From positions 6,776,001-6,840,000 of the forward strand of contig NZ_CP011270.1 of NCBI RefSeq assembly GCF_001610835.1: 64,000 bases of DNA, given 5' to 3'. This stretch comes from Planctomyces sp. SH-PL14 (GTDB taxonomy: Bacteria > Planctomycetota > Planctomycetia > Planctomycetales > Planctomycetaceae). The position numbers and the translations under genes are program-made. This document shows positions 1 to 64,000 of this stretch, in pieces. Position 1 is the stretch's first letter; each line of letters begins with the position of its first letter. The notes beneath the pieces are model-generated. The model ran no database searches. It was not told the origin of the DNA and saw only the letters and a list, made by a program, of their open reading frames with translations.

Positions 1-422
1 ACGCGGTCATCACGCACTCGGGAGCGACCATTCGCGTGGCGGACCTCGGCAGCCGCAACGGGACGTTCGTGAACCACGAGCGGATCCAGGACTCGCCGCT
101 GAAGATCGGGGATTTCGTCTCGTTCGGCCACGCACGGTGCGAGATCGTCGATATCGCGCAGGGGGACACAAACCGCCGGATTGCGTCCGATTCCACGATC
201 GGCCCATTGCGGGACTCCAAGGATCTGTTCCCGATCGGAAAGCTCAGCCAGGCACAGCTGAAGGTCTTCTGGCTCCTGCTGGAGGCGAAGCGCGAACGGG
301 AGATTGCCGAAGAGCTCCATTTGAGCCAGCACACCGTTCACAATCATGCCCGCAAGATCTTCGAGGTTCTCGAAGTGACCAATAAGGCGGAATTGATCAA
401 AGCCTACGGCGGCCTGCGGTGA
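1..422 (+). CDS. FHA domain / LuxR-type HTH protein, 3' part
   Basis: The reading frame is open from the first bases, so the gene starts upstream of the window. The visible N-terminal part holds the end of a forkhead-associated domain (DLGSRNGTFVN, the usual phosphothreonine-binding loop, followed by a GD-F-SFG strand). The last 65 residues form a LuxR/GerE-like helix-turn-helix (LSQAQLKVFWLLLEA, REIAEELHLSQHTVHNH). An FHA sensor joined to a DNA-binding helix suggests a phospho-dependent transcription regulator, probably reading Ser/Thr kinase signals, which are abundant in planctomycetes. The kinase link is inference; domain identities are by eye. Confidence 0.75.
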   Translation, partial: AVITHSGATIRVADLGSRNGTFVNHERIQDSPLKIGDFVSFGHARCEIVDIAQGDTNRRIASDSTIGPLRDSKDLFPIGKLSQAQLKVFWLLLEAKREREIAEELHLSQHTVHNHARKIFEVLEVTNKAELIKAYGGLR

Positions 423-429
423 ACTTGGC

Positions 430-692
430 TGCCGGAAGCACTTCCATGTGGAATCGTGGAACACGACGGGCATCCGCTTTGTGGTACCGGCGTTGAGGAC
501 TCCCTCAAAACACACCGCTGGCTTTGCAATCCCCGCGGGTTGGTGAGGGGGTATACGGCACGTCGTCCGCGTTTGGACACGCTTCACTTCAGACAGTGTC
601 CGACGGCCAGACCTCCGGCGGGCAAAGGGCCAGAAAAACAACACAGGCCCCCTCTGCACTCCCCACCAGGGGCGAGCCCCTGGACCCCGCCT
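430..692 (+). repeat. Dispersed hairpin element, copy 1 (5'-truncated)
   Basis: First of ten copies of a non-coding unit of about 310-330 bp. This copy begins eight bases after the FHA gene stop, at the CCGGAAGCACTTCC segment, and lacks the first 70 or so bases seen in other copies (end 1 with the CTCAAACCCAACGTG block and first hairpin). It keeps the middle block (CTTTGTGGTACCGGCG) and end 2 (CACCAGGGG..CCCCTGGACCC). Its third hairpin carries an A-rich loop around 631-645 in place of the usual two- or three-base loop. Confidence 0.85.
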
Positions 693-957
693 GACTGTCG
701 ACGTTGGTGGGCGCGGTTGGAGAATGCAACACTCTCCCTTTGGGGCGTGTTACCAGCCTGTTGGAATGCGGTTCGCGTTCTCGATACGCTGTCCCCATCG
801 AGCCGGGCCGGCAATGCGGGGCAACGTCCTCCCGTCTCCAGGGCCAGCGGGAACGCCGACACGCAGCGCAGCACCGGTCTCGAGCCCCCCGTTCGTCCGC
901 CGTCGCGGGCGAAGTCGGGAGGCGAACGAGTCGGTCGGGGCAGGGGAGTCTGGCAAC
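693..957. other. Intergenic region before the AroDE-like gene
   Basis: About 265 bases between repeat copy 1 and the AroDE-like gene. An open frame runs in from 724 in phase with the gene, but the translated stretch is arginine/proline-rich with no family resemblance, and a ribosome-binding site (GGGGAG, 943-948) lies just before the ATG at 958. I treat it as 5' leader or promoter DNA; no clear promoter was seen. Confidence 0.4.
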
Positions 958-2418
958 ATGATCTGCATCACCGTAGCGCCCACTTCGCGGACGCTGGCCA
1001 AAGTCGACATTCTCAACGCGATGCGCTACGCCGACATCGTGGAAGTGGCCCTCGACCATCTGGTCAAGGAGCCGGACGTCAAAGACCTCCTCGAAGGCTG
1101 GGAGAAACCGATCATCATCTCCTGCCGCCGCAAGGAGGATGGAGGCCAGTGGGACGGCAGCGAGTCGGACCGAATGACGCTCCTCCGGCAGGCAATCGTC
1201 GCGGGACCCGCCTACATCGAACTCGACCTCGACATCGCCTCGCGGATCCCGCGGTTCGGCAAGACGCAGCGGGTGATCTGCTTCACCAGCATGGACCGCC
1301 CCGTCCGGGACATCGATTCCATCTTTGACGAAGCGGCACAGGCCCAGGCGGACGTCGTCAAGTTCTGCTGGCCGACGCCGACCCTCGACGACGCCTGGCC
1401 TCTCCTCTCGGCCGTCAGCCAGAAGCGGCGGCTGCCGATCGTCGGGATCGGCCTGGGGCCGGCGGACCGGACGTTTTCGCTCCTGGGCCGCAAGTACGGG
1501 TCTCCGTGGATCTACGCGGCGCTGGAGAAGGGGATGGAGGCTTTCTCCGGGCAGGCGACGGTGTTCGACCTCGACGAGATTTACCACTGGCGGGAGATCG
1601 ACCGGAACTCGACGTTCATCGCTGTGGCGGGGTTCGGCGAGACCCCCACGATGACGACGCGGATCTTCAACCATGCGTTCAAGCTTCTCGGAGCGAATGT
1701 CCGCTGCCTGCCGCTGCAGATCGGCGACCTGTCGATGCTGAAGAAGATGCTCGAGATCCTGAAGGTCCGGGCGATCCTGGCGAGCGGGCCGTCGGGAGGG
1801 CAGCTGCTGCCGCTGGCGGACCACATCGATGAGCAGGATCGCAAGAGCCAGTACGTCGACCTGCTGCTGAAGAAGGACGAGTCCTGGTCCGGGTACAACA
1901 CCCTCTGGCGGTCGGGGCTGATGGCCCTCGAAGGCACGCTCAGCGGGGGAGCGGCGACCGGCCCCCGTCCGCTCGACAAGCACAATATCCTTGTCCTGGG
2001 GAATGGCCCTGTGGGGGCGTCGATCGCTTACGCGGTGACGCAGCGGAAGGGGATCGTGAGCATCTGCGGGCCGAATGACAAAGTCTCACAGAAGATTGCC
2101 CAGGAACTGCAGTGCCGGTTCGTGCCGTACCAGAACCTGTATGACACGCTTTCGGACGTGATTGTCATTGCGGACAAGGGGCTGGTGTGCGGGACGAAGG
2201 CGGGGGCGGTGAATCCGTCGGTTTTCCGGCCGAACCAGACGGTCCTCGACGTCAGCGATCCGCCGCTGGAGCATCCGCTGTTTACGGAGGCCCGTGAGCG
2301 GGGTTGCCGGGTGGTGGAGCCGAGCAAGGTTTACACGGACCAGTTGCAGATGCAGTTCAAGGCGCTGGCGGGTCGCGACCTGCCGATGGAGGCCTTTGCG
2401 AAGGCGCTGTCTGAGTGA
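958..2418 (+). CDS. AroD-AroE-like fusion protein, catalytic residues apparently lost
   Basis: 486 residues from the ATG with GGGGAG upstream. Residues 1-215 resemble type I 3-dehydroquinate dehydratase, residues 216-486 resemble shikimate dehydrogenase, including a Rossmann glycine motif (VLGNGPVG, 346-353) and the C-terminal DVSDPPLEHPLF block. Such fusions normally run two consecutive shikimate-pathway steps. By eye, the dehydratase half keeps the Schiff-base lysine (K135 in VVKF) but has no histidine at the usual catalytic place (CFTSMD, 108-113). In the dehydrogenase half the P-x-K segment reads GPSGGQ (277-282) and the N-T-D segment reads NTLW (314-317), so both residues of the Lys/Asp dyad appear replaced. 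It may be a divergent paralogue with another role. Confidence 0.75.
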   Translation: MICITVAPTSRTLAKVDILNAMRYADIVEVALDHLVKEPDVKDLLEGWEKPIIISCRRKEDGGQWDGSESDRMTLLRQAIVAGPAYIELDLDIASRIPRFGKTQRVICFTSMDRPVRDIDSIFDEAAQAQADVVKFCWPTPTLDDAWPLLSAVSQKRRLPIVGIGLGPADRTFSLLGRKYGSPWIYAALEKGMEAFSGQATVFDLDEIYHWREIDRNSTFIAVAGFGETPTMTTRIFNHAFKLLGANVRCLPLQIGDLSMLKKMLEILKVRAILASGPSGGQLLPLADHIDEQDRKSQYVDLLLKKDESWSGYNTLWRSGLMALEGTLSGGAATGPRPLDKHNILVLGNGPVGASIAYAVTQRKGIVSICGPNDKVSQKIAQELQCRFVPYQNLYDTLSDVIVIADKGLVCGTKAGAVNPSVFRPNQTVLDVSDPPLEHPLFTEARERGCRVVEPSKVYTDQLQMQFKALAGRDLPMEAFAKALSE

Positions 2419-2450
2419 GCTGCCGCAGCCTATCCCGTTAGCTCGAACCG

Positions 2451-2770
2451 CGTCCCTGCCGGCGCAGCTTTGTTAGCTCAAACCCAATGTTCCACGGCCA
2501 CCGGGGTCAAGGGGGCAACCCCTTGCCGCCGGAGGCGCTCCGGTGAGGAACCATGGCAAACAGCGCGTGTCCGCTTTGTGGACCGGTGTTGCATGCCCCC
2601 ATTTCCACAACGCTCGCCTTGCACTCCCCGCGTCTTAGGTGAGGGGGCATGCGACACGGTGTCCGCGCTTGGACACGCACTCCTTTCGATGGTGTCCGAC
2701 GAGCCAGGCCTCCGGCGGGCGAAGGGGCGTTGCCCCTCTGCACTCCCCACCAGGGTGCCCCTGGACCCGA
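2451..2770 (+). repeat. Dispersed hairpin element, copy 2
   Basis: Full-length copy between two plus-strand genes. It runs from the CGTCCCTGCC end through the CTCAAACCCAATG block, a GTCAAGGGG hairpin, the conserved middle, a GTGTCC/GGACAC hairpin at about 2659-2676, and the CACCAGGGTGCCCCTGGACCC end. ORFs that cross it are not conserved between copies. Confidence 0.9.
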
Positions 2771-2870
2771 TCGGGCCTGCGATGTTGACGCCTCCGGCCC
2801 GCGCTTGCAGTGCCGGCCGCGAATCGATCTGCTGACAACCGCCTTCCCTATCCACCGAGGAGAGACGTCG

Positions 2871-3656
2871 ATGCTGCCGGGAATGAAACTGTTCGATCTG
2901 ACGGGACGGACCGCCCTCGTGACCGGAGGGACTCGGGGCCTCGGCGAAGCGATGGCGGACGGTCTCGCCTCGGCCGGAGCGAACGTCGTCGTCCTGAGCC
3001 GCAAAGAGGCGGAAGCCCGGGCCACAGCGGAACGCATCCAGACGGAGCGGGGGACGAAGGCCCTGGGGCTGGGAGCGGACGTCACGTCGTCGTCGGACGT
3101 CGACCGCGTCGTCGCCGCGACGCTGGAGCGCTTCGGGGCAATCGATATCCTGATCAACAATGCGGGAATCAACATCCGCGGCCCGATCGACGAGCTGTCG
3201 TACGAGCAGTTCAAGCAGGTCCATGACATCAACGTCGACGGCCTGTGGCTCATGTCGCGGGCGGTGGTGCCGCACATGAAGTCCCGCAGCGGGGCGGGAG
3301 GGCTCGGGCGGATCGTGAACGTCGCCAGCACGCTCGGGATGGTCGGGCTGGCGAACCGGACGCCGTACGCTTCGAGCAAGGGGGCGGTCGTGCAGATGAC
3401 CCGCGCCCTGGCCCTGGAGCTCGCGCCGTGGAACATCACGGTCAACGCGATCTGCCCGGGACCGTTCCTGACCGAGATGAACATTCCGATCGCCGACAGC
3501 GAGGACGCGAGGAAGAACATCATCGGCGCGGTCGCCCTCAACCGCTGGGGCCGGCTGGAGGAGATCCAGGGAGCGGCGATTTACCTCTCGAGCCCCGCCG
3601 CGAGCTACACGACGGGAAGCCTCCTCGTCGTCGACGGCGGCTGGACAGCGCGGTAA
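2871..3656 (+). CDS. SDR-family oxidoreductase
   Basis: 261 residues. Classical short-chain dehydrogenase: cofactor motif TGGTRGLG near residues 18-25, NNAG in the fourth strand, catalytic Ser in NVAST and Tyr/Lys in YASSK, and a C-terminal GSLLVVDGGW. It most resembles gluconate 5-dehydrogenase / 2-deoxy-D-gluconate 3-dehydrogenase and FabG-like enzymes, so a sugar or keto-acid substrate with NAD(P)H is likely but not proved. The ATG at 2871 is chosen because GAGGAGA lies just upstream; the longer frame reaches back into repeat copy 2 and is not credible. Confidence 0.9.
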   Translation: MLPGMKLFDLTGRTALVTGGTRGLGEAMADGLASAGANVVVLSRKEAEARATAERIQTERGTKALGLGADVTSSSDVDRVVAATLERFGAIDILINNAGINIRGPIDELSYEQFKQVHDINVDGLWLMSRAVVPHMKSRSGAGGLGRIVNVASTLGMVGLANRTPYASSKGAVVQMTRALALELAPWNITVNAICPGPFLTEMNIPIADSEDARKNIIGAVALNRWGRLEEIQGAAIYLSSPAASYTTGSLLVVDGGWTAR

Positions 3657-3700
3657 ACGCCGCCCGCCGCCCGCAGAGTGATTTGTCTGCCGAGAAAGCG

Positions 3701-3803
3701 TGAAACACAAAGGCACAAAGAGCCCACCAAGTTCACAAAGGATTTCCGCCGCGAGTTCAATCCTTCGTGTTCTTGGTGACTCCTTGGTGTCTTGGTGTTT
3801 AAC
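3701..3803. repeat. Palindromic AAACACAAAGGCACAAAG / CTTGGTGTCTTGGTGTTT repeat
   Basis: Imperfect inverted repeat of about 100 bases. The left arm AAACACAAAGGCACAAAG pairs roughly with the right arm CTTGGTGTCTTGGTGTTT. A sister copy with the same arms lies at 29539-29625. It follows the SDR stop and could act as a transcript-end hairpin; such palindromic intergenic repeats are common in planctomycete genomes. Confidence 0.7.
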
Positions 3804-3993
3804 CCCTGGCCCCCCGGAATGGATCCCCGTCCCACGCCCGGTTTTCTCTTTGGATCGGGGATTTTTCCGCGGTAGCCTGACGGACCTCGGTGAAATCGCG
3901 TCGGACCTCTCCGTTTTGAGAGGGGCGAGGGAGACGACCGAGGTCCGTCGCCGTCACCTGAACTCGGCCAGCGAATTCGCAAGGGAGCCATCG

Positions 3994-4713
3994 ATGAGTC
4001 GATGCCTGTTCGTCGAGGTCCTGGCGGCGGGACTGGTCCTGGTGTCGGGCGTACTTCAGCCGGCGAAGGCCGATCCCCCGGCGGCCGCTGCGCCACCAGT
4101 CGAAGCGACCGACAAGATTCTCCCCGTGCCTCCCGAGCAGCGCCACCGGAATCGCGTTGATATCACCTGGGATTCGGACACAGCGGATCGGATCCGCAAT
4201 GCATTGAATGCTCAATGCGAGCTGGAGTTCCCCGACAACACTTTGAAAGAGATCGCGTCCTACCTGAGCGAGATCCATAACATTCCGATCCACTTCGACG
4301 TGCAGGCACTGGGAGCAGCCGGCGTTTCAGAGCTTTCCCACCTCACCGTGAGCGTCTCGGGCGTCACCTTGCGGGAGGCCCTGAAGAAGATTCTTCCCAA
4401 GGGGCTCGGGATCGTCGTCCAGCCCGAAGGCCTTCTCATTACGGCGGCGAATGAAGCCGACCGGGCGCTCTATACGCGGATCTACGATATCCGGCCGATG
4501 GTTCAGGCCGGCAAGACCCCGGAGGAACTGGTCCGCAAAGTGACCGCAGCGATCGAGAAGGCGAAGGTCGAAGGAGGAAGCGTTGTCCACAAGGACTTGA
4601 TGATTTACGTGAAGCAGAACCAGGCGTCGCAGGACATCGTTCTCAGCCTGCTGAACAAGGAGAATCGCGAGGCACTCGGATCCGCTCCGCCTCCCGCGGC
4701 GCCGCCGTTGTGA
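3994..4713 (+). CDS. Secreted STN-like domain protein (tandem copy A)
   Basis: 239 residues with a signal-peptide-like N terminus (SRCLFVEVLAAGLVLVSG) and an alanine/proline linker. The core (about 70-160) has the look of secretin/TonB short N-terminal domains: an LKEIASYLSEIHNIPIHFD strand-helix unit, VSVSGVTLREALKKIL, then GIVVQPEGLLITA. Function unknown; such domains usually mediate protein contacts in the cell envelope. The start is the ATG after AGGGAG; the same frame is open further upstream but there crosses the palindromic repeat. A close paralogue follows 93 bases downstream. Confidence 0.7.
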   Translation: MSRCLFVEVLAAGLVLVSGVLQPAKADPPAAAAPPVEATDKILPVPPEQRHRNRVDITWDSDTADRIRNALNAQCELEFPDNTLKEIASYLSEIHNIPIHFDVQALGAAGVSELSHLTVSVSGVTLREALKKILPKGLGIVVQPEGLLITAANEADRALYTRIYDIRPMVQAGKTPEELVRKVTAAIEKAKVEGGSVVHKDLMIYVKQNQASQDIVLSLLNKENREALGSAPPPAAPPL

Positions 4714-4806
4714 AATGGCCGCGTTTCCGTCCGTTTGTAGGAAGGAAGAGCGGACCCGTCCTCGCTCTTCGTTTCCGGAAGTTCCGTCCCAAGACACGAT
4801 GGCCTC

Positions 4807-5523
4807 ATGTCTCGCCATTTCTGCTTGCCAGCCATTTTGCTCGCCGGGGTGCTCGCGGCGGACTCTTCCCCCCCGCTCCAGGCCGCTCCTCCCGCAGTCG
4901 CGGCGCCCCCCGTCGAAGAGGCCGGCAAGGTTGTCCCCATTCCTCCTGAGCAGCGCCGTGTGGGACGCGTCGACATCACGCGGGATTCGGGCAAGGAATA
5001 TCTGGTTCGCCAGGCGCTGCAGTCTCAGGTGGAACTGCAGCTCCCCAACAATAAGTTGAAAGAGGTCGCGTCCTACCTGAGCCAGATCCATGGCATTCCG
5101 ATCCACTTCGATGTGCAGGGGCTCGGGGCGACCGGACATTCGGAGCTCTCCCGCGTCAGCGCGAGTGTCTCGGGAGTCACCCTGCGGGAGGCCCTGAAGA
5201 AAGTTCTTCCCAAAGGGCTCGGGGTCGTCATCCAATCCGACGGACTCCTGATCACGTCGGCCAGGGAGGCCGACCGGGCGCTCTATACGCGGATCTACGA
5301 TCTCCGGCCGATGGTCGCGGCCGGCAAGACCCCCGACGAGCTGATCCGCAAGGTGACGACGGCGATCGAAAAGGAGAAGATCGAAGGCGGGAGCATCGTC
5401 CACAAGGACTCGATGCTCTACGTGAAGCAGAACCAGACGTCGCAGGACATCGTTCTTGACCTGCTGATCGACGAGACGAAGGCGGTGCTCAAGGCCGCAC
5501 CTCCTCCAGCGCCCGCCAAGTGA
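4807..5523 (+). CDS. Secreted STN-like domain protein (tandem copy B)
   Basis: 238 residues, paralogous to the preceding gene along its whole length, with about two thirds of residues shared by eye: the same VSGVTLREALKK core, RALYTRIYD, GGS-VHKD and Q-SQDIVL blocks. It has its own signal-like N terminus (FCLPAILLAGVLAA) and AP-rich linker. The two genes are a tandem duplication, probably co-transcribed. The N-terminal linker and the C-terminal tail are the most diverged parts. Confidence 0.7.
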   Translation: MSRHFCLPAILLAGVLAADSSPPLQAAPPAVAAPPVEEAGKVVPIPPEQRRVGRVDITRDSGKEYLVRQALQSQVELQLPNNKLKEVASYLSQIHGIPIHFDVQGLGATGHSELSRVSASVSGVTLREALKKVLPKGLGVVIQSDGLLITSAREADRALYTRIYDLRPMVAAGKTPDELIRKVTTAIEKEKIEGGSIVHKDSMLYVKQNQTSQDIVLDLLIDETKAVLKAAPPPAPAK

Positions 5524-5546
5524 GCGGCCCCCGTCCGGAAAACGAA

Positions 5547-5578
5547 AGAGGACGCGACGAACCTTCGTCGCGTCCTCT
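5547..5578. terminator. Bidirectional terminator hairpin
   Basis: Perfect inverted repeat: the left arm AGAGGACGCGACGAA (5547-5561) pairs over 15 bases with 5564-5578. It is preceded by AAAACGAAA and lies between the convergent STN copy B and parvulin genes, the right place for a shared terminator. Confidence 0.75.
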
Positions 5579-5606
5579 CCGAGTTTCACTTCGATCCGTC
5601 GGCGGA

Positions 5607-6734
5607 CTAGTTGCCGCTGGCCGGGAAGGCGGTGCTGGCGCCCGTCGGGCGAGTGCCGGAGACCGGCTGGACCTTCTGGCCCGTGCGGGCCTGGCCGACC
5701 GGAGTCGCTTCCTTCGAGTAGTAGTTGATGATCCGGGCTTCTTCCTTGACCTGCTCGAAGACCTTGGCGACCGCCTGCTGGGTCTTCTCTTCGACGACGA
5801 GGTTGTAGAGCTCGTTCCAGACCTGCTTCGGGTCTTCGACGATCTGCTCGGTCCGGCCTTCACACCGGAGGATGACGTAGCGGTTCGTGGCGACTTCGAT
5901 GACCGGGGAGATCTCGCCCGGCTTGAGCTTGAACGCCTGGTCTTCCACGGTCGGGTTGCCGCCGTTCTTGCGGATCGGCGGGATCACGCCGCCCAGCGGA
6001 CGCGTGTTCGGGTCGGCCGAGTGCTTGCGGGCGAGCTGCTCGAAGGTGTCCGGGTTGGCGGTCGCCTCTTCCCAGATCTGGTTGACGTTCCGCACGTTCC
6101 CTTCGAAGAGGATCATGCGGGCCTTCACGCGCGGTCCGTATTCCCGCTCGAACGCCTTGAGCATGTCGTCTTCGGTCGGGGCGATTTCCGAACCGGCCAG
6201 CTTCTTGAGGGCCAGCATCGGCCAGATGATGTCCTGCTGGTACTGCTCGGGATTGAGGCCCCGCTCAGCCTGGAGCATCTGGTACCAGGTGTCGGGCGGC
6301 AGGTTGAACTTCTTGGCGATGGCGATGACTTCCTGCTGGATCTCCGCCTGCGAGATCTGGAGCTTCCGCTGGTCGCACGCCTGCTGGATGACGGTCTTGT
6401 TGATGAGGTTTTCGAGGACTTCCTTCCCGTGGCGGGTCACGCACTCGCGGGCCAGGGCCTCGTAGCTGATCGTCTGGCCGTTGACGCTCGCCACCGCCGT
6501 GGAGGTGGGGCCGGCGGAAGGCTGGCCCGGCTGCTGCGGGGCCTGAGCGGTCTGCCGCGGCTCGCGCGTCTGCGAGGCCGCAGGCTCGGGACGAAGGAGC
6601 TGGAACAGGACGGCTCCGCCGATCGCCACAAGGGAGGTTCCGGCGAAGACGGGGACGATCCGGCGGCGGAGAGGAGAGGCGTTGGTCGCCGGCGCGGGAC
6701 CGGTGCCGGCATCGGAGTGAGTCCGTTCACTCAT
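5607..6734 (-). CDS. Membrane-anchored parvulin-type peptidyl-prolyl isomerase (SurA/PpiC-like)
   Basis: 375 residues. A short cytoplasmic N terminus is followed by one membrane segment (about 26-47), a Gln/Pro-rich linker, a SurA-like helical region (LARECVTRHGKEVLENLINK) and a parvulin domain at about 205-290 (VKARMILF, FEQLARKHSADPNTRPLGG, FKLKPGEISPVIEV). Expected role: folding or quality control of exported proteins in the periplasm. The C-terminal tail is low complexity. Monocistronic: convergent with the STN pair and divergent from the CapD-like gene. Confidence 0.85.
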   Translation of the reverse strand: MSERTHSDAGTGPAPATNASPLRRRIVPVFAGTSLVAIGGAVLFQLLRPEPAASQTREPRQTAQAPQQPGQPSAGPTSTAVASVNGQTISYEALARECVTRHGKEVLENLINKTVIQQACDQRKLQISQAEIQQEVIAIAKKFNLPPDTWYQMLQAERGLNPEQYQQDIIWPMLALKKLAGSEIAPTEDDMLKAFEREYGPRVKARMILFEGNVRNVNQIWEEATANPDTFEQLARKHSADPNTRPLGGVIPPIRKNGGNPTVEDQAFKLKPGEISPVIEVATNRYVILRCEGRTEQIVEDPKQVWNELYNLVVEEKTQQAVAKVFEQVKEEARIINYYSKEATPVGQARTGQKVQPVSGTRPTGASTAFPASGN

Positions 6735-6866
6735 GGGAAACTCCAGGGTGGGAGAGAGGCGAAAGACTTAACGCTTGAGGCTCGCGCGGCGTTATAGGGC
6801 CGCAGCAAAAAACGGGTCAAGACGTTTCCGGCAGGAGGTGCCGCCGGTCCGGTCGCCAAAGTGAGA

Positions 6867-6896
6867 TTGCCTGAACTGGGCAGGGGAGGGTATAGA
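6867..6896 (+). promoter_or_regulatory. Possible sigma-70 promoter of the CapD-like gene
   Basis: TTGCCT (6867-6872), an 18-base spacer, then TATAGA (6891-6896), 40 bases before the ATG at 6937. The match to the -35/-10 consensus is fair in a GC-rich region; predicted by eye only. Confidence 0.4.
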
Positions 6897-6936
6897 GCGT
6901 CGCGCTGTCCGGCCCGTCTGCGGCTCCCGCTCCGTC

Positions 6937-8787
6937 ATGAAATACCGTCTCTTCGCCATCATCCCCGCGTACCTGCTGCTGTACTTCAGCAGCTTCGCGA
7001 TGGCGTTTGGACTGCGGTTCGATTTCCAGACCACCCGCTTCATCGATTCCTTCTGGGCTACGGTCCCGATCGCGGTCTGCGTGAAGGCCCTCTGCTGTCT
7101 GCTGTGGAGCGAATGGCGGGGCAGCTTCCGGTTTCCGACCGTCTACGACATCGTGCGGGTCGGCTGCTTCGCCGCCACGACAGCCTTCCTCCTGGCCGCC
7201 ATCAACCTCCTGGTCCCCGGTGCTCCGAATATCCCGCGGACCGTGATCGTCATCGACGGCGCGCTGGGGCTGCTGGGGCTCGGCATGCTCCGCGTCGCCT
7301 ACCGCGTCTTCGGTGAAGTCGTCGGGCCGCGGCTGCGGACGCGGCGGCTCCCCAAGGCGCTGATCTACACCATCGGCCATGAGTCGATCGGGATCCTGCG
7401 GATGCTCTCCTCGACCTCGATGGAGTCCCGCCCGTTCCGGATCACCGGCTTTGTCCAGGCGGGACGGGAGCACCGCAGCTCGCGGATCGGCGGCCGCCCC
7501 GTGTATCCCAAACGGCTCGGGTGGGACCGGATCCGGACGCTGTCCGGGGCCGGCCACCTGCTGATTCCCGCCAGCGTTCCCGGCCGCGTGGTCCGCGGTC
7601 TCCTCCGGGAATGTGCCGACGCCGGCATCGCGGTCTCGATGATCCCGGCCGTCGGCGAACTCGTTGAAGGGCGGATCAAACTCGGCGTCCGCGACGTGAC
7701 GGTCAACGACCTCCTCCGCCGCGAGCCGAACCGCCTCGACATGAACTCGCTCCGCAGCTCCGTCACCGGCAAGCGGGTCCTGGTGACCGGCGGCGCGGGG
7801 AGCATCGGCAGCGAGCTCTGCCGCCAGCTCCTGAGCCTGGCGCCGGAAGGGCTGGTGATCTACGACCAGTCCGAGTTTGGCGTCTTCAGCATGGAGCAGG
7901 AGCTCTCGCAGACCCACCCGGGCGCGGACATCCGGTACGTCATCGCCGACATCCTCGACGAGGATCGTCTCGGGCAGGTCTTCGACGGCTTTCGTCCGCA
8001 CCTCGTTTTCCACGCCGCCGCCTACAAGCACGTCCCGCTGATGGAGGACAACCCGCAGTCGGCGATCATGAACAACGTTTTCGGGACGAAGGCGGTCGCG
8101 GACGCTGCCCTGCGGGTCAAGGCGGAGCGGTACGTCCAGATTTCGACCGACAAGGCAGTCCGCCCCACCAGCGTCATGGGAGCGACGAAGCTCGTCGCCG
8201 AGAACTACGTTCAATCCCTCGCGCAGCACGGCGAGACGCAGTTCCTGACGGTGCGGTTTGGGAATGTGCTGAACTCGATGGGGAGCGTCGTTCCGACGTT
8301 CCGCAAGCAGATCGAGGCGGGGGGGCCGATCACCGTCACCGACCCGGAGATGAAGCGGTTCTTCATGACGATCCCGGAGGCGGTCCAGCTCGTCATCCAG
8401 GCGGGTGTTCTCGGCGTCTCGGGCGAGATTCTGATCCTCGACATGGGCGATCCGGTGCGGATCGTCGACCTGGCGAAGGACATGATCATCCTCTCCGGCC
8501 TACGGTATCCGGACGACATCGACATCGTCTTCACAGGACTTCGGCCGGGCGAGAAGTTGTACGAGGAGCTGTTCTATTCCTCGGAGAAGGGCGCCCGGAA
8601 AGTCCACGAGAAGATCTTCGCGGGCGATCGGGAGCAGATCCGTCCTGCGATCCAGGTCCTGGCCGATCTGCGGCGATTGCGGGAAGGGACGGAAGTCTCG
8701 GCGGAGTCGGCTCTCGTGGCGCTGCGGGAGATCACGTGTGCCTACTCGGAGACGCCGTGGACGCCGTCCCGGCTGAAGGCGGCTTGA
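6937..8787 (+). CDS. CapD/PglF/WbpM-type membrane NDP-sugar dehydratase/epimerase
   Basis: 616 residues. Four hydrophobic segments in the first 130 residues, a CoA-binding-like Rossmann region (about 140-260), then an extended SDR domain starting with VLVTGGAGSIGSE (about 280) and carrying DILDE, FHAAAYKHVPLMEDNP and STDKAVRPTSVMGATK. In this family the usual catalytic Tyr is Met, as seen here. These enzymes are typically UDP-GlcNAc 4,6-dehydratases that start synthesis of modified sugars for surface polysaccharide or protein glycosylation. The acyltransferase pair at 13-15.5 kb and the glycan genes at 60-64 kb could use the product. Confidence 0.9.
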   Translation: MKYRLFAIIPAYLLLYFSSFAMAFGLRFDFQTTRFIDSFWATVPIAVCVKALCCLLWSEWRGSFRFPTVYDIVRVGCFAATTAFLLAAINLLVPGAPNIPRTVIVIDGALGLLGLGMLRVAYRVFGEVVGPRLRTRRLPKALIYTIGHESIGILRMLSSTSMESRPFRITGFVQAGREHRSSRIGGRPVYPKRLGWDRIRTLSGAGHLLIPASVPGRVVRGLLRECADAGIAVSMIPAVGELVEGRIKLGVRDVTVNDLLRREPNRLDMNSLRSSVTGKRVLVTGGAGSIGSELCRQLLSLAPEGLVIYDQSEFGVFSMEQELSQTHPGADIRYVIADILDEDRLGQVFDGFRPHLVFHAAAYKHVPLMEDNPQSAIMNNVFGTKAVADAALRVKAERYVQISTDKAVRPTSVMGATKLVAENYVQSLAQHGETQFLTVRFGNVLNSMGSVVPTFRKQIEAGGPITVTDPEMKRFFMTIPEAVQLVIQAGVLGVSGEILILDMGDPVRIVDLAKDMIILSGLRYPDDIDIVFTGLRPGEKLYEELFYSSEKGARKVHEKIFAGDREQIRPAIQVLADLRRLREGTEVSAESALVALREITCAYSETPWTPSRLKAA

Positions 8788-8811
8788 GCGGGCCACTCCG
8801 ATGAACAAGTG

Positions 8812-9139
8812 AACCGGGGTCCAGGGGGAACCCCTGGTGGGGGATGCAAGGGGGCGACGCCCCCTTGCCCGCCGGAGGCCGTCTCGTCGGGAGATGTCTG
8901 AAGGACCACTTGTCCAAGCGCGGACACCGTGCCGGATGCCCCTTCACCAACCAGTGGGGATTCCAGAGCGAGCGGTGAGTCCTCAACGCCGGTTCCCCAA
9001 AACGGACATCCGTTGTGTGCCACGGTTCTGCATCGAAAATGCCTCCGGCGGCAAGGGGGCTGTGTTATTTTTTGGCCCCTTGACCCCGGCTGCCGTAGCA
9101 CGTTGGGTTTGAGCGAGCAGCGTCGTGCCGGCAAGGACG
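8812..9139 (-). repeat. Dispersed hairpin element, copy 3
   Basis: Full-length, minus orientation, between the convergent CapD-like gene and the 368-residue gene. End 2 (GGTCCAGGGGGAACCCCTGG) is at the left and end 1 (GTGCCGGCAAGGACG) at the right. Its first hairpin has a T-rich loop (TGTGTTATTTTTT, 9061-9073) flanked by GGGGGC and GGCCCC, not seen in the other full-length copies but resembling, as complement, the loop in copy 1. Confidence 0.9.
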
Positions 9140-9294
9140 TGCTTCGAGACACCGCTCAGTCTTATTCCTCGACCGACCACCCTTGGACGATTGCACCCGG
9201 CGGCGATGTGGTGCGGGTCCTCGACTCGACATTTGCCGGGGGCCAGGGTGGCGGGACCCGCGTCCCGGCCACCCTGCTGGCCCGCCTCCCGGTT
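9140..9294. other. Gene-free stretch beside repeat copy 3
   Basis: About 155 bases between the repeat and the stop codon of the minus-strand gene. It includes GGGGCCAGGGTGGCGGG and similar G-rich runs. No ORF, terminator or promoter stands out. Confidence 0.4.
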
Positions 9295-10401
9295 TCAAAG
9301 CCCCGCCTCGAGCTGTTCTTCCTCGTGGCGGAGGACCGCCTGCCCGAGCATGATCGAGGCCCGCATCGCCATGTAGCTGGAGACCGCCTTCAGGTACGCC
9401 GCCCCCGCCTTCTTCCGTCCCGGCTTGCCGAACTCGTAAATCGCCATCCCGGTCTCGCGGGTCCGCGTTCCGACCGGCAAGTACTCGTACGACTCCAGCC
9501 GCTTCCCGTTCTCGGGCGTCCCGGCAAAAGTGATGATGTGCGGGTGGACGGAGGGGCGGTAGACGAGCGGGAACAGGGAGCTGTACTGGTAAGCCAGCGT
9601 ACGGATCTGGGCACTCTCCCGAGCCGCCTTGGCCCGCCGCATGTCGGGAAGGATCCGCTCGTTGACGGCGTTCTGGTGGACGAACGGGCTGGGGCTCTCG
9701 ATGTCCTCCGGCCGGATGTCCATGTCCTCCATCTGACCGTCGCGAAACCGCTCGTAGGCCCCCCTCGTCAGGGGGACGACGACGTTGACCCCCACCCGCA
9801 TCGGTTCACCGTTCTCGTCGATCGTGGCGAACAGGACCGACCGCTCATCCCCCTTCCAGAATCGCAGCAGAAGGTCGATGTACTCATCGACCGTCCGCCG
9901 CATGATCCGCTCCCCAAGGACACGGGCCTTCTCCGGCGAGAGCGTATGGTCGTTGTGATACCCGACGCTCTCGACGACGATTCGCGCCGCCAGCGCGATG
10001 TCCTCTTCGTTCCGGCAATAGGCCTCTTCGGGGATCTGCCAGCCGCTGATGAGGTACGAGTACAGCCGGCCCCACCCCAGTTTCCAGACGCCTCCACTCG
10101 AGTCGTCGCGGCGATCGCGGCCGGAGGCGGGGGGAAGTTCGCTCGGCTCGGCGATCTCGGCCACGGGGAATTTCCCCAGACGGAGATGGTCGGAGATGTA
10201 TTCGGAAAACGACTCAATGGTGACCCGCGTCACCGGCTCCCCCAACCGCAGGGGGCGCCACTGGTGTTCGCTGAGACGGACAGCCGGGACCCGCTGCTTG
10301 CGGGCCCAGGTGAAGAAAGCCTTGCGGGTCATTCCTTCCTGATTCCAGTTGAACGTCTCCAGGAACGCGGGACGCAACTTCAGACTCAACTCAACAGACA
10401 T
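9295..10401 (-). CDS. Protein of unknown function, 368 aa
   Basis: I do not recognise the family. The protein is soluble, with no signal peptide or membrane segment and many charged residues. It has two regions separated by a polar linker near 90-105 (PPASGRDRRDDSSGG). Notable segments are GWGRLYSYLISGWQIPEEAY, FWKGDERSVLFATIDENGEP (a beta-hairpin-like stretch) and VYRPSVHPHIITFAG. The plus-strand ORF over the same bases begins inside repeat copy 3 and is arginine/proline-rich, so this strand is the coding one. Confidence 0.7.
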   Translation of the reverse strand: MSVELSLKLRPAFLETFNWNQEGMTRKAFFTWARKQRVPAVRLSEHQWRPLRLGEPVTRVTIESFSEYISDHLRLGKFPVAEIAEPSELPPASGRDRRDDSSGGVWKLGWGRLYSYLISGWQIPEEAYCRNEEDIALAARIVVESVGYHNDHTLSPEKARVLGERIMRRTVDEYIDLLLRFWKGDERSVLFATIDENGEPMRVGVNVVVPLTRGAYERFRDGQMEDMDIRPEDIESPSPFVHQNAVNERILPDMRRAKAARESAQIRTLAYQYSSLFPLVYRPSVHPHIITFAGTPENGKRLESYEYLPVGTRTRETGMAIYEFGKPGRKKAGAAYLKAVSSYMAMRASIMLGQAVLRHEEEQLEAGL

Positions 10402-10555
10402 CCGGCCCCATCCTGTGCAGACTCACTCTGCGCCAACGCAGCGAGTTTAGAGGGGGCGGATCGTATCGGAAGGGCGCTACAGAATGGATGTTGTGCGCGC
10501 GCACGATTGCGGCGGAGTCTCGGGAGTGCGGATCGTTCGTTCTGACAGGCGACGG

Positions 10556-11185
10556 TCAGAAGTGCGTCGGAATGAAGAACGACGCGATGAACGCCCCCCA
10601 CACGAAAGTCGTGGCGACCAGCAGGACGATGGCGACCCAATAGCGCCGCAGTCCGCGCGGCGACAGCTTGGGCTTGTCGATCGAAAGAACGAGCGGAACC
10701 GTGATGAAGAGGAGCGGGGCACAGGCCAGGTTCAGGATCGCCCCGCGAAGCAGGCGGCGGATCTTGTCGTCTTCCGTGAGTTCGGAGGGGGCTTTCGTGC
10801 CTGTTGTCTGATCTGCTGAATCCGGAGTGTCTGCTGGCGTCCCTTCCGACGGAACATCGCCGGAGTTTCCGCAGTTCCAGCAGACGTCGAATCCGGCGTC
10901 GACGTCGGACCCGCACCGCGGGCAGGTCCAGGCCGTTCGAACCGCGCGGTCCGACGCCTCCTGCTCCTCCCGCGCCAGCAGATCCCGCGCGGCCGCGGCG
11001 TCCTCCTGGGCGACCATGAGCTTCACATACTCGACCGCGGTGCCGACGTAGCTCAGCGTCGTGCGGATCTGCCCACCCAGGAGTGTGCTGGCGATTCCGC
11101 TCTGTTCCAGAAGCGCCTGCGCCGAGGCCGCTTCGACCTCGTTGTGGAACTCGCGGACACATTCCAGCCGATCCAGCTCATTCAT
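10556..11185 (-). CDS. DUF2007-like / zinc-ribbon membrane protein
   Basis: 209 residues. The N-terminal 70 residues resemble DUF2007 putative signal-transducing domains (VREFHNEVEAASAQALLEQSGI, VKLMVAQEDAAAARDLL). A zinc ribbon follows (CPRCGSD-x8-CWNCG, about residues 88-104), then an acidic linker and two membrane helices (about 150-170 and 182-203). Function unknown; the arrangement suggests a membrane-tethered sensor or adaptor. The gene stands alone on the minus strand. Confidence 0.65.
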   Translation of the reverse strand: MNELDRLECVREFHNEVEAASAQALLEQSGIASTLLGGQIRTTLSYVGTAVEYVKLMVAQEDAAAARDLLAREEQEASDRAVRTAWTCPRCGSDVDAGFDVCWNCGNSGDVPSEGTPADTPDSADQTTGTKAPSELTEDDKIRRLLRGAILNLACAPLLFITVPLVLSIDKPKLSPRGLRRYWVAIVLLVATTFVWGAFIASFFIPTHF

Positions 11186-11389
11186 CGGCAGTGTCTCAGA
11201 GGCGGTCCGAGAGGAGAAGAATGGTCGTTCTTTCTACCGAAGCGGGCACCCGCTGTCACGGTCCCCCTCTCGCTCCACGAGAGGAGCACGCAGGGGGAGG
11301 CCTCAAAGTCGAAGCCTCGCTTCGCTGCAGCCGAACCGCCGTTCATACGGATCGGCTCGCAACGTGGGCGACCGGATCGCTTTTCGGGC

Positions 11390-12658
11390 TCAACCCGCCG
11401 GAGCGGCTTCGCCGCCGAAGCAGTAGAGGTGCTCGAACGTCCGGAGCAGAACGTTTCCGTTGACGAGAACCGGAGTCGCCACCGTCTTCTCTTCCTGGGG
11501 GAGAGGATTGGTCGCCAGCAGTTTTCCGCTGGCGGCGTCGAGGACGAACGTCGTCCCGTCTTCCCGCGTCAGGTAGAGATGCCCGTTCGCCAGGACCGGA
11601 GAAGCGCTGTAGGCCAGGCGGTTTTTGGGGAGCGACGCGGTCCAGACTTCGTCGCCGGTCTCCACGTTCAGGCAGCCCGCCTTCCCCTTGTCGGTCGCCA
11701 CATAGACCTTGCCGTTGTGCGCGACCGGAGTCGGGACATCCGCGGACAGCTCCCCCTTCGTCCATTGGACATGAGACTTCGTCACGTCGCCGGTTCCCCC
11801 CAGCCGGATCGCCGTCAGCGAATTGCCGCGGGCATACGGCGCCACGACGATGTTTCCGTCGATGACCGGCGACGAGATCGATCGGAAGAACCCGTTCTGC
11901 TCCGGATTCAGCCCGCCGACCCGCCACAGTTCCTGGCCATTGGCGGCGTCATGGGCCGTGACATGGTCCGCTCCGAGGACGACGACAATCTCCTTCCCGC
12001 CGTGCTGGAGGACAACGGGTGTCGTGTAGCTCTGGGCCGCCTCCTTGGGGGCGGGAACGTTCCGGTCGACCTTCCAGGCGATCTCGCCCGTCTTCTTGTC
12101 GAGGGCCGCGAGGTACGAAGGGGAGGGCTCGCTCTGCATGACCGTGACGATGACATGGTTCTTCGTCATCACCGGCGAAGTTCCCAGGTCCCACCACAGC
12201 GTGTCTTCTCCGTACTCCTTCTGCAGGTTCTTCTCCCACAGGACCTTGCCGGACCGGTCCACGCCCGCCACGTCGCCGCTCTTGTAGTAGACCGCGATCA
12301 CCTGGCCATCGGTCACGGCGGAGGGATTGGCTCCCGTCGCCTTCTGGTGTTTCCCCTTCCGCTCGTCCCCGATCACCGCTTCCCACGCAGTCTTCCCGTT
12401 CAGATCGAGAGCCACCAGGATGTTCTTCCCCTCCTTGCCGCAGGTGACGTAGATCCGGCCTTCCCACACGATCGGAGTCGACCCGCCGCTCGGGAGGTCA
12501 ATCTTCCACTTCAGGTTCTTCTCGCCCGACCACTCGATCGGAAACGCACCGGCGGCGACGCCGTTGTGTTGCGGGCCCCGCCAGTTCGGCCAGTTGTCCG
12601 CCAGGATCGGGGAAGAGCAGAGCAGGGCAGCCAGGGAGAAGGCGGCGGCGGAACGCAT
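11390..12658 (-). CDS. Secreted PQQ-like beta-propeller protein (BamB-like)
   Basis: 422 residues with an N-terminal signal peptide (SAAAFSLAALLCSSPILA). After NWPNWRGPQHNG, typical of planctomycete PQQ-repeat proteins, there are repeated W/G motifs of beta-propeller blades: GRIYVTCG, LVALDLNGKTAWE, YLAALDKKTGEIAWK, GCLNVETGDEVW, TFVLDAASGKLL. The fold resembles BamB or PQQ dehydrogenases but lacks a recognisable dehydrogenase active site, so a binding or structural role outside the membrane is more likely than catalysis. Confidence 0.85.
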   Translation of the reverse strand: MRSAAAFSLAALLCSSPILADNWPNWRGPQHNGVAAGAFPIEWSGEKNLKWKIDLPSGGSTPIVWEGRIYVTCGKEGKNILVALDLNGKTAWEAVIGDERKGKHQKATGANPSAVTDGQVIAVYYKSGDVAGVDRSGKVLWEKNLQKEYGEDTLWWDLGTSPVMTKNHVIVTVMQSEPSPSYLAALDKKTGEIAWKVDRNVPAPKEAAQSYTTPVVLQHGGKEIVVVLGADHVTAHDAANGQELWRVGGLNPEQNGFFRSISSPVIDGNIVVAPYARGNSLTAIRLGGTGDVTKSHVQWTKGELSADVPTPVAHNGKVYVATDKGKAGCLNVETGDEVWTASLPKNRLAYSASPVLANGHLYLTREDGTTFVLDAASGKLLATNPLPQEEKTVATPVLVNGNVLLRTFEHLYCFGGEAAPAG

Positions 12659-13063
12659 GCGTGACCTCGGGAACGTTCGAAGCAGGAAGGATCAGCCGTT
12701 CATTATGAGTGGCCGATCGCATTTGTGAACCGATCTTTGCGTCCCGCGGGAGGGCGAGGCTCCTGCCGAGCCGCGTCGGTGGCCCCCGCGGCCAATCCAT
12801 CTCCGGGCATTCTCCGCGTCCTCCGTCCCTCTGTGTTTCAAAACCTCTTCCGGAAGGAAACAAAGAGATCACAGAGAGCCCCTCTCGACCTTCCACCTGA
12901 AGCGTCTCCCCCCCACCGAACAACCGGCAGAATCGATACGGTCGGTCCCGCTACGCCCACGAAAGGTGACAACCTCGTTGCCTGACACCCACAACCGACG
13001 GGCCGTCTGCAGCGCGGACTAGGTTTCGAAAAAGCCACTCACTCTGTGCGTCGCGTGTCCCGA
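12659..13063. other. Gene-free divergent region with repeat fragments
   Basis: About 400 bases between divergent genes. It contains a GGGAGGGCGAGGCTCCTGCCGA repeat near 12749, then TCTCCGCGTCCTCCGTCCC and CTGTGTTTCAAAACC segments typical of dispersed palindromic remnants. The promoters of both flanking genes should lie here, but I see no consensus pair. Confidence 0.4.
12743..12792. repeat. GGGAGGGCGAGGCTCCTG repeat, copy 1
   Basis: The core GGGAGGGCGAGGCTCCTGCC, followed by GAGCCGC, recurs at 58881-58916 with only small differences. GGCGAGGCTCCTGCCGAGCC can fold on itself (GGCTC/GAGCC). It marks a short dispersed repeat family. Confidence 0.6.
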
Positions 13064-14251
13064 ATGCCCGACCTCGAACTCTCCGCTCTCGACAACCCGG
13101 TCGCCCCCACCCCCGCCCCCCCGGCTATCCGTACGGACCGCACCTTCGTCCGCCGGCTGCTCCTCGAAGAGATCGACACCGCCTTCGAACGCCGCTGGAA
13201 GGACCTTGCCCGCCGCAGCCTTACGCCGAACCCGTTCCTCGAACCGGAATTCGTCCTCCCCGCCCTCGAGCATCTGCCGGACCTCGCCCGCCCTATCTTC
13301 CTGGCGGTCGAAGGAGACCGCGGGGCGCTTGTCGGCCTCGGAATCTTCGAAGAGGTGTCCGGCTCCCGCCGGCTGCCGATTCCGCACCTCCGCTCCTGGC
13401 AGACACCACACACCTATCTCGACGGACTCCTCCTCGACCGGCGGATCCCGGAACTGGCGGTCTCGTCGCTCTGGAAGTACCTCGTCAACGATTCGCACGC
13501 CTGGCACGGTGTGGAATTCCCACGCCTGCGGGAGGGGGACGAACTCGACGCCGCCCTGACATTCATCAGCGAACAGGCCGAGGTCGACTGGGTCGACGGC
13601 CGGTCCATCGTCCGGGCCCAGCTGGAGACCGACTGGAGCCCCGAAGTCCAGCAGGCCGCGATCTCCCCCAAACGGGCCAAGAGCCTCCGCCGCGGATGGC
13701 ACGAGCTCGAGCGCCGCGGGGCAACAGCCTTCCACGTCGAGCGGCATGACCAGACCACCGTCGCCGGCCCCGTCACGGACTTCCTCCGTCTGGAGTCGCT
13801 CGGCTGGAAAGCGGACGAAGGGACCGCGATGGAGTGCTGCGCGGAACAGCGGGCCTTCTTCGTCTCCATGATGGACCGCTTCGCCGCCTCGGGACGGACC
13901 CTGTTCACAACCGTCACCGTCGACGGGGCCACGGTCGGAACGGTGGCCCACATCGTCAGCGGGGCAGGGGCCTTCGCTTTCAAGCTCGGCTGGGACCCGG
14001 CGTTCGAGCGGGGCTGCCCGGGCTTCCAGCTCAAGGCGCATCTCGCGGAACACGCCGACGAGCTCCTGCCGGAGATCCGCTGGGTCGACAGCTGCTCGTC
14101 GGAAGGTTCGTTCATCGAACACCTCTGGGGGGGCCGGACCACGGTCCGCAGCCGCCTGTTCCTGACGAGCCGCGCCGCGAGCGTTGCGGCCATGTTCGTG
14201 GACAAAGTGAAGTCGATCCGGGATGTCCTGCTGGGACGGAGCAGCTCGTGA
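13064..14251 (+). CDS. BioF2/CelD-type GNAT acyltransferase
   Basis: 395 residues. The fold looks like the double GNAT of the CelD/BcsL/FemAB-like group: NPFLEPEFVLPALEHL near the N terminus, SPKRAKSLRRGWHELE in the linker, FLRLESLGWKADEG, FFVSMMDRFAASGRTLFTTVTVDGATVG, and FKLGWDPAFERGCPGFQLKAHL in the second half. Such proteins transfer acyl or aminoacyl groups during envelope or polysaccharide modification. The stop codon overlaps the start of the acyltransferase-3 gene (GTGA), so the two are translationally coupled. The ATG at 13064 is preferred; GTG codons at 13046 and 13055 are alternatives. Confidence 0.75.
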   Translation: MPDLELSALDNPVAPTPAPPAIRTDRTFVRRLLLEEIDTAFERRWKDLARRSLTPNPFLEPEFVLPALEHLPDLARPIFLAVEGDRGALVGLGIFEEVSGSRRLPIPHLRSWQTPHTYLDGLLLDRRIPELAVSSLWKYLVNDSHAWHGVEFPRLREGDELDAALTFISEQAEVDWVDGRSIVRAQLETDWSPEVQQAAISPKRAKSLRRGWHELERRGATAFHVERHDQTTVAGPVTDFLRLESLGWKADEGTAMECCAEQRAFFVSMMDRFAASGRTLFTTVTVDGATVGTVAHIVSGAGAFAFKLGWDPAFERGCPGFQLKAHLAEHADELLPEIRWVDSCSSEGSFIEHLWGGRTTVRSRLFLTSRAASVAAMFVDKVKSIRDVLLGRSSS

Positions 14252-15555
14252 GTTCAACGAAAGCCGATACCTCCGGCCATGTCCGGGCCCTCGACACAGC
14301 CGGCCACGTCCGGGCGCTCGACGGAGTGCGGGGCCTCGCGATCCTGCTGGTCTTCCTCTACGACTGCCTCCGGCCTGAGGCGGGAGGCCCGATCAACTAC
14401 GTGATCCGCCGCATCTGCACGGCGGGTTGGATCGGCGTCGATCTGTTCTTCGTCCTCTCCGGATTTCTGATCACCGGGATCCTGCTCGATTCGAAAGGGC
14501 GGCCCGGCTACTTCTCGAGCTTCTTCCTGCGGCGGTCGGTCCGGATCTTTCCGCTGTACTACATCGCCCTCGCGTTCACGTTCGTGGTCCTCCCGATGTG
14601 GTGCCGCTGGAGCGGCGGCCACCCGGAGCTCGAATCGAAGCTGGCGGCCCTCTCCGCCGATCAGGTCTGGTACTGGACCTATCTTCAGAACTGGCTCTTC
14701 GCATTCCGGCAGTCTTGGCCCGAGCCGGACTACCTCAAGCACTTCTGGTCGCTGGCGATCGAGGAGCAGTTCTACCTCGTGTGGCCGTTCGTGGTCGCGG
14801 CGGTTTCACTCCGATCGATGCCGGCTCTCTGCCTGGCGATGATCGGGACCTCGGTCGCGGTTCGGACCGGGCTTTATCTCAATGGTTACCACTGGGTGAC
14901 GACGTTCGCCCCGACGATCTGCCGGCTCGACGGCCTGGCGATGGGTGCCCTCGCGGCAACGCTGCTCCGGACCGACTCCTGGCGCGACCGCGTGACCCGC
15001 TGGAGTCCGCCGATCGCCGCCGCCTCGCTCGTCGGACTGTTTGCGGTCGACAAGGTCTGGCCGGTCCTCGCGAACGATCACGTCGGCACGCACACCATCG
15101 GACATACGTTCTTCGCGGTCGTCTTCGCGTCGTTCATCGTGACTGCAAGAACCTCGGGCGAGCGGTCCTGGCTCGCGCGGGGGCTGTCGAACTCGTTCCT
15201 CGTTCTGTTGGGGCAGCTGAGCTACGGGCTCTATGTCTTCCACCGCCCGATCCACAAGTTCGTCCTCGGTTGGAATCTCGACGGTTTGCCCGCCGGTCTT
15301 CGCTCCTACGCCGAGTTCGCCGCCACGCTGGGCCTCTCGCTCCTCGTCGCCGGGCTGAGCTGGATCCTGATCGAGAAGCCGATGCTCCGGCTGAAGCGAT
15401 ACTTTCCCCGGCCGGACGAAACCCGCGACTCGTCCAATCCGCCCCCGGCTCCCGAGGCAGAGTCGGTACAGCCCACCCCCGATCCCGACTATCATTGGCC
15501 TGTCCGGGAACCTAAAGAGCCGCGCGGGGCGGAGGTTGTGACCAGCCTCCGGTGA
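14248..15555 (+). CDS. Acyltransferase-3 family membrane protein (OafA/YrhL-like)
   Basis: 435 residues, about ten membrane helices. Family features: ALDGVRGLAILLVFLYDC in helix 1, GVDLFFVLSGFLITGILL in helix 2, FFLRRSVRIFPLYYIAL, and HFWSLAIEEQFYLVWP. These proteins O-acylate surface polysaccharides or peptidoglycan. Odd point: the conserved R-x10-H of helix 1 reads R-x10-D here. The GTG at 14248 overlaps the preceding stop (GTGA); the longer frame upstream only shadows the GNAT gene. The 435-residue length fits the single-domain form with no SGNH domain. Confidence 0.9.
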   Translation: MSSTKADTSGHVRALDTAGHVRALDGVRGLAILLVFLYDCLRPEAGGPINYVIRRICTAGWIGVDLFFVLSGFLITGILLDSKGRPGYFSSFFLRRSVRIFPLYYIALAFTFVVLPMWCRWSGGHPELESKLAALSADQVWYWTYLQNWLFAFRQSWPEPDYLKHFWSLAIEEQFYLVWPFVVAAVSLRSMPALCLAMIGTSVAVRTGLYLNGYHWVTTFAPTICRLDGLAMGALAATLLRTDSWRDRVTRWSPPIAAASLVGLFAVDKVWPVLANDHVGTHTIGHTFFAVVFASFIVTARTSGERSWLARGLSNSFLVLLGQLSYGLYVFHRPIHKFVLGWNLDGLPAGLRSYAEFAATLGLSLLVAGLSWILIEKPMLRLKRYFPRPDETRDSSNPPPAPEAESVQPTPDPDYHWPVREPKEPRGAEVVTSLR

Positions 15556-15629
15556 CACGCACGACGCCTCTGGCGGTTGCCGGCGCGGCCCAACGGCCGT
15601 CCACGACAACTGCCATCCACGAGAGTGCC

Positions 15630-15938
15630 GTGTCCGAACTGATCCGCGTCGCCGCCGTCACCGACATTCCGCCGGGAGGCCGGCTCTCCGCGGAAGTGGA
15701 CGAAACGCCGGTCCTGCTGCTCCGGGCCGGGGACGACTTCTACTGTCTCGAAGATGTCTGCACGCACGACGGCCAGCCGCTGACCGATGGACCGTTCGAC
15801 GGCCGCGAGATCACCTGTCCGCGGCACGGCGCCAAGTTCGATGTCCGGACTGGAAAGCCGACCTGCATGCCGGCCACTTCGCCGGTCCGGGTCTTTGAAG
15901 TCACGGTGCGGGACGGGGCCGTGTTCGTGAAGGCGTGA
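15630..15938 (+). CDS. Rieske-type [2Fe-2S] ferredoxin (NirD/BphF-like)
   Basis: 102 residues from the GTG at 15630, preceded by GAGAG. Cluster ligands are complete: CTH, 16 residues, then CPRH, followed by GAKFDVRTGKPTCMPA. The length and sequence fit small non-haem-iron or nitrite-reductase-type Rieske ferredoxins, cytoplasmic electron carriers. An alternative GTG at 15552 overlaps the previous stop as GTGA, like the pair before it, but would add a low-complexity 26-residue tail. The SUF genes lie 2.3 kb downstream. Confidence 0.85.
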   Translation: MSELIRVAAVTDIPPGGRLSAEVDETPVLLLRAGDDFYCLEDVCTHDGQPLTDGPFDGREITCPRHGAKFDVRTGKPTCMPATSPVRVFEVTVRDGAVFVKA

Positions 15939-16139
15939 CGCAGGTTGCCCATTCTTCAACCATCTGACTCGCGGCTTGGTGAACCGGCCGAAGAGAGGGA
16001 GCGTCTTTCCAAGACGCTGCGGTTCGCAATGCCGTTTTTGAGACCGGGAGTCATCTCGGCTGCTTTTTGACAGATTTCCTTGTGAAAATTGTCGCGCTGC
16101 CTAGGATGGGGGAAGCCCCCGAGTTTCCCCTGGAATCCC

Positions 16140-16769
16140 ATGCGAGCATCGCTCGAACAACCCGACCGCGACTTCCTCGCCGAACTGCATCGGCGGGGTC
16201 AGGTTTCGATCTCGGAACTCTGTTCGGCGATGAAGGTTACGGCCACAGCCGTCCGGCAGAGACTGGTTCGCCTGCAGGCGGCCGGGCTGGTCGACCGGAA
16301 CGTCGTCCGCGGCGAGCGCGGGCGGCCGCACTACCTGTACGGAGTCAGCCAAGAAGGGTTGAACCGGCTCGGAGACAATTACCGGGAACTGGCTCTGCTG
16401 CTTTGGGACGAGATCCAGCAGATCGAGGAGCCGGATCTCAAGTCACGGATGGTCAATAAGTTGCGGCAGTCGCTCGTCAAGGCGTACGGCGAATCCGTCC
16501 GCTCGGAGAACACCGGCGAGCGGATGGAGGAATTGCGGCGGGGACTCGCCCGGCGCGGTTTCGACGTTGAGCTGAAAGCGGGCGCGGCCGAAGGCCTGCT
16601 CCCCGTACTGCGGGAGAACGCCTGCCCGTATCACGAGCTGGCGATGAAAGATTCGTCGATCTGCGATCTCGAGGAAACCGTGTTCTCCGAGATCGTGGGA
16701 GTCCCGATCCGGCGTTCCCAGTGTTGCCGGGACGGGCATTCCTGTTGTGAATTTGCCCCTGTGGGGTGA
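16140..16769 (+). CDS. SufR-like winged-helix regulator with cysteine-rich C terminus
   Basis: 209 residues. Residues 12-75 form a DeoR/ArsR-like winged helix (VSISELCSAMKVTATAVRQRLVRLQAAGLV, then GERGRPHYLY). The C-terminal part has C162-x12-C175, then C195, C196, C202 and C203; the first spacing matches the Fe-S ligands of SufR-type repressors. Together with sufC and sufB 1.4 kb downstream, this suggests an Fe-S-sensing repressor of SUF genes. The ATG at 16140 gives the family length; a TTG at 16089 is less likely. Confidence 0.8.
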   Translation: MRASLEQPDRDFLAELHRRGQVSISELCSAMKVTATAVRQRLVRLQAAGLVDRNVVRGERGRPHYLYGVSQEGLNRLGDNYRELALLLWDEIQQIEEPDLKSRMVNKLRQSLVKAYGESVRSENTGERMEELRRGLARRGFDVELKAGAAEGLLPVLRENACPYHELAMKDSSICDLEETVFSEIVGVPIRRSQCCRDGHSCCEFAPVG

Positions 16770-16770
16770 G

Positions 16771-16793
16771 TCCTCCGGCGAGAGGCCGGAGGA
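16771..16793 (+). terminator. Hairpin after the SufR-like gene
   Basis: TCCTCCGGC (16771-16779), a five-base loop GAGAG, and the exact complement GCCGGAGGA (16785-16793), starting one base after the stop codon. There is no T tract, so it may be a weak or factor-dependent terminator, or an mRNA-end stabiliser. Confidence 0.45.
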
Positions 16794-17038
16794 GACCGGC
16801 AAGAACACATTCGAAAACGTTGTCGAAAATTGGAAAGCGAAGTCCCGCGTTTCAGGAGATTGGTTTTGAAGAATGGCGACGGTTAGAGTCTGTCGCTGAA
16901 GTTCCTCGCAAGTGTCGATTCGGACTTGGATTCGGACGACGCGGCTGCGAAAGACATGCAAGTTCGGTCTGGCACGGAGTTCTCACTCCCTCCCCCTAGT
17001 CTTCTGATTAGTCCTCTGACAGGCAACGAGACGGAATC
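16794..17038. promoter_or_regulatory. Probable promoter region of nuoB
   Basis: About 245 bases, noticeably richer in A+T than its surroundings. It holds a direct repeat TCGAAAA-cgttg-TCGAAAA around 16812-16830 that could be an operator. No clear -35/-10 pair was identified. Confidence 0.3.
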
Positions 17039-17590
17039 ATGACCTGGATTGACGGCCGGTTTGAAGAGAATGTCATCACGACGACGCTCGAGCAGGCAAT
17101 GAACTGGGCGAAAGAGTCCAGCATCTGGCCGATGACGTTCGGGCTGGCGTGCTGTGCCATCGAGATGATGGCAACGGGAGCGAGCCGGTACGACCTCGAC
17201 CGCTTCGGTGCCGGTGCCTTCCGCGCCACGCCGCGGCAGGCGGACCTCATGATCGTCGCCGGGACCGTAACCTACAAAATGGCGAGCCGTGTCCGCCGCC
17301 TGTACGAGCAGATGCCGGATCCGAAGTACGTGATCGCCATGGGGGCCTGCACGGTCGGCGGCGGCCCGTACTTCAAGTACGGCTACCACGTCGTGAAGGG
17401 GGTCGATCTCGTGGTCCCCGTCGACGTCTATGTCCCCGGCTGCCCGCCGCGTCCCGAAGCCCTTCTCGAAGGGGTCATGCGGATCCAGGACAAGATCAAG
17501 GCCCGCCGCATCACGAAGGGAGCGACAGAAGTCCTCCCCGTCCCGCACCACACCGGCTACGTCAAGCAGCCAGAACTGATCAACGCCTGA
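17039..17590 (+). CDS. nuoB: NADH-quinone oxidoreductase subunit B, solitary copy
   Basis: 183 residues. All four ligands of the N2 [4Fe-4S] cluster are present: the CC pair in [11 protein letters not shown] in [10 protein letters not shown], and C in [14 protein letters not shown]. NuoB transfers electrons to quinone within complex I. No other nuo gene lies within the window; the next gene is an Uma2 nuclease and then sufC. It may be a complex I subunit encoded apart, or belong to another NuoB-like complex (hydrogenase small subunits share the fold). Sequence identity as NuoB is clear; the location is odd. Confidence 0.9.
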
Positions 17591-17607
17591 GGAGATTTTC
17601 CGGTTCG

Positions 17608-18159
17608 ATGTCCGTCGCGACGCTTCTCACCGCCGAGCAGTTTTCTCAGATGGAGTTTGACGGTCCCGTCGAACTCGTCCGGGGGGAAGTTGTCGAGATG
17701 ACGAGACCGGAGCCTCCGCATGGGAACGTCTGCAACGAAGTCGCTTTTGCCCTGACGTCCTGGGCGAAGCGAGGAGGGCGGGGACTCGTCACGACGAACG
17801 ACAGCGGCGTTATCACCGATCGCGATCCGGATACGGTTCGCGGACCGGACGTCGCCTTTTATGCCCTGAGCCAGATTCCCGGAGGACGGTTTTCGCCCAA
17901 AAGCCGGACCCTGGTGCCGACGCTCAGCGTCGAAGTCCTTTCGCCGTCGAACCGCTGGTCGGAGATGCGGACGAAGATCGACGAATACCTCGCTTGCGGA
18001 GTCGAGGAGGTGTGGATCGTGGATTGTCAGCGGCGGACCGTCGAGGTGTTCCGCGGCGACCTTCCCGCGGTCGAATTCAAGCAGGACGCGCAGTTGGTAT
18101 CGCGAGCCTTGCCGGAGTTTGTCGCTCCGGTGAGCGAGTTTTTTGCCGGGATCGAGTGA
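17608..18159 (+). CDS. Uma2 family (DUF820) putative endonuclease
   Basis: 183 residues. Typical Uma2 sequence: LTAEQFSQMEFDGPVELVRGEVVEM at the N terminus, GPDVAFY, LSVEVLSPSN and TKIDEYLACGVEEVWIVD, giving the D-(D/E)-K arrangement of a PD-(D/E)XK nuclease fold. The family is greatly expanded in cyanobacteria and planctomycetes, and its biological role is unknown. The gene sits 17 bases after nuoB, so it may be co-transcribed. The only GGAG is 13 bases before the ATG, a weak spacing. Confidence 0.85.
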   Translation: MSVATLLTAEQFSQMEFDGPVELVRGEVVEMTRPEPPHGNVCNEVAFALTSWAKRGGRGLVTTNDSGVITDRDPDTVRGPDVAFYALSQIPGGRFSPKSRTLVPTLSVEVLSPSNRWSEMRTKIDEYLACGVEEVWIVDCQRRTVEVFRGDLPAVEFKQDAQLVSRALPEFVAPVSEFFAGIE

Positions 18160-18212
18160 GCGTCGTCCGCTGAGTCGAGTCCGCTGTCCGATTGAGATTT
18201 TTTCAGGCCTCC

Positions 18213-19037
18213 ATGTCCATCGAACTCAAGATCACGAACCTTCACGTTTCGGTCGGCGACGTACCGATCCTCAAGGGAGTCAACCTGACGATCCGTCAGG
18301 GAGAGATCCACGCCCTGATGGGGACGAACGGCTCCGGGAAGAGCACGCTGGCCTACACGCTCGCCGGCCACCCGAAGTACGAAGTGACCGACGGGACGAT
18401 CGAACTCGGTGGCCAGGACATCGGCGAACTCGACCCGTGTGAACGAGCCCGCCTGGGGATGTTCCTCGCCTTCCAGTACCCGGTGACGATTCCGGGCGTG
18501 AAGGTCGCCGACTTCCTCCGCCACGCGATCACGAACATCCGCAACCCCGCCCGCAAGGAAGGGGAAGAGCTGATGCCGATGCGCGAGTTCCGGCAGGAGC
18601 TCCGCAAGACGATGGAAGAGCTCGACATCCGCGAGGACTTTGCCCGCCGTTACCTGAACGAAGGGTTTTCGGGCGGTGAGAAGAAGCGGATGGAGATCCT
18701 CCAGCTCGCGATGCTCAAACCGAAGTTTGCTATCCTCGACGAGACCGACTCAGGTCTCGACAGCGACGCCGTCCGCGTCGTGAGCGAAGGTCTGGCCAAG
18801 CTCTCGGGTCCGCAGATGGGTGTCCTGATCATCACCCACCACGAGCGGCTCCTCGAGTTCAATCGCCCGCAGTTCACGCACATCATGATGGCTGGCCGGA
18901 TCGTCGAAACCGGCGATGCCCAGCTGGCCCACGATATCCACGCCAACGGCTACGCCGCCGTCCGCGCCCGCCATCCGGACGCGAGTGCCGAAGAAGATGC
19001 CGCCAGGGAGCGGAAGCCGCTGACCGGCGCCAAGTAG
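18213..19037 (+). CDS. sufC: Fe-S cluster assembly ATPase SufC
   Basis: 274 residues. ABC ATPase with Walker A GTNGSGKST, a SufC-type GMFLAFQYPVTIPGV segment, signature FSGGEKKRMEI, Walker B FAILDETDSGLD and the switch histidine in ITHHERLL. It drives Fe-S scaffold remodelling together with SufB(D) in the cytoplasm. It has a C-terminal extension (about 20 residues, Ala/Glu/Arg-rich) beyond the usual end. The ATG at 18213 is chosen over the TTG at 18192 from family alignment. sufB follows 145 bases downstream on the same strand. Confidence 0.95.
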   Translation: MSIELKITNLHVSVGDVPILKGVNLTIRQGEIHALMGTNGSGKSTLAYTLAGHPKYEVTDGTIELGGQDIGELDPCERARLGMFLAFQYPVTIPGVKVADFLRHAITNIRNPARKEGEELMPMREFRQELRKTMEELDIREDFARRYLNEGFSGGEKKRMEILQLAMLKPKFAILDETDSGLDSDAVRVVSEGLAKLSGPQMGVLIITHHERLLEFNRPQFTHIMMAGRIVETGDAQLAHDIHANGYAAVRARHPDASAEEDAARERKPLTGAK

Positions 19038-19099
19038 ACCGCCTGTCGCGTGATTCCGATCGTCCCGTTGTTTGAGTCTGTTTGAAACAAGCCGGAGTC

Positions 19100-19117
19100 C
19101 AGTGCCCTCGGGCACTG
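19100..19117 (+). promoter_or_regulatory. Hairpin in the sufC-sufB spacer
   Basis: CAGTGCCC-tc-GGGCACTG, an eight-base perfect palindrome, preceded by a TTGTTT...AAACAA inverted pair. It lies in the 145-base spacer between sufC and sufB, without a T tract. It may tune the sufC:sufB ratio by processing or attenuation, which is inference only. Confidence 0.35.
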
Positions 19118-19182
19118 AGGATTCCGTGAGTGAACAAAAGTCCCAACCACCGCGGCTTTCCACCGCGAGGAGTTGAAGAGAG

Positions 19183-20613
19183 ATGATTGAAGCAATCCTG
19201 AACGAAGAAGCTCCTGAGAAGGCCGACGTCCAGATCGGCGAGTACCAGTACGGCTTCCACGATCCGACCGACAAGTACACCTTCATGTCCCGCAAGGGGC
19301 TGGACCGGGAGATCGTCGGCCAGATCTCCGAGATGAAGGGGGAACCGGACTGGATGCGCCAGTTCCGGCTCGACTCGCTGGAAGAGTTCTTCCGCCGCCC
19401 GATGCCCTTCTGGGGCGGCGATATGTCCGGCCTCAACTTCCAGGACATCTACTACTACGTCAAGGCGTCCGACCGGCAGGGAAAGACCTGGGACGACGTT
19501 CCGGACGACATCCGGAAGACCTACGACCGCCTGGGGATCCCGGAAGCCGAGAAGAAGTACCTCGCCGGGGTGAAGGCCCAGTACGAGTCGGAAGTCATCT
19601 ACGGCTCGCTGCAGGAAGACCTCGCCAAGCAGGGAGTGCTCTTCACCGACACCGACTCGGCGCTCAAGGAGCATCCCGAAATCTTCCGCGAGCACTTCGG
19701 CAAGGTCATCCCGCCGAACGACAACAAGTTCGCCGCGCTGAACTCGGCCGTCTGGTCGGGGGGATCGTTCATCTACGTCCCGAAGGGTGTGAAGATCGAC
19801 TTCCCGTTGCAGGCCTACTTCCGCATCAACACCCAGAACATGGGGCAGTTCGAGCGGACGCTGATCATCGTCGACGAAGGGGCCTCGGTGCACTACGTCG
19901 AAGGCTGCACCGCCCCGACCTACAGCAGCGACTCGCTCCACTCGGCGGTCGTTGAGATCATCGTGAAGCGGGGCGGCCGCTGCCGCTATACGACGATCCA
20001 GAACTGGTCCAACAACGTCTACAACCTCGTTACCAAGCGGGCGATGGCGTACGGCGATTCACTCATGGAGTGGATCGACGGCAACCTCGGCTCGAAGCTG
20101 ACCATGAAGTATCCGGCCATCTACCTGATGGAGCCCGGGGCCCGCGGCGAGACGCTGTCGATCGCCTTCGCCGGCGATGGCCAGCACCAGGACGCGGGGG
20201 CCAAGATGGTCCACTGTGCTCCGCACACCTCGAGCCGCATCATCTCGAAGTCGATCAGCAAGAACGGCGGTCGCTCGAGCTACCGCGGGCTGGTTAAGGT
20301 TCAGAAGGGGGCCCACGACTGCAAGAGCAACGTCGTGTGCGACGCCCTGATCCTCGACCCGCAGAGCCGGAGCGACACCTACCCATACATCGAGGTCGAA
20401 GAGGAAGAAGTCGCGATCGAGCACGAGGCTTCGGTCTCCAAGATCGCGGAAGACCAGCTCCTCTATCTCATGAGCCGCGGCCTGACGGAAGCCGAAGCGA
20501 GCGCCATGATCGTCACCGGTTTCATCGAGCCGCTCGTCAAGGAGCTGCCGATGGAGTACGCGGTCGAGATGAACCGCCTCATCGAGCTCCAGATGGAAGG
20601 AAGCGTCGGATAG
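19183..20613 (+). CDS. sufB: Fe-S cluster assembly scaffold SufB
   Basis: 476 residues, the full length of canonical SufB. Recognisable blocks: [95 protein letters not shown] and [21 protein letters not shown]. It holds nascent [4Fe-4S] clusters. GAGGAG and AGAGAG precede the ATG. A strong terminator lies 36 bases after the stop, so sufD, sufS and sufU are not in this transcript. Confidence 0.97.
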
Positions 20614-20648
20614 TTTTCCGATCTTCCGGCACAACCAGTTTTCCAGAG

Positions 20649-20680
20649 CAGCGGCGGACGATGTTCGCCGCTGTTTATTT
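20649..20680 (+). terminator. Rho-independent terminator of sufCB
   Basis: CAGCGGCG (20649-20656), a nine-base loop, CGCCGCTG (20666-20673), then TTTATTT. Good stem plus T-rich tail directly downstream of sufB. Confidence 0.8.
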
Positions 20681-20775
20681 GTAGACGTGCCGCCGTTCCG
20701 ACTGATTGCCGCTGTCCCGACCTATCAGCAGGGGGCCGGGCGATGGACGACGTCCCGGCGAGTCTGAGAACAGGA

Positions 20776-21912
20776 TCAGTCCTTGGCGGACGAGTTGTAC
20801 CCCGTCTGCCGGATGCCCCCTTCGTCCGCGTCCTTGATGCCGGAGCTCCCTTTCATCGCTCCGCTCACTCCCAGGATCTCCGGGTGCCGGGCGATCCGGT
20901 CGCTGAAGATCCGGGCGTCGGCGATGATCGGCTCGAGGTTCCCCAGCAGCGTCGTGAGGGCCGCGGTCGAGCGGTTCAGGTTGTTGTAGAGATCGGGGTT
21001 CTTGGCGAACTGCTGGAGCGTGCCGTTCTCCGTGTTGAGGTTCTTGGAGAACATGTTGAGCTCGGTCAGCAGGGCCTCGAGCTGGCCGAGGCTGCCGTCG
21101 AGCTTGGCGACCATCGCCTCGCTCTGCTTGGCGAGCGGGTCGGTAGCCGAGTTGATTTTGTCGAGGTTCTCGCTGACCTTCTGGACCGAGGCCCGCGTCA
21201 GGGCGATCGTCTGCTGCGTCTCCTGCACGATCGCCGGGAGGGCCGCGATCGTCCGCTTGAGGTCTTGCTGGACCTGCGGATCGCCAAGGAGCGAGTTGGC
21301 GGAGGTCAGGGTTTCGTTGGCGGCCTTCATCGTGCTCGCGAACGATTCAAGTCCCGCCGCGGCCCGCTCGATGACTTCGTCGAGTTTTCCCTCTTTCGTC
21401 TCCATCAGGGCGTTCAGGTTCTTTCCGACCGACCGCCACTCTTCGCTCGTGTCGTTGAACGAACTGAGGGTCTTGCTGACCGTCACTTCCAGCTTGGCCA
21501 GCGAGGCGAGCGGATCGACGGGAGCCAGGCCGCGAAGCTTCTTGTTCGGCGGAATGAACTCGCGACTCGTCCCCGGCGTGAACTCGATCGTCGCATCGCC
21601 GAAGAGCGAACGGGTCAGCGCCGCCCGGGAGTCCTTCCGGAGCTTCCGTTCGGCGTAGATATCGACGATGCAGATGACCCCCGGCTCCTCTTCGCTGATG
21701 ACGACGTCCCGCACCGATCCGATCGGCAGGCCGTTGAGCTGGACCGGGCTGCCGGGGCGGACGCCGGGCGCCTCTTCGAACTGGATCGCGAGGGCGTAGG
21801 TCTCCTGCCAGTACTTCTGGATGTTCCCGAACTGCAGGATCAGGATCACGCCGCAGAACAGCGTAATCAGGACGAACATCCCGACGCGGAACTGGAGTTT
21901 CTGTTCGTTCAT
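20776..21912 (-). CDS. mlaD: MlaD-like MCE-domain lipid transport protein
   Basis: 378 residues. A single N-terminal membrane anchor (about 9-29), an MCE domain at about 37-115 (YALAIQFEEAPGVRPGSPVQLNGLPIG, ALTRSLFGDATIEF), then a long helical, coiled-coil-prone tail. It is last of the operon after the permease and ATPase genes. MCE proteins form rings or tubes that carry phospholipids between membranes. Longer than E. coli MlaD (about 180), so the helical tail could build a longer barrel or needle. Confidence 0.85.
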   Translation of the reverse strand: MNEQKLQFRVGMFVLITLFCGVILILQFGNIQKYWQETYALAIQFEEAPGVRPGSPVQLNGLPIGSVRDVVISEEEPGVICIVDIYAERKLRKDSRAALTRSLFGDATIEFTPGTSREFIPPNKKLRGLAPVDPLASLAKLEVTVSKTLSSFNDTSEEWRSVGKNLNALMETKEGKLDEVIERAAAGLESFASTMKAANETLTSANSLLGDPQVQQDLKRTIAALPAIVQETQQTIALTRASVQKVSENLDKINSATDPLAKQSEAMVAKLDGSLGQLEALLTELNMFSKNLNTENGTLQQFAKNPDLYNNLNRSTAALTTLLGNLEPIIADARIFSDRIARHPEILGVSGAMKGSSGIKDADEGGIRQTGYNSSAKD

Positions 21913-21945
21913 GGGGAGTTTTTCAGTCGTCAGTTTTCAGTCGGG
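21913..21945. repeat. TTTTCAGTCGTCAGTTTTCAGT repeat, mlaF-mlaD spacer
   Basis: Short copy of the CAGTTTTCAGTC family also found at 22803-22889, 58846-58870 and 61594-61630. It sits in the spacer just before the mlaD start. Confidence 0.6.
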
Positions 21946-21980
21946 ATCGTGCGAGCCTGAGGGCGATCGGACGTGGGACC

Positions 21981-22784
21981 TCAGGCGGCGGCGAGCTCCG
22001 TCAGCCGGTCGCGGGCTTCTCCGCGGATAAACTGGGAGACGCGGGGGTCGGGGGCGTCGAATGCTTCTTCGGCGGTCCCTTCGAAAATGATCTGCGGCTC
22101 GTGGGCCGGAAGGCGGGCCAGGGGATAGAACATGACCACCCGGTCGGCGACCTTCCGGACGGTGTGCATGTCGTGCGTGATGACGAGGCTCGTCATGTTC
22201 CGCGTCTGCTTTGTCTGCAGGATCAGCTCGTTGATGACGTCGCTCATGATCGGATCGAGCCCGGTCGTCGGCTCGTCGTAGAGCATCACTTCGGGATCCA
22301 TCGCCAGAGCGCGGGCCAGGGCGACCCGCTTCCGCATCCCGCCCGAGAGCTCGGCCGGCTTCTTCTGGGCAATCATTCCCAGGCTGAGCCCGACATCGCG
22401 GAGCCGCTCGCGGACAATCTGCTCGACTTGGTCTTCGGGGGTTCGCGTGTTCTGCCGCAGGCCGAAGGCCACGTTTTCGAAGACCGTCAGGCTGTCGAAG
22501 AGGGCTCCTCCCTGGAACAGGTAGCCGAAGCGGAGCCGTTCCTTGTTGATCTTGCGGGCAGAGAGGGTCTTGAGCGGGCGGCCGTCCCACAGGACCGTCC
22601 CCCGGCTCGGCTCGAGGAGCTGCATCAGCAGCTTGAGCGTCACGCTCTTGCCGCAACCGCTCTCGCCGATCACGACGAGCGTTTCCCCCCGGTGGACCTC
22701 CAGGCTGATCTCGCGCAGCACCGCCTGCGACCCGAACGAGCGGGAGACGTTCTGCAGTTCAAGGAGGGGAGGGGGATCGTCCAT
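21981..22784 (-). CDS. mlaF: MlaF-like ABC ATPase
   Basis: 267 residues. Walker [10 protein letters not shown]-loop [22 protein letters not shown], signature [14 protein letters not shown], Walker [14 protein letters not shown] and switch VITHDMHTV. This is the standard ATPase of MCE/Mla lipid transporters, energising MlaE. The gene lies between mlaE and mlaD on the same strand, spaced by repeat-bearing gaps. Confidence 0.92.
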
Positions 22785-22802
22785 GATCGGGGAGGAGTTG
22801 TC

Positions 22803-22889
22803 GGTTTTCAGTCTTCAGTTGTCAGCCAGGCGATTGGAAGGCTGCGTCTCTCTCTGGCTGACAACTGAAAACTGACGACTGAAAACTCC
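22803..22889. repeat. Palindromic TTTTCAGTCTTCAGTTGTCAGCC repeat, mlaE-mlaF spacer
   Basis: The left arm (GTTTTCAGTCTTCAGTTGTC, then AGCCAG) and the right arm (CTGGCTGACAACTGAAAAC, then TGACGACTGAAAAC) form a long imperfect hairpin in the 100-base gap between mlaE and mlaF. It belongs to the CAGTTTTCAG family. Confidence 0.75.
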
Positions 22890-22891
22890 CT

Positions 22892-23728
22892 TCACATTGC
22901 CGCGTTGATCCGCGGCCAGAGGATGTAGTACAGGTTCATGAACAGCGCGCCGAGCGCGAAGTCCAGGACGAGGATCGTGACGAAGGAGTAGACGAACGAC
23001 TCCGTCGCCGCCTTGCCGACTCCTTCCGCTCCGGCCGATGAGTGAAAACCCCGGTGGCAGGCGATGACTGAGATCCCGCAGCCGAAGAAGAGGCTCTTGA
23101 TGAGGCCGGTGATGACGTCGTAGGGGGCGACGTACCGCTTCGAGTGATACCAGTAGAAGAAGCTGTCGACCCCCAGCACCTGCGTGCTGAAGAGCCACCC
23201 CATGAAGATCCCGATACAATCCCCCACGACGGTCAGCAGGGGAATCAGCAGGACGCAGGCGACGAACCGCGGGACCACGAGGTAGGCGATCGGGTTGGCG
23301 CCGAGCGCCGTGAGGGCGTCGATCTGCTCGGTGACCCGCATCGTCCCCAACTCGGCCGCCATGGCGCTGCCGACCCGTCCGGCGAGCATGATCGCCGCCA
23401 GCACGGGGCCGAGCTCTTTGACGAGCGTGATGTTCACGACGGTTCCGAGCTGGTTCTCCATGTGCATCATGGCGAACTGGTCATAGGCCTGAATCGCCAG
23501 GACCATCCCGATGAAGCCTCCCGTGATGCAGACCACGGAGACGCTCTGGACGCCGACGAAGTACAGGACCGACCAGAAGGTGTGCCCACGCGGCCAGCGG
23601 ACGAGCAGCCAGGAGAGCATCCGCAGGCCGAAGAGGACGATGTCCCCCACCAGTCGGACCGTATCGATGACGATCCGCCCGAGGGCGTGGACAAACGTGT
23701 CCCGCGGAGGCTGGGCGACTGCGGACAT
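22892..23728 (-). CDS. mlaE: MlaE-like lipid transport permease
   Basis: 278 residues from the ATG at 23728 (a TTG at 23740 would add four residues). MlaE/YrbE domain with five or six membrane segments: [61 protein letters not shown] and [18 protein letters not shown]. The EQIDAL segment and the GRVGSA loop are family hallmarks. First gene of the mlaEFD-type operon. Confidence 0.92.
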
Positions 23729-23867
23729 GGAGTCAGACAATGGAGGGCTTCGGGCGAGTCGGGGCGGAGACTACCGCCATTCGCCGAACGCAGCTACGGC
23801 AGTTTGAGCCGGAAGACTGGAAGGGGCAGGGGAGATTGGGAGGACTGGGAGGAGTCTTGGCGGACCT

Positions 23868-25043
23868 TCAGGCAGACGGTAGAAGAGTGTTGATCACGTC
23901 GACGGCCACGTCGTCGACCGCCTGCTTCGCCTTGTCGCCCCCTTGGTTGGTCAGCGTGCCAATGGCCAGCCGCCGTTCCGGAGCGAGCCAGACGACGGCG
24001 TAGTTCATGTTGTTCGTCCCGGCGTGGTTGTAGACGCGTCGCGACGGGCCGGCCCAGCGGCGTTCCGACCGGAACCAGCCGAATCCGCTCTCGCCCCCAT
24101 AAGGCGCGCTGTGCAGCCGCTCCCACGACTCACGGGAGAGCAGGGGAGCGAGGCCCTGTTCGCCGTCGACGTGGGCCATCAGGTAGCGGCCCCAGTCGGC
24201 GGGGGTGCAGTGGACGGTCCCGCCGGGGCCGAGGACCGCGGGGTTGTCCGACCGCGGCCCCGGTTCGATGGGGGTCACCTTGTCGTCGATGATCCGGTGC
24301 TGCCACGGCTGGTCGATCTTTCCGGCCCGGCCCATCGCGCCGTAGCCGAGCGACGCCATCTGCAGCGGCTGGGCGATCCGCTCTTTGAGGAGCCGCTCCC
24401 ATTCCTGTCCGAGCACGCTCTCCAGCATGTGTCCGGCGATCGTGTAGTTCAGGTTGGAGTAGGCGAACTGCGAGCCCGGCTTCGACTCCGGAGCCTCGGT
24501 CAGGATGAGCTGGCAGAACCGCCGCCGCTGCTCGCGCGGCGAACCCTTGAGCGTGCCGTTTTCATAGAGCTGGCCCAGCGTCGTCCCTTCAGGGCTGTTG
24601 CGGACGGTCACCCCGGACCAGTGACAGCAGAGCTGGCTGAGCGTGACCGGCTTCAGGTCGTCGTGAATCTTGGGAACCGCCTTGGCGAGGACGTCGGCGA
24701 TCGTCGTCTCCCAGGTGATCCGCTTCTGTTCGACGCAGATCGCGGCCAGCGTTGCCGTCAGCGACTTCGTGCAGGATCCGAGATGGAACTGGTCCTTGTC
24801 GGTTACGGGCGTCGGATCCCCGAGCTTTCGAACTCCGGTCGCTCCGACAGCGAACAGCTTTCCCTGGAGGACGATGACTGAGGCGAGGGCCGGCAACTCG
24901 TGTTTCGTCCGCACGCGTTCCAGGATCGCCTTCAGGGCGACGGTCGGATCTTCAGCGGCCTCCGCACGGCGTCCCGCGGAGAGCAGGGCACCGCCGGCCC
25001 AGGCGGTCAGCAGAGTCTGGAGGTAGTGGCGGCGAGTCGGCAT
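23868..25043 (-). CDS. Secreted class C beta-lactamase-like serine hydrolase
   Basis: 391 residues. Tat/Sec-like N terminus (RRHYLQTLLTAWAGGALLSAGRRAEA). Catalytic motifs: S-x-x-K as SCTK in HLGSCTKSL, Y-x-N as YSN in FAYSNLNYTIAGHML, and H-x-G as HAG in VYNHAGTNN. Family members are esterases, D-aminopeptidases or penicillin-binding-like peptidases; substrate unknown. The start at 25043 follows GGGAGAGA; the longer open frame upstream runs through repeat copy 4 and into the divergent KaiC-like gene. Confidence 0.85.
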   Translation of the reverse strand: MPTRRHYLQTLLTAWAGGALLSAGRRAEAAEDPTVALKAILERVRTKHELPALASVIVLQGKLFAVGATGVRKLGDPTPVTDKDQFHLGSCTKSLTATLAAICVEQKRITWETTIADVLAKAVPKIHDDLKPVTLSQLCCHWSGVTVRNSPEGTTLGQLYENGTLKGSPREQRRRFCQLILTEAPESKPGSQFAYSNLNYTIAGHMLESVLGQEWERLLKERIAQPLQMASLGYGAMGRAGKIDQPWQHRIIDDKVTPIEPGPRSDNPAVLGPGGTVHCTPADWGRYLMAHVDGEQGLAPLLSRESWERLHSAPYGGESGFGWFRSERRWAGPSRRVYNHAGTNNMNYAVVWLAPERRLAIGTLTNQGGDKAKQAVDDVAVDVINTLLPSA

Positions 25044-25132
25044 TGGTCTCTCCCTTCGTCCCTTCCGTTGGGGCGATGAAGAAGATTCTGCCAAACGGCG
25101 CGAGTCTTCGCATTCCCGTGCGTGTCGTGCAG

Positions 25133-25446
25133 CGTCCTTGCCGGCACGGCGCTGATAGCTCAAACCCAACGTGCCAGGGCAGCCTGGGGTCAAGGGGGCC
25201 ACGCCCCCTTGCCGCCGGAGGCACACCTGTGAGGAACCGTGGCAAGCAACGGGCGTTCCCTTTGTGGGACCGGCGATGAGGACTCGACGCTCGTCCTGCA
25301 ATCCCCGCGGGTTGGTGAGGGGGCATACGACACGGTGTCCGCGTTTGGATACGCGCTCCTTCAGATATCTCTCGACGAGAGGGCCTCCGGCGGGCAAAGG
25401 GGCCTTGCCCCTCTGCACTCCCCACCAGGGTGCCCCTGGACCCGAT
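25133..25446 (+). repeat. Dispersed hairpin element, copy 4
   Basis: Full-length copy between divergently transcribed genes. Its first hairpin is very clean: CAAGGGGGC (25191-25199), CAC, GCCCCCTTG (25203-25211). The CTTTGTGGGACCGGCG middle block, CAATCCCCGCGGGTTGGTGA and the CACCAGGGTGCCCCTGGACCC end are all present. Confidence 0.92.
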
Positions 25447-25548
25447 GAACTGGCCCACCTCGGGGCCAATTCCACCAGGTGGCGGTTCTCAACCGGGGAG
25501 TGGTTCGTCAAACTTTCTGTTTTCATTGCCCGCAATCTTTGACTTCCC

Positions 25549-26433
25549 ATGCCCGCACCGCAGCGCCTCTCCACCGGCATCCCTCGCCTCGACGACCTCC
25601 TCGACGGCGGCCTCCTTCCCGGGACCCTCGCCGTGATCCTGGGAGCGACCGGCATCGGCAAGACGCAGCTCGGAATCCAGTTCCTGAACGCCGGCCTGAA
25701 ACAGGAAGGCGAACGCGGCGTCCTGTTCGACCTGACGTCGCGGGGAGACTCCCAGAACCACGCCGACTACGCCGAGCGGATCGCCGACTGGGCTCTCCGC
25801 GAGATGCCGAGCAACCTCTACGCCCCGCCCGAACGCCTCTGGGAACGGGACCGGGCGCGGTTCGACTCCGCCCACCTCTTCAACCGGGCCGGACGGCGGG
25901 TGACCATGTCCGACCTCGACGAAGACGCCCAGCGGGAATGGAAAGTCGAGCTGAACCGGAAGCTCGAACAGACGATCGCCTTCTTCTACGGCAACTTCAT
26001 CCACGGCGCCCGCCGCTGCCTCATCGACGGCGTCGAGCCAAGCGACCGGGCCAGCGACTCGTTCCAGTTCGAGCTGTTCGAGTACATCTATCACCAGATC
26101 TTCCGCAAGGAAGCGGAGTGGGTCGCCCGCGACCTGTTCCGGGCCCACTACCGTGAGCACGCCGAAGCGGTCGCCCGCCACAGCTACGACAACGAGTCGC
26201 TCGGCTGCGCGATCCTCTGCACGTCGCACGAAGTCATGCTGGAGGATCTTCTTTCGCGGCGGATCGAAACCGGTGACGTCCTGTCGAACGCGAACACGAT
26301 CATCCTGATGGGGAAGATCCGCGAGGGGACGAAGATGGGGCGGGCGCTGTACGTCGCCAAGCACCGCGGCAGCAAGTGCTCTGAGGAGATCGTCCCGTAC
26401 CAGATCACCGACCAGGGGATCGAACTGCTGTAG
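25549..26433 (+). CDS. KaiC/RAD55-like RecA-superfamily ATPase
   Basis: 294 residues. N-terminal [39 protein letters not shown] is the classic KaiC/RadA opening with a Walker A (GATGIGKT). A Walker B-like strand reads RRCLIDGV and a later one [10 protein letters not shown]. The C-terminal [34 protein letters not shown] resembles the end of a KaiC domain (usually K-R-S). It is a single-domain ATPase with an unusual central charged helical insert (about 95-165). Role unknown; relatives act in signalling or gas-vesicle and motility control. Confidence 0.8.
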
Positions 26434-26486
26434 AACCCGACCGCGGGCGATTGCCGACCGCAACTCTCGGATTTCAGCCGGCCCCG

Positions 26487-27434
26487 TCAGCGGGGCGGCG
26501 GGAGCAACCCGGAGTTGGAGAGGGCGAGCCGGACCTCGTCTTCGGGGTCGTCCGCCAGAGTTCGCACAACGTTCTGCAGCCCCGCTTCGTCGAGCGGCCG
26601 TTTGATCCCTTCGATCTCCTTGCGCAGGGCCGCGATCGTCCGGATGCTCTGGCTGCGGATCTCGGGCGTCGGGTGCTGGCACCCCTTGAGCAGGGCTCGG
26701 CTGAGCTCCACCGGTTGTGACCGGGCCTCCTGTTTCAGGAGCCCGACCAGGGAAGCGGCCTGGAGATTCCGGATCGCCTGCTGCTGGTTCTCCGCCTTCG
26801 CTGCATCTCCCTCGACCGGCCGATAGGCCGCGATCGAGCGAAGGCAGAACAGAGTGAACCGCTCGACGTTCTTTGTAACGTGCCACAGCGCGATCTCGGC
26901 GTTGTTTGCCACCTGCCAGTCCGGATCGTCGGCCAGTTCCTGCATGATGCGGACAACTTCGGGCGCGTTGCCCCCGGCCACTTTCAGGAGATGAGGGGCG
27001 TTGCTTCGCAGGTTGCGATCGGGACTTCGCGCGGCCTTCTTGAAGATGACCAGTGAGCCCTCTGGGTATTCGGAGAAGATCCCGCCGTAGGTGGACGCCG
27101 CCAGCCGGACGTCCGCATCAGAATCGTTGAGCATTTCTACGAGGGCGAGCGGGCAGGGCTGCTTCTGGAGGTAGAGAATGGACCCCAGGGCGGCGACCGC
27201 CTCCTCCCGCACCTTCGCCTCCTTGTCCCTCAGGCAACTCAGAATTGCCGGCACCGCGGAAAGCGTCTGCGGGTCTTTGGCGATCCCGCGGATGGCCACC
27301 AGGGCGGCCGTCCGCTCGGAACTCTTCCCGGGTTGTTGGACAGCTCGGATCCATTCCTCCAGCTCAGCGGAGGCCCGGCCGGCCGACAGAATCACCGCCG
27401 CAGCCGCCAGCACTTGGAAGATGTACCCCCGCAT
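26487..27434 (-). CDS. Secreted HEAT-repeat protein
   Basis: 315 residues. Signal peptide (IFQVLAAAAVILSAGRASA), then HEAT/armadillo-like helical repeats: AVPAILSCLRDKEAKVREEAVAALGSIL, ALVEMLNDSDADVRLAAS, NVVRTLADDPEDEVRLALS. A protein-protein interaction scaffold outside the cytoplasm is likely. The ATG at 27434 is preceded by GGGGGGAG; the ATG six codons earlier is less likely. Convergent with the KaiC-like gene, stop codons about 50 bases apart. Confidence 0.75.
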   Translation of the reverse strand: MRGYIFQVLAAAAVILSAGRASAELEEWIRAVQQPGKSSERTAALVAIRGIAKDPQTLSAVPAILSCLRDKEAKVREEAVAALGSILYLQKQPCPLALVEMLNDSDADVRLAASTYGGIFSEYPEGSLVIFKKAARSPDRNLRSNAPHLLKVAGGNAPEVVRIMQELADDPDWQVANNAEIALWHVTKNVERFTLFCLRSIAAYRPVEGDAAKAENQQQAIRNLQAASLVGLLKQEARSQPVELSRALLKGCQHPTPEIRSQSIRTIAALRKEIEGIKRPLDEAGLQNVVRTLADDPEDEVRLALSNSGLLPPPR

Positions 27435-27520
27435 GCGGACTCCCCCCAACACCGATGGACGGCATCAGCCCCCTCGTTGCCCGGGCCGCGAATGCCGTCG
27501 ACAGCCAACCGCGCCGAGTC

Positions 27521-29248
27521 TCAATTCAGCGCCGGAGCCGCCCGGTGGACACCGCTGTTTCCACTGGGATTGCCGCCGGCCTGCTCGACCGCCTTCACGA
27601 GCTGGTCCATCCGGAACGGTTTGTAGATCACCGAGCGGAGGCCCATCTGCCGGGCTTTGACGATCGAATGGTTGGCGTCGTAGCCGAAGCCCGCCATCAG
27701 GATCACTTCCACGCGGCTGTCGATCTCCAGCACCTTCTGGAAGAACTCGGAGCCCTTCAGGTCGGGAAGCCGGATGTCCGCTACGACCGCGTCGTAGCGG
27801 TGCGTCCGGATCATCATCAGAGCCTCTTCGCCGTTGTGAGCCGTCTCGACGCTGACCCCGAAGCGGCCCAGGATCTCGTGGGCGGAGCGGCGGATTTCCT
27901 TGTCGGAGTCGACGATCAGGACCCGCATGTGCCGCAGCTTGGGGGACTGGAACTGGTTCATCAGCCCCGCGCCCCCTCCCTTGGCGACACCGTTTCCAGC
28001 GACATCTCCCGCCTTGCGGATCGAGTCCCGGATCTCGCGCGTGTGCTTCAGAATGTTCTGCAGGCGGCTGACTGCGGCGGGGAGTTTCTCGCCGAACTTG
28101 TCGAGGATGTAGGTCGCGTCGTTGAGGATCTCGTCGACCGGGTCGGCCACCTCGCACAGCATCTGCTTTGTGCTGTTGGCCGCCGTGGTCACCTTTTCGG
28201 CGACCAGCAACTCAAGCGTGTTGAGCGCGACCGCGACCTCGCGGGAGAACAGTTCCAGGAACCGCAGGTCGCTTTCCGAGAACGCGTCCGGTTTCGTGCT
28301 CTCGACGTTGAACGTCCCGAGGACCTGATCGTGCAGCACCAGTGGGACAGTGAGCGAGCTGCGGGCTCCGGGAGCGCCGGGAAGGTAGTGGCAGTCCCGC
28401 TGCGTATCCATGCAGAGGTAGCTCTGGCCGGTCGTTGCAACAAAGCCGGTGACGCCGTTTTCTTCCGGCAGGGCTTTCAGCTCCCGCTGTGCCGCGGTCC
28501 CCATCCCGACGGAGAGGAGCGGCGTCAGGATTCCCGTCTCTTCGTTGAGGAGCCGGATTTCGACCGTCTCGAACTTCAGCAGATCCTGGGTGTAGCGGAG
28601 GATCTTGTCCTTCAGCAGCTCGACCCGGTCCTCCACCGAGAGGTCGACCACCTCCTCGGGCTGGAGATCGCCCAGCTCGAATCCGGCGGCGTAGATCGCT
28701 TCGATCTTCTGGCGGGCCGACCAGGAGGCCGTGACGTCGTGGACCACCGCCAGCAGGAGCGCCGGTCCGGCGCAGGCCGATTCTGAGACCGGTTTGACTT
28801 CGATCGTCAGGAAGGTGGAATCGCTCGACTTGAGCGTCGCCGAGGCGAGCTGGTTGGACTGAAGGGCGGCCTGGACCGGCGAGTACTCGCCCGGCAGGAA
28901 CTCGTAGCCGGAAAGGGTGTCGAACAGCCCCTTGCCGACGACATCCTGTTCCGCCCGGGTCAGCTCGCGGAACTGGCCGTTGGCCCACAGGATGTTCCCC
29001 TGCGGGTCGAGGACGGCGATCCCCTGCGGCAGCTCCCGCAGGATTCCGCCGGCCTCCAGGAGCAGCTCGCTCGAGGCGATTCCTTCGTTGAGGACGCAGA
29101 AACCGTGGATTCCGCCGGACTGGAGGGCGGTGATCGCTTCGCGGAGGGTGTGGACCGCCCGGACGTCGCAATGCCGCGACAGCCCCGCCACGACGTCGTC
29201 GAGGCAGGCGTCCGATCGGCCGTAGACCAGGAATTGGGGGCGGGACAT
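27521..29248 (-). CDS. Signalling protein: pseudo-receiver, PAS, GAF, receiver
   Basis: 575 residues. Residues 1-75 look like a receiver-type fold without clear phospho-acceptor; 76-180 a PAS domain (ELPQGIAVLDPQGNILWANGQFREL); about 200-350 a GAF domain (LLSVGMGTAAQRELKALPEENGVTGFVATTGQSY); about 355-420 a helical stretch resembling a histidine-kinase dimerisation helix but with no phospho-acceptor His; about 435-555 a receiver domain (VLIVDSDKEIRR, VVADIRLPDLKGSE with the acceptor Asp, VIYKPFRMDQL). There is no ATPase domain, so it is probably a sensor/response adaptor, not a kinase. Confidence 0.8.
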   Translation of the reverse strand: MSRPQFLVYGRSDACLDDVVAGLSRHCDVRAVHTLREAITALQSGGIHGFCVLNEGIASSELLLEAGGILRELPQGIAVLDPQGNILWANGQFRELTRAEQDVVGKGLFDTLSGYEFLPGEYSPVQAALQSNQLASATLKSSDSTFLTIEVKPVSESACAGPALLLAVVHDVTASWSARQKIEAIYAAGFELGDLQPEEVVDLSVEDRVELLKDKILRYTQDLLKFETVEIRLLNEETGILTPLLSVGMGTAAQRELKALPEENGVTGFVATTGQSYLCMDTQRDCHYLPGAPGARSSLTVPLVLHDQVLGTFNVESTKPDAFSESDLRFLELFSREVAVALNTLELLVAEKVTTAANSTKQMLCEVADPVDEILNDATYILDKFGEKLPAAVSRLQNILKHTREIRDSIRKAGDVAGNGVAKGGGAGLMNQFQSPKLRHMRVLIVDSDKEIRRSAHEILGRFGVSVETAHNGEEALMMIRTHRYDAVVADIRLPDLKGSEFFQKVLEIDSRVEVILMAGFGYDANHSIVKARQMGLRSVIYKPFRMDQLVKAVEQAGGNPSGNSGVHRAAPALN

Positions 29249-29796
29249 GGGATGGACTTTGGTCGAATGACGTTCGCGTCTCCGTCCCCGAAATCGGCTA
29301 GCAACGTCTGCGCCAGGATAGGGGCGGAAAACGGGCAGCCCCTGCCCGGAAACGCTGACGGTCGATGGATGGGACGACTTGCCGCGAAGATGCGGGGGAA
29401 TTCTAGGCGCCGACCGGGAAGACCAGCAACAGGCGTTTAGCGCATAGGGGTATCATCTCTTGACAGTGGGGGGCGCAGTTCGGCGTTATTCGGGGAGAGC
29501 GAACGCGTTTCGACGCGCCTCCGCCGGGCAGGACCGGGGTGTTAAACACCAAGGCACCGAGATCCTCAAAGGCCACAGAAGACCCTTGGTGTTCTTCGTG
29601 CCTCCTTGGTGTCTTGGTGTTTAACTCTTCTTCGGCCTGCGGAACGGTCTCGCCCGGTCCGGCGGCCGGGAGTACACTGGAAATGGATCGAGCAGGACGG
29701 CTCGTGATCCGAAGTTCTGGCAGGCCGAAGATCGCCGCGTGCTCGCGGCCCCTCGGGTCCGGCAGGACGGCGAGTGCGACGCGGGGAGGCGGTGAG
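29249..29796. other. Gene-free region between divergent genes
   Basis: About 550 bases. 29249-29538 holds a CTTGACAG at 29459-29466 but no convincing -10. 29539-29625 is a palindromic repeat (listed separately). 29626-29796 is leader of the next gene; open in frame from 29539, but translation before 29797 looks random. Confidence 0.4.
29539..29625. repeat. Palindromic GTTAAACACCAAGGCACC / CTTGGTGTCTTGGTGTTTAAC repeat
   Basis: Second copy of the family at 3701-3803, with better arms: TTAAACACCAAG at the left and CTTGGTGTTTAA at the right are exact complements. Internal arms also pair partly. Confidence 0.75.
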
Positions 29797-30975
29797 ATGG
29801 GGATCAGTCGCCGATCATGGCTTTCGGCCGCCCTCCTGGCAGGGGCGACCCTGACGTTGTCTTCGGCCCGCGGAGAGAGTCCGGAACAGGTGATCCGGCA
29901 ACTCGGCGCCGGACGCTTTTCCGACCGCTACGCCGCCGAGCGAAAGATCCTCGACAATCCCGAAGGGCTGTTCCCCGCGCTCCAGGCGGGGGCGGAATCG
30001 AAGGACCCGGAGCTCCAGGCCCGGGCCTCGCGTCTGCTGAAGATCGTGCAGCGGCGGGTGCTGGAACGGCAGTTCGAGCGGTTCCGGGAGACGGGGGACC
30101 GGCAGTTCATTCCCGCCGGATGGGAGCGGTTCTCGGAGGTGGTCGGCCACTCGGACGGCGCGCTCGCCCTCTACCTGGCGATGTTCCTCGCGCATCCGGA
30201 CGCGATGGCGGACGCCGCCGCCGGAAACGTGCCGCTCCAGGGTACGCTTCAAAAAGTCCTCGCCGATCTGGGGCCCTGGCAGCAGGATTCGCGGCATTTC
30301 GACGTCGTGACCTTTGCGACGATCCTGTATCTCTCTTCGTCGCCCCAGTGCCGCGTCGACCGGACGTCGCAGCAGGGGGTCGGCAGCCTTCTGGGGCTGA
30401 ATCCGACCCAGTCGGCCATCCTTCACGGCGACTATCACGAGGAGCTTCAGCGGCTCCTGGGGCAGTGGATCAAGCGACCCGACGCGGCGCCGCCGGAGAG
30501 TCGCTTCCACTGGGCGGAGCGATACGACCTGGAAGAGATCCTTGTCCCGGCCCTCGAGATGGTCTCCGCCGTTTCGGAAGGGCGGGGGGACAAGAACACG
30601 ATCGTGGCCCAGGCGATCCTGAGCGTCGCCCGCCGCGGGGATGTCGACCACCTGGAAGTCCTGGAGCCTCTGCTCGAAGACTCGACGCGTTTCTACGAGC
30701 GAAGCAACACGACGAATGGACAGCGGGTCCACGTGACGACCGAGATCCGGGATGTCGCCCTGCTGGCGGCGATTCATCTCACGAAGCAGTCGCCGGCCGC
30801 CTTCGGCTTCGAGCCACTCCGCAGCGACAAATTCCTCTACATGCCGGAAACGGCGGGCTTCAAGACGCCGGAGGCCCGCGATCTGGCCTTCAAAAAGTGG
30901 GAGACCTGGAAGCGGCTGCACTGGCAGGGGCTCAACATGGCTCCCGTGCAGGCGATTGAGGGGGAATCGCTGTAG
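29797..30975 (+). CDS. Secreted protein of unknown function, 392 aa
   Basis: 392 residues from the ATG at 29797 with GGGGAGGCGGTGAG upstream. Signal peptide (RRSWLSAALLAGATLTLSSARG). Residues 35-90 (VIRQLGAGRFSDRYAAERKI, LQAGAESKDPELQARASRLLKIVQRR) resemble the helical repeat that opens many planctomycete exported HEAT-like proteins. The remainder is alpha-helical with no motif I recognise. Convergent with the next serine hydrolase, with a small CCGCT/AGCGG hairpin between the stops. Confidence 0.65.
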   Translation: MGISRRSWLSAALLAGATLTLSSARGESPEQVIRQLGAGRFSDRYAAERKILDNPEGLFPALQAGAESKDPELQARASRLLKIVQRRVLERQFERFRETGDRQFIPAGWERFSEVVGHSDGALALYLAMFLAHPDAMADAAAGNVPLQGTLQKVLADLGPWQQDSRHFDVVTFATILYLSSSPQCRVDRTSQQGVGSLLGLNPTQSAILHGDYHEELQRLLGQWIKRPDAAPPESRFHWAERYDLEEILVPALEMVSAVSEGRGDKNTIVAQAILSVARRGDVDHLEVLEPLLEDSTRFYERSNTTNGQRVHVTTEIRDVALLAAIHLTKQSPAAFGFEPLRSDKFLYMPETAGFKTPEARDLAFKKWETWKRLHWQGLNMAPVQAIEGESL

Positions 30976-30990
30976 AGCCGCTGTCAGCGG

Positions 30991-32112
30991 TCAGGCACCG
31001 CTGAGTCCGAGCTCCTCGTAGAGCGTCGTCAGCATGATCCGGAAACGCTTGTTGTGCGCCGGTTCGCCGGGGCAGCCGTTCGCGACGGCGGCGACCGCCA
31101 ACCCGTGGGTTGGGTCAGCGAACCCGATCGACGACTGAGCGCCGCCGTGGCCGAAGGCCCGATCCGAGCTGTGCCTGCCGAACCCGTACGGGACGGTGTC
31201 CGGCCCGTAGCGGTTCGAGTTGACGATGACCCCCAGGCCGAAGTCGACCCGGTGCTTGAACGTCTGATCGAAGCGGTCCTCGCGGTGCCGCTGCGTCATC
31301 AGGGTGACGGTTTCCGGAGCGAGGATCTGCCGTTCTCCGGCGCGGCCGCCTGCCAGCAGCATCTCATAAAACCGCCCGAGCTCCCGGGCTGGTCCGCGAC
31401 AGCTCCCGCCGGGGGAGGGGGCGCGGCAGACGTCTTCCTGATGTCCGTGGGTGGCGTGGAGCGAGCCGTCCTTCACCGAGTACATGACGCCGATCCGGTC
31501 GCCGTAGGCCCGGTGGATCTGCTTGGGGATTGCCATCCACGAGTCGGTCATCCCCAGCGGTTCGAGGATCTCTTCCCGGACGACATGCTCGATGTCCCGG
31601 CCTTCGATCCGGCGGACGATCTCTCCGAGGAGGAACCAGGTCCGGGCCGGGTCGTAGGCGGCGCTCTCTCCGACGACAAAGCCGTCCTGGATCCCCGCTT
31701 CGCAGACCCGCTGGACGATCGAATCCCACGGCTGGTGCGGCCATCCGGAGAGGACGGGCTCCAGCCCGGCGGTGTGTGTGAGGAGGTGGCGGAGGGTGAT
31801 CCGCTCCTTGCCTCGCGTGCCGAATTCCGGGACGTATTCCGCCGCCGCGGTGTCGAGATCGACGAGTCCCCGCTCGACCAGCCGCATGACCGCGACGGCC
31901 GTCACCGGCTTACCGGAGGAGAGCCAGAGCATGAGCGTGCGGGAGTCGAACGGGCGGGGTTTTCCGTCGACCTCACCGCCGGTTCCAATCGCGTCGTCGG
32001 CGATCGTCTCCCCATTCCGTGAGACGTAGAGCTGGATCCCGTGGTGCCACCCTTTCTCGACGCCGTTGAGAATTGTTTGAACAGTTCGGGGGAGGCGGTC
32101 CGCGAGCGACAT
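30991..32112 (-). CDS. Class C beta-lactamase-like serine hydrolase
   Basis: 373 residues, no clear signal peptide. S-x-x-K is SSGK in LWLSSGKPVTAVAVMRLVE, and H-x-G is HGG in FGHGGAQSSIGFADP. The Y-x-N element reads YDP in SAAYDPARTWFLLGEIVRRI, so the third motif is altered, as in several esterase-like members. LRHLLTHTAGL is a further family block. Start: ATG at 32112; the longer frame passes into the edge of repeat copy 5. It is a second, distant member of the family present at 23.9 kb. Confidence 0.82.
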   Translation of the reverse strand: MSLADRLPRTVQTILNGVEKGWHHGIQLYVSRNGETIADDAIGTGGEVDGKPRPFDSRTLMLWLSSGKPVTAVAVMRLVERGLVDLDTAAAEYVPEFGTRGKERITLRHLLTHTAGLEPVLSGWPHQPWDSIVQRVCEAGIQDGFVVGESAAYDPARTWFLLGEIVRRIEGRDIEHVVREEILEPLGMTDSWMAIPKQIHRAYGDRIGVMYSVKDGSLHATHGHQEDVCRAPSPGGSCRGPARELGRFYEMLLAGGRAGERQILAPETVTLMTQRHREDRFDQTFKHRVDFGLGVIVNSNRYGPDTVPYGFGRHSSDRAFGHGGAQSSIGFADPTHGLAVAAVANGCPGEPAHNKRFRIMLTTLYEELGLSGA

Positions 32113-32210
32113 GGTTCCAACCGGGGGATAAGGACACTGTCGCTGAATGTCGAATGGGGCCGGGGGCGTGTCAATGGGGTGCGGGTTTCTCATCGCGCCG
32201 GCTCGAACCG

Positions 32211-32525
32211 CGTCCATGCCGGCACGACGTCCATAGCTCAAACCCAACGTGCCACGGTCGCTGGGGTCAAGGGGGTCTCACCCCCTTGCCGCCGGAGGCA
32301 CTTCCATGAGGAACCTTGGTACACAACGGACGTCCCTTTTGTGGGACCGGCGTTGACGACTCACAGCTCGCTTTGCAATCCCCGCGAGTTAGGTGAGGGG
32401 GCATCCGGTACGTTGTCCGCGCTTGGACACGTGCTCCTTCAGACATCTCTCGACGGCCAGGCCTCCGGCAGGCAAGGGGGCGTCGCCCCCTTGCATCCCC
32501 CACCAGGGTGCCCCTGGACCCGGTC
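32211..32525 (+). repeat. Dispersed hairpin element, copy 5
   Basis: Full-length copy between the divergent serine hydrolase and ECF sigma genes. It starts CGTCCATGCCGGC, has GTCAAGGGGGTCTCACCCCCTTG as its first hairpin (loop TCTCA), GTCCGCGCTTGGAC as its second, and ends CACCAGGGTGCCCCTGGACCC. The ECF start lies 190 bases downstream. Confidence 0.92.
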
Positions 32526-32714
32526 GGTGGACGATGCTGAGTTCCTCCCGGTTGGTACCGCGTCCAACACCGCGATATCATCTGGAAACGGTCCAGGCCG
32601 GAATCCGACGGAACTTCTTGTCCGTCGCGGGGTTTGAATCCCCAGACCCTTCCGCACCTGAATCGAGGCATCGTGGGAATCACCTCTTCGGGGACGTGTG
32701 TGGTCACAGGGACG

Positions 32715-33308
32715 ATGAGTTCGCCATACCTCAAGGATCCCGACGTCCAGCTCATGCTGCGCGTCAAAAAAGGGGACGAGCAGGCGTTTGGCCAGCTCGT
32801 CTCCAACTACCAGGACCGGCTGATCGGCCTCCTGACCAACATGGTCGGAGACCGCGAGACCGCCGAAGACCTGACCCAGGAACTGTTCCTGCGGGTCTAC
32901 CGGGCCCGCAACGGCTACGAGGCCAACGCCAAGTTCTCCACCTGGGTCTTCAGCATCGCCCACAACCTGGCGAGCAACTCCCGCCGCTCCAAAGGACGCC
33001 GCAAGGAGGTCGCCCTGGCCCCCGCCGACTCCGGCGCTCAGTCGACGGGTGTCGAAGCGAACCTCGCGGAAAAGTCCGCCATGATGCCGACCCGGCAACT
33101 GGCCAAGAACGAGCTGATGGAACGGGTCCAGGACGCCATCGGCCAGCTCAACGAACGGCAGCGGATGGGACTGCTGCTGCACAAGTTCGAAGGGCTGAGC
33201 TACGAAGACATCGGACTGGCGATGGAGATGACCCCGCAGGCGGTCAAGTCGCTGCTGAGCCGGGCCCGCGAACAGCTGCGGGAAGTCCTCGAATCCTATG
33301 TGAAGTGA
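32715..33308 (+). CDS. ECF-type RNA polymerase sigma factor
   Basis: 197 residues. Region 2: FGQLVSNYQDRLIGLLTNMVGDRETAEDLTQELFLRVYRARNGYE and FSTWVFSIAHNLASNSRR. Region 4: IGQLNERQRMGLLLHKFEGLSYEDIGLAMEMTPQAVKSLLSRAREQLRE. It directs transcription of a regulon under control of the anti-sigma gene seven bases downstream. The ATG at 32715 is preferred; upstream in-frame starts exist. First gene of a three-gene operon. Confidence 0.92.
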   Translation: MSSPYLKDPDVQLMLRVKKGDEQAFGQLVSNYQDRLIGLLTNMVGDRETAEDLTQELFLRVYRARNGYEANAKFSTWVFSIAHNLASNSRRSKGRRKEVALAPADSGAQSTGVEANLAEKSAMMPTRQLAKNELMERVQDAIGQLNERQRMGLLLHKFEGLSYEDIGLAMEMTPQAVKSLLSRAREQLREVLESYVK

Positions 33309-33315
33309 GGACCTG

Positions 33316-33834
33316 ATGAGCCGACTCACCCGCCTCTCGACCGATGAACGCAACAACCTCGTCGCCTACCTCGATGGCGAACTGGAAGACGACGCCACGC
33401 AGCGGATCGAGGACGTCCTCAGCCAGAGCCCCGTCGCCCGCAACGACGTGGAACTGCTCGTCAAAACCTACGACCTGCTCGACCTGCTCCCCCGGCCCAA
33501 AGCCTCGGCGGAGTTCACGCAGAAGACGATCGCCACGGCCCGCATGACCGAGGTGAAGGTCGACTACACGCAGACGCCGCTCGCCAAAAAACTCCGCAGC
33601 CTGATGCCGCTTATGGGAGCCGTAGTGCTCGTGGCGGTGGGGGGCTTCGCCGGGTTCGCTGCGGCGAACCGCTTCGTTCCCCTCGAGTCCGACGTGATGC
33701 TCCGCGACCTCCCGATCATCGAGCGGATGGACGAGTACACGGAAGTCGGGGACGTCCAGTTCCTCGACAAGCTGTCGAGCGACGCTCTGCTGCTGCAGGA
33801 GGTCCGATCGGAGGTGAGCCGTGAGCGTCGCTAA
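33316..33834 (+). CDS. Membrane anti-sigma factor-like protein
   Basis: 172 residues. The N-terminal cytoplasmic part (NNLVAYLDGELEDDATQRIEDVLSQSP) has the layout of anti-sigma domains but no His-Cys-Cys zinc ligands. One membrane helix (about 97-117, LMGAVVLVAVGGFAGFAAA) and a short outer part follow. Its position directly after an ECF sigma gene supports the role. It overlaps the next gene by 14 bases. Confidence 0.8.
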   Translation: MSRLTRLSTDERNNLVAYLDGELEDDATQRIEDVLSQSPVARNDVELLVKTYDLLDLLPRPKASAEFTQKTIATARMTEVKVDYTQTPLAKKLRSLMPLMGAVVLVAVGGFAGFAAANRFVPLESDVMLRDLPIIERMDEYTEVGDVQFLDKLSSDALLLQEVRSEVSRERR

Positions 33835-35041
33835 GGGATTCGCCGTGCTGATGGTGGCGGCTGCCGCGGGAGTGGCGGGCGGAGCGGTCCTGATGCCGCC
33901 GGAACGCCCGGATGTCCGCAAGAACTGGGACCGGATCGCCGAGATGTCGCCCTCTGAACGGACGCGTCTCGATCAGAAGTTCCGGGCCTACCAGGCCCTG
34001 ACGCCCGAGGCCCAGAGCCGGCTCCGGACGCTGTACCGCGCCCTCGAACAGGATCGGCAGACGAAGAACGGCCTCAATACGAGCGCGATGAACGACTATG
34101 TGGCCTGGATCTCGACGATCCCGGCCGCCAGCCGGGAACAGCTCTCCGCCACGACGGACCCGGCCGAGCGCATCACGGCGATGCGGACGATCCTGAGCGA
34201 GCAGCAGGCCCGCAAGACTCCTGAGCTCGCCGAGATGTCCGGCCCCCTGAAGATCAGCCGGGCCGAGCTGGCGGATGTGATCTCGATTGTGGAGGAGCAC
34301 GTCCGACCGACGCTCTCGTCCGACGACGAGGCGACTCTCGAGGGCCTGAAGTCGAGACCCGCCGTCTACCGCGACGCCTTCATTGTTACGAAGCTCTCGT
34401 CCAAGTTCCCGGCCCAGCCGGATCCGGCCACGCTCCCTCCGCCGTGGTCGCAAGGGTTGTTCGACGACCTGACCCGCCGGGCTCAGAATCCGGGGATCCG
34501 GATGATGGTTCAGCAGGCGATGCAGATGCCGCGGGGGCGGTGGGGGATGGCGGTCGGTCTGAACTGGCGGCTCCTCAACGCGGTCCGGCTGGAGTTGCGG
34601 CGCGAGCTGATGACCCGTAAGGCGGGCGAAAGCGAACTGGAATCGCACTTCCTCTCGCTCGGCCAGGCGGAGCAGGACCGGCTTTCCCGACTGTCGGCCG
34701 ACGACTTTCGTTCGGCGCTGCGAATGTCGTTTTTCGGCAAGACCGAGTCGGTGCTCCGCGATTTTCGGACGGAGTACGACCGATTCGACGAGATCACAAA
34801 GCGGTGGGCCCCCTTCCAGCGGCGTCCCGACGGTCCGCCGGGACGACCGGAAGGGATGGGACGTCCCGATGGCTTCGGTCCAGGTGACCGTCGTCCGGGG
34901 CGGGGAGAGTTTGGCCCGCCGGACGGCCCGCGCGGGGAATTCCGGGGGGGAGAACGCGACCGGTTCCGGCCGGATGACCGACGCCCGCCCGGTGAGAATG
35001 GTCCGCCGCCCCGTTCCGAGGATCGACGCCAGAACGACTGA
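33821..35041 (+). CDS. Exported protein with Arg/Gly/Pro-rich tail, third gene of the ECF operon
   Basis: 406 residues from a GTG that overlaps the anti-sigma stop. An N-terminal signal or anchor (GFAVLMVAAAAGVAGGAVLMPP), a helical core (about 30-325; MSPSERTRLDQKFRAYQALTPEAQSRLRTLYRALEQ recalls DUF3106-like helices), and from about 330 a low-complexity tail rich in RPDG, GPP and RRP units. Function unknown. Gene order sigma, anti-sigma, exported protein suggests an envelope-sensing partner. Confidence 0.7.
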   Translation: MSVAKGFAVLMVAAAAGVAGGAVLMPPERPDVRKNWDRIAEMSPSERTRLDQKFRAYQALTPEAQSRLRTLYRALEQDRQTKNGLNTSAMNDYVAWISTIPAASREQLSATTDPAERITAMRTILSEQQARKTPELAEMSGPLKISRAELADVISIVEEHVRPTLSSDDEATLEGLKSRPAVYRDAFIVTKLSSKFPAQPDPATLPPPWSQGLFDDLTRRAQNPGIRMMVQQAMQMPRGRWGMAVGLNWRLLNAVRLELRRELMTRKAGESELESHFLSLGQAEQDRLSRLSADDFRSALRMSFFGKTESVLRDFRTEYDRFDEITKRWAPFQRRPDGPPGRPEGMGRPDGFGPGDRRPGRGEFGPPDGPRGEFRGGERDRFRPDDRRPPGENGPPPRSEDRRQND

Positions 35042-35078
35042 AGTGGCATCTCGCCCGCGGGCGCGCCGCCGAAGTCGG

Positions 35079-36209
35079 TCAGATTCTGTCCGGGCTGACG
35101 ACAGAGTAGATGAGCCGGTGGTCCGAGCCGTCGGTCGTGCCGATCCCCGCTTCGTGAACGCTCCATTCGGGCCCCGCGAAGATGTGGTCGATCCGGACCC
35201 AGGGCGTATTGTGCGGCCAGCGGGAGTCGGTGTTGCAGGGGCTTGTGTAGCCGTAGCCAAAACCGGCCGCCTCGAATGTGTTCGTGAACCCTTGCCAGGT
35301 GGTCGTGAGCGTGCTGCTGAAGGCGGGCGTGTTGAAGTCGCCGCCGATCAGCACGGGGAGCCCGGCCGAACCCTCTTCGACGAACCGCCTCAGCTCAGCC
35401 GCTTCCTGCTTCCGGAGAGCGAAGAACTCCGTGACCGCCTCGATCCCGGCTCCTGTAAGCGGTGAGTGCCAATGCAGCTCGCCGAAGGCGTGACGGGGCG
35501 TATTGAGGTGCGTATCGCAGACCCGGACCGGGCCGGAGGGAAGGGCCACCTCGCACAGAATCGCCGCCCGGCGCTCGAAAGGCTCGAAGCGGAACTCTTC
35601 GATCAGCCGCACCGGGTGAGGCGAGGCGACCAGGAACTCGCCGACATGGACGACGGACCAGCCGGCCAGCTGTTTCGTGAAGGTCTCGGTTCCGGCGTGG
35701 GCCTCCTGGAGCATCAGGATCTGGGGATGGAGCCGGTCGAATTCCATACCGAGCTTCAGCGGCTGGCCGGAACCGAACTGGATGTTCGACGAGACGACGG
35801 TGATGGCCGAATCCCGAGCGGGAGGAACGGCCGCGGCGGGAGTGGTAAATCCCATGACCGGCGCCGCGACGACCAGCAGGGCGGCGGCATTCGTCAGGAT
35901 CATCCAGGGAGCGCGGAACGCGGAGGCGATGAGGAGTACGAGGGCCGGAATACCCCACGGGGCGCGGGGGAGGAACGAGAGGGCTGCGCTCAGCCACCAC
36001 TCGTCGGAAACCATGCAGAGCAGGGCCATCACGCCGACGACGCCGACGAGGTTCACGACGGACAGCCAGGTGATGACCTGGTCGACGCGGACCGTCCCGG
36101 CCACGTCCGTCCGCCGGCGGCGGGGAGTGAGGAAGGACCGCCGCGACGTCCGAATGGGCGGGGGAGCGGCGGGGCCGGAGGTCGGGCGGGGAGCGAGGGT
36201 GGTCGACAT
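35079..36209 (-). CDS. Membrane endonuclease/exonuclease/phosphatase family protein
   Basis: 376 residues. Three membrane helices in the first 125 residues (around 45-65, 75-95, 100-122), then an EEP domain: VVSSNIQF, ILMLQEAH (catalytic Glu), VCDTHLNTP, LIGGDFNTP, WVRIDHIFAG and GSDHRLIYS (catalytic His). The active site is complete. Membrane-anchored EEP proteins may act on phosphodiesters outside the cytoplasm; substrate unknown. It lies eight bases downstream of the next gene on the same strand, so the two are probably an operon. Confidence 0.88.
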   Translation of the reverse strand: MSTTLAPRPTSGPAAPPPIRTSRRSFLTPRRRRTDVAGTVRVDQVITWLSVVNLVGVVGVMALLCMVSDEWWLSAALSFLPRAPWGIPALVLLIASAFRAPWMILTNAAALLVVAAPVMGFTTPAAAVPPARDSAITVVSSNIQFGSGQPLKLGMEFDRLHPQILMLQEAHAGTETFTKQLAGWSVVHVGEFLVASPHPVRLIEEFRFEPFERRAAILCEVALPSGPVRVCDTHLNTPRHAFGELHWHSPLTGAGIEAVTEFFALRKQEAAELRRFVEEGSAGLPVLIGGDFNTPAFSSTLTTTWQGFTNTFEAAGFGYGYTSPCNTDSRWPHNTPWVRIDHIFAGPEWSVHEAGIGTTDGSDHRLIYSVVSPDRI

Positions 36210-36217
36210 GGCGGGGC

Positions 36218-37414
36218 CTATCGGCTCGGCGCGAGCTCGAGGCGATTCGAGCGGGCCGCGCGAGCAGCGGGGATCAGATCGGGTGTGGCGGCCCCTTCCT
36301 CGGCCTCGTGAACCAGTCGCGCCATTTCCCAGGCGGTCACATAGTGGTAGCGAAACAGCGGATTGTTTTTGGCCTGCGCGGCGAGCTCCTCATGGAACCG
36401 CTGCATCTCGGGACCGAGCCAGGTATCGATGTTGCCGTCCTTGCAGCCGTGAGTGTGCAGCTTCACGAACTTCCATTCAGGCCGTCCGCTGACGTGGACG
36501 TCCGCCTGGAGCCAGAGCTGCATCCGTCGCCAGGAGGCGGGACGACCGGCGTGGACGTCGGCGTTCTCGATCCGCGGAATTACGCCGAGCTTGCGGGATT
36601 GCCAGTCGAGGCCCAGCGGCCCCTGGATCATAAGCAGGTGGTCCCGCGGCGGCGTGAATCCGACTCGGGAGCGGAGTCCCTTGTCGTGTGACTTCCGCTG
36701 GCCGGGGATGTCCTGGGCGTAGTAGATCGAGTTGATCGTCGAGGTCTGGCAGGCGCTTGGGGCGGACGGGAGGGTGAAGTCGGCGTAGCAGCCGGTCTCC
36801 AGGAGGACCGTCAGCTCCTGGTCGACTCCGCACCAGTCGCCGTCCGGGCGGGAGTTGCAGAGGGCCCAGTTGCCGTGAATGAAGCCGTAGACGATCTCGC
36901 CCGTCGCGGGGTCTTTCCGCAGGAGGCCGTGGCGGTGGTAGAGGGTCTGGCGGAAGCCATCGAGTTTTTCGCGGAGCTGATCGGCGGTGTCGTGGGCGTG
37001 GTGGAGGTGGATGTCGACGTCGCCGTAGCCGGCGTCGCAGAGTTCCTTGAGGTGATCGAGGTATTCCGGCCGGTACTCGTCCTGCGGGAAGAAGAAGGTG
37101 TGCTGCGGCGGGCGGCCGGAGGAGTCGCGGTAGCGGTCGAAGAGGCGGGGGTATTCGCTGACCCATCGGGCGACGCGCTCCTTGGCCCGTTCGTGGGAGA
37201 CTTTCTGGCACTCGGGCTCGTAGTGGTCGCCGATGGCGATGAAGACATCGATCGCTTCGCCGGGGGCGGTCCGTTCCTTGGGCTCGGAGGGGAAGACGTA
37301 CTGGGGGATCCAGTACTGCATGTTCCGCTGGCGGATGACGAGCAGCACCGCACCTGCTGTAGCCAGCCCCAGTCCCGCCATTCCCAGCAGTGCCCACCAG
37401 ACGTACGCCACCAT
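36218..37414 (-). CDS. Membrane-anchored protein, possibly carbohydrate-deacetylase-like
   Basis: 398 residues from the ATG at 37414, which has an AAAGGAGG three bases ahead (a second start, GTG, is the next codon); the ATG six codons upstream lies before that site. One N-terminal membrane helix. Conserved-looking acidic/histidine blocks: [68 protein letters not shown]. The spacing of D/H residues recalls the polysaccharide deacetylase (NodB-like) fold, but this is weak. Operon with the EEP gene. Confidence 0.65.
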
Positions 37415-37627
37415 TGGCCTCCTTTGGCGCATGCGGGGAGTCCGGAGCGCACCCTGCGCGGCCGGGCACTCCGCATGACCCTCAAAGCCTACGCCACGCT
37501 AGAGAGGGCGGTCGGATCGGATGCACTGAAACGGGGATGTCCGGAACACGGAAAGATAGACGGGCGAGTCGGCTGGCGCAGTTATGCGGACGATTCCGAG
37601 ATGTTGCCCAGAAGCATCACGGAGCCG

Positions 37628-37955
37628 ACCGGGGTCCAGGGGGTACCCCTGGTGGGGAGTGCAGAGGGGCAACGCCCCTTTGCCCGCCGGAGGCCGTCTC
37701 GTCGAGAGATGTCTGAAGGAGTGAGCATCCAAGCGCGGACACGGGGGCGTATGCCCCCCTCACCAACCCGCGGGGATTGCAAAGCAAGCGGTGTGGATTG
37801 ATGGAGTCCTTAACGCTGGTACCAGAAAGGGAACGTCCGTTGTGTCCCACGGTTCCTGATGAAAGTGCCTCCGGCGGCAAGGGGGCGTGGCCCCCTTGAC
37901 CCCAGGCTGCCGTCGCAATTGGGTTTGAGCTATGGACGCTGCGCCGGCAAGGACG
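37628..37955 (-). repeat. Dispersed hairpin element, copy 6
   Basis: Full-length, minus orientation, between two minus-strand genes. End 2 reads CCGGGGTCCAGGGGGTACCCCTGG; the first hairpin reads CAAGGGGGC-GTGG-CCCCCTTG. Its end 1 (GCCGGCAAGGACG) stops four bases from the stop codon of the signal peptidase gene. Confidence 0.92.
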
Positions 37956-37958
37956 TGA

Positions 37959-39644
37959 TCAGCGGATGTAGCGGACCCGCGAGAAGTCCGGGAGCCGGAT
38001 ATACCGCGACTCCCCCAGCAGATCGATCTTCGCCTGCCGTGAGGGAAGATGAACGATGAACGGCTTGCCGATCAGCGTCGAGCGGTCGATCGCCGGATGG
38101 TCCCACGCACGGCTGTCGACCGACACCGGGCTGTTGTCTCCCAGGACGAGAAACTCACTCGGCCCCAGGACAAACTCCCGCGTCTCGCTCTCATGCTTCG
38201 GCGTGTAGTAAACGTCCCGATAGAGCCTCAGGTCGCGGATCGAGACATCCCCTCCCGAAGCCCCCAGCCGGACCGGCGATCGCGCGGAGGGCCGCGACTC
38301 CTTCGAGGCGGCGTACATCAGCGGCTCAAACAAAACCTGTCCGTCGACCGCGACCAGAACCTGACGATCCATGACCGACATTTCGATCGTCAGCGGCTTC
38401 CGCTCCTTCTCGTCCTTCGGCTTCGGAAGAGTGGCCTCACGGATCGGCCGCGTCTCGCGGTCGACGAGGAGCGAAACGCGGTTCTCGGCCCGCTGGAACT
38501 GACAGACGAACGTGTGCTGATCGTCCGACATCTCGACGACGAACGTCCCCTCGTCCGACGGTTCCACCTGGAACTCGACCATCAGGTCATGGACGGGAAA
38601 ATCCTTCGCGGCCGCGTCATCGCGGTTGTAGCCGTAGGTGTCGGTGATGGGAGCGACGTGCGACCGCTCGAAGAGGTCGAGGATTGCCTTGTCGGTCTCC
38701 ACGTCGTCATTGAGCGACAGCAGTTCGTCGCGAAGCTCGGCAGGCATCGCCCCTTGGGCGATCAGACGGCGGCGGTTCGCATCGAACGAAACCAGTCCGT
38801 TTGCGGCGGCCGGGAGTTCCAGCGACCGCTTGAGGAGTGGAACTTCGGTCGTATGCCGTCCCCCGTCGGTGATCCAGTTGCGGAACTGGATCCAGTCGAG
38901 GGCCCCCGCGGTCTCGTCATCCGGCTGGAACACCATCCGCCCCGGACTCGTGCTCCACCGCGAGTCCTTCCGCGCCGCGGTCCACCGCGGCCGCCAGTTC
39001 GGATCGGTCTCGTCCGGCTGGAAGGCGTGATCATCGACGGGGATCCGCACTCCCTGTTGGGCCGAGAGCGGCTTCCGCTGGAGCTGGCCCCCCGCGTAGA
39101 CGTCCCCGCCGAGGAGCCGGATGGTCTCGCCGGGGAGCCCGACCACCCGCTTCACATAGGGCTGGGCCGGATCGTCCGGATTGCGGAAGACCACGACTTC
39201 CCAGCGGTGGGGATCGCGGACGTCGAAGACGTTCTTGTGGACAAGGAGCTGGTCCCCCTCGTTCTTCGGAAACGCGGCGAGCGAGATCTCGTGACGCCCG
39301 CAGTTGGGGCAGCTGCAGAACTCCCCGCGCGAGGAGGCGAAGTCGTCGACGGTTAGGAAGTCGACCTGATCGGGGTCGGCATGAACGTTGGCGTTGAGTG
39401 TTGCCGGGGAGTCTTCGACCGGCACTCCCCGCGGAAAGGTGTAGTGGCAGGTCGGGCACTCGACCCGCTTGTGATAGCCGAGCAGGGAAGGGGCCATCGA
39501 GCCGGTCGAGATCAGGTACCCCTCGGCGGCGAAGGTCCGGAAGAGCGTGACCGAGATCCCGAGGATGATGATCGATTCGAAGACCTGGCGCACGACGCCC
39601 CGGCGGTCAAAGTCGGTCTCGTTACTCGCAACACGGTCCGGCAA
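37959..39644 (-). CDS. lepB: Signal peptidase I with large inserted domains
   Basis: 561 residues, about twice the usual length. Membrane helix at about 20-38, catalytic Ser49 in STGSMAPSLLG, catalytic Lys165 in YVKRVVGLPGE and the terminal GDNSPVSVDSR box. Between the Ser and Lys boxes is a zinc ribbon (CPTC at 63-66, CPNC at 112-115). Between the Lys box and the GDN box lies a 300-residue insert whose end (LTIEMSVMDRQVLVAVDGQVLF, VRLGASGGDVSIRDLRLYRDVYYT) resembles a concanavalin/DUF1080-like sandwich. It cleaves signal peptides of exported proteins. The start (TTG 39644) is uncertain; a GTG at 39596 is an alternative. Confidence 0.85.
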   Translation of the reverse strand: MPDRVASNETDFDRRGVVRQVFESIIILGISVTLFRTFAAEGYLISTGSMAPSLLGYHKRVECPTCHYTFPRGVPVEDSPATLNANVHADPDQVDFLTVDDFASSRGEFCSCPNCGRHEISLAAFPKNEGDQLLVHKNVFDVRDPHRWEVVVFRNPDDPAQPYVKRVVGLPGETIRLLGGDVYAGGQLQRKPLSAQQGVRIPVDDHAFQPDETDPNWRPRWTAARKDSRWSTSPGRMVFQPDDETAGALDWIQFRNWITDGGRHTTEVPLLKRSLELPAAANGLVSFDANRRRLIAQGAMPAELRDELLSLNDDVETDKAILDLFERSHVAPITDTYGYNRDDAAAKDFPVHDLMVEFQVEPSDEGTFVVEMSDDQHTFVCQFQRAENRVSLLVDRETRPIREATLPKPKDEKERKPLTIEMSVMDRQVLVAVDGQVLFEPLMYAASKESRPSARSPVRLGASGGDVSIRDLRLYRDVYYTPKHESETREFVLGPSEFLVLGDNSPVSVDSRAWDHPAIDRSTLIGKPFIVHLPSRQAKIDLLGESRYIRLPDFSRVRYIR

Positions 39645-39949
39645 TCAGGCACCCCATGTGTCGTGGCGGTGACGCCGGCGACGTGGGTGCGATTGTACGG
39701 ATTGCTCCGGACGTGAGGAAACTGCGAATCGTGCCGGTTTGTCTGGTGGGGCCGGTTGTAGGGGGGAGGGGCGCGCCAGCGCGCGGCTTCGCTCTTAACT
39801 TCTGATGCCGCAACGGAATGGGAGATCGTCTCCCGCGCAGAGGTCGCTGCTGATTAGTGAAGGTTAGTGTTCCAAACCCTTCCAGTGAGAGGACTTGGGA
39901 ACACGAATCATCGCTACTGAGCCGCAGAGTGTGTGTTTTGCGAGGGAGG
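39645..39949. other. Gene-free stretch between lepB and repeat copy 7
   Basis: About 300 bases upstream of lepB with no credible ORF. It holds GGGGGAGGGGCGCGCCAGCGCGC near 39761-39783 (a CGCGCCAGCGCG palindrome), and a somewhat AT-richer stretch at 39845-39945. The lepB promoter should lie here; none recognised. Confidence 0.4.
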
Positions 39950-40279
39950 CGTCCTTGCCGGCACGGCGCTGCTACCTCAAATCCAACGTGCCACGGCAGC
40001 CTGGGGTCAAGGGGGCCACGCCCCCTTGCCGCCGGAGGCGCTTCCCTGAGGAACCGTGGTAAACAACGGACGTTCCCTTTGTGGTACCGACGCTGAGGAC
40101 TCCCTCAAACCGCACCGCTCGCTTTGCAAGCCCCGCGGGTTGGTGAGGGGGGCATACGACACGTTGTCCGCGTTTGGATACGTGCTCCTTCAGACATCTC
40201 TCGACGGCCAGGCCTCCGGCGGGCAAAGGGGCGTTGCCCCTCTGCACTCCCCACCAGGGGTTCCCCTTGGACCCCGGTT
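39950..40279 (+). repeat. Dispersed hairpin element, copy 7
   Basis: Full-length copy between the minus-strand lepB start and prfB end. It starts CGTCCTTGCCGGCACGGCG (identical over these bases to copy 4), includes CAAGGGGGCCACGCCCCCTTG, and ends CACCAGGGGTTCCCCTTGGACCCC. Confidence 0.92.
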
Positions 40280-40326
40280 CTTGGCTCAGTAAACCGGAGG
40301 GCAGCTGAAGCCGTGTGTCGCCGGCC

Positions 40327-41437
40327 TCAGCCCGTGATCGTCCAGCGCAGATACGCCTCAATGAACGGATCCAGCTTGCCGTCCAGCACTTCCGTCGGAT
40401 TGGTCGTCTTCAAATCTGTCCGTGTGTCCTTCACGAACTGCTCCGGCTGAAGGACGTAGTTGCGGATCGTCTGCCCGCCGAATCCGATCTTCGATTTCTC
40501 TCCCCGCCGCGCCGCCTGCTCGGCATCCCGCTTCTCCTGCTCCCTCTGGAACAGCTTCGCGGTGAGCATCTTCTTGGCCTGGGCCCTGTTCTGGTGCTGG
40601 CTCCGCTCGTTCTGGCAGAGGACGGAGACCCCGGTCGGTTCGTGGGTCAGGCGGATGGCCGATTCCGTCTTGTTCACGTGCTGTCCACCGGCCCCCTGAG
40701 CACGAAGTTTGTCCTCCCGGACATCCTTCTCCCAGTCGATGTCGATGTTGATGTCCTCGCCGATGTCCGGCATGACATCCACGGCGGCGAACGACGTCTG
40801 CCGCTTGTCACCGGAGCCGAAGGGGCTCATCCGGACCAGGCGGTGCTGCCCCATCTCGCCCTTGAGATATCCGTAGGCGTAGTCCCCCTTAATGAGGATC
40901 GTGCCGCTCCGAATTCCCGCCTCTTCCGCGTCGGAGCGGTAGAGCAGTTCGACCGAGAACCCGCGGTCTTCGGCCCAGCGGGAGTACATCCGCATGAGCA
41001 TTTCGGCGAAGTCGGCGGAGTCGGTCCCCCCTTCGCCTGCCTGCAGGGTGATGTAGACGTCGGAGGCGTCTTCAGGGTTGGCCATGCTCGCCTGGAGTTC
41101 GACTCCGGCGATCTGTTCGCGGAGCTGCGCGAGCTGCGTCTTGACCTCCTGGATGTTTTCCGGGGTCGGATCCGCGTCGGCGAACTCGATGAGGACCTGG
41201 AGGTCGTCACCGCCGCCGATCATGTCTTTCAGGAGCTTGAGCGTCCCGTTGAGTCGCCGCAGTTCGCCGATGAGTCCCTGGGCCTTCTCCTGGTTATCCC
41301 AGAAGTTCGGCGCGCTCATCAGGTCGTTGATCTCGTTGGCTCGCTGGACTTTGACGTCGTAGTCAAAGAGACCCCCGGAGTTGGGTGATCCGTTGGAAGA
41401 GGGTTTCGCACTCCTGGCGTGTTTCGCTGTCGAGCAT
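40327..41437 (-). CDS. prfB: Peptide chain release factor 2, expressed by programmed +1 frameshift
   Basis: The main frame has GGQ ([17 protein letters not shown]), the RF2 SPF tripeptide ([11 protein letters not shown]) and the RF-2 C terminus. A 23-codon first frame starts at the ATG whose first base is 41437 ([11 protein letters not shown]...LRGSL) and ends at an in-frame TGA (41365-41363). The join is the classic signal: GGGGG (41372-41376 complement), three bases, then CTT TGA C (41368-41362). Reading through by +1 gives [20 protein letters not shown], which continues into the main frame. Low RF2 lets ribosomes shift and make more RF2. It recognises UGA and UAA stops. Confidence 0.96.
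41362..41376 (-). promoter_or_regulatory. prfB +1 frameshift site
   Basis: On the coding strand: GGGGG, TCT, CTT, TGA, C. The Shine-Dalgarno-like G run, the slippery CTT and the UGA-C stop have the same spacing as in E. coli prfB. The site autoregulates RF2. Confidence 0.93.
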
Positions 41438-41560
41438 GGCAGGTGGGGAGGGGGGGGACGAGAGTCGCGGATTCAAAGTGGTTCGGGTGAAAAGACCCGG
41501 ACCGGGAATCGTAGGAGTTGAGGGGGAATCGCTCTACCCCGGGGTGATGCCATTGGTCTG

Positions 41561-41890
41561 ACCGGGGTCCAGGGGAATCCCCTGGTGGGGGATGCAAGGG
41601 GGCAACGCCCTCTTGCCCGCCGGAGGCCTGGCCGTCGAGGACTGTCTGAAGCGCGCCGTGTCCAAACGCGGACAGCGTTCCGGATGCCCCCTCACCAACC
41701 CGCGTGGATTGCATCGCAATCGGTGTCTTTTGAAGGAGTCCTCAACGCTGGTACCACAAAGGGGACGTCCGTTGTGTACCACGGTTCCTCATGGAAGTGC
41801 CTCCGGCGGCAAGGGGGCGAGGCCCCCTTGACCCCAGCTGCCGTGGCACGTTGGGTTTGAGCTATGGGCGTCCGTCCGGCGAAGACACGT
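41561..41890 (-). repeat. Dispersed hairpin element, copy 8
   Basis: Full-length, minus orientation, between the divergent prfB and TPR/CRTAC genes. It reads ACCGGGGTCCAGGGGAATCC at end 2, CGTGTCCAAACGCGGACAGCG at the second hairpin, and CAAGGGGGCGAGGCCCCCTTG at the first hairpin. Confidence 0.92.
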
Positions 41891-42003
41891 TCCGAGACGG
41901 CAGAACGCCTTGATGTCAGCCGCTGCCGGACGAGAGTTGATACAGTCACACTGTGCTCGCTCCACAGCATTAAAACCTCGCCACCGCTGGCCCCTCCCAC
42001 TTC

Positions 42004-44928
42004 ATGTCGTCTAAGACCCTCTTCCGCGTGCTGATCGTCTGCGGGCTGGGACTGGCGGGACTGATGTGGTGGCGATCCGAATCCGCCGCGACTTTCCAGC
42101 GCGACCTCAGCCGCGCCATCGCCAACGCGGACTGGACCGCCGCCGAGACCGCCGCCGACGGCATCCTGAAACGTGAGCCCACCAACTCAGCCGCCCTGAT
42201 GGCCAAAGGCCGCGGTTCCCACGCCCGGGGCGAGTTCGCCGAAGCGGTCGCCTGGTGGGACCGCATCGACACCACGCGCCCGGAAGCCCGGGAAGCCCAC
42301 GTCGCGGCTGCAGAAACTGCCTTCGTCTCGCTGAAGCGGCTGAGCGAAGCGGAACGGCGGTTTCGCGCCGCCCTGGAACTCGATCCCGACTCGCTGCCGA
42401 TGCTCGGTCAACTGGCCACGCTGCTGGCGATCACGGGGCGGCCGGTCGAGGCGAACGGACTCCGGCTGAAGCTGCTCCAGCGAAGCGCGATCGAATCGCT
42501 CGACCTCATGGTCATGGGACTGCTGGGGACCGATGTTCCGGAGAACGTCGTCGTGGACGACTTCGCCCGGCAGGCTCCAGACGATCCGCTCGTCGCAATC
42601 GCCCGGGCCTCGATCGCCCTCCGCCGGTTCCAGACGAGCGAGGCCGAGAACCTCCTGACACCGCTCCGTTCGGCCCCCGACCGCCACTGGCTCGTCGACG
42701 CCCTCTGGGGAGAACTCCTCTGGCAGGCAGAGCGGTCGGGCGACATCCCCGAGTGGTTCCGCGGGCTGAGTCCGGCCACGCTCGAGTCCGCGTCCGTCTG
42801 GCGCCTTCGCGGCGAAGCGGCCCGGCAAGCGGGGGAGAAAGAGGTGGCCGCCCGCTGTTACTGGGAGGCCCTCCAGCGGAACCCGGTCGACCAGCCGGCG
42901 TGCTATCAGCTCGGGCTCGTGTTGAAACAACTGGGGGCGGACGAGGCCGACCCGTTCCTGGAGCGGGCCACCACACTGCAGGAGTATCTCCTCGCCGTCA
43001 AAGGCTTGAGCAACACGGGGGACTTTTCGCGGGCCGAGCGGATTGGCGAGCTCGCGACGGCAGCCCGGCTCGACTGGGACGCCTGGGGCTGGCTGAGGCT
43101 CGCCGCCCGTGTTCCCGGCGCGAGCCGACCGGCGGACGTCTCTCCGAACGTTCGCCCGACTTCGATCTCCCGCGTCGCCCCGGAGGAGAACCTCGCCGAA
43201 CGATTCGATCTGTCGAAGTATCCGCTTCCGGAGGGGGCGGATCTCTCTCAGTCTCCGAAGCCCGCCACAACGACCGATACGGCGGCCGTGATCCGCTTCC
43301 GCGACGACACGGACCGCGTCGGCCTCCGGATGACCTACGAGAATGGCCACGATCCCGCCTTCGGGGGGGCGGACGCCCGGCGGGCCTTCGAGTTCTCCGG
43401 CGGCGGCGTCGCGGTCCTCGACTATGACCGGGACGGCTGGCCCGATCTTCACTTTCCCCAGGGAACCCGCTGGCCGGTCGCCGCCGGACAGCGCGAGTTC
43501 CTCGATCATCTCTATCGCAACCGCGGCGACGGCCGCTTCGTGGAAGTTGCCTCAACGGCGGAGCTGAACGAGGACCGTTACAGCCAGGGGCCCGCGGTCG
43601 GAGACATCAACAACGACGGCTTCCCGGACCTCTTTGTTACGAACGTTGGCCGGAATCGTCTCTTCCTGAACCTCGGCGACGGCACGTTCGAAGACGTGAC
43701 GGAGACCGCCGGGCTGCGGGAGTCCGCCTGGTCGACCAGCGCCGCTGTCGCCGATCTCGACGGCGACGGTCTCCCGGACCTGTACGTCGTGAACTATCTC
43801 GGAGGGGCCGACGTCACCGAGCGGCTCTGCCGCGGTCCGGACGGCCGTCCGCGGGAGTGCGACCCGCACGACTTCCCCGCCGCGCCGGATGAGGTCTATC
43901 GCAACCTTGGCGATGGCCGCTTCGAGCCGGTCACGCAGGAATGGGGCTTCGCGAGCGACGCCGGCAAAGGTCTGGGGATCGTCGTCGGACGGCTCAACCC
44001 GTCCGACGCCTGCTCGGTCTTCGTGGCCAACGACACGGACGGAAACCTGTACTTCCGCCGCGGGGCGGGGGAGACCCGCTTCACCGAGGACGCGCTCCTC
44101 TCGGGAGTGAAGTTCGACGCCGAGGGACGCTCGCTCGCTTGCATGGGCGTCGCGGCGGGGGACGCCACAGGCGACGGCCTCCCCGACCTCATGATCACGA
44201 ACTACTACGACGAATCGAACATGCTCTTCGTCCAGCAGTCGGGAGGCGGGGGACTGTTCGATGATGCCGCGGCGCAGGCCGGTCTGCGGATTCCGAGCCT
44301 CAAGGTCCTCGGATTCGGGACGCAGTTCCTCGACGCCGACCTCGACGGCCGCCTCGATCTCGTCGTGGTCAACGGCCACGTCGCCCGCCAGCGGCGACCG
44401 GATGTCCCCTATGAGATGGCTCCGCAGGTCTTCCGGAATCGGAACGGTGCGGTCTTTGACGAGGTCTCCGCCACAGCCGGAACATGGTTCCAGCAGAAAG
44501 CCCTCGGGCGGGGCCTGGCGCGGCTCGACTGGAACCGTGACGGTCTGGACGACTTCGCCGTCGGCCACCAGGAGTCCCCGTCTCGTCTGCTGACGAACGA
44601 GACCACCGCCGGAGCGGACTCGCTGTCGGTGACCCTCTCGGCCCGCGGAGGCAGCCGGGACGCAGTCGGCGCCATCCTCCGCCTGACAACGGGGCAGGGG
44701 GAGCAGGTCCAAATTGTGACCGCCGGGGACGGCTACATGGCGAGCAACGAGCGGAAGTGGATCTTTTCGCGGAACCGCATGCCCCCAGGCGGCGAAATGA
44801 CTCTGCAGGTCGAGTGGCGTTCCGGGATGATCGAAAACTATGCAGTTCCAGCAGACCTGCGCGCATGCGCGGCAGTCGAAGGAACCGGCCGACTCTGGAC
44901 GCTGGATGGCAATCGGGGCAATTACTGA
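42004..44928 (+). CDS. TPR / FG-GAP (VCBS) / ASPIC-UnbV (CRTAC-like) protein
   Basis: 974 residues. N-terminal membrane anchor (FRVLIVCGLGLAGLMWW). TPR-like helical repeats at about 30-370 (TAAETAADGILKREPTNSAALMAKGRGSHARGEFAEAVAWWDRI). From about 450 a seven-bladed-propeller-like region with FG-GAP/VCBS calcium loops (DYDRDGWPDL, DINNDGFPDLFVTN, DLDGDGLPDLYVVN, DATGDGLPDLMITN, DLDGRLDLVVVN). A C-terminal ASPIC/UnbV domain (about 870-970; ARGGSRDAVGAILRLTTG). Such proteins are abundant in planctomycetes; probably surface or periplasmic adhesion/interaction proteins. No enzyme motif seen. Confidence 0.88.
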   Translation: MSSKTLFRVLIVCGLGLAGLMWWRSESAATFQRDLSRAIANADWTAAETAADGILKREPTNSAALMAKGRGSHARGEFAEAVAWWDRIDTTRPEAREAHVAAAETAFVSLKRLSEAERRFRAALELDPDSLPMLGQLATLLAITGRPVEANGLRLKLLQRSAIESLDLMVMGLLGTDVPENVVVDDFARQAPDDPLVAIARASIALRRFQTSEAENLLTPLRSAPDRHWLVDALWGELLWQAERSGDIPEWFRGLSPATLESASVWRLRGEAARQAGEKEVAARCYWEALQRNPVDQPACYQLGLVLKQLGADEADPFLERATTLQEYLLAVKGLSNTGDFSRAERIGELATAARLDWDAWGWLRLAARVPGASRPADVSPNVRPTSISRVAPEENLAERFDLSKYPLPEGADLSQSPKPATTTDTAAVIRFRDDTDRVGLRMTYENGHDPAFGGADARRAFEFSGGGVAVLDYDRDGWPDLHFPQGTRWPVAAGQREFLDHLYRNRGDGRFVEVASTAELNEDRYSQGPAVGDINNDGFPDLFVTNVGRNRLFLNLGDGTFEDVTETAGLRESAWSTSAAVADLDGDGLPDLYVVNYLGGADVTERLCRGPDGRPRECDPHDFPAAPDEVYRNLGDGRFEPVTQEWGFASDAGKGLGIVVGRLNPSDACSVFVANDTDGNLYFRRGAGETRFTEDALLSGVKFDAEGRSLACMGVAAGDATGDGLPDLMITNYYDESNMLFVQQSGGGGLFDDAAAQAGLRIPSLKVLGFGTQFLDADLDGRLDLVVVNGHVARQRRPDVPYEMAPQVFRNRNGAVFDEVSATAGTWFQQKALGRGLARLDWNRDGLDDFAVGHQESPSRLLTNETTAGADSLSVTLSARGGSRDAVGAILRLTTGQGEQVQIVTAGDGYMASNERKWIFSRNRMPPGGEMTLQVEWRSGMIENYAVPADLRACAAVEGTGRLWTLDGNRGNY

Positions 44929-45148
44929 ATTCCAGGGACGTTAAACGCTCCCTGCCTCACAGTTTCGAAAGTTAGCCTCGCTGGTCTGAAGTTTGCTTTC
45001 TGCTCCGTTCGAAGGCGATCTGGTCTTCTTCCGAGACGATGCGACACGCGGCCGATGCCAGCGGATGTCCTTGTCCGGGCTATACCTCGATGACTCGCTC
45101 TCCGCGCTGTGAGGGTTTGAGTCCACTCCTAAGGGAAGTTTGCGGAAT
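44929..45148. other. Leader region of the first DUF1559 gene
   Basis: About 220 bases. A small GGGACGTTAAACGCTCCCTG hairpin-like repeat (GGGA/TCCC arms) lies at 44936-44955 after the TPR gene, a plausible terminator. CTATACCT near 45081 could be part of a -10 box, without a matching -35. Confidence 0.3.
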
Positions 45149-46129
45149 ATGAGTGCGCGCCTCGTCCATTCCCGGTCGGACCGGGGTTTCACGCTGATCG
45201 AACTCCTCGTCGTCATCGCGATCATCGCCGTCCTCGTGGCGATCCTTCTGCCGGCGGTCCAGCAGGCCCGCGAAGCGGCCCGGGCTTCCCAGTGCAAGAA
45301 CAACCTCAAGCAGCTGGGCATCGCGATGCACAGCTATCACGAGACGCATTTCTGCTTCCCGCCGGGCTCGACCGCGGTCTTCTACAAGGGGACCAACTGG
45401 CGGACACACCTCCTGCCGTACATCGACCAGGGACCGCTCTACAACAAGCTCGACTTCAACCTTCCGCTGACCGGCGGCGGTTCCTATCCGACCTCCGGCG
45501 TGAACACGGTTCTCAACAACCTGTCGATCCCGGTCTACACCTGTCCCTCCAGCGACCTGAACCCCACGGTCGGCGGCAGCAACAACACGTCGAACCTGCT
45601 GATGCATATGTACGTCGGCATCATGGGGGCGACTCCCGATCCCGCGGGACGGACCGTCGGTTCGGCCAGCAACTACGGCGGTTTCTACGTCAACAACGGA
45701 ACGCTGCTGTGCAATGAGATTACGCGGATCCGCGACATGTCAGACGGCTCGTCGAACATCATGGTCATCGCCGAGCAGTCCGGCCGGGTGAACGGCGTGA
45801 CGGACGTCCGCAGCGCCTATTACGGCGGCTGGGCCGGCGTGACGTTCGCCGCTCCGGTCTCGGCCAGCGTCCCCGCCAGTTCGGACTCCTGGAGCACGGG
45901 CGTCACCGGCGTCATGTACTCGATCAACTACCGGACCTACGGCGCAGCGATCCCGGCCGAGGCCAACAGCCCCTACGACGCGAACACGCTCCTGAACTCG
46001 TTCCACACCGGCGGAATCAACGCCCTGATGGGGGACGGGGCGGTCGTCTTCCTCGGCGACTCGATGGAAATGGAAACCCTCCGCCGGCTCGCGTCGCGGG
46101 GCGACTCCAAGCCGGTCGGAGAGTTCTGA
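45149..46129 (+). CDS. DUF1559 type II/IV pseudopilin-like protein (copy 1)
   Basis: 326 residues. N-terminal prepilin motif [38 protein letters not shown], with G before the cleavage site, F+1 and E+5, then the long DUF1559 domain ([43 protein letters not shown]) and the H-x9-GDG end ([21 protein letters not shown]). The family is a planctomycete expansion, exported and processed like pseudopilins; function unknown. Start ATG 45149, with TTG 45140 also possible (AAGGGAAG five bases before). Followed by a lipoprotein gene. Confidence 0.9.
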
Positions 46130-46231
46130 TCCCGGATCGGTCGGACGCGGCCGCCGACCCCGGCCGCGTCCTTTCCTGACCGCGTGTTCGATTCACTGCA
46201 CTGAGCCGCTTCCGAACTCGGATTCCCCGCC

Positions 46232-46654
46232 ATGCCCGTCACTCGCACGTTCAAGTTGGCCACCGCTCTCCTGTGCGTCGGATCGCTCGCTGCCGGCTGC
46301 GGCGGCTCGGGGCCCCCCCCGATCGCGATCGGAACCCTCAGCGGTAAGGTCCTGCTTTCCGGGCAGGCTCCGGGCGGAGAGTGCCAGGTCAACTTCTTCG
46401 ACTCGGTGAAGGGGGCAGGGGGGCTCGCTCTGACGGGCGCCGACGGGACCTTCACTGCGTCCCTGCCGGTGACGCCGTCGGGCTACAAGGTCTCGATCAC
46501 GGCCAAGGAGCCGGAACCGACGGAGCCGGGAGTGCCGCGTCCCAAGACGGTCTCCGGTATCCCGCCGAAGTTCCGGTCGATGGACACCTCCGGCCTGACC
46601 GCCATGGTCAAGGAGGGCCCCAACGACCCGATCACCTACGACCTGACGAAGTGA
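46232..46654 (+). CDS. Small lipoprotein with carboxypeptidase-regulatory-like fold (copy 1)
   Basis: 140 residues. Lipobox LAAGC at residues 19-23 (SLAAGCGGSG), then a beta-sandwich-like domain (LSGKVLLSGQAPGGECQVNFFD, LTGADGTFTASLPVTPSGYKVSITA) found in many planctomycete lipoproteins that follow DUF1559 genes. Role unknown; 100 bases after the pseudopilin, likely one transcript. Confidence 0.75.
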   Translation: MPVTRTFKLATALLCVGSLAAGCGGSGPPPIAIGTLSGKVLLSGQAPGGECQVNFFDSVKGAGGLALTGADGTFTASLPVTPSGYKVSITAKEPEPTEPGVPRPKTVSGIPPKFRSMDTSGLTAMVKEGPNDPITYDLTK

Positions 46655-46873
46655 CGGAGCGCGTGGTCCGCTGATGCGGCCGCGTCGCGATCGGCGAATC
46701 GTGCGGCAGCAGATTGCCGTCATTCGCTGCGGCAAATCGCTCCAGGCAAACGCGTTGCAATCTTTGCACTCTCCCGGCCCAACCCTGGGCTTGGTCTCCC
46801 TGGGGCCCCGAAGACGGGGCTAAAATTTCGCCACGATCGACTGGATGATCGCGGTCAATGGGAGTCGGCAGGG

Positions 46874-47341
46874 ATGCCTCGAACCTGGTCACGTCGGACT
46901 CTGCTCCGCCGTCTGCTCTTGCTCGCCCTGGCCGCCCCCGCGTCCGGTTGCGGCACGATCCTCTACCCGGAGCGCCGCGGCCAGCCGGGCGGGCCGATCG
47001 ACTGGAAGGTCTTCGCTCTCGACGGGATCTTCCTGCTCCTGTTCGTCATCCCGGGCGTGATCGCCTTCGCGGTCGACTTCACGACCGGAGCGATCTATCT
47101 CCCGACCGATTGCTCGGGGGGCGTCCCGGTCTCTTCGACGAAAGTCCCCCGCGACGAACTCCATCCGACCGGGATCGCGAAAGCCGTTTCGAGGCTGATC
47201 GGCCGGACGATCCATCTGAAGGAGGGAGAATACGCGACCGAGGAACTCAACACGGTCGACGAACTCCCCACCGCCTTCGAGCAGGTTGCCCTCCGCGAAC
47301 GGCGCGACCCAACCGTGCTCCGCTGCCAGTCTCCAGAATAG
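46874..47341 (+). CDS. Small lipoprotein with one membrane helix
   Basis: 155 residues. Lipobox-like PASGC (LALAAPASGCGT), GTILYPERRGQPGG, one membrane segment (VFALDGIFLLLFVIPGVIAFAVDFTTGAIYLP), then a polar C-terminal region. The GTILYPER...DWKVFALDG layout resembles YceK/DUF1375-type proteins, though this is weak. The ATG at 46874 has GGCAGGG upstream. Confidence 0.6.
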   Translation: MPRTWSRRTLLRRLLLLALAAPASGCGTILYPERRGQPGGPIDWKVFALDGIFLLLFVIPGVIAFAVDFTTGAIYLPTDCSGGVPVSSTKVPRDELHPTGIAKAVSRLIGRTIHLKEGEYATEELNTVDELPTAFEQVALRERRDPTVLRCQSPE

Positions 47342-47364
47342 CATCGAGGCTGCGCCCGCGCTGC

Positions 47365-47442
47365 ATTATCTGTGTGCATCCGTGTTCATCTGTGGCCAGT
47401 TCATTTTCTAGCCACAGATACACACAGATGAACGCAGATAAG
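47365..47442. repeat. Palindromic TCTGTGTGCATCCGTGTTCATCTGTGG repeat
   Basis: The left arm (TTCATCTGTGGC) and right arm (GCCACAGATACACACAGATG) form an imperfect hairpin between the convergent lipoprotein and isomerase genes. The sequence type is a common dispersed bacterial palindromic repeat; only one copy is in this window. Confidence 0.6.
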
Positions 47443-47468
47443 AGCCGTCGCGTTTGCCGACGGTGTGT

Positions 47469-48488
47469 TCAGAACCCACGCGCCGTCTTGATGTCGTCCA
47501 TCGTCCGCAGGTCGTAATCGATGCCGACGTAGTCCAGGAGCGAGCAGAGCGCCCGGACCGCGACCCCCATCCCGTCCGGCCCGCTGAACCCGCCGAACTG
47601 GCCCCCTCCCTTGAGGTGCGGCTCGAGCTCCAGGAAGACGCCCGGGCAGCCCAGGGCCTGCATCTTCGAGGTCATCGCGGAGAGGTTCTCCTTGAGGTTC
47701 CGCAGGATCGCCTCGTGGCCGGAGTCGCCGATGTCGGCCGGGACGAAGTTCTTCAGCCGCTCCTCGTCCACCACGCCGGTCCATTCGAGCGTCGGATCGA
47801 CGCGGTAATCCTTGATGTGCGCCCAGCCCATCCAGTCCCGCATGGCGACGAACTCGTTGAAGCAGACGACTGGCGAGAGGTTCTGCGACGAGAGGTTCCC
47901 GCCGTCGAAAATACAGACGAGGTTTGGCCGGTTGACCTTCTCGGCCAGGGCCGCCAGGAGCCGCCCGTTCTGGCCGATCAGGTTCGCTTCGACTTCCAGG
48001 CCGTAGACCAGGCCGTGCTTGGCGCACTCGGCGACGATCGGGTTCAGCTTCTCGACCGCCTGATCGATGTACTTCCAGGGATCGTCCCCCTTGGGGTGGT
48101 AGAACGAGAAGCCGCGGAGGAGCTTCGCGCCGAGCGCCTTGGCGGAGTGGATGCTGCGGGCGACTTCCGTCTCGATGTACTGCTGGATCGGGACGAACTT
48201 GTTGTGCGAGCCGTCCTCCTGGTCGATCAGCTTGATCTTGCCGATCCGCGAGCCGATGCTCGTGACCTTCATCCCGTACTTCCCCTGCAGGTCGGCCAGC
48301 CGGGCGAGCTTCTCGTCGCTCAGCTCGGTGACGTGCTCGACCTTTCCCTCGCCGGTGACGTCGATGAACCGCGGGCTGTAGTAGTTGAGTCCCAGAGCGG
48401 AGATGACCGAGAGCTGTTCGACCGCGGTCTTGGAGAGCGCGGCCTCGTCGGCGAAGGCACTGAGGACGATGAACGGAGAGTGGGCCAT
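47469..48488 (-). CDS. Sugar phosphate isomerase/epimerase-like TIM-barrel protein
   Basis: 339 residues. AP-endonuclease-2-type barrel: [65 protein letters not shown] (metal-ligand Glu), [23 protein letters not shown] (His), [11 protein letters not shown] (Glu). The metal site looks complete. Substrate unknown; the family includes xylose, inosose and hydroxypyruvate isomerases. Confidence 0.85.
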
Positions 48489-48734
48489 GATTTCCTCGCA
48501 ATTCCAAGACGACGGCAGCCAGCGCGAAGCGGGATTCTAATGGCGACAGGGGAAATTGCCCGTCCGGGGGAGGCCATTTCTGCCGCCTGTTTGCGACACG
48601 TTCTCCGCAACTTCTTTCCATTGCCCCAGAAGCGGCGCGCCAGTGGAAATGGCTATCCGAATGCCATATCGTGACAGGGCCAGCCTCGGGCCCAGGCGGT
48701 CGCGATCGACGGGATTGCGACCGCCGGAAGAACG

Positions 48735-49790
48735 ATGCCGTGTTGTGAGACAGCAATGTCCGTCGTAATCGTCCGCATCCTGTACTACACCGCCGCCGTC
48801 GGAGCGGCGCTGGCCTACGTCCTCAATCCGAACTTCTTCCGCGTCCCGCCGGTCATCGAGGATCACCCGTTCCTCGTCTTCAGCGTGATGGTCGTGATCG
48901 CCTCGGCGATCCTGCTCGTCGACATCCTGATCCCCCGCAAGCGGGTCGAGACGATCTCGGCGATCTACTTCGGCCTCCTGATCGGGATGCTGCTGAGCCA
49001 CCTCCTCAACCTGGGGCTGCAGCCGGTCTTCAGCGGCTGGGGAGAGAACGGGATCGGGGTCCTGGGGGCCGTGACCCTCGTGACGTCGATCATGCTGCCG
49101 TACCTCTGCACGACGTTCCTGCTCCAGACGAAGGACCAGTTCCGGTTCGTGATTCCCTACGTCGAGTTCTCACGGGAGCTCAAGGGGGGGCGGCCGCTCG
49201 TTCTCGACAGCAGCGCCCTGATCGACGGCCGGATCGCGGACGTCATCGACACGAACGTCCTCGACGCCCAGTTCGTCGTCCCGCAGTTCATCCTCCATGA
49301 AGTCCAGGACATCGCCGACAGCCACGACAAGATCCGCCGCAGCCGCGGCCGGCGGGGGCTCGACGTTCTGAAGCGGCTCCAGCAGAACCCCAAGATCGAC
49401 GTGAAGGTCCAGGAGACCGACTCGACGAAGGGAAAGACGGTCGACCAGCGGCTGATCGAAGCCTGCCGCGAACTGAACGGCCGGCTCGTCACGAACGACC
49501 TCAACCTCAACAAGCTGGCGAGCGTCCAGGGGGTGGAGGTCGTCAACCTCAACGACGTCGCCAACGCCCTCAAGCCGCGGTTTATCCCGGGCGAGCATGT
49601 CCGGATCAAGATCGTGAAGGAAGGGGAGGGAATGGGCCAGGGGGTCGGCTACCTCGATGACGGCACGATGGTGGTCGTCGAGCAGGGCTCGCGCGAGATC
49701 GGCAGCGATGTCGACACGGTCGTGACGAGCGTCCTTCAGAACAGCGCCGGGCGGATGCTCTTCTGCCGCCTCATGGCGGAGACGAAATGA
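48735..49790 (+). CDS. PIN-TRAM domain membrane protein (YacL-like)
   Basis: 351 residues (344 if the ATG at 48756 is used). Four membrane segments in the first 130 residues, then a PIN domain (LVLDSSALIDGRIADVIDTNVL, FVVPQFILHEVQDIADS, GKTVDQRLIEACRELNGRLVTNDLNLNKLA) with the acidic residues of a PIN nuclease, and a TRAM RNA-binding domain at the end (PRFIPGEHVRIKIVKEGEGMGQGVGYLDDGTMVVVE). Expected: membrane-bound RNA-degrading or RNA-binding enzyme. The stop overlaps the cyclase start (ATGA), so they are coupled. Confidence 0.9.
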   Translation: MPCCETAMSVVIVRILYYTAAVGAALAYVLNPNFFRVPPVIEDHPFLVFSVMVVIASAILLVDILIPRKRVETISAIYFGLLIGMLLSHLLNLGLQPVFSGWGENGIGVLGAVTLVTSIMLPYLCTTFLLQTKDQFRFVIPYVEFSRELKGGRPLVLDSSALIDGRIADVIDTNVLDAQFVVPQFILHEVQDIADSHDKIRRSRGRRGLDVLKRLQQNPKIDVKVQETDSTKGKTVDQRLIEACRELNGRLVTNDLNLNKLASVQGVEVVNLNDVANALKPRFIPGEHVRIKIVKEGEGMGQGVGYLDDGTMVVVEQGSREIGSDVDTVVTSVLQNSAGRMLFCRLMAETK

Positions 49791-51598
49791 CGGAACCGGT
49801 CTCGATCGACCGACTCGAACAGGCCGCGCAAGTGACGCGCGACCGTCTGCTGGCCGAGCGGGGCCCTTCCGGGCATTGGACGGGGGAGTTGTCCACCTCC
49901 GCCCTCTCGACCGCCACGGCGGTCATGGCCCTCTTTCAGGTCGACAACGCGGACGGGACGAGTCTGCATCACGAACGGATCGCAGGCGGGCTCCGCTGGC
50001 TGGCGGATCACCAGAATGAGGACGGCGGCTGGGGAGACACGACGCTCAGCTTCAGCAACATCTCGACGACGATGCTGGGGTACGCCGTCTTCCACGCGAT
50101 CGATACCGAAGGGCGCTACGCGGCGACGCGCGACCGGGCCAAAGCGTACGTCGACCGCGCGGGGGGCGTCCCGGCGATCATTGCCCGTTACGGCAAGGAC
50201 AAGACCTTCTCCGTCCCGATCCTGACGCACTCGGCGCTCGCCGGCCTCGTCGACTGGCGGACGATCCCGCCGCTCCCGTTCGAGCTCGCCTGTCTGCCGC
50301 ATCAGCTCTATGCCGCGGTCCGGCTGCCGGTCGTCAGCTACGCCCTCCCGGCCCTGATCGCCATCGGGCAGGTCCGGCATCACTTCGCCAAGCCGTGGAA
50401 TCCGCTCGTGCGGTTCACCCGGGCGGCGGCCCGCGAGCGGAGCCTACGGATTCTGAGCCGGATCCAGCCGTCGAACGGCGGGTTCCTCGAGGCGGCCCCG
50501 CTGACGAGCTTCGTCACGATGAGCCTCGCCGCGATGGGACTGACCGATCATCCGGTCGTCGTCAAAGGGGTGGAGTTTCTTGTCCGGTCGCTCCGGCCGG
50601 ACGGAAGCTGGCCGATCGACACGAACCTGGCGACCTGGACCTCGACCCTCTCGACGAATGCCCTCGACGGGGACCTGCCGCCCGACGCGAAGCCGCCGCT
50701 CCAGCAGTGGCTCGTCAACCAGCAGTACCGGACCATCCACCCCTACACTCACGCTCCTCCCGGCGGCTGGGCCTGGACCGACCTCCCCGGCGGCGTCCCC
50801 GACGCCGACGACACGCCGGGAGCGATCCTGGCGCTGCTCAATCTGACCCGCGGCGCCGCTCTGCCGGAAGACGTGCGGGACGCCCTGAGAAACGGTGTTC
50901 GGTGGCTCCTCGATCTCCAGAACGGCGACCGGGGCTGGCCCACCTTCTGCCGCGGCTGGGGGCTGCTCCCGTTCGATCGCAGCGCCGCCGACATCTCCGC
51001 TCACGTCGTCCGAGCCCTTCATGGCTGGCTGACGCATCCCGATATCTCCGAATCAGATCCGTCGTCGCCCGACGGCGTGCAGCGGCCGGAAGTCGAGAAG
51101 GCGATCCGCGCCGGGATCCTGTATCTCGACCGGCACCAGCGGCCCGATGGAAGCTGGCTCCCGCTCTGGTTCGGGAATCAGCATTCGCCCCAGGAAGAAA
51201 ACCCGGTCTACGGGACGGCCCGCGTCCTCAAGGCGTATTCCGGCTCCCGGACGGAGCAGAGCCTGGCCTATCAGGCGGGGATCCGCTGGCTGCGGTCGGT
51301 CCAGAACGCCGACGGCGGGTGGGGGGGCGAAAAAGGGCTCCCCTCCAGCGTTGAGGAGACCGCCCTCGTGGTGGACGCCCTTCTGGACGATCCGGAGAGC
51401 GATCCGCAGGTGCAGCGGGGAGTGAAATGGCTCGTTGAACGGGTCGAGGCGGGGACGTGGTCGGACCCTTCTCCCATCGGTTTCTATTTCGCCAAATTGT
51501 GGTATTTTGAAAGGCTTTATCCGATCGTCTTCGCGACGGGCGCGTTACGCCACGCCCTCCATCGCCGACGGACACGGATCTCCGCCCGGCGGGGTTAA
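49787..51598 (+). CDS. Squalene-hopene-cyclase family terpene cyclase
   Basis: 603 residues. The class II cyclase proton-donor motif is DADD (339-342) in GGWAWTDLPGGVPDADDTPG, with QW-type repeats (NEDGGWGDT, PDGSWPID, NGDRGWPTFCRGWG, PDGSWLPLWFGNQ, NADGGWGGE). Both barrels of the SHC fold are present. Substrate could be squalene, giving hopanoids, or another polyprenyl; neighbouring genes do not include squalene synthases. Start ATG overlaps the PIN gene stop; a polyprenyl synthetase gene follows. Confidence 0.85.
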   Translation: MTEPVSIDRLEQAAQVTRDRLLAERGPSGHWTGELSTSALSTATAVMALFQVDNADGTSLHHERIAGGLRWLADHQNEDGGWGDTTLSFSNISTTMLGYAVFHAIDTEGRYAATRDRAKAYVDRAGGVPAIIARYGKDKTFSVPILTHSALAGLVDWRTIPPLPFELACLPHQLYAAVRLPVVSYALPALIAIGQVRHHFAKPWNPLVRFTRAAARERSLRILSRIQPSNGGFLEAAPLTSFVTMSLAAMGLTDHPVVVKGVEFLVRSLRPDGSWPIDTNLATWTSTLSTNALDGDLPPDAKPPLQQWLVNQQYRTIHPYTHAPPGGWAWTDLPGGVPDADDTPGAILALLNLTRGAALPEDVRDALRNGVRWLLDLQNGDRGWPTFCRGWGLLPFDRSAADISAHVVRALHGWLTHPDISESDPSSPDGVQRPEVEKAIRAGILYLDRHQRPDGSWLPLWFGNQHSPQEENPVYGTARVLKAYSGSRTEQSLAYQAGIRWLRSVQNADGGWGGEKGLPSSVEETALVVDALLDDPESDPQVQRGVKWLVERVEAGTWSDPSPIGFYFAKLWYFERLYPIVFATGALRHALHRRRTRISARRG

Positions 51599-51713
51599 TC
51601 GAGCCAGCTGCGTGCGGTTTCGACGGGGATGGTTCGAAACCTGCTGTCCGGAGCGTTCGGACGGGCGGCGCGTCGACCATGAGCGTCGCATGGAATGAGG
51701 AGTCACCTTGGAA

Positions 51714-53597
51714 ATGTCCTCACCTGGACAGGTATACACTGATTCGTCTGAACGAGCCCGGCAGGAAGGGGCTCGCTCGAATCGGTCGGGAGACTCCGAC
51801 GGAGACGACGCGGCCCCCACGAAGCGGACCGGACGCCGCAGCACCAGCCACCTCAAGGCGGTCCCGGAGACGCTCGCCGCGCGGGACAAGATGAAGGCGG
51901 ACTGCGACCGCTTCATGCAGTCGATCGACCGCAGCCAGGCCTTCACCAAGGACGAGCTGGAAATCTTCGGCCAGAGGTTCCTTGAGGAGCACGCGCTCCC
52001 GGAGAAGTACCTCGGCTTCGTGATGGTCCTGCTGGGGAACTCGTTCTGGAAGCGGCAGTTCCTGGCGGTCCCGTTCGAGAAGCGGCTGCTCCTCCTGCCG
52101 CACTGCCTGAAGCACGCCGAAGGCTGCCCCGCCGAGTACGACGAGTTCGGCCTCGACTGCGAGAAGTGCGGCGCCTGCTCGATCGCCGACTACAAGGTCC
52201 GGGCCGAGCAGCTCGGCTACAAGGTCCTCGTCGCGGAGGGCTCTCCGATCGTCCTCAAGATCATCGTCGAAGGGTACGTCGACGGGATCCTGGGGGTCGC
52301 GTGCCTCAATGTCCTCGAAAAGGCGATCGACAAAGTTCTTCTCGCCGGCGTTCCGTCGTTCGCCGTCCCGCTCCATTCCGGGGACTGCAAGAACACCAGC
52401 CTCGACGAGTCCTGGGTCTGGGACGTCCTCGACAAGTACGAGCCGCTCGACCAGCCGCAGACGACGACCTACATCCCGCTGATGCGGGCCTCCAACCGGA
52501 TGTTCAAGGAGGATTTCCCCCGGCTCCTCCCCCGCGTCCGGAGCAAGGACCCGGAGAAGACGAAGACGCCGCTCGCGATCACGGAAGACGTCGCTTACGA
52601 CTGGCTCGCCAACGGCGGCAAGCGGTTCCGCCCGTTCATCACGCTGGCCGCCTTCCACGCCCGCTCGAGCGGCGCGATCCTGCGGACCGACGTCGAGCAC
52701 CCGGTGAGCGATTCCGTGGCCCGCGTCGCGATGGCAATCGAGGCCTTCCACAAGGCGTCGCTCGTCCATGACGACATCCAGGACAACGACCTCTACCGCT
52801 ACGGCCGCGAGACGGTCCACCGGACGATGGGGATCGGTCCCGCGATCAACGTCGGCGACTACTTGATCGGCCTCGGTTACCGGCTCGTCAACTCGTGTCG
52901 CGGGGACCTCGGGGCGGATGTCGCCTGCGACATCCTCGACAGCATGGCGACGGCCCATATCCGCCTCTGCGACGGGCAGGGGGCCGAGATGGCGTGGCAG
53001 CGGAATCCGGACTGGACTCTCTCGCCACTCGACGCCCTTCAGATCTACGCCCTCAAGACCTCCCCGGCGTTCGAGGCGGCCCTCTATGCGGGGTTGCGGA
53101 TGGCCGGGCCGATGGAGCCGTACGCGGAAATGGTCTCGCAGTTCTGCCGGCAGGTCGGGGTCGGGTTTCAGATCCTGAACGACCTCAAGGACTGGGCGGG
53201 GGACAAGGACAACAAGCTCGTGGCGGGCCAGGACGCGCTGGCCCTCCGTCCGACGGTCCTGCTCGCTCTGGCGATGCAGTCCGCGACCCCCGAGCAGCGG
53301 AAGGAAGTCGCCTCGATCCTGCAGAGCGACGGAGACAGCCTCGCGCGGCTGAGCCGGCTGCGGCGGATCTTCTCCGCGACGGGCGCGTTCGAGAAAGCCC
53401 AGAGCCTCATCGAGAAATCCCGCGAGCGGGCGGAAGCGCTCGCCGACGCGACCGAACCGGTCGCGCTGCGGCAGCTCCTGTACTTCTTCATCGACACCGT
53501 TCTGGCCCCGGAAACCGACTCCGGTCCTCCGGAAGCGGACGCCATGCCGATGTCGCTGCCGGTCGTGAATCACGCCCCGCAGCTGGCGGCGCGATGA
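51714..53597 (+). CDS. DUF116 - polyprenyl synthetase fusion
   Basis: 627 residues. The first 60 residues are polar. About 100-270 is a DUF116 domain with its cysteine pattern ([27 protein letters not shown]) and [26 protein letters not shown]. About 290-610 is an all-trans polyprenyl diphosphate synthase: [15 protein letters not shown], first Asp motif [21 protein letters not shown], and a second motif NDLKDWAGD (DDxxD altered to NDxxD). It condenses isoprenyl diphosphates; product length unknown. GAGGAG precedes the start; TTG 51708 is an alternative. Confidence 0.85.
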
Positions 53598-53619
53598 TCG
53601 ATTCCCGACTGAGGACGAA

Positions 53620-55482
53620 GTGACGACGGCGGCAGGGACGACCGCGGAGCCCAACGCTCCCGAGATCTCGAACTGGCAGATGCTCCGCCGGCTGGTGCGC
53701 CTGGGCTATGAGTATCGCTGGGGCGCGCTCCTGATGGTCGTGATGCACGTCCTCCTCGTGGGGCTCGGCATCGCGACGCTGGGGCTGACGGGACTGGGGA
53801 TCGACTACATCCGCCATGTCGTCCAGCCGGACAGCCGCGCCCCCGCCTGGCCGTTCGGCATCGCTCCGCCGGCCGACTGGACCCCGCGGACGGTCGTCGC
53901 CATCCTCTCGCTCCTGATTCTTGTCGCCGCTCTGGCGAACGCCCTCGTGCGGTTCCTGGCCGCGATCGCGACCGCGAACCTGACGCAGACGATCCTCGTG
54001 GCGCTCCGGGCCGGGGTCTTCGAGAAACTCCAGCGGCTGAGCTTTCACTTCTACGACTCGGGCGAGAGCAGCTCGATCATCAACCGGGCGGCCGGCGACG
54101 TGAATGCGGTCCGGTCGTTCGTCGACGCCGTGCTGGTCAAGATCGTGACCGTCGCGCTGACGCTGGCGGTTTATCTCGTCTACATGCTCCGCGTGCATGT
54201 CGGGCTCACGTTCTGGTGCCTCATCTCCTCGCCTCTGCTGTGGATCGGGGCGGTGCTGTTCTCGCGGCTGGTGCAGCCCTCTTACCGCCGGGCGAGCGAG
54301 CTGGGGGACGCGATGGTCCGGACGCTCGTCGAGAGTCTGACGGGGATTCAGGTCATCAAAGGGTTCGCCCGCGAGCCGGAGGAGATCGCAAAGTTCGAAG
54401 CGGCGACGCGGCGGATCCGGGACCAGAAGGAGTCGATCTTCTGGCAGGTGAGCACCTACCAGCCGATCATGGGGCTGCTGACCCAGGTCAACATGCTGGT
54501 CCTGATCGGGTACGGCGGGATCCTGGTGGTCCGCGGCGAGGTTCAGCTCGGGGCAGGGCTGTTCGTCTTTGCGAACCTGCTGCACGAGTTCGCGAACCAG
54601 GTGAGCCAGATCGTCAACATCGCCAACACGATCCAGTCGAGCCTCGTCGGGGCGCAGCGGGTGTTCGAGGTTCTCGACGCTCCGGTTCAGATCCAGAGTC
54701 CGCCGGGGGCGGTCCGGCTGCCGCGGGCGCGGGGGATCGTCGAGTTTGCCGGGGTGACGTTTGGCTACCGTCCGGGGCAGCCGGTCCTGCATGACGTCTC
54801 GTTCCGGGGCGAGCCGGGGGAGCGGGTGGGGATCTGCGGGCCGACCGGTTCGGGCAAGACGACGCTCTTGAGCCTGATCATGCGGTTCTATGACGTCGAT
54901 GCCGGGCGGGTGATGATCGACGGGACGGATGTCCGCCAGCTCGATGTCGACGATCTCCGGCGGAACATGGGGATCGTGTTTCAGGACAGTTTTCTGTTCA
55001 GTCATACCGTGGCGGCGAATATCGCGTTCGGGCATCCGGAGGCGACGCTGGAGCAGATCGAGCGGGCGGCGCGGATCGCGCTCGCGGCGGAGTTTGTCGA
55101 AGCGTTGCCGCAGCGGTACGACACGGTGGTCGGGGAGCATGGCTCCAACCTCTCAGGCGGTCAGCGGCAGCGGTTGGCGATTGCGCGGGCCCTGTTGCCG
55201 GATCCTCCGATTCTGCTCTTGGACGATGCGACCGCTTCCGTCGACCCGGAGACGGAGCATGAGATCCGGGCGGCGCTGGATGCGGCGATGGAGCGGCGGA
55301 CGACGCTGGTGGTGTCGAACCGGGTGAGTACGTTGCGGAAGACGGACCGGATTCTGGTGATCGAGGATGGTCGGATCACGGCGGTGGGGACGCATCATGA
55401 TTTGATGGCGTCGTCGCCGTATTTCCGGCAATTGACGGATCTGCAGTACACGGACGCGCTGGAAGAAGTCGGCACGCCGTAA
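53620..55482 (+). CDS. ABC-type exporter, fused permease-ATPase
   Basis: 620 residues. Six membrane helices in residues 35-340 (type 1 ABC exporter fold), then an ATPase: Walker A GPTGSGKTTL, Q-loop VFQDSFLF, signature LSGGQRQRLAIARALL, Walker B PILLLDDATASVDPETE, H-loop reading VVSNRVSTLRK (Asn-Arg where His is usual). The missing H-loop histidine could lower ATPase rate or be compensated in a pair. It is 22 bases after the polyprenyl synthetase gene. Exports of this type carry lipids or peptides; a role in terpenoid lipid export is inference. Confidence 0.88.
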   Translation: MTTAAGTTAEPNAPEISNWQMLRRLVRLGYEYRWGALLMVVMHVLLVGLGIATLGLTGLGIDYIRHVVQPDSRAPAWPFGIAPPADWTPRTVVAILSLLILVAALANALVRFLAAIATANLTQTILVALRAGVFEKLQRLSFHFYDSGESSSIINRAAGDVNAVRSFVDAVLVKIVTVALTLAVYLVYMLRVHVGLTFWCLISSPLLWIGAVLFSRLVQPSYRRASELGDAMVRTLVESLTGIQVIKGFAREPEEIAKFEAATRRIRDQKESIFWQVSTYQPIMGLLTQVNMLVLIGYGGILVVRGEVQLGAGLFVFANLLHEFANQVSQIVNIANTIQSSLVGAQRVFEVLDAPVQIQSPPGAVRLPRARGIVEFAGVTFGYRPGQPVLHDVSFRGEPGERVGICGPTGSGKTTLLSLIMRFYDVDAGRVMIDGTDVRQLDVDDLRRNMGIVFQDSFLFSHTVAANIAFGHPEATLEQIERAARIALAAEFVEALPQRYDTVVGEHGSNLSGGQRQRLAIARALLPDPPILLLDDATASVDPETEHEIRAALDAAMERRTTLVVSNRVSTLRKTDRILVIEDGRITAVGTHHDLMASSPYFRQLTDLQYTDALEEVGTP

Positions 55483-55485
55483 ACC

Positions 55486-55797
55486 GCCCTTGCCGGACGG
55501 ACTTCCATAGCTCAAACCCAATGTGCCACGGCCGCTGGGGTCAAGGGGGTCTCACCCCCTTGCCGCCGGAGGCACTCCTGTGAGGAACCGTGGTAAGCAA
55601 CGGACGCCCCCTTTGTGTGACCGGCGTTGAGGACTCCACGCTCGCTCTGCGCTCGCAGCGGGTTGGTGAGGGGGCATCCGGCACCGTCTCCGCGTTCGGA
55701 CACTCACTCCTTCAGACATCTCCCGACGGCCAGGCCTCCGGCGGGCAAAGGGGCGTTGCCCCCTTGCATCCCCCACCAGGGTGCCCCTGGACCCGGT
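55486..55797 (+). repeat. Dispersed hairpin element, copy 9
   Basis: Full-length copy between two plus-strand genes. It starts four bases after the ABC gene stop, and its end 2 (CACCAGGGTGCCCCTGGACCCGG) lies 35 bases before the ATG of the PPO gene. The first hairpin reads CAAGGGGG-TCTCA-CCCCCTTG. Confidence 0.92.
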
Positions 55798-55831
55798 GAA
55801 TAAGTACCACGCGCGAAACTATCATTGCGAT

Positions 55832-57313
55832 ATGAGCGACATCCATCCCACCTCCCACTCCACACCCCGCATCGCCATCATCGGCGGCGGCTTCAGCGGT
55901 CTCGCCGCCGCTCACCACCTCGCCGAACTCGCCCAGAAAACCGGACGCCCCGTCGAACTCCACCTCTTCGACACCACCCACCGCCTCGGCGGACTCGTCC
56001 AAACCGAACAACTCGGCCCCTACACCATCGAACGCGGCGCCGACTCCTTCATCACCAACAAACCCGGCGCCATCAACCTCTGCCGCCGACTCGGCCTCGA
56101 ATCCGAACTCGTCCCCACCGACCCCACCTACCGCGGCTCCCACATCCTCTCCCACGGCCGACCCGTCCCCACCCCCGCCGGCTTCAACCTCCTGGTCCCC
56201 GGCAACCTCTGGGCTGTCCTCTCCACACCGCTTCTGTCTGCCGCCGGAAAACTCCGCTGCCTCGAAGAGTGGTTCATCCCCCCCCGCACCTCACACGGGG
56301 ACGAAAGCCTCGCCTCCTTCACCCGCCGCCGCCTCGGCCCCGAAGTCCTCGACCACATCGTCCAACCCCTCGTCGGCGGCATCTACACCTCCGACCCCGA
56401 ACACCTCAGCCTCGCCGCCACCCTCCCGCGGTTCCTCGACATGGAACACCGCTACGGCGGCCTCCTGAAGTCGGTCTGGAAAACCCGCCGCACCCGTGAC
56501 AACGCCGATCGCGAAGCCGCCGGCGCCCGCTACGGCCTCTTCGTCTCCCTCAAAGGCGGAATCTCGCAGTTCGTCCAGACACTCGCCAACCGTGTCCAAA
56601 CCACCGCCCAGGTCCACCTCGGCCGACGCGTCCACGCCCTCCACAAACCGGATCCGGCCGCCTCGACCGTCGAACTGATCCTGGAGGACGAAAAGCAAAC
56701 GTTCGACCACGTCATCCTGGCCCAGTCTGCGTACACGATGGCCGACCTCACGCGCCGCTGGTCGTCGGAACTGGCCACGCGTCTCGACGAGATCCCCTAC
56801 GCCTCCAGCTCGATCGTCGTCTCCGGACACAACTTGAGCGACATCCGCAATCCGCTCGACTCCTTCGGCCTCGTCATCCCCTACGTCGAGCGGCGGAAGA
56901 TCCTCGCCGTCTCCTACCTCAGCCGGAAGTTCCCGATGCGGGCTCCGGATGGGAAGGTGATCCTCCGGACCTTCATCGGCGGCGCCATGCAGCCGGAACT
57001 GTTCAACCTCTCGGATGACGACATCCGCAAGACCGTCCGGGACGAGCTCCGCGACCTCCTGGGAGTCGCAGGAACGCCGGACTTCGAAGTCCTCACCCGC
57101 TATCCCCGCGCGATGCCGCAGTACCACGTCGGCCATCTCGATCGCGTCCGCGAGATTCGGAAGATCGCCGAGGGACTCGGCTCGATCTCGCTGGCCGGGA
57201 ACGCCTTCGACGGCGTCGGCATCCCGGACACGATCCAGAGCGGGGAAGGGGCCGCGGAACGGGCCTTCGCCGACGTCTTCCGCCCCGGCCGCGCGCCGTG
57301 CGTCGCGGTCTGA
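55832..57313 (+). CDS. hemY: Protoporphyrinogen oxidase (HemY/HemG-type)
   Basis: 493 residues. FAD-binding Rossmann motif IAIIGGGFSGLAAAHHLAE, then GGLVQTEQLGPYTIERGADSFI, LVGGIYTSDPEHLSLAATLPRF (typical of PPO), and the C-terminal LAGNAFDGVGIPDTIQSGEGAAERA. It oxidises protoporphyrinogen IX to protoporphyrin IX in haem synthesis at the membrane. The start at 55832 is the first ATG after repeat copy 9; the earlier frame start lies in the repeat. The first 400 bases have markedly C-rich codons (CTC, ACC, CAC), changing toward G-ending codons later. Confidence 0.92.
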   Translation: MSDIHPTSHSTPRIAIIGGGFSGLAAAHHLAELAQKTGRPVELHLFDTTHRLGGLVQTEQLGPYTIERGADSFITNKPGAINLCRRLGLESELVPTDPTYRGSHILSHGRPVPTPAGFNLLVPGNLWAVLSTPLLSAAGKLRCLEEWFIPPRTSHGDESLASFTRRRLGPEVLDHIVQPLVGGIYTSDPEHLSLAATLPRFLDMEHRYGGLLKSVWKTRRTRDNADREAAGARYGLFVSLKGGISQFVQTLANRVQTTAQVHLGRRVHALHKPDPAASTVELILEDEKQTFDHVILAQSAYTMADLTRRWSSELATRLDEIPYASSSIVVSGHNLSDIRNPLDSFGLVIPYVERRKILAVSYLSRKFPMRAPDGKVILRTFIGGAMQPELFNLSDDDIRKTVRDELRDLLGVAGTPDFEVLTRYPRAMPQYHVGHLDRVREIRKIAEGLGSISLAGNAFDGVGIPDTIQSGEGAAERAFADVFRPGRAPCVAV

Positions 57314-57354
57314 TGTCCGACGTCAGCTCCTCTTCAGATTCCAGAATGACGCCA

Positions 57355-57383
57355 TTGACAGGAACAGAGTCCCTTGGTAAAAT
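57355..57383 (+). promoter_or_regulatory. Consensus sigma-70 promoter upstream of the polycysteine leader
   Basis: TTGACA (57355-57360), a 17-base spacer, TAAAAT (57378-57383), followed by an AT-rich TATATTC. This is the clearest promoter in the window and stands out in high-GC surroundings. Start of transcription would be near 57390, 125 bases before the polycysteine micro-ORF and 440 before the DUF1559 ATG. Confidence 0.7.
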
Positions 57384-57515
57384 ATATTCACGACTTTGGT
57401 GGTAGTTGTTTGTGCGGATGGATGGCACGGCCACCGGGATCGACATCGGACCTCTTGTGCGACTGCTGACCGGCACGTTCCGGAGGCAGGCACGCGGACT
57501 CGAGGAGTCACGACA

Positions 57516-57539
57516 ATGTCTTGCTGTTGTTGCCGCTGA
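57516..57539 (+). CDS. Polycysteine leader peptide MSCCCCR
   Basis: Seven codons: ATG TCT TGC TGT TGT TGC CGC TGA. GAGGAG (57502-57507) lies eight bases before the ATG, an ideal spacing. Four consecutive Cys codons then Arg are unlikely by chance behind a good ribosome-binding site and consensus promoter. Polycysteine short ORFs act as cysteine-responsive attenuators in mycobacteria; such a role here is inference. Translation has not been shown. Confidence 0.55.
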   Translation: MSCCCCR

Positions 57540-57564
57540 GGCCTGCTCTGAACGTCAGGCCGCT

Positions 57565-57588
57565 GACCCGCTTCGGTTGGAGCGGGTC
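57565..57588 (+). promoter_or_regulatory. Hairpin downstream of the polycysteine ORF
   Basis: GACCCGCT-tcggttgg-AGCGGGTC, an eight-base perfect stem 25 bases after the micro-ORF stop. No T tract follows, so it could be part of an attenuator or sequester something, not a simple terminator. Confidence 0.4.
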
Positions 57589-57828
57589 GCCCGCCCGCGA
57601 AATGACGCATCCCCGCCCGGGACGTTCCTTCGCCGAGGTCGGGAACCTGACATCTCGCTTTTACTGAGGCCCCGCCGTCGCTGACGGATGGGTTGTGCTG
57701 AACGCTTTTCTTTCCGACCGGACGCTTGCCTCACTTCGGCGCGTTCTGTGGGTCCCGCTGAGGATGCGCGCCGCACAGAAGTCGGCCGCATTCATCGCCC
57801 TCTTTCCATACGCAGGAACACCTTCGTC

Positions 57829-58845
57829 ATGTCCTTTGCCCCTTCGTTCTTCCGCCGCGGCTCCTTGTCGCGGAAGTCCGGTTTCACGCTGATCGAACTC
57901 CTTGTGGTCATCGCCATCATCGCCGTCCTGGTGTCGATCCTCCTCCCGGCGGTGCAGCAGGCCCGCGAGGCGGCCCGCGCTTCGCAGTGCCGCAGCAACC
58001 TCAAGCAGATCGGCATCGCCCTCCACAACTACCACGAGGTCTTCGGGGCGTTGCCCCCCGGCGTCGTCCACAAGAACGGAAACCAGAATGTTGCCGCCCT
58101 CGGCTCCTACGGCTGGGGGACGTTCATCCTCCCGCAACTCGATCAGGGGACGATGTTCGAGGCGATGCAGACGAACGGTTCCGACCTCGACGAACTCCTG
58201 CGGAACACCTCGCAGCCGGCGGCCCGGGACCTCGTCTTCAAGTCGATCGCCGTCTACCGCTGCCCCTCCGACACCGCTCCGGATCTCAACACGAAGCGGG
58301 AGTGGGACACCCCCTACAGCACGTTCTTCAACAACCAGCCGGTCTACCTCTCGACGTCGAACTACGTCGGTATCTCGGGCTCGCGGTGGGCGACTCCGGA
58401 GGACTGGATCGTCAACCGCCTTGACCCCTACGGTGTCTTCTGGGGGGACAGCCGCGTCCAGTTCAAGGACATCACCGACGGCCTGTCGAACACGTTCATC
58501 GTCGGCGAGCGGGACTGGGAGCTGGGCTGGGCTGCCAACTGGGTCGGGCAGCGGAACTACGTTGGCACCGGCATCTGGGGCTCCCGCCAGAACCTCGCCA
58601 TTCTCGACGTGAAGATCAACGACCCGCTCCTCCAGCCCAACGGCAACCCGGCCGTCAGCCGCGGCTTCAGCAGCACGCACACTGGCGGCGTCCACTTCCT
58701 CCTCGGAGACGGCCGCGTCCAGTTCGTGAGCCAGGACATCGAGTTCAACAACGTCCAGCCTGCCCAGCAGAAGCCGAACAACACCCTCGGCCTCTTCCAG
58801 CGCCTCGGCCGCCGCAACGACGGGCTGTCGTTGGGAGAGTTTTGA
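57829..58845 (+). CDS. DUF1559 type II/IV pseudopilin-like protein (copy 2)
   Basis: 338 residues. Prepilin motif [38 protein letters not shown], then NNLKQIGIALHNYHEVFGALPPG-like DUF1559 core, VQFKDITDGLSNTFIVGERD and the terminal STHTGGVHFLLGDGRVQFVSQ. It is a paralogue of the gene at 45149 with the same architecture but a different variable middle. AGGAACA lies before the ATG. It is followed by a lipoprotein gene. Confidence 0.9.
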   Translation: MSFAPSFFRRGSLSRKSGFTLIELLVVIAIIAVLVSILLPAVQQAREAARASQCRSNLKQIGIALHNYHEVFGALPPGVVHKNGNQNVAALGSYGWGTFILPQLDQGTMFEAMQTNGSDLDELLRNTSQPAARDLVFKSIAVYRCPSDTAPDLNTKREWDTPYSTFFNNQPVYLSTSNYVGISGSRWATPEDWIVNRLDPYGVFWGDSRVQFKDITDGLSNTFIVGERDWELGWAANWVGQRNYVGTGIWGSRQNLAILDVKINDPLLQPNGNPAVSRGFSSTHTGGVHFLLGDGRVQFVSQDIEFNNVQPAQQKPNNTLGLFQRLGRRNDGLSLGEF

Positions 58846-58916
58846 GTCTTCAGCTTTCAGTTTTCAGCCAGACACCGGCCCCGGGAGGGCGAGGCTCCTG
58901 CAGAGCCGCAGCCGCC
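58846..58916. repeat. CAGCTTTCAGTTTTCAGCC and GGGAGGGCGAGGCTCCTG repeats
   Basis: Two repeat families side by side in the DUF1559-lipoprotein spacer: a short CAGTTTTCAG-type copy (58846-58870) and the second GGGAGGGCGAGGCTCCTG copy (58881-58916). The open frame through them ahead of 58956 is not coding. Confidence 0.65.
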
Positions 58917-58955
58917 GCCAGTCCCCCACAACCTCCACCAGAACAACAACCCACC

Positions 58956-59384
58956 ATGACACACCAACGTGCTTTGACAGCGACGGCCCTGATCCTGATT
59001 CCCCTGGCCTGGGCCGGCTGTTCCGAACACGGCCCGCCGCTGGGCTCCGTCAGCGGGACCGTCACCTGGAATGGCGAGCCCGTTCCCTTCGCGTACGTGG
59101 TCTTCCAGCCGGTCGAGCCGAAGGGAGCTTACGGCGCGGCCTACTCCGATGCAGACGGACGCTATGAACTCCTCTACAGCCGCGATCGGAGAGGGGCCCT
59201 CGTCGGCAAGCACGCCGTGACGGTCCGGACTTCCTCGGTCGACGAGATTCAGGTCGAGGATAAGAAGACCGGTCTCATGGTCACGCCCCCCTTGCCGAAG
59301 GGTTACCGTCCCAAGATGGAGAAGCAGTTCGAACGACAGGTCGCCGCGGGGGATAATGCGATCGATCTGGAGATCAAACGGTAA
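58956..59384 (+). CDS. Small lipoprotein with carboxypeptidase-regulatory-like fold (copy 2)
   Basis: 142 residues from the ATG at 58956. Lipobox-like LAWAGC (IPLAWAGCSEHG), then GSVSGTVTWNGEPVPFAYVVFQPVEPKG and YSDADGRYELLYS, the transthyretin-like beta-sandwich seen in lipoproteins behind DUF1559 genes. It parallels the pair at 45149/46232. The longer frame starting at 58842 runs through repeat DNA. Confidence 0.75.
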   Translation: MTHQRALTATALILIPLAWAGCSEHGPPLGSVSGTVTWNGEPVPFAYVVFQPVEPKGAYGAAYSDADGRYELLYSRDRRGALVGKHAVTVRTSSVDEIQVEDKKTGLMVTPPLPKGYRPKMEKQFERQVAAGDNAIDLEIKR

Positions 59385-59404
59385 GGGCGAGGATCTTGGA
59401 ATGA

Positions 59405-59496
59405 GCCTCACGCGGAGACGCGGAGAACGCGGAGGAGACGCCAGGCCAACGTCTCTTCTCCGCGACCTCCGCGTCTCCGCGTGAGCTTTTCTTTTC
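59405..59496. repeat. CTCACGCGGAGACGCGGAG palindrome with T tract
   Basis: The left arm GCCTCACGCGGAGACGCGGA and the right arm TCCGCGTCTCCGCGTGAGC are nearly perfect complements, about 20 bases each, followed by TTTTCTTTTC. It lies just after the lipoprotein stop, so it may act as a rho-independent terminator as well as a dispersed repeat. Confidence 0.75.
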
Positions 59497-59521
59497 TAGG
59501 GCAGTGGGGGCGCCCAATACT

Positions 59522-59850
59522 GACCGACTGGGTCCAGGGGTACCCTGGTGGGGAGTGCAGAGGGGCAACGCCCCTTTGCCCGCCGGAGGCCTGGCCGTCG
59601 AGAGATGTCTGAAGGAGTGTGTGTCCAAGCGCGGACAGTGTGCCGGATGCCCCCTCACAAAACCGCGGGGATTGCAAAGCGAGCGGTGTAGTGTGAGGGA
59701 GTCCTCAACGCTGGTTCTACAAAGGGGACATCCGTTGTTTACCACGGTTCCTCATGGAAGTGCCTCCGGCGGCAAGGGGGCGAGGCCCCCTTGACCCCGG
59801 GCTGCCGTCGCACGTTGGGTTTGAGCTATGACGCTGTGCCGGCAAGGGCG
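59522..59850 (-). repeat. Dispersed hairpin element, copy 10
   Basis: Full-length, minus orientation, between the convergent lipoprotein and HExxH genes. End 2 reads GGGTCCAGGGGTACCCTGG; the third hairpin reads AGGGGCAACGCCCCT; the first reads CAAGGGGGCGAGGCCCCCTTG; end 1 reads GTGCCGGCAAGGGCG. Confidence 0.92.
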
Positions 59851-59923
59851 CGGTTTGAGCCGGCGGGACGAGCCATCCCGTCCCTGATTCACCAACCACC
59901 ATCCGCGAATGCACCCGCCTCGT

Positions 59924-60508
59924 TCAGGCCGCCTTCGCTCCGGTCTTGATCAGCCGTGGAATCGGCACCTGCTGGCCCAGGATCTGCCCGTGCCGCGCCT
60001 TGAGTGACGGAAAGTCGTGCTTGAGGAAACTCAACAGCCGGGCCGGAGGGCGACGGGCCAGATACGCCTTCACGTAGTCCGCCATCCAGCCGTCGTACTC
60101 CTTCTGGCTGCGGGAGTGGGCATGACACCGCCCCGTAAAGCGGCGGATGTCCCCGTTGAAGTGCGGACTGATGTGATACAGCTCATGCAGGATCGTGATC
60201 AGCTTCTCTTCGAACGGCTGATCGAGAAACCGCGGCAGGTAGAACGTCAGCAGGTAGAGCATCTCCTGCCGCCCGATGAACACCCGCTGCAGCGTCCAGG
60301 TCTCGCCGTTGCGATCGGAGAACAACGACCCGTTCTCAAACCGCAGCGGCGTCAGCTTGGCCTGCACGCCGTACTTCTTCCACGTCCGGGTCTGGGCGAA
60401 GCAGACCGCGACGCGGTCCATGTCGATATGCCCGAACTCCGTCAACCGCGTGCAGACATCCCGGCAGACAGCCGTGATGGCAGCGGTGAAGTCGAGGGGA
60501 GCGGACAT
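59924..60508 (-). CDS. Putative metallopeptidase-like HExxH protein
   Basis: 194 residues, no signal peptide. The only motif is HELYH in EEKLITILHELYHISPHFNGDIRRF, a compact HExxH zinc-site with further His residues after it, as in several small zincin families (phage- and SprT-like metallopeptidases). The N-terminal half has aromatic beta-like strands (GVQAKLTPLRFENG, TLQRVFIGRQEMLYLLTFYLP). Substrate and role unknown. Convergent with the lipoprotein gene. Confidence 0.7.
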   Translation of the reverse strand: MSAPLDFTAAITAVCRDVCTRLTEFGHIDMDRVAVCFAQTRTWKKYGVQAKLTPLRFENGSLFSDRNGETWTLQRVFIGRQEMLYLLTFYLPRFLDQPFEEKLITILHELYHISPHFNGDIRRFTGRCHAHSRSQKEYDGWMADYVKAYLARRPPARLLSFLKHDFPSLKARHGQILGQQVPIPRLIKTGAKAA

Positions 60509-60556
60509 GGAACGACGCGTCAGGTTCTGTTCGAAATGGGTGCTCGAAGGTGGCTG

Positions 60557-60625
60557 GCCACACTAGCCCGAAGCGCCAGCGAGGGAAGTTCGCTCCGATC
60601 CCTCGTTGGCGCTTCGGGCTAGTGT
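60557..60625. repeat. ACACTAGCCCGAAGCGCCAGCGAGGGA palindrome
   Basis: Left arm CACACTAGCCCGAAGCGCCA with CGAGGGA and right arm TCCCTCGTTGGCGCTTCGGGCTAGTGTG are complementary over some 26 bases with one or two mismatches, around an AGTTCGCTCCG loop. It is a strong hairpin between the HExxH gene start and the glycosyltransferase gene end, and may be a terminator or dispersed repeat. Confidence 0.75.
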
Positions 60626-60635
60626 GCTGACGGCT

Positions 60636-61568
60636 CTACGCCGCGCGGCGGGAGTTCGTCTCACCCGCCTGCGGGCGGAGCTTTGCGAGGAGTTCTTTGC
60701 GTCCCGCGTTGCTGAGGACCGGGCGGAGCCACTGCGGGATCCGGCGGGACTCGTACCGGCCCTTCTGATGGTGCTCGATGCGGTAGATGTGCGGCACGTC
60801 GATCGGCGTTCCGTGCGTCCCCAGGAGCCAGCGGAACGAGCGGTCTTCGTAGGTGTTCCCGAACCCCGGGCACGGCGTCTGGTAGTGCTTCAGTGCCTCG
60901 CAGTAACCGATCGCCCGGGCGACGTCGCCGTGGACGATCTGCAGCCCGCCGACGGCCTTGTGGTGGACGACCGGATGAAAGAGTTCCGTGTCGATCTCAA
61001 CCAGCGACACCCCTTGCCGCGTCGGTGTTTCCTTGAGGACTTCGGACGCCTCGTGGACGCGATGGCTGCACTGGGCGACGCGGGGGAACAGCAGATAGTC
61101 CCGCCGCCCCTGCAGCTCTTCGCCGAGCTTGTCGAAGGCGTCGCGGTAGAACATCTGGTCGCAGTCGGTGAAGAAGATCCAGTCCGCCGTCGTCGCCTTG
61201 GCGCGCAGGTTGCGGCCGATGGCACGGCGGAAGAGGCGGGGCTTTTCGACCGGGACCCAGTTCCAGGTGACGTTCGAGATCGCGAGCCGTCCGAACTCCT
61301 GGAGCAGGTCGACGGTTCCTTGATCTTCCGGGCAGTAGATGACCGTCATCGTGACGTGCGTCTTCGCGGGCGGCGACAGGACGAGGCTGCTGAGCTGGTA
61401 GCGGAGCAGGTGCGCGTAGTTCCAGCAGTGGCTCACCAGTTCGATATGCAGCGGACCGGTCCGTGCCGGAAGCGACTCCGCCTTCGGCAGCCGCCGTTCG
61501 AAGAGCGTCGGTGAAACCCATCCCTTCGCGGCGATGCGGTAGAACCAGTTCACGAAGAAGTCGTTCAT
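60636..61568 (-). CDS. Glycosyltransferase-like protein (GT-A fold)
   Basis: 310 residues from the ATG at 61568 (GAGAG seven bases upstream). GT-A features: ELVSHCWNYAHLLRYQLSSLVL near the N terminus, TMTVIYCPEDQGT, and a D-x-D metal motif DCD in ADWIFFTDCDQMFYRDAF; later HKAVGGLQIVHGDVARAIGYCEAL and DRSFRWLLGTHG. Donor and acceptor sugars unknown. First of four glycan-related genes at the window end. The longer frame to 61634 begins in a CAGTTTTCAG repeat. Confidence 0.8.
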   Translation of the reverse strand: MNDFFVNWFYRIAAKGWVSPTLFERRLPKAESLPARTGPLHIELVSHCWNYAHLLRYQLSSLVLSPPAKTHVTMTVIYCPEDQGTVDLLQEFGRLAISNVTWNWVPVEKPRLFRRAIGRNLRAKATTADWIFFTDCDQMFYRDAFDKLGEELQGRRDYLLFPRVAQCSHRVHEASEVLKETPTRQGVSLVEIDTELFHPVVHHKAVGGLQIVHGDVARAIGYCEALKHYQTPCPGFGNTYEDRSFRWLLGTHGTPIDVPHIYRIEHHQKGRYESRRIPQWLRPVLSNAGRKELLAKLRPQAGETNSRRAA

Positions 61569-61593
61569 GACGGCTCTCGATCCCCAACAGACT

Positions 61594-61630
61594 GCTTGAC
61601 TGATGACTGAAAACTGATGACTGAAAACGA
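61594..61630. repeat. TGACTGATGACTGAAAACTGATGACTG repeat
   Basis: Copy of the CAGTTTTCAGTCATCAG family in the 76-base gap between the two glycosyltransferase-like genes, a partial inverted copy of the ones at 21913 and 22803. Confidence 0.7.
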
Positions 61631-61644
61631 GCATCGACCATGCT

Positions 61645-62454
61645 CTACTTGTGGAGCACCGCCACGTCGCGGTCGAACTCCCACTTCTTGAACTCGGAGT
61701 GGAGCGGAGCGCCGCAGCAGATCTGCTCGGGGCGATACAGCTCCCACGCCGCCTTGTTGACCGCCGACATGTCGGTCCCGACGTACTCGCCGTGGGCGTC
61801 GATCGACTGCGTCAGGTGATCGAGGAACCGCAGGACTTCCGTTCGCGGGCCGCCGTGAATGCCGGGATTGAGGATCGGATTCCAGGGAAACAGGATCCGG
61901 CCGAACTGTCGCCGCATTTCCCGCCGCATGAAGGTCTTGAGCAGGATCCGCCGGGGCTCGCGGTTGAAGAACAGAGCGTGCCGGCCGCCGTCCTCCTCCA
62001 TGAGCCGGAACGGGTCCCGTTTGAACGCCACGTCGCGGCCGTCGGTGATGAGCACGAGCCGGTCATCGATCGTCCGCAGGAAGTCGCGGACGGCGAAGTG
62101 CCGCTCGAAGAAGATATGCCGCGGACCGACCGTGATTGGAACACAGTCGACGCAGTCGGTCGTGATTTCCCGCATCTCGGCGTCGGGAACGCCGCTGCAC
62201 AGGACCGTTCCGCGGAGGCCGATCCGGTTGATCGTGTTCCACCACGGGCGGAGGTAGTCGAGCATCCGGAACGTCGCGCCCGGCGACTTGAAGGCGACCG
62301 TGATGACCCGCCCCCGCTGGCGGTCGGTGGCGATGGTCTGGACTTCGGCGAGCCGGTCGAGCTGCCCCTCTTTCCACTGCTGCTTCCGCGCGCGGTAGTC
62401 CCTCAGAAAACCGAGCAGGCCATCAAACGGAAGCGAGCGGGCATTTGCGGTCAT
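61645..62454 (-). CDS. Glycosyltransferase-like protein
   Basis: 269 residues. A nucleotide-sugar-transferase-like core: RVITVAFKSPGATFRMLDYLRP, a D-x-R-D motif ITDGRDVAFKRDPF (metal site, cf. DxD), NPILNPGIHGGPRTEVLRFL and GTDMSAVNKAAW. Similar to capsular or LPS glycosyltransferase-like proteins that lack a named family. Same strand and close spacing as its neighbours, so probably an operon with the FkbM gene. Confidence 0.72.
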   Translation of the reverse strand: MTANARSLPFDGLLGFLRDYRARKQQWKEGQLDRLAEVQTIATDRQRGRVITVAFKSPGATFRMLDYLRPWWNTINRIGLRGTVLCSGVPDAEMREITTDCVDCVPITVGPRHIFFERHFAVRDFLRTIDDRLVLITDGRDVAFKRDPFRLMEEDGGRHALFFNREPRRILLKTFMRREMRRQFGRILFPWNPILNPGIHGGPRTEVLRFLDHLTQSIDAHGEYVGTDMSAVNKAAWELYRPEQICCGAPLHSEFKKWEFDRDVAVLHK

Positions 62455-62497
62455 CGACGGGACGTCCGTAAAGGCGAGGCGAGGCGAAGCGAGAGGC

Positions 62498-63172
62498 TTA
62501 GACCCAGTCGAGGTTCACGTTGCGGATCCCCTCGCGGCGGACGCGGTCGCGGAGCGCCTGAGTCCGCTGGGCCAGGTCGTCCGAGAACCGCTCATGGGTC
62601 TCGACGTAGATCGCGGAGATCTCGCGGTGCAGGCCTTCGTCGATGAGCCGGTTGACGAGGTCGACTTCGGCCCCTTCGATGTCGACCTTCAGGACATCGA
62701 CCCGCCGGTCGAGCTGGCGGATGAACGCGATCAGGTCGATGACCTGTACGGAGACCGCGTTGCCGCTCGTGTGGATGTCCCGCCGGACCAGCGAGGACTC
62801 GATCGTGGCCCGTTCAGGACGGGTCTCGAAGCGTTCGGTGCGGAACAGCATCAGCTCGCCCGGCTCGGTCCCGACCGCCGCCTTGTGGAGGTGGACCTGC
62901 GGGTGCCCGGCGAACTTGGATTCGAACTTCTCGATGGCGTACGGGTCCGGCTCAAAGGCGTGGACCTCGCATCCCTGCTTGACGAAGGCCGCGGTCACCT
63001 GACCGACGTTCGCCCCGCAGTCGATGATCAGCGCGCCCTTGGGCAGTGTGCGGATGTAGTTGATGAACTCCCACGCCACACGGCGCTGCACCTTGAACCG
63101 GTTCCGGAACCGGTAGTAGCAGTGCCAGGAGAGCCAGTTGTACCAGTAGGGGTGGTCGACTCGTTTGACCAT
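62498..63172 (-). CDS. FkbM-family methyltransferase
   Basis: 224 residues from the ATG at 63172. SAM-binding motif IIDCGANVGQVTAAF, HAFEPDPYAIEKFESKF, and VDVLKVDIEGAEVDLVNRL, all FkbM hallmarks. It methylates a hydroxyl of a sugar or polyketide; here a surface glycan is likely. Upstream in-frame starts (to 63400) give an arginine/proline-rich tail and are not favoured. First gene of the minus-strand cluster; divergent from the CmcI gene. Confidence 0.88.
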   Translation of the reverse strand: MVKRVDHPYWYNWLSWHCYYRFRNRFKVQRRVAWEFINYIRTLPKGALIIDCGANVGQVTAAFVKQGCEVHAFEPDPYAIEKFESKFAGHPQVHLHKAAVGTEPGELMLFRTERFETRPERATIESSLVRRDIHTSGNAVSVQVIDLIAFIRQLDRRVDVLKVDIEGAEVDLVNRLIDEGLHREISAIYVETHERFSDDLAQRTQALRDRVRREGIRNVNLDWV

Positions 63173-63480
63173 GGGGCACTTCGCGATCGCGTGTTCGGCG
63201 TCCTGCCTCGCGGCCTCCACCGCTCGTCGAGCGGAAGGCCTTGGCCGCGGGCCCACGGTCGAGCGGGATCTGCACCCCGCTCCATCGGGGGCCGGACTAT
63301 AGGCCTGCTTTCGATTCAGCGGCAAGACGGATTCCCCGGCGGGGACATGGGTTGGGGGCCGGTCCCCGGGCGGCCTCGGCGAGAACTCGTCTTGTTGCAA
63401 AAGAGGATCGCGGATTACTGTCCCGGCGGGACGAACTCAACTCCTGAGCGACCGTCCATTCCGGCAAGGATGCCCACCCG
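63173..63480. other. Divergent spacer between FkbM and CmcI-like genes
   Basis: About 310 bases with no credible ORF. It holds G- and C-rich stretches around 63310-63400 (GGCAAGACGGATTCCCCGGCGGGGACATGGG, with a CCCCGGCGGGG palindrome near 63335). Promoters of both genes should lie here; none identified. Confidence 0.35.
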
Positions 63481-64000
63481 ATGCGCCCCAAATCCCGTTA
63501 CTACAAGGGCCCGCTCTCGTTCGTGAAGTCGATGGTCTCGCAGGTCTTCTTCCGCGACCTCGTGAAGAGCACCAAGAACTTCGGGCACATCACCTGGGCC
63601 GGCAATCCGATCTGGCAGAACATTTTCGACCTCTGGACGATCCAGGAGATGATCTTCCAGATGCGTCCCTCGCTCATCCTGGAGACCGGAACGAACCGCG
63701 GCGGTTCGTCCTTCTTCTACGCCCAGCTCTTCGACCTGATCGGCGAAGGGAAGGTCATCACGGTCGACGTCGAAAAACTCCACGACCTCAAGCACCCCCG
63801 CGTCACCTGCCTCCTCGGCAGCTCGACGGGCCAGGAAGTCTTCGGCGAAATGCAGAAGGCCGCCCGCGCCGCCCGCGGCCCGGTGATGGTGATCCTCGAC
63901 AGCGACCACTCCGCCAAGCACGTCCGTGACGAGCTCGAGCTCTATTCCCAGCTCGTCACTCCCGGCAGCCTGATGCTGGTCCAGGACGGCGTGATCGACA
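63481..64000 (+). CDS. CmcI-family (cephalosporin hydroxylase-like) methyltransferase, 5' part
   Basis: 173 codons visible, continuing off the window. ATG at 63481 with AAGGA 12 bases ahead. Family features: TWAGNPIWQNIFDLWTIQEMIF, ILETGTNRGGSSFFYAQLFDLIGEGKVITVDVE (SAM-binding), VMVILDSDHSAKHVRDELELYSQLVTPGSLMLVQDGVID (metal/acid site). Members O-methylate sugars or rhamnosyl groups and are mostly found in glycan or antibiotic loci. Fits the FkbM gene opposite. Confidence 0.85.
   Translation, partial: MRPKSRYYKGPLSFVKSMVSQVFFRDLVKSTKNFGHITWAGNPIWQNIFDLWTIQEMIFQMRPSLILETGTNRGGSSFFYAQLFDLIGEGKVITVDVEKLHDLKHPRVTCLLGSSTGQEVFGEMQKAARAARGPVMVILDSDHSAKHVRDELELYSQLVTPGSLMLVQDGVID

Follow-up and report, generated by a model that had tools for sequence, protein, structure and literature searches.

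In E. coli, leaders of the tnaC/tna and hisL type leave the decision on expression to a ribosome that stalls when it reaches the last codons of a short leader peptide. For cysteine, leaders with Cys codons have been predicted before the cys operons of Actinobacteria (Seliverstov 2005, PMC1262725), and polycysteine ORFs in mycobacteria are cited as translation attenuators (Canestrari 2020, via PMC13236596). The uORFC-8-2 motif is found before cysS in Rhodobacterales (PMC8632094). Here we describe a leader belonging to a planctomycete-specific family of structured leaders that no Rfam family covers; its principle is known in Actinobacteria and Rhodobacterales. Its micro-ORF of mostly Cys codons, its conserved fold, and the frequent presence of a sulfatase in the operon behind it make it probable that the leader responds to the supply of cysteine by switching on the scavenging of sulphur.

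The locus lies in a 64-kb stretch of the genome of Planctomyces sp. SH-PL14, the whole of which is called the window below (features in Table 1). The leader measures ~438 nt between its likely first nucleotide at ~57391 and the ATG of the DUF1559 gene, in agreement with the roughly 440 bases given in a preliminary description, which also placed it ahead of a pseudopilin/lipoprotein pair. The micro-ORF starts ~125 nt downstream of the predicted start site and reads ATG TCT TGC TGT TGT TGC CGC TGA. That description had reported a GAGGAG ribosome site ahead of a seven-codon ORF with four Cys codons and a hairpin further downstream, and all three are present where it put them. It had called the promoter perfect; site and spacing stand, and the perfection does not, with 11 of 12 positions matching the consensus (5/6 in TAAAAT). 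This promoter is the sole such site in a 2-kb scan (0.1 expected) and the sole site with one mismatch or fewer in 64 kb (0.06 expected). Runs of the form (TGY)x4 number two in the window, with 0.02 expected from shuffling; the other copy is at 45576 (-). The larger conserved hairpin carries a compensatory change from U-A to C-G in the window copy. We conclude that the leader with its micro-ORF is a real feature, beyond chance.

Table 1. Elements of the cysteine leader, its operon, and the paralogous operon of the same genome
Feature	Position	Strand	Remarks
Promoter TTGACA-N17-TAAAAT, extended -10 TG	57355-57383	+	Same position in nearly all relatives' leaders
Hairpin at predicted RNA 5' end	57390-57406	+	Window copy imperfect; several relatives perfect and covarying
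Conserved hairpin GUGC..GCU-GA-CCGG..CCGG-A-GGC..GCAC	57457-57493	+	Family consensus CUGACUGG n CCRGAGGC
SD-holding hairpin GACUC-GAG-GAGUC	57497-57509	+	Sequesters Shine-Dalgarno of micro-ORF
Shine-Dalgarno GAGGAG of micro-ORF	57502-57507	+	8 nt before ATG 57516
Micro-ORF MSCCCCR* (putative leader peptide, terminal Cys codons; asterisk, stop codon)	57516-57539	+	
Hairpin GGCCTG..CAGGCC	57540-57561	+	Directly 3' of micro-ORF stop codon
Hairpin GACCCGCU..GGAGCGGGUC	57565-57588	+	8 bp, GACCCGC..GCGGGTC; no U-run behind
DUF1559 pseudopilin-like gene (N_methyl + DUF1559; SBP_bac_10)	57829-58845	+	Operon gene 1
Lipoprotein gene, weak CarboxypepD_reg match	58956-59384	+	Operon gene 2, conserved partner
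Nine-gene operon DUF1559-lipoprotein-DUF1559-lipoprotein-sulfatase-PSCyt1-DUF1501-DUF2292-like-sulfatase	G000:C1 ~7541451 down to 7529000	-	L303

No family of Rfam 15 scores above its gathering threshold in the window. When eight leader loci were compared with Rfam at E values up to 5, the only results were miRNA models matched by inverted repeats, plus a pair of weak, unrelated matches. BLASTN of the window leader against its own genome (8.44 Mb, single contig) gives no paralogue. An inverted repeat of ~300 bp (window 55506-55806 and 59518-59830, 80%-88% complementary) flanks the segment with an amine oxidase-like gene and the leader operon; by eye, a similar sequence also occurs near 8370600 of G000:C1 (L252), which suggests an intergenic repeat dispersed through this genome.

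The exact motif MxCCCC(R/K)* occurs, among 40 genomes, in the window's own genome only. A search for the exact peptide is misleading: the heptapeptide sequence varies, and what the compared leaders conserve is the leader and the Cys codons at the ORF end. Orthologues of the DUF1559 gene elsewhere (71%-78% identity) have a similar promoter and a Cys-ending short ORF 310-370 nt upstream (MKPFCCCC*, ..TTGCCRPCCCC*, MSILRCCR*, ..TVARCC*, and ..LTQRCC*). These leaders share a common build, consisting of a near-consensus promoter, a start-site hairpin, a CTGACTGG..CCRGAGGC hairpin, an SD-sequestering hairpin, and the Cys-ending ORF. Searching with the middle element by itself brings up many more leaders of like build, again with Cys-ending ORFs (e.g., MFARCCCC*); further examples in the family are MSAVCCCR* and ...RCC*. 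Two other patterns were discarded: SD plus poly-Cys, which in 101 genomes matched mostly Leu runs in genes, and promoter plus poly-Cys, which in 170 genomes matched the window and four unrelated sites.

A covariance model built from 19 leaders detects the leader in 28 of 170 family genomes (14 of 58 genera), with the terminal Cys codons kept while the micro-ORF varies in length and sequence; lack of conservation in relatives had been named beforehand as the outcome that would count against the micro-ORF. The second model (R2, 41 leaders, window left out) recovers the window leader, which it places at 57385-57516 and scores at 48.4 bits. The E value is 1.3e-8 for 64 kb and 1.7e-6 for the whole genome, where the model has no other match. 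Among these 41 leaders, both sides change in 17 of 23 pairs. Their covariation score is 0.308, compared with 0.209 for shuffled and at most 0.13 for slid controls, in an alignment fitted to the structure, which favors the score; raw MAFFT alignments show the same trend. Outside the family, a phylum-wide draw gave matches in only two genomes, both of the same class: G247, where one match of two is followed by a ..SFGCCS* ORF, and G293, with no uORF. At two loci in genomes of other families (L213, 979-1007 on the + strand, and L215, 4200-4295 on the - strand), the conserved element stands directly before the DUF1559 start codon with no intervening Cys ORF. This is a second copy in L213 and the only copy in L215, a near-match with no uORF.

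Since the covariance model stops at the AUG, the content of the micro-ORF is independent of it. In 36 of 43 micro-ORFs, at least one of the final four residues is Cys; for leaders outside the first training set, the figure is 19 out of 22 (P = 2e-13 against the out-of-frame rate). Some members keep a single terminal Cys (MFASNSTC*) or have their last Cys 6-17 residues before the stop. Cys accounts for 11.0% of residues in frame, versus 3.5% and 4.4% when the same DNA is read in the other two frames. Between close relatives, micro-ORF indels are 12 and 6 nt long, both multiples of 3, and the middle of the peptide drifts with its Cys end kept. Among the Cys codons, TGT and TGC stand at 125:45 in the micro-ORFs versus 33:100 in the downstream genes (P = 2e-17), or a UGU share of 74% against 25%. 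Other pyrimidine-ending codons of the same micro-ORFs end in U in 44% of cases, and the preference for UGU exceeds these 3.5-fold. The stop codon is UGA in 34 of 43, with TAG and TAA also occurring. On this reading of the codons, frame, Cys end, and codon bias are the marks of a leader peptide that is read for its codons.

The typical operon behind the leader runs DUF1559 pseudopilin, lipoprotein, (sulfatase), PSCyt1/DUF1549/DUF1553, DUF1501; the sulfatase is present in about half, and certain leaders drive a PSCyt1-DUF1501 pair alone. In one genome (G054; L217 1-5924), two adjacent leaders point away from each other; the first drives DUF1559, and the second drives cysteine synthase A (TIGR01139, above cut-off) together with an OscA-like DUF2292 gene (OscA model match at E = 2e-8, below its cut-off). 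PMC10433965 names OscA as a protein of the response to sulphur starvation. The second of these is the only leader with a cysteine-synthesis gene behind it. Of 29 other cysK loci examined in the family, one has a CCC-ending ORF close upstream, and no cysK start except that of G054 has a model match. A ..QSPRCCC* short ORF is located 163 nt upstream of the cysteine synthase gene in L235 (the G051 cysK locus), where the model has no match.

Across the DUF1559 paralogues of three genomes, a sulfatase lies within 1.5 kb in four out of six with the leader and in three out of 23 without it (P = 0.018). Two of the three leaderless cases have weak model matches, and one sits in a nine-gene operon of the window's own genome. 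That genome has 118 DUF1559 matches, and the nearest paralogues of the window gene (51%-53%) form this operon, which has its own promoter and MLSSPDRRGSSTALSALSRLGLSCCCRLG* (..SCCCRLG*) in a diverged second Cys leader beyond the model's reach. The window's own operon holds no sulphur gene. Because the paralogous operon has two sulfatases and an OscA/DUF2292-like ORF behind a Cys leader, we regard the window's as a reduced, two-gene form of a sulphur-linked operon. The preliminary statement that the downstream gene is not one of sulphur metabolism thus holds for the reduced operon and fails for the wider operon type. Judged by gene content (sulfatase, OscA-like, cysteine synthase A), the function of leader operons is tied to cysteine/sulphur, outside the window's two-gene operon. 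Of a new regulon under cysteine control and an independent regulatory RNA, both of which had been put forward, the regulon is favored, since the leaders read into same-strand genes and the same operon kinds recur (sulfatase, OscA-like, and once cysteine synthase).

The sequences show a leader family with covarying structure, terminal Cys codons in frame, a preference for UGU, and a recurrent operon content. From these features it appears likely that the leader is a leader-peptide attenuator, specific to planctomycetes and responsive to cysteine, that controls a sulphur-scavenging regulon. We infer that the ORF is translated and that cysteine is the signal, with an output step that would be either Rho-dependent or translational. 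RNA polymerase would start at the near-consensus promoter, and the leader would fold so as to place the SD of the short ORF in a small hairpin. Ribosomes would then translate an ORF that closes with codons for cysteine, mostly UGU, which is read by wobble. As long as Cys-tRNA is plentiful, the ribosome would finish and depart, and most transcripts, or their translation, would fail over the ~290-nt untranslated stretch before gene 1. When Cys-tRNA is short, the ribosome would stall on the Cys codons beside the stop and cover or rearrange the RNA just downstream, so that the operon would be expressed.

For the output step, Rho-dependent transcription attenuation as in tna is our first choice, because the untranslated stretch is long and no U-run terminators were found in a search after the leader ORFs. 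C exceeds G more strongly behind the ORF than ahead of it (P = 3e-6); genes show at least as much of this skew, so any Rho loading sites are putative. Across the family, modest structure is present in the 100 nt that follow the ORF (mean z = -0.99) and absent from the next 100 (-0.29). C-richness and modest structure would fit Rho-dependent attenuation in which a stalled ribosome masks the loading region. Less probable, although a possible alternative, is translational attenuation or reinitiation, in which gene 1 would have its ribosome site masked by long-range pairing that a stall on the Cys codons alters, with transcription unaffected. In three genomes of one genus where the leader drives PSCyt1 (L171, L174, and L175), 9-10 nt of complementarity link the hairpin strand CCUUAGAGG(C) to CCUCUAAGG, located immediately ahead of the PSCyt1 start. 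The leader's own SD is already held in a hairpin, the element stands right at the DUF1559 start in L213 and L215, and mycobacterial cysteine genes are cited as translation-attenuated (PMC13236596). Against this, the DUF1559 leaders inspected by eye, including that of the window, have no complement to the gene's ribosome site, and the distance from ORF to gene is highly variable, usually ~200-350 nt.

Attenuation through the Cys codons also has to be weighed against readings in which codons are not what is sensed. A nascent or released Cys-rich C-terminus could itself respond to redox state or a metal, which would suit the longer ORFs with internal as well as terminal Cys clusters (e.g., L105 and L178) and the Arg that often flanks the Cys pair. 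We think this unlikely: Peptides of seven or eight residues with terminal Cys sit deep in the ribosome tunnel, the remainder of the peptide is unconserved, the preference for UGU over UGC is a matter of codons, and the co-regulated genes are sulphur genes. Slightly more doubtful again is that a nucleotide motif, UGUUGUUGA, is conserved for structure or binding with the Cys codons as a by-product. Strong UGU bias and the frequent UGA stop do make CGYUGUUGUUGA recurrent, but the Cys run is in frame with a start behind a conserved SD hairpin, third positions (TGC/TGT) and stops (TGA, TAG, and TAA) vary, and indels keep the frame. Chance does produce poly-Cys ORFs behind GGAG within genes (8370841 of the own genome, G080, and G103), and a second own-genome ORF, MGGRCCCC, and MGMRKRVACCCC in G080/G103 were rejected as such coding coincidences. 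That the window micro-ORF is such an accident, or that it belongs to a longer gene of 92 codons (57406-57684) whose frame was misread, has a negligible probability and is already refuted by the conservation of the leader, which a model built without it recovers. The 92-codon frame was ruled out as a gene for lack of coding GC3 (third-position GC of 0.63, versus 0.78-0.92 in neighboring genes).

To our knowledge, planctomycetes have very many sulfatases and >100 DUF1559 genes per genome, with no known regulation or role. Our search of the literature on DUF1559/sulfatase regulation and on planctomycete leader peptides found nothing on a Cys leader. A Cys-codon leader ahead of one DUF1559/sulfatase subset ties that subset to sulphur supply. 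The broader proposal, to which we give an even chance, is that Planctomycetales have a cysteine-starvation regulon, controlled by this undescribed cis-regulatory RNA, in which DUF1559 pseudopilins, PSCyt1/DUF1549/DUF1553, DUF1501, and sulfatases jointly harvest sulphur from sulphated polymers. If this is true, large families of unknown function gain a physiological role.

The planctomycete leader resembles the actinobacterial polycysteine leaders (PMC1262725; PMC13236596) in its short ORF with a Cys run near the stop, its place upstream of an operon, and its lack of a conserved terminator hairpin; a Rho mechanism has been proposed there too. In contrast to the mycobacterial ORFs, which are described as leaderless, the ORF is not at the very 5' end of the transcript, given the predicted start site, but lies ~125 nt after it, with its SD within a conserved multi-hairpin leader. 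Unlike in the actinobacterial cys leaders, the phylum is another, and the operon is one of pseudopilin, lipoprotein, sulfatase, PSCyt1, and DUF1501 rather than of cysteine synthesis. With uORFC-8-2 (PMC8632094) it shares tandem Cys codons in a uORF and a structured leader, read there as ribosome-mediated attenuation; that motif, however, is restricted to Rhodobacterales and to cysS, with Cys codons at positions 14-15 inside a stem and a U-run terminator, and the planctomycete leader has none of these features. As in hisL, a run of one amino acid stands beside the stop, whereas the amino acid, leader structure, and genes differ from those of both tnaC and hisL and no his-type intrinsic terminator was found here. 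What it has in common with attenuators in general is a short ORF that follows a start signal, precedes an operon, and is rich in codons for a single amino acid. It would bring control by cysteine leader peptides to another phylum, on a new RNA scaffold and with new target genes.
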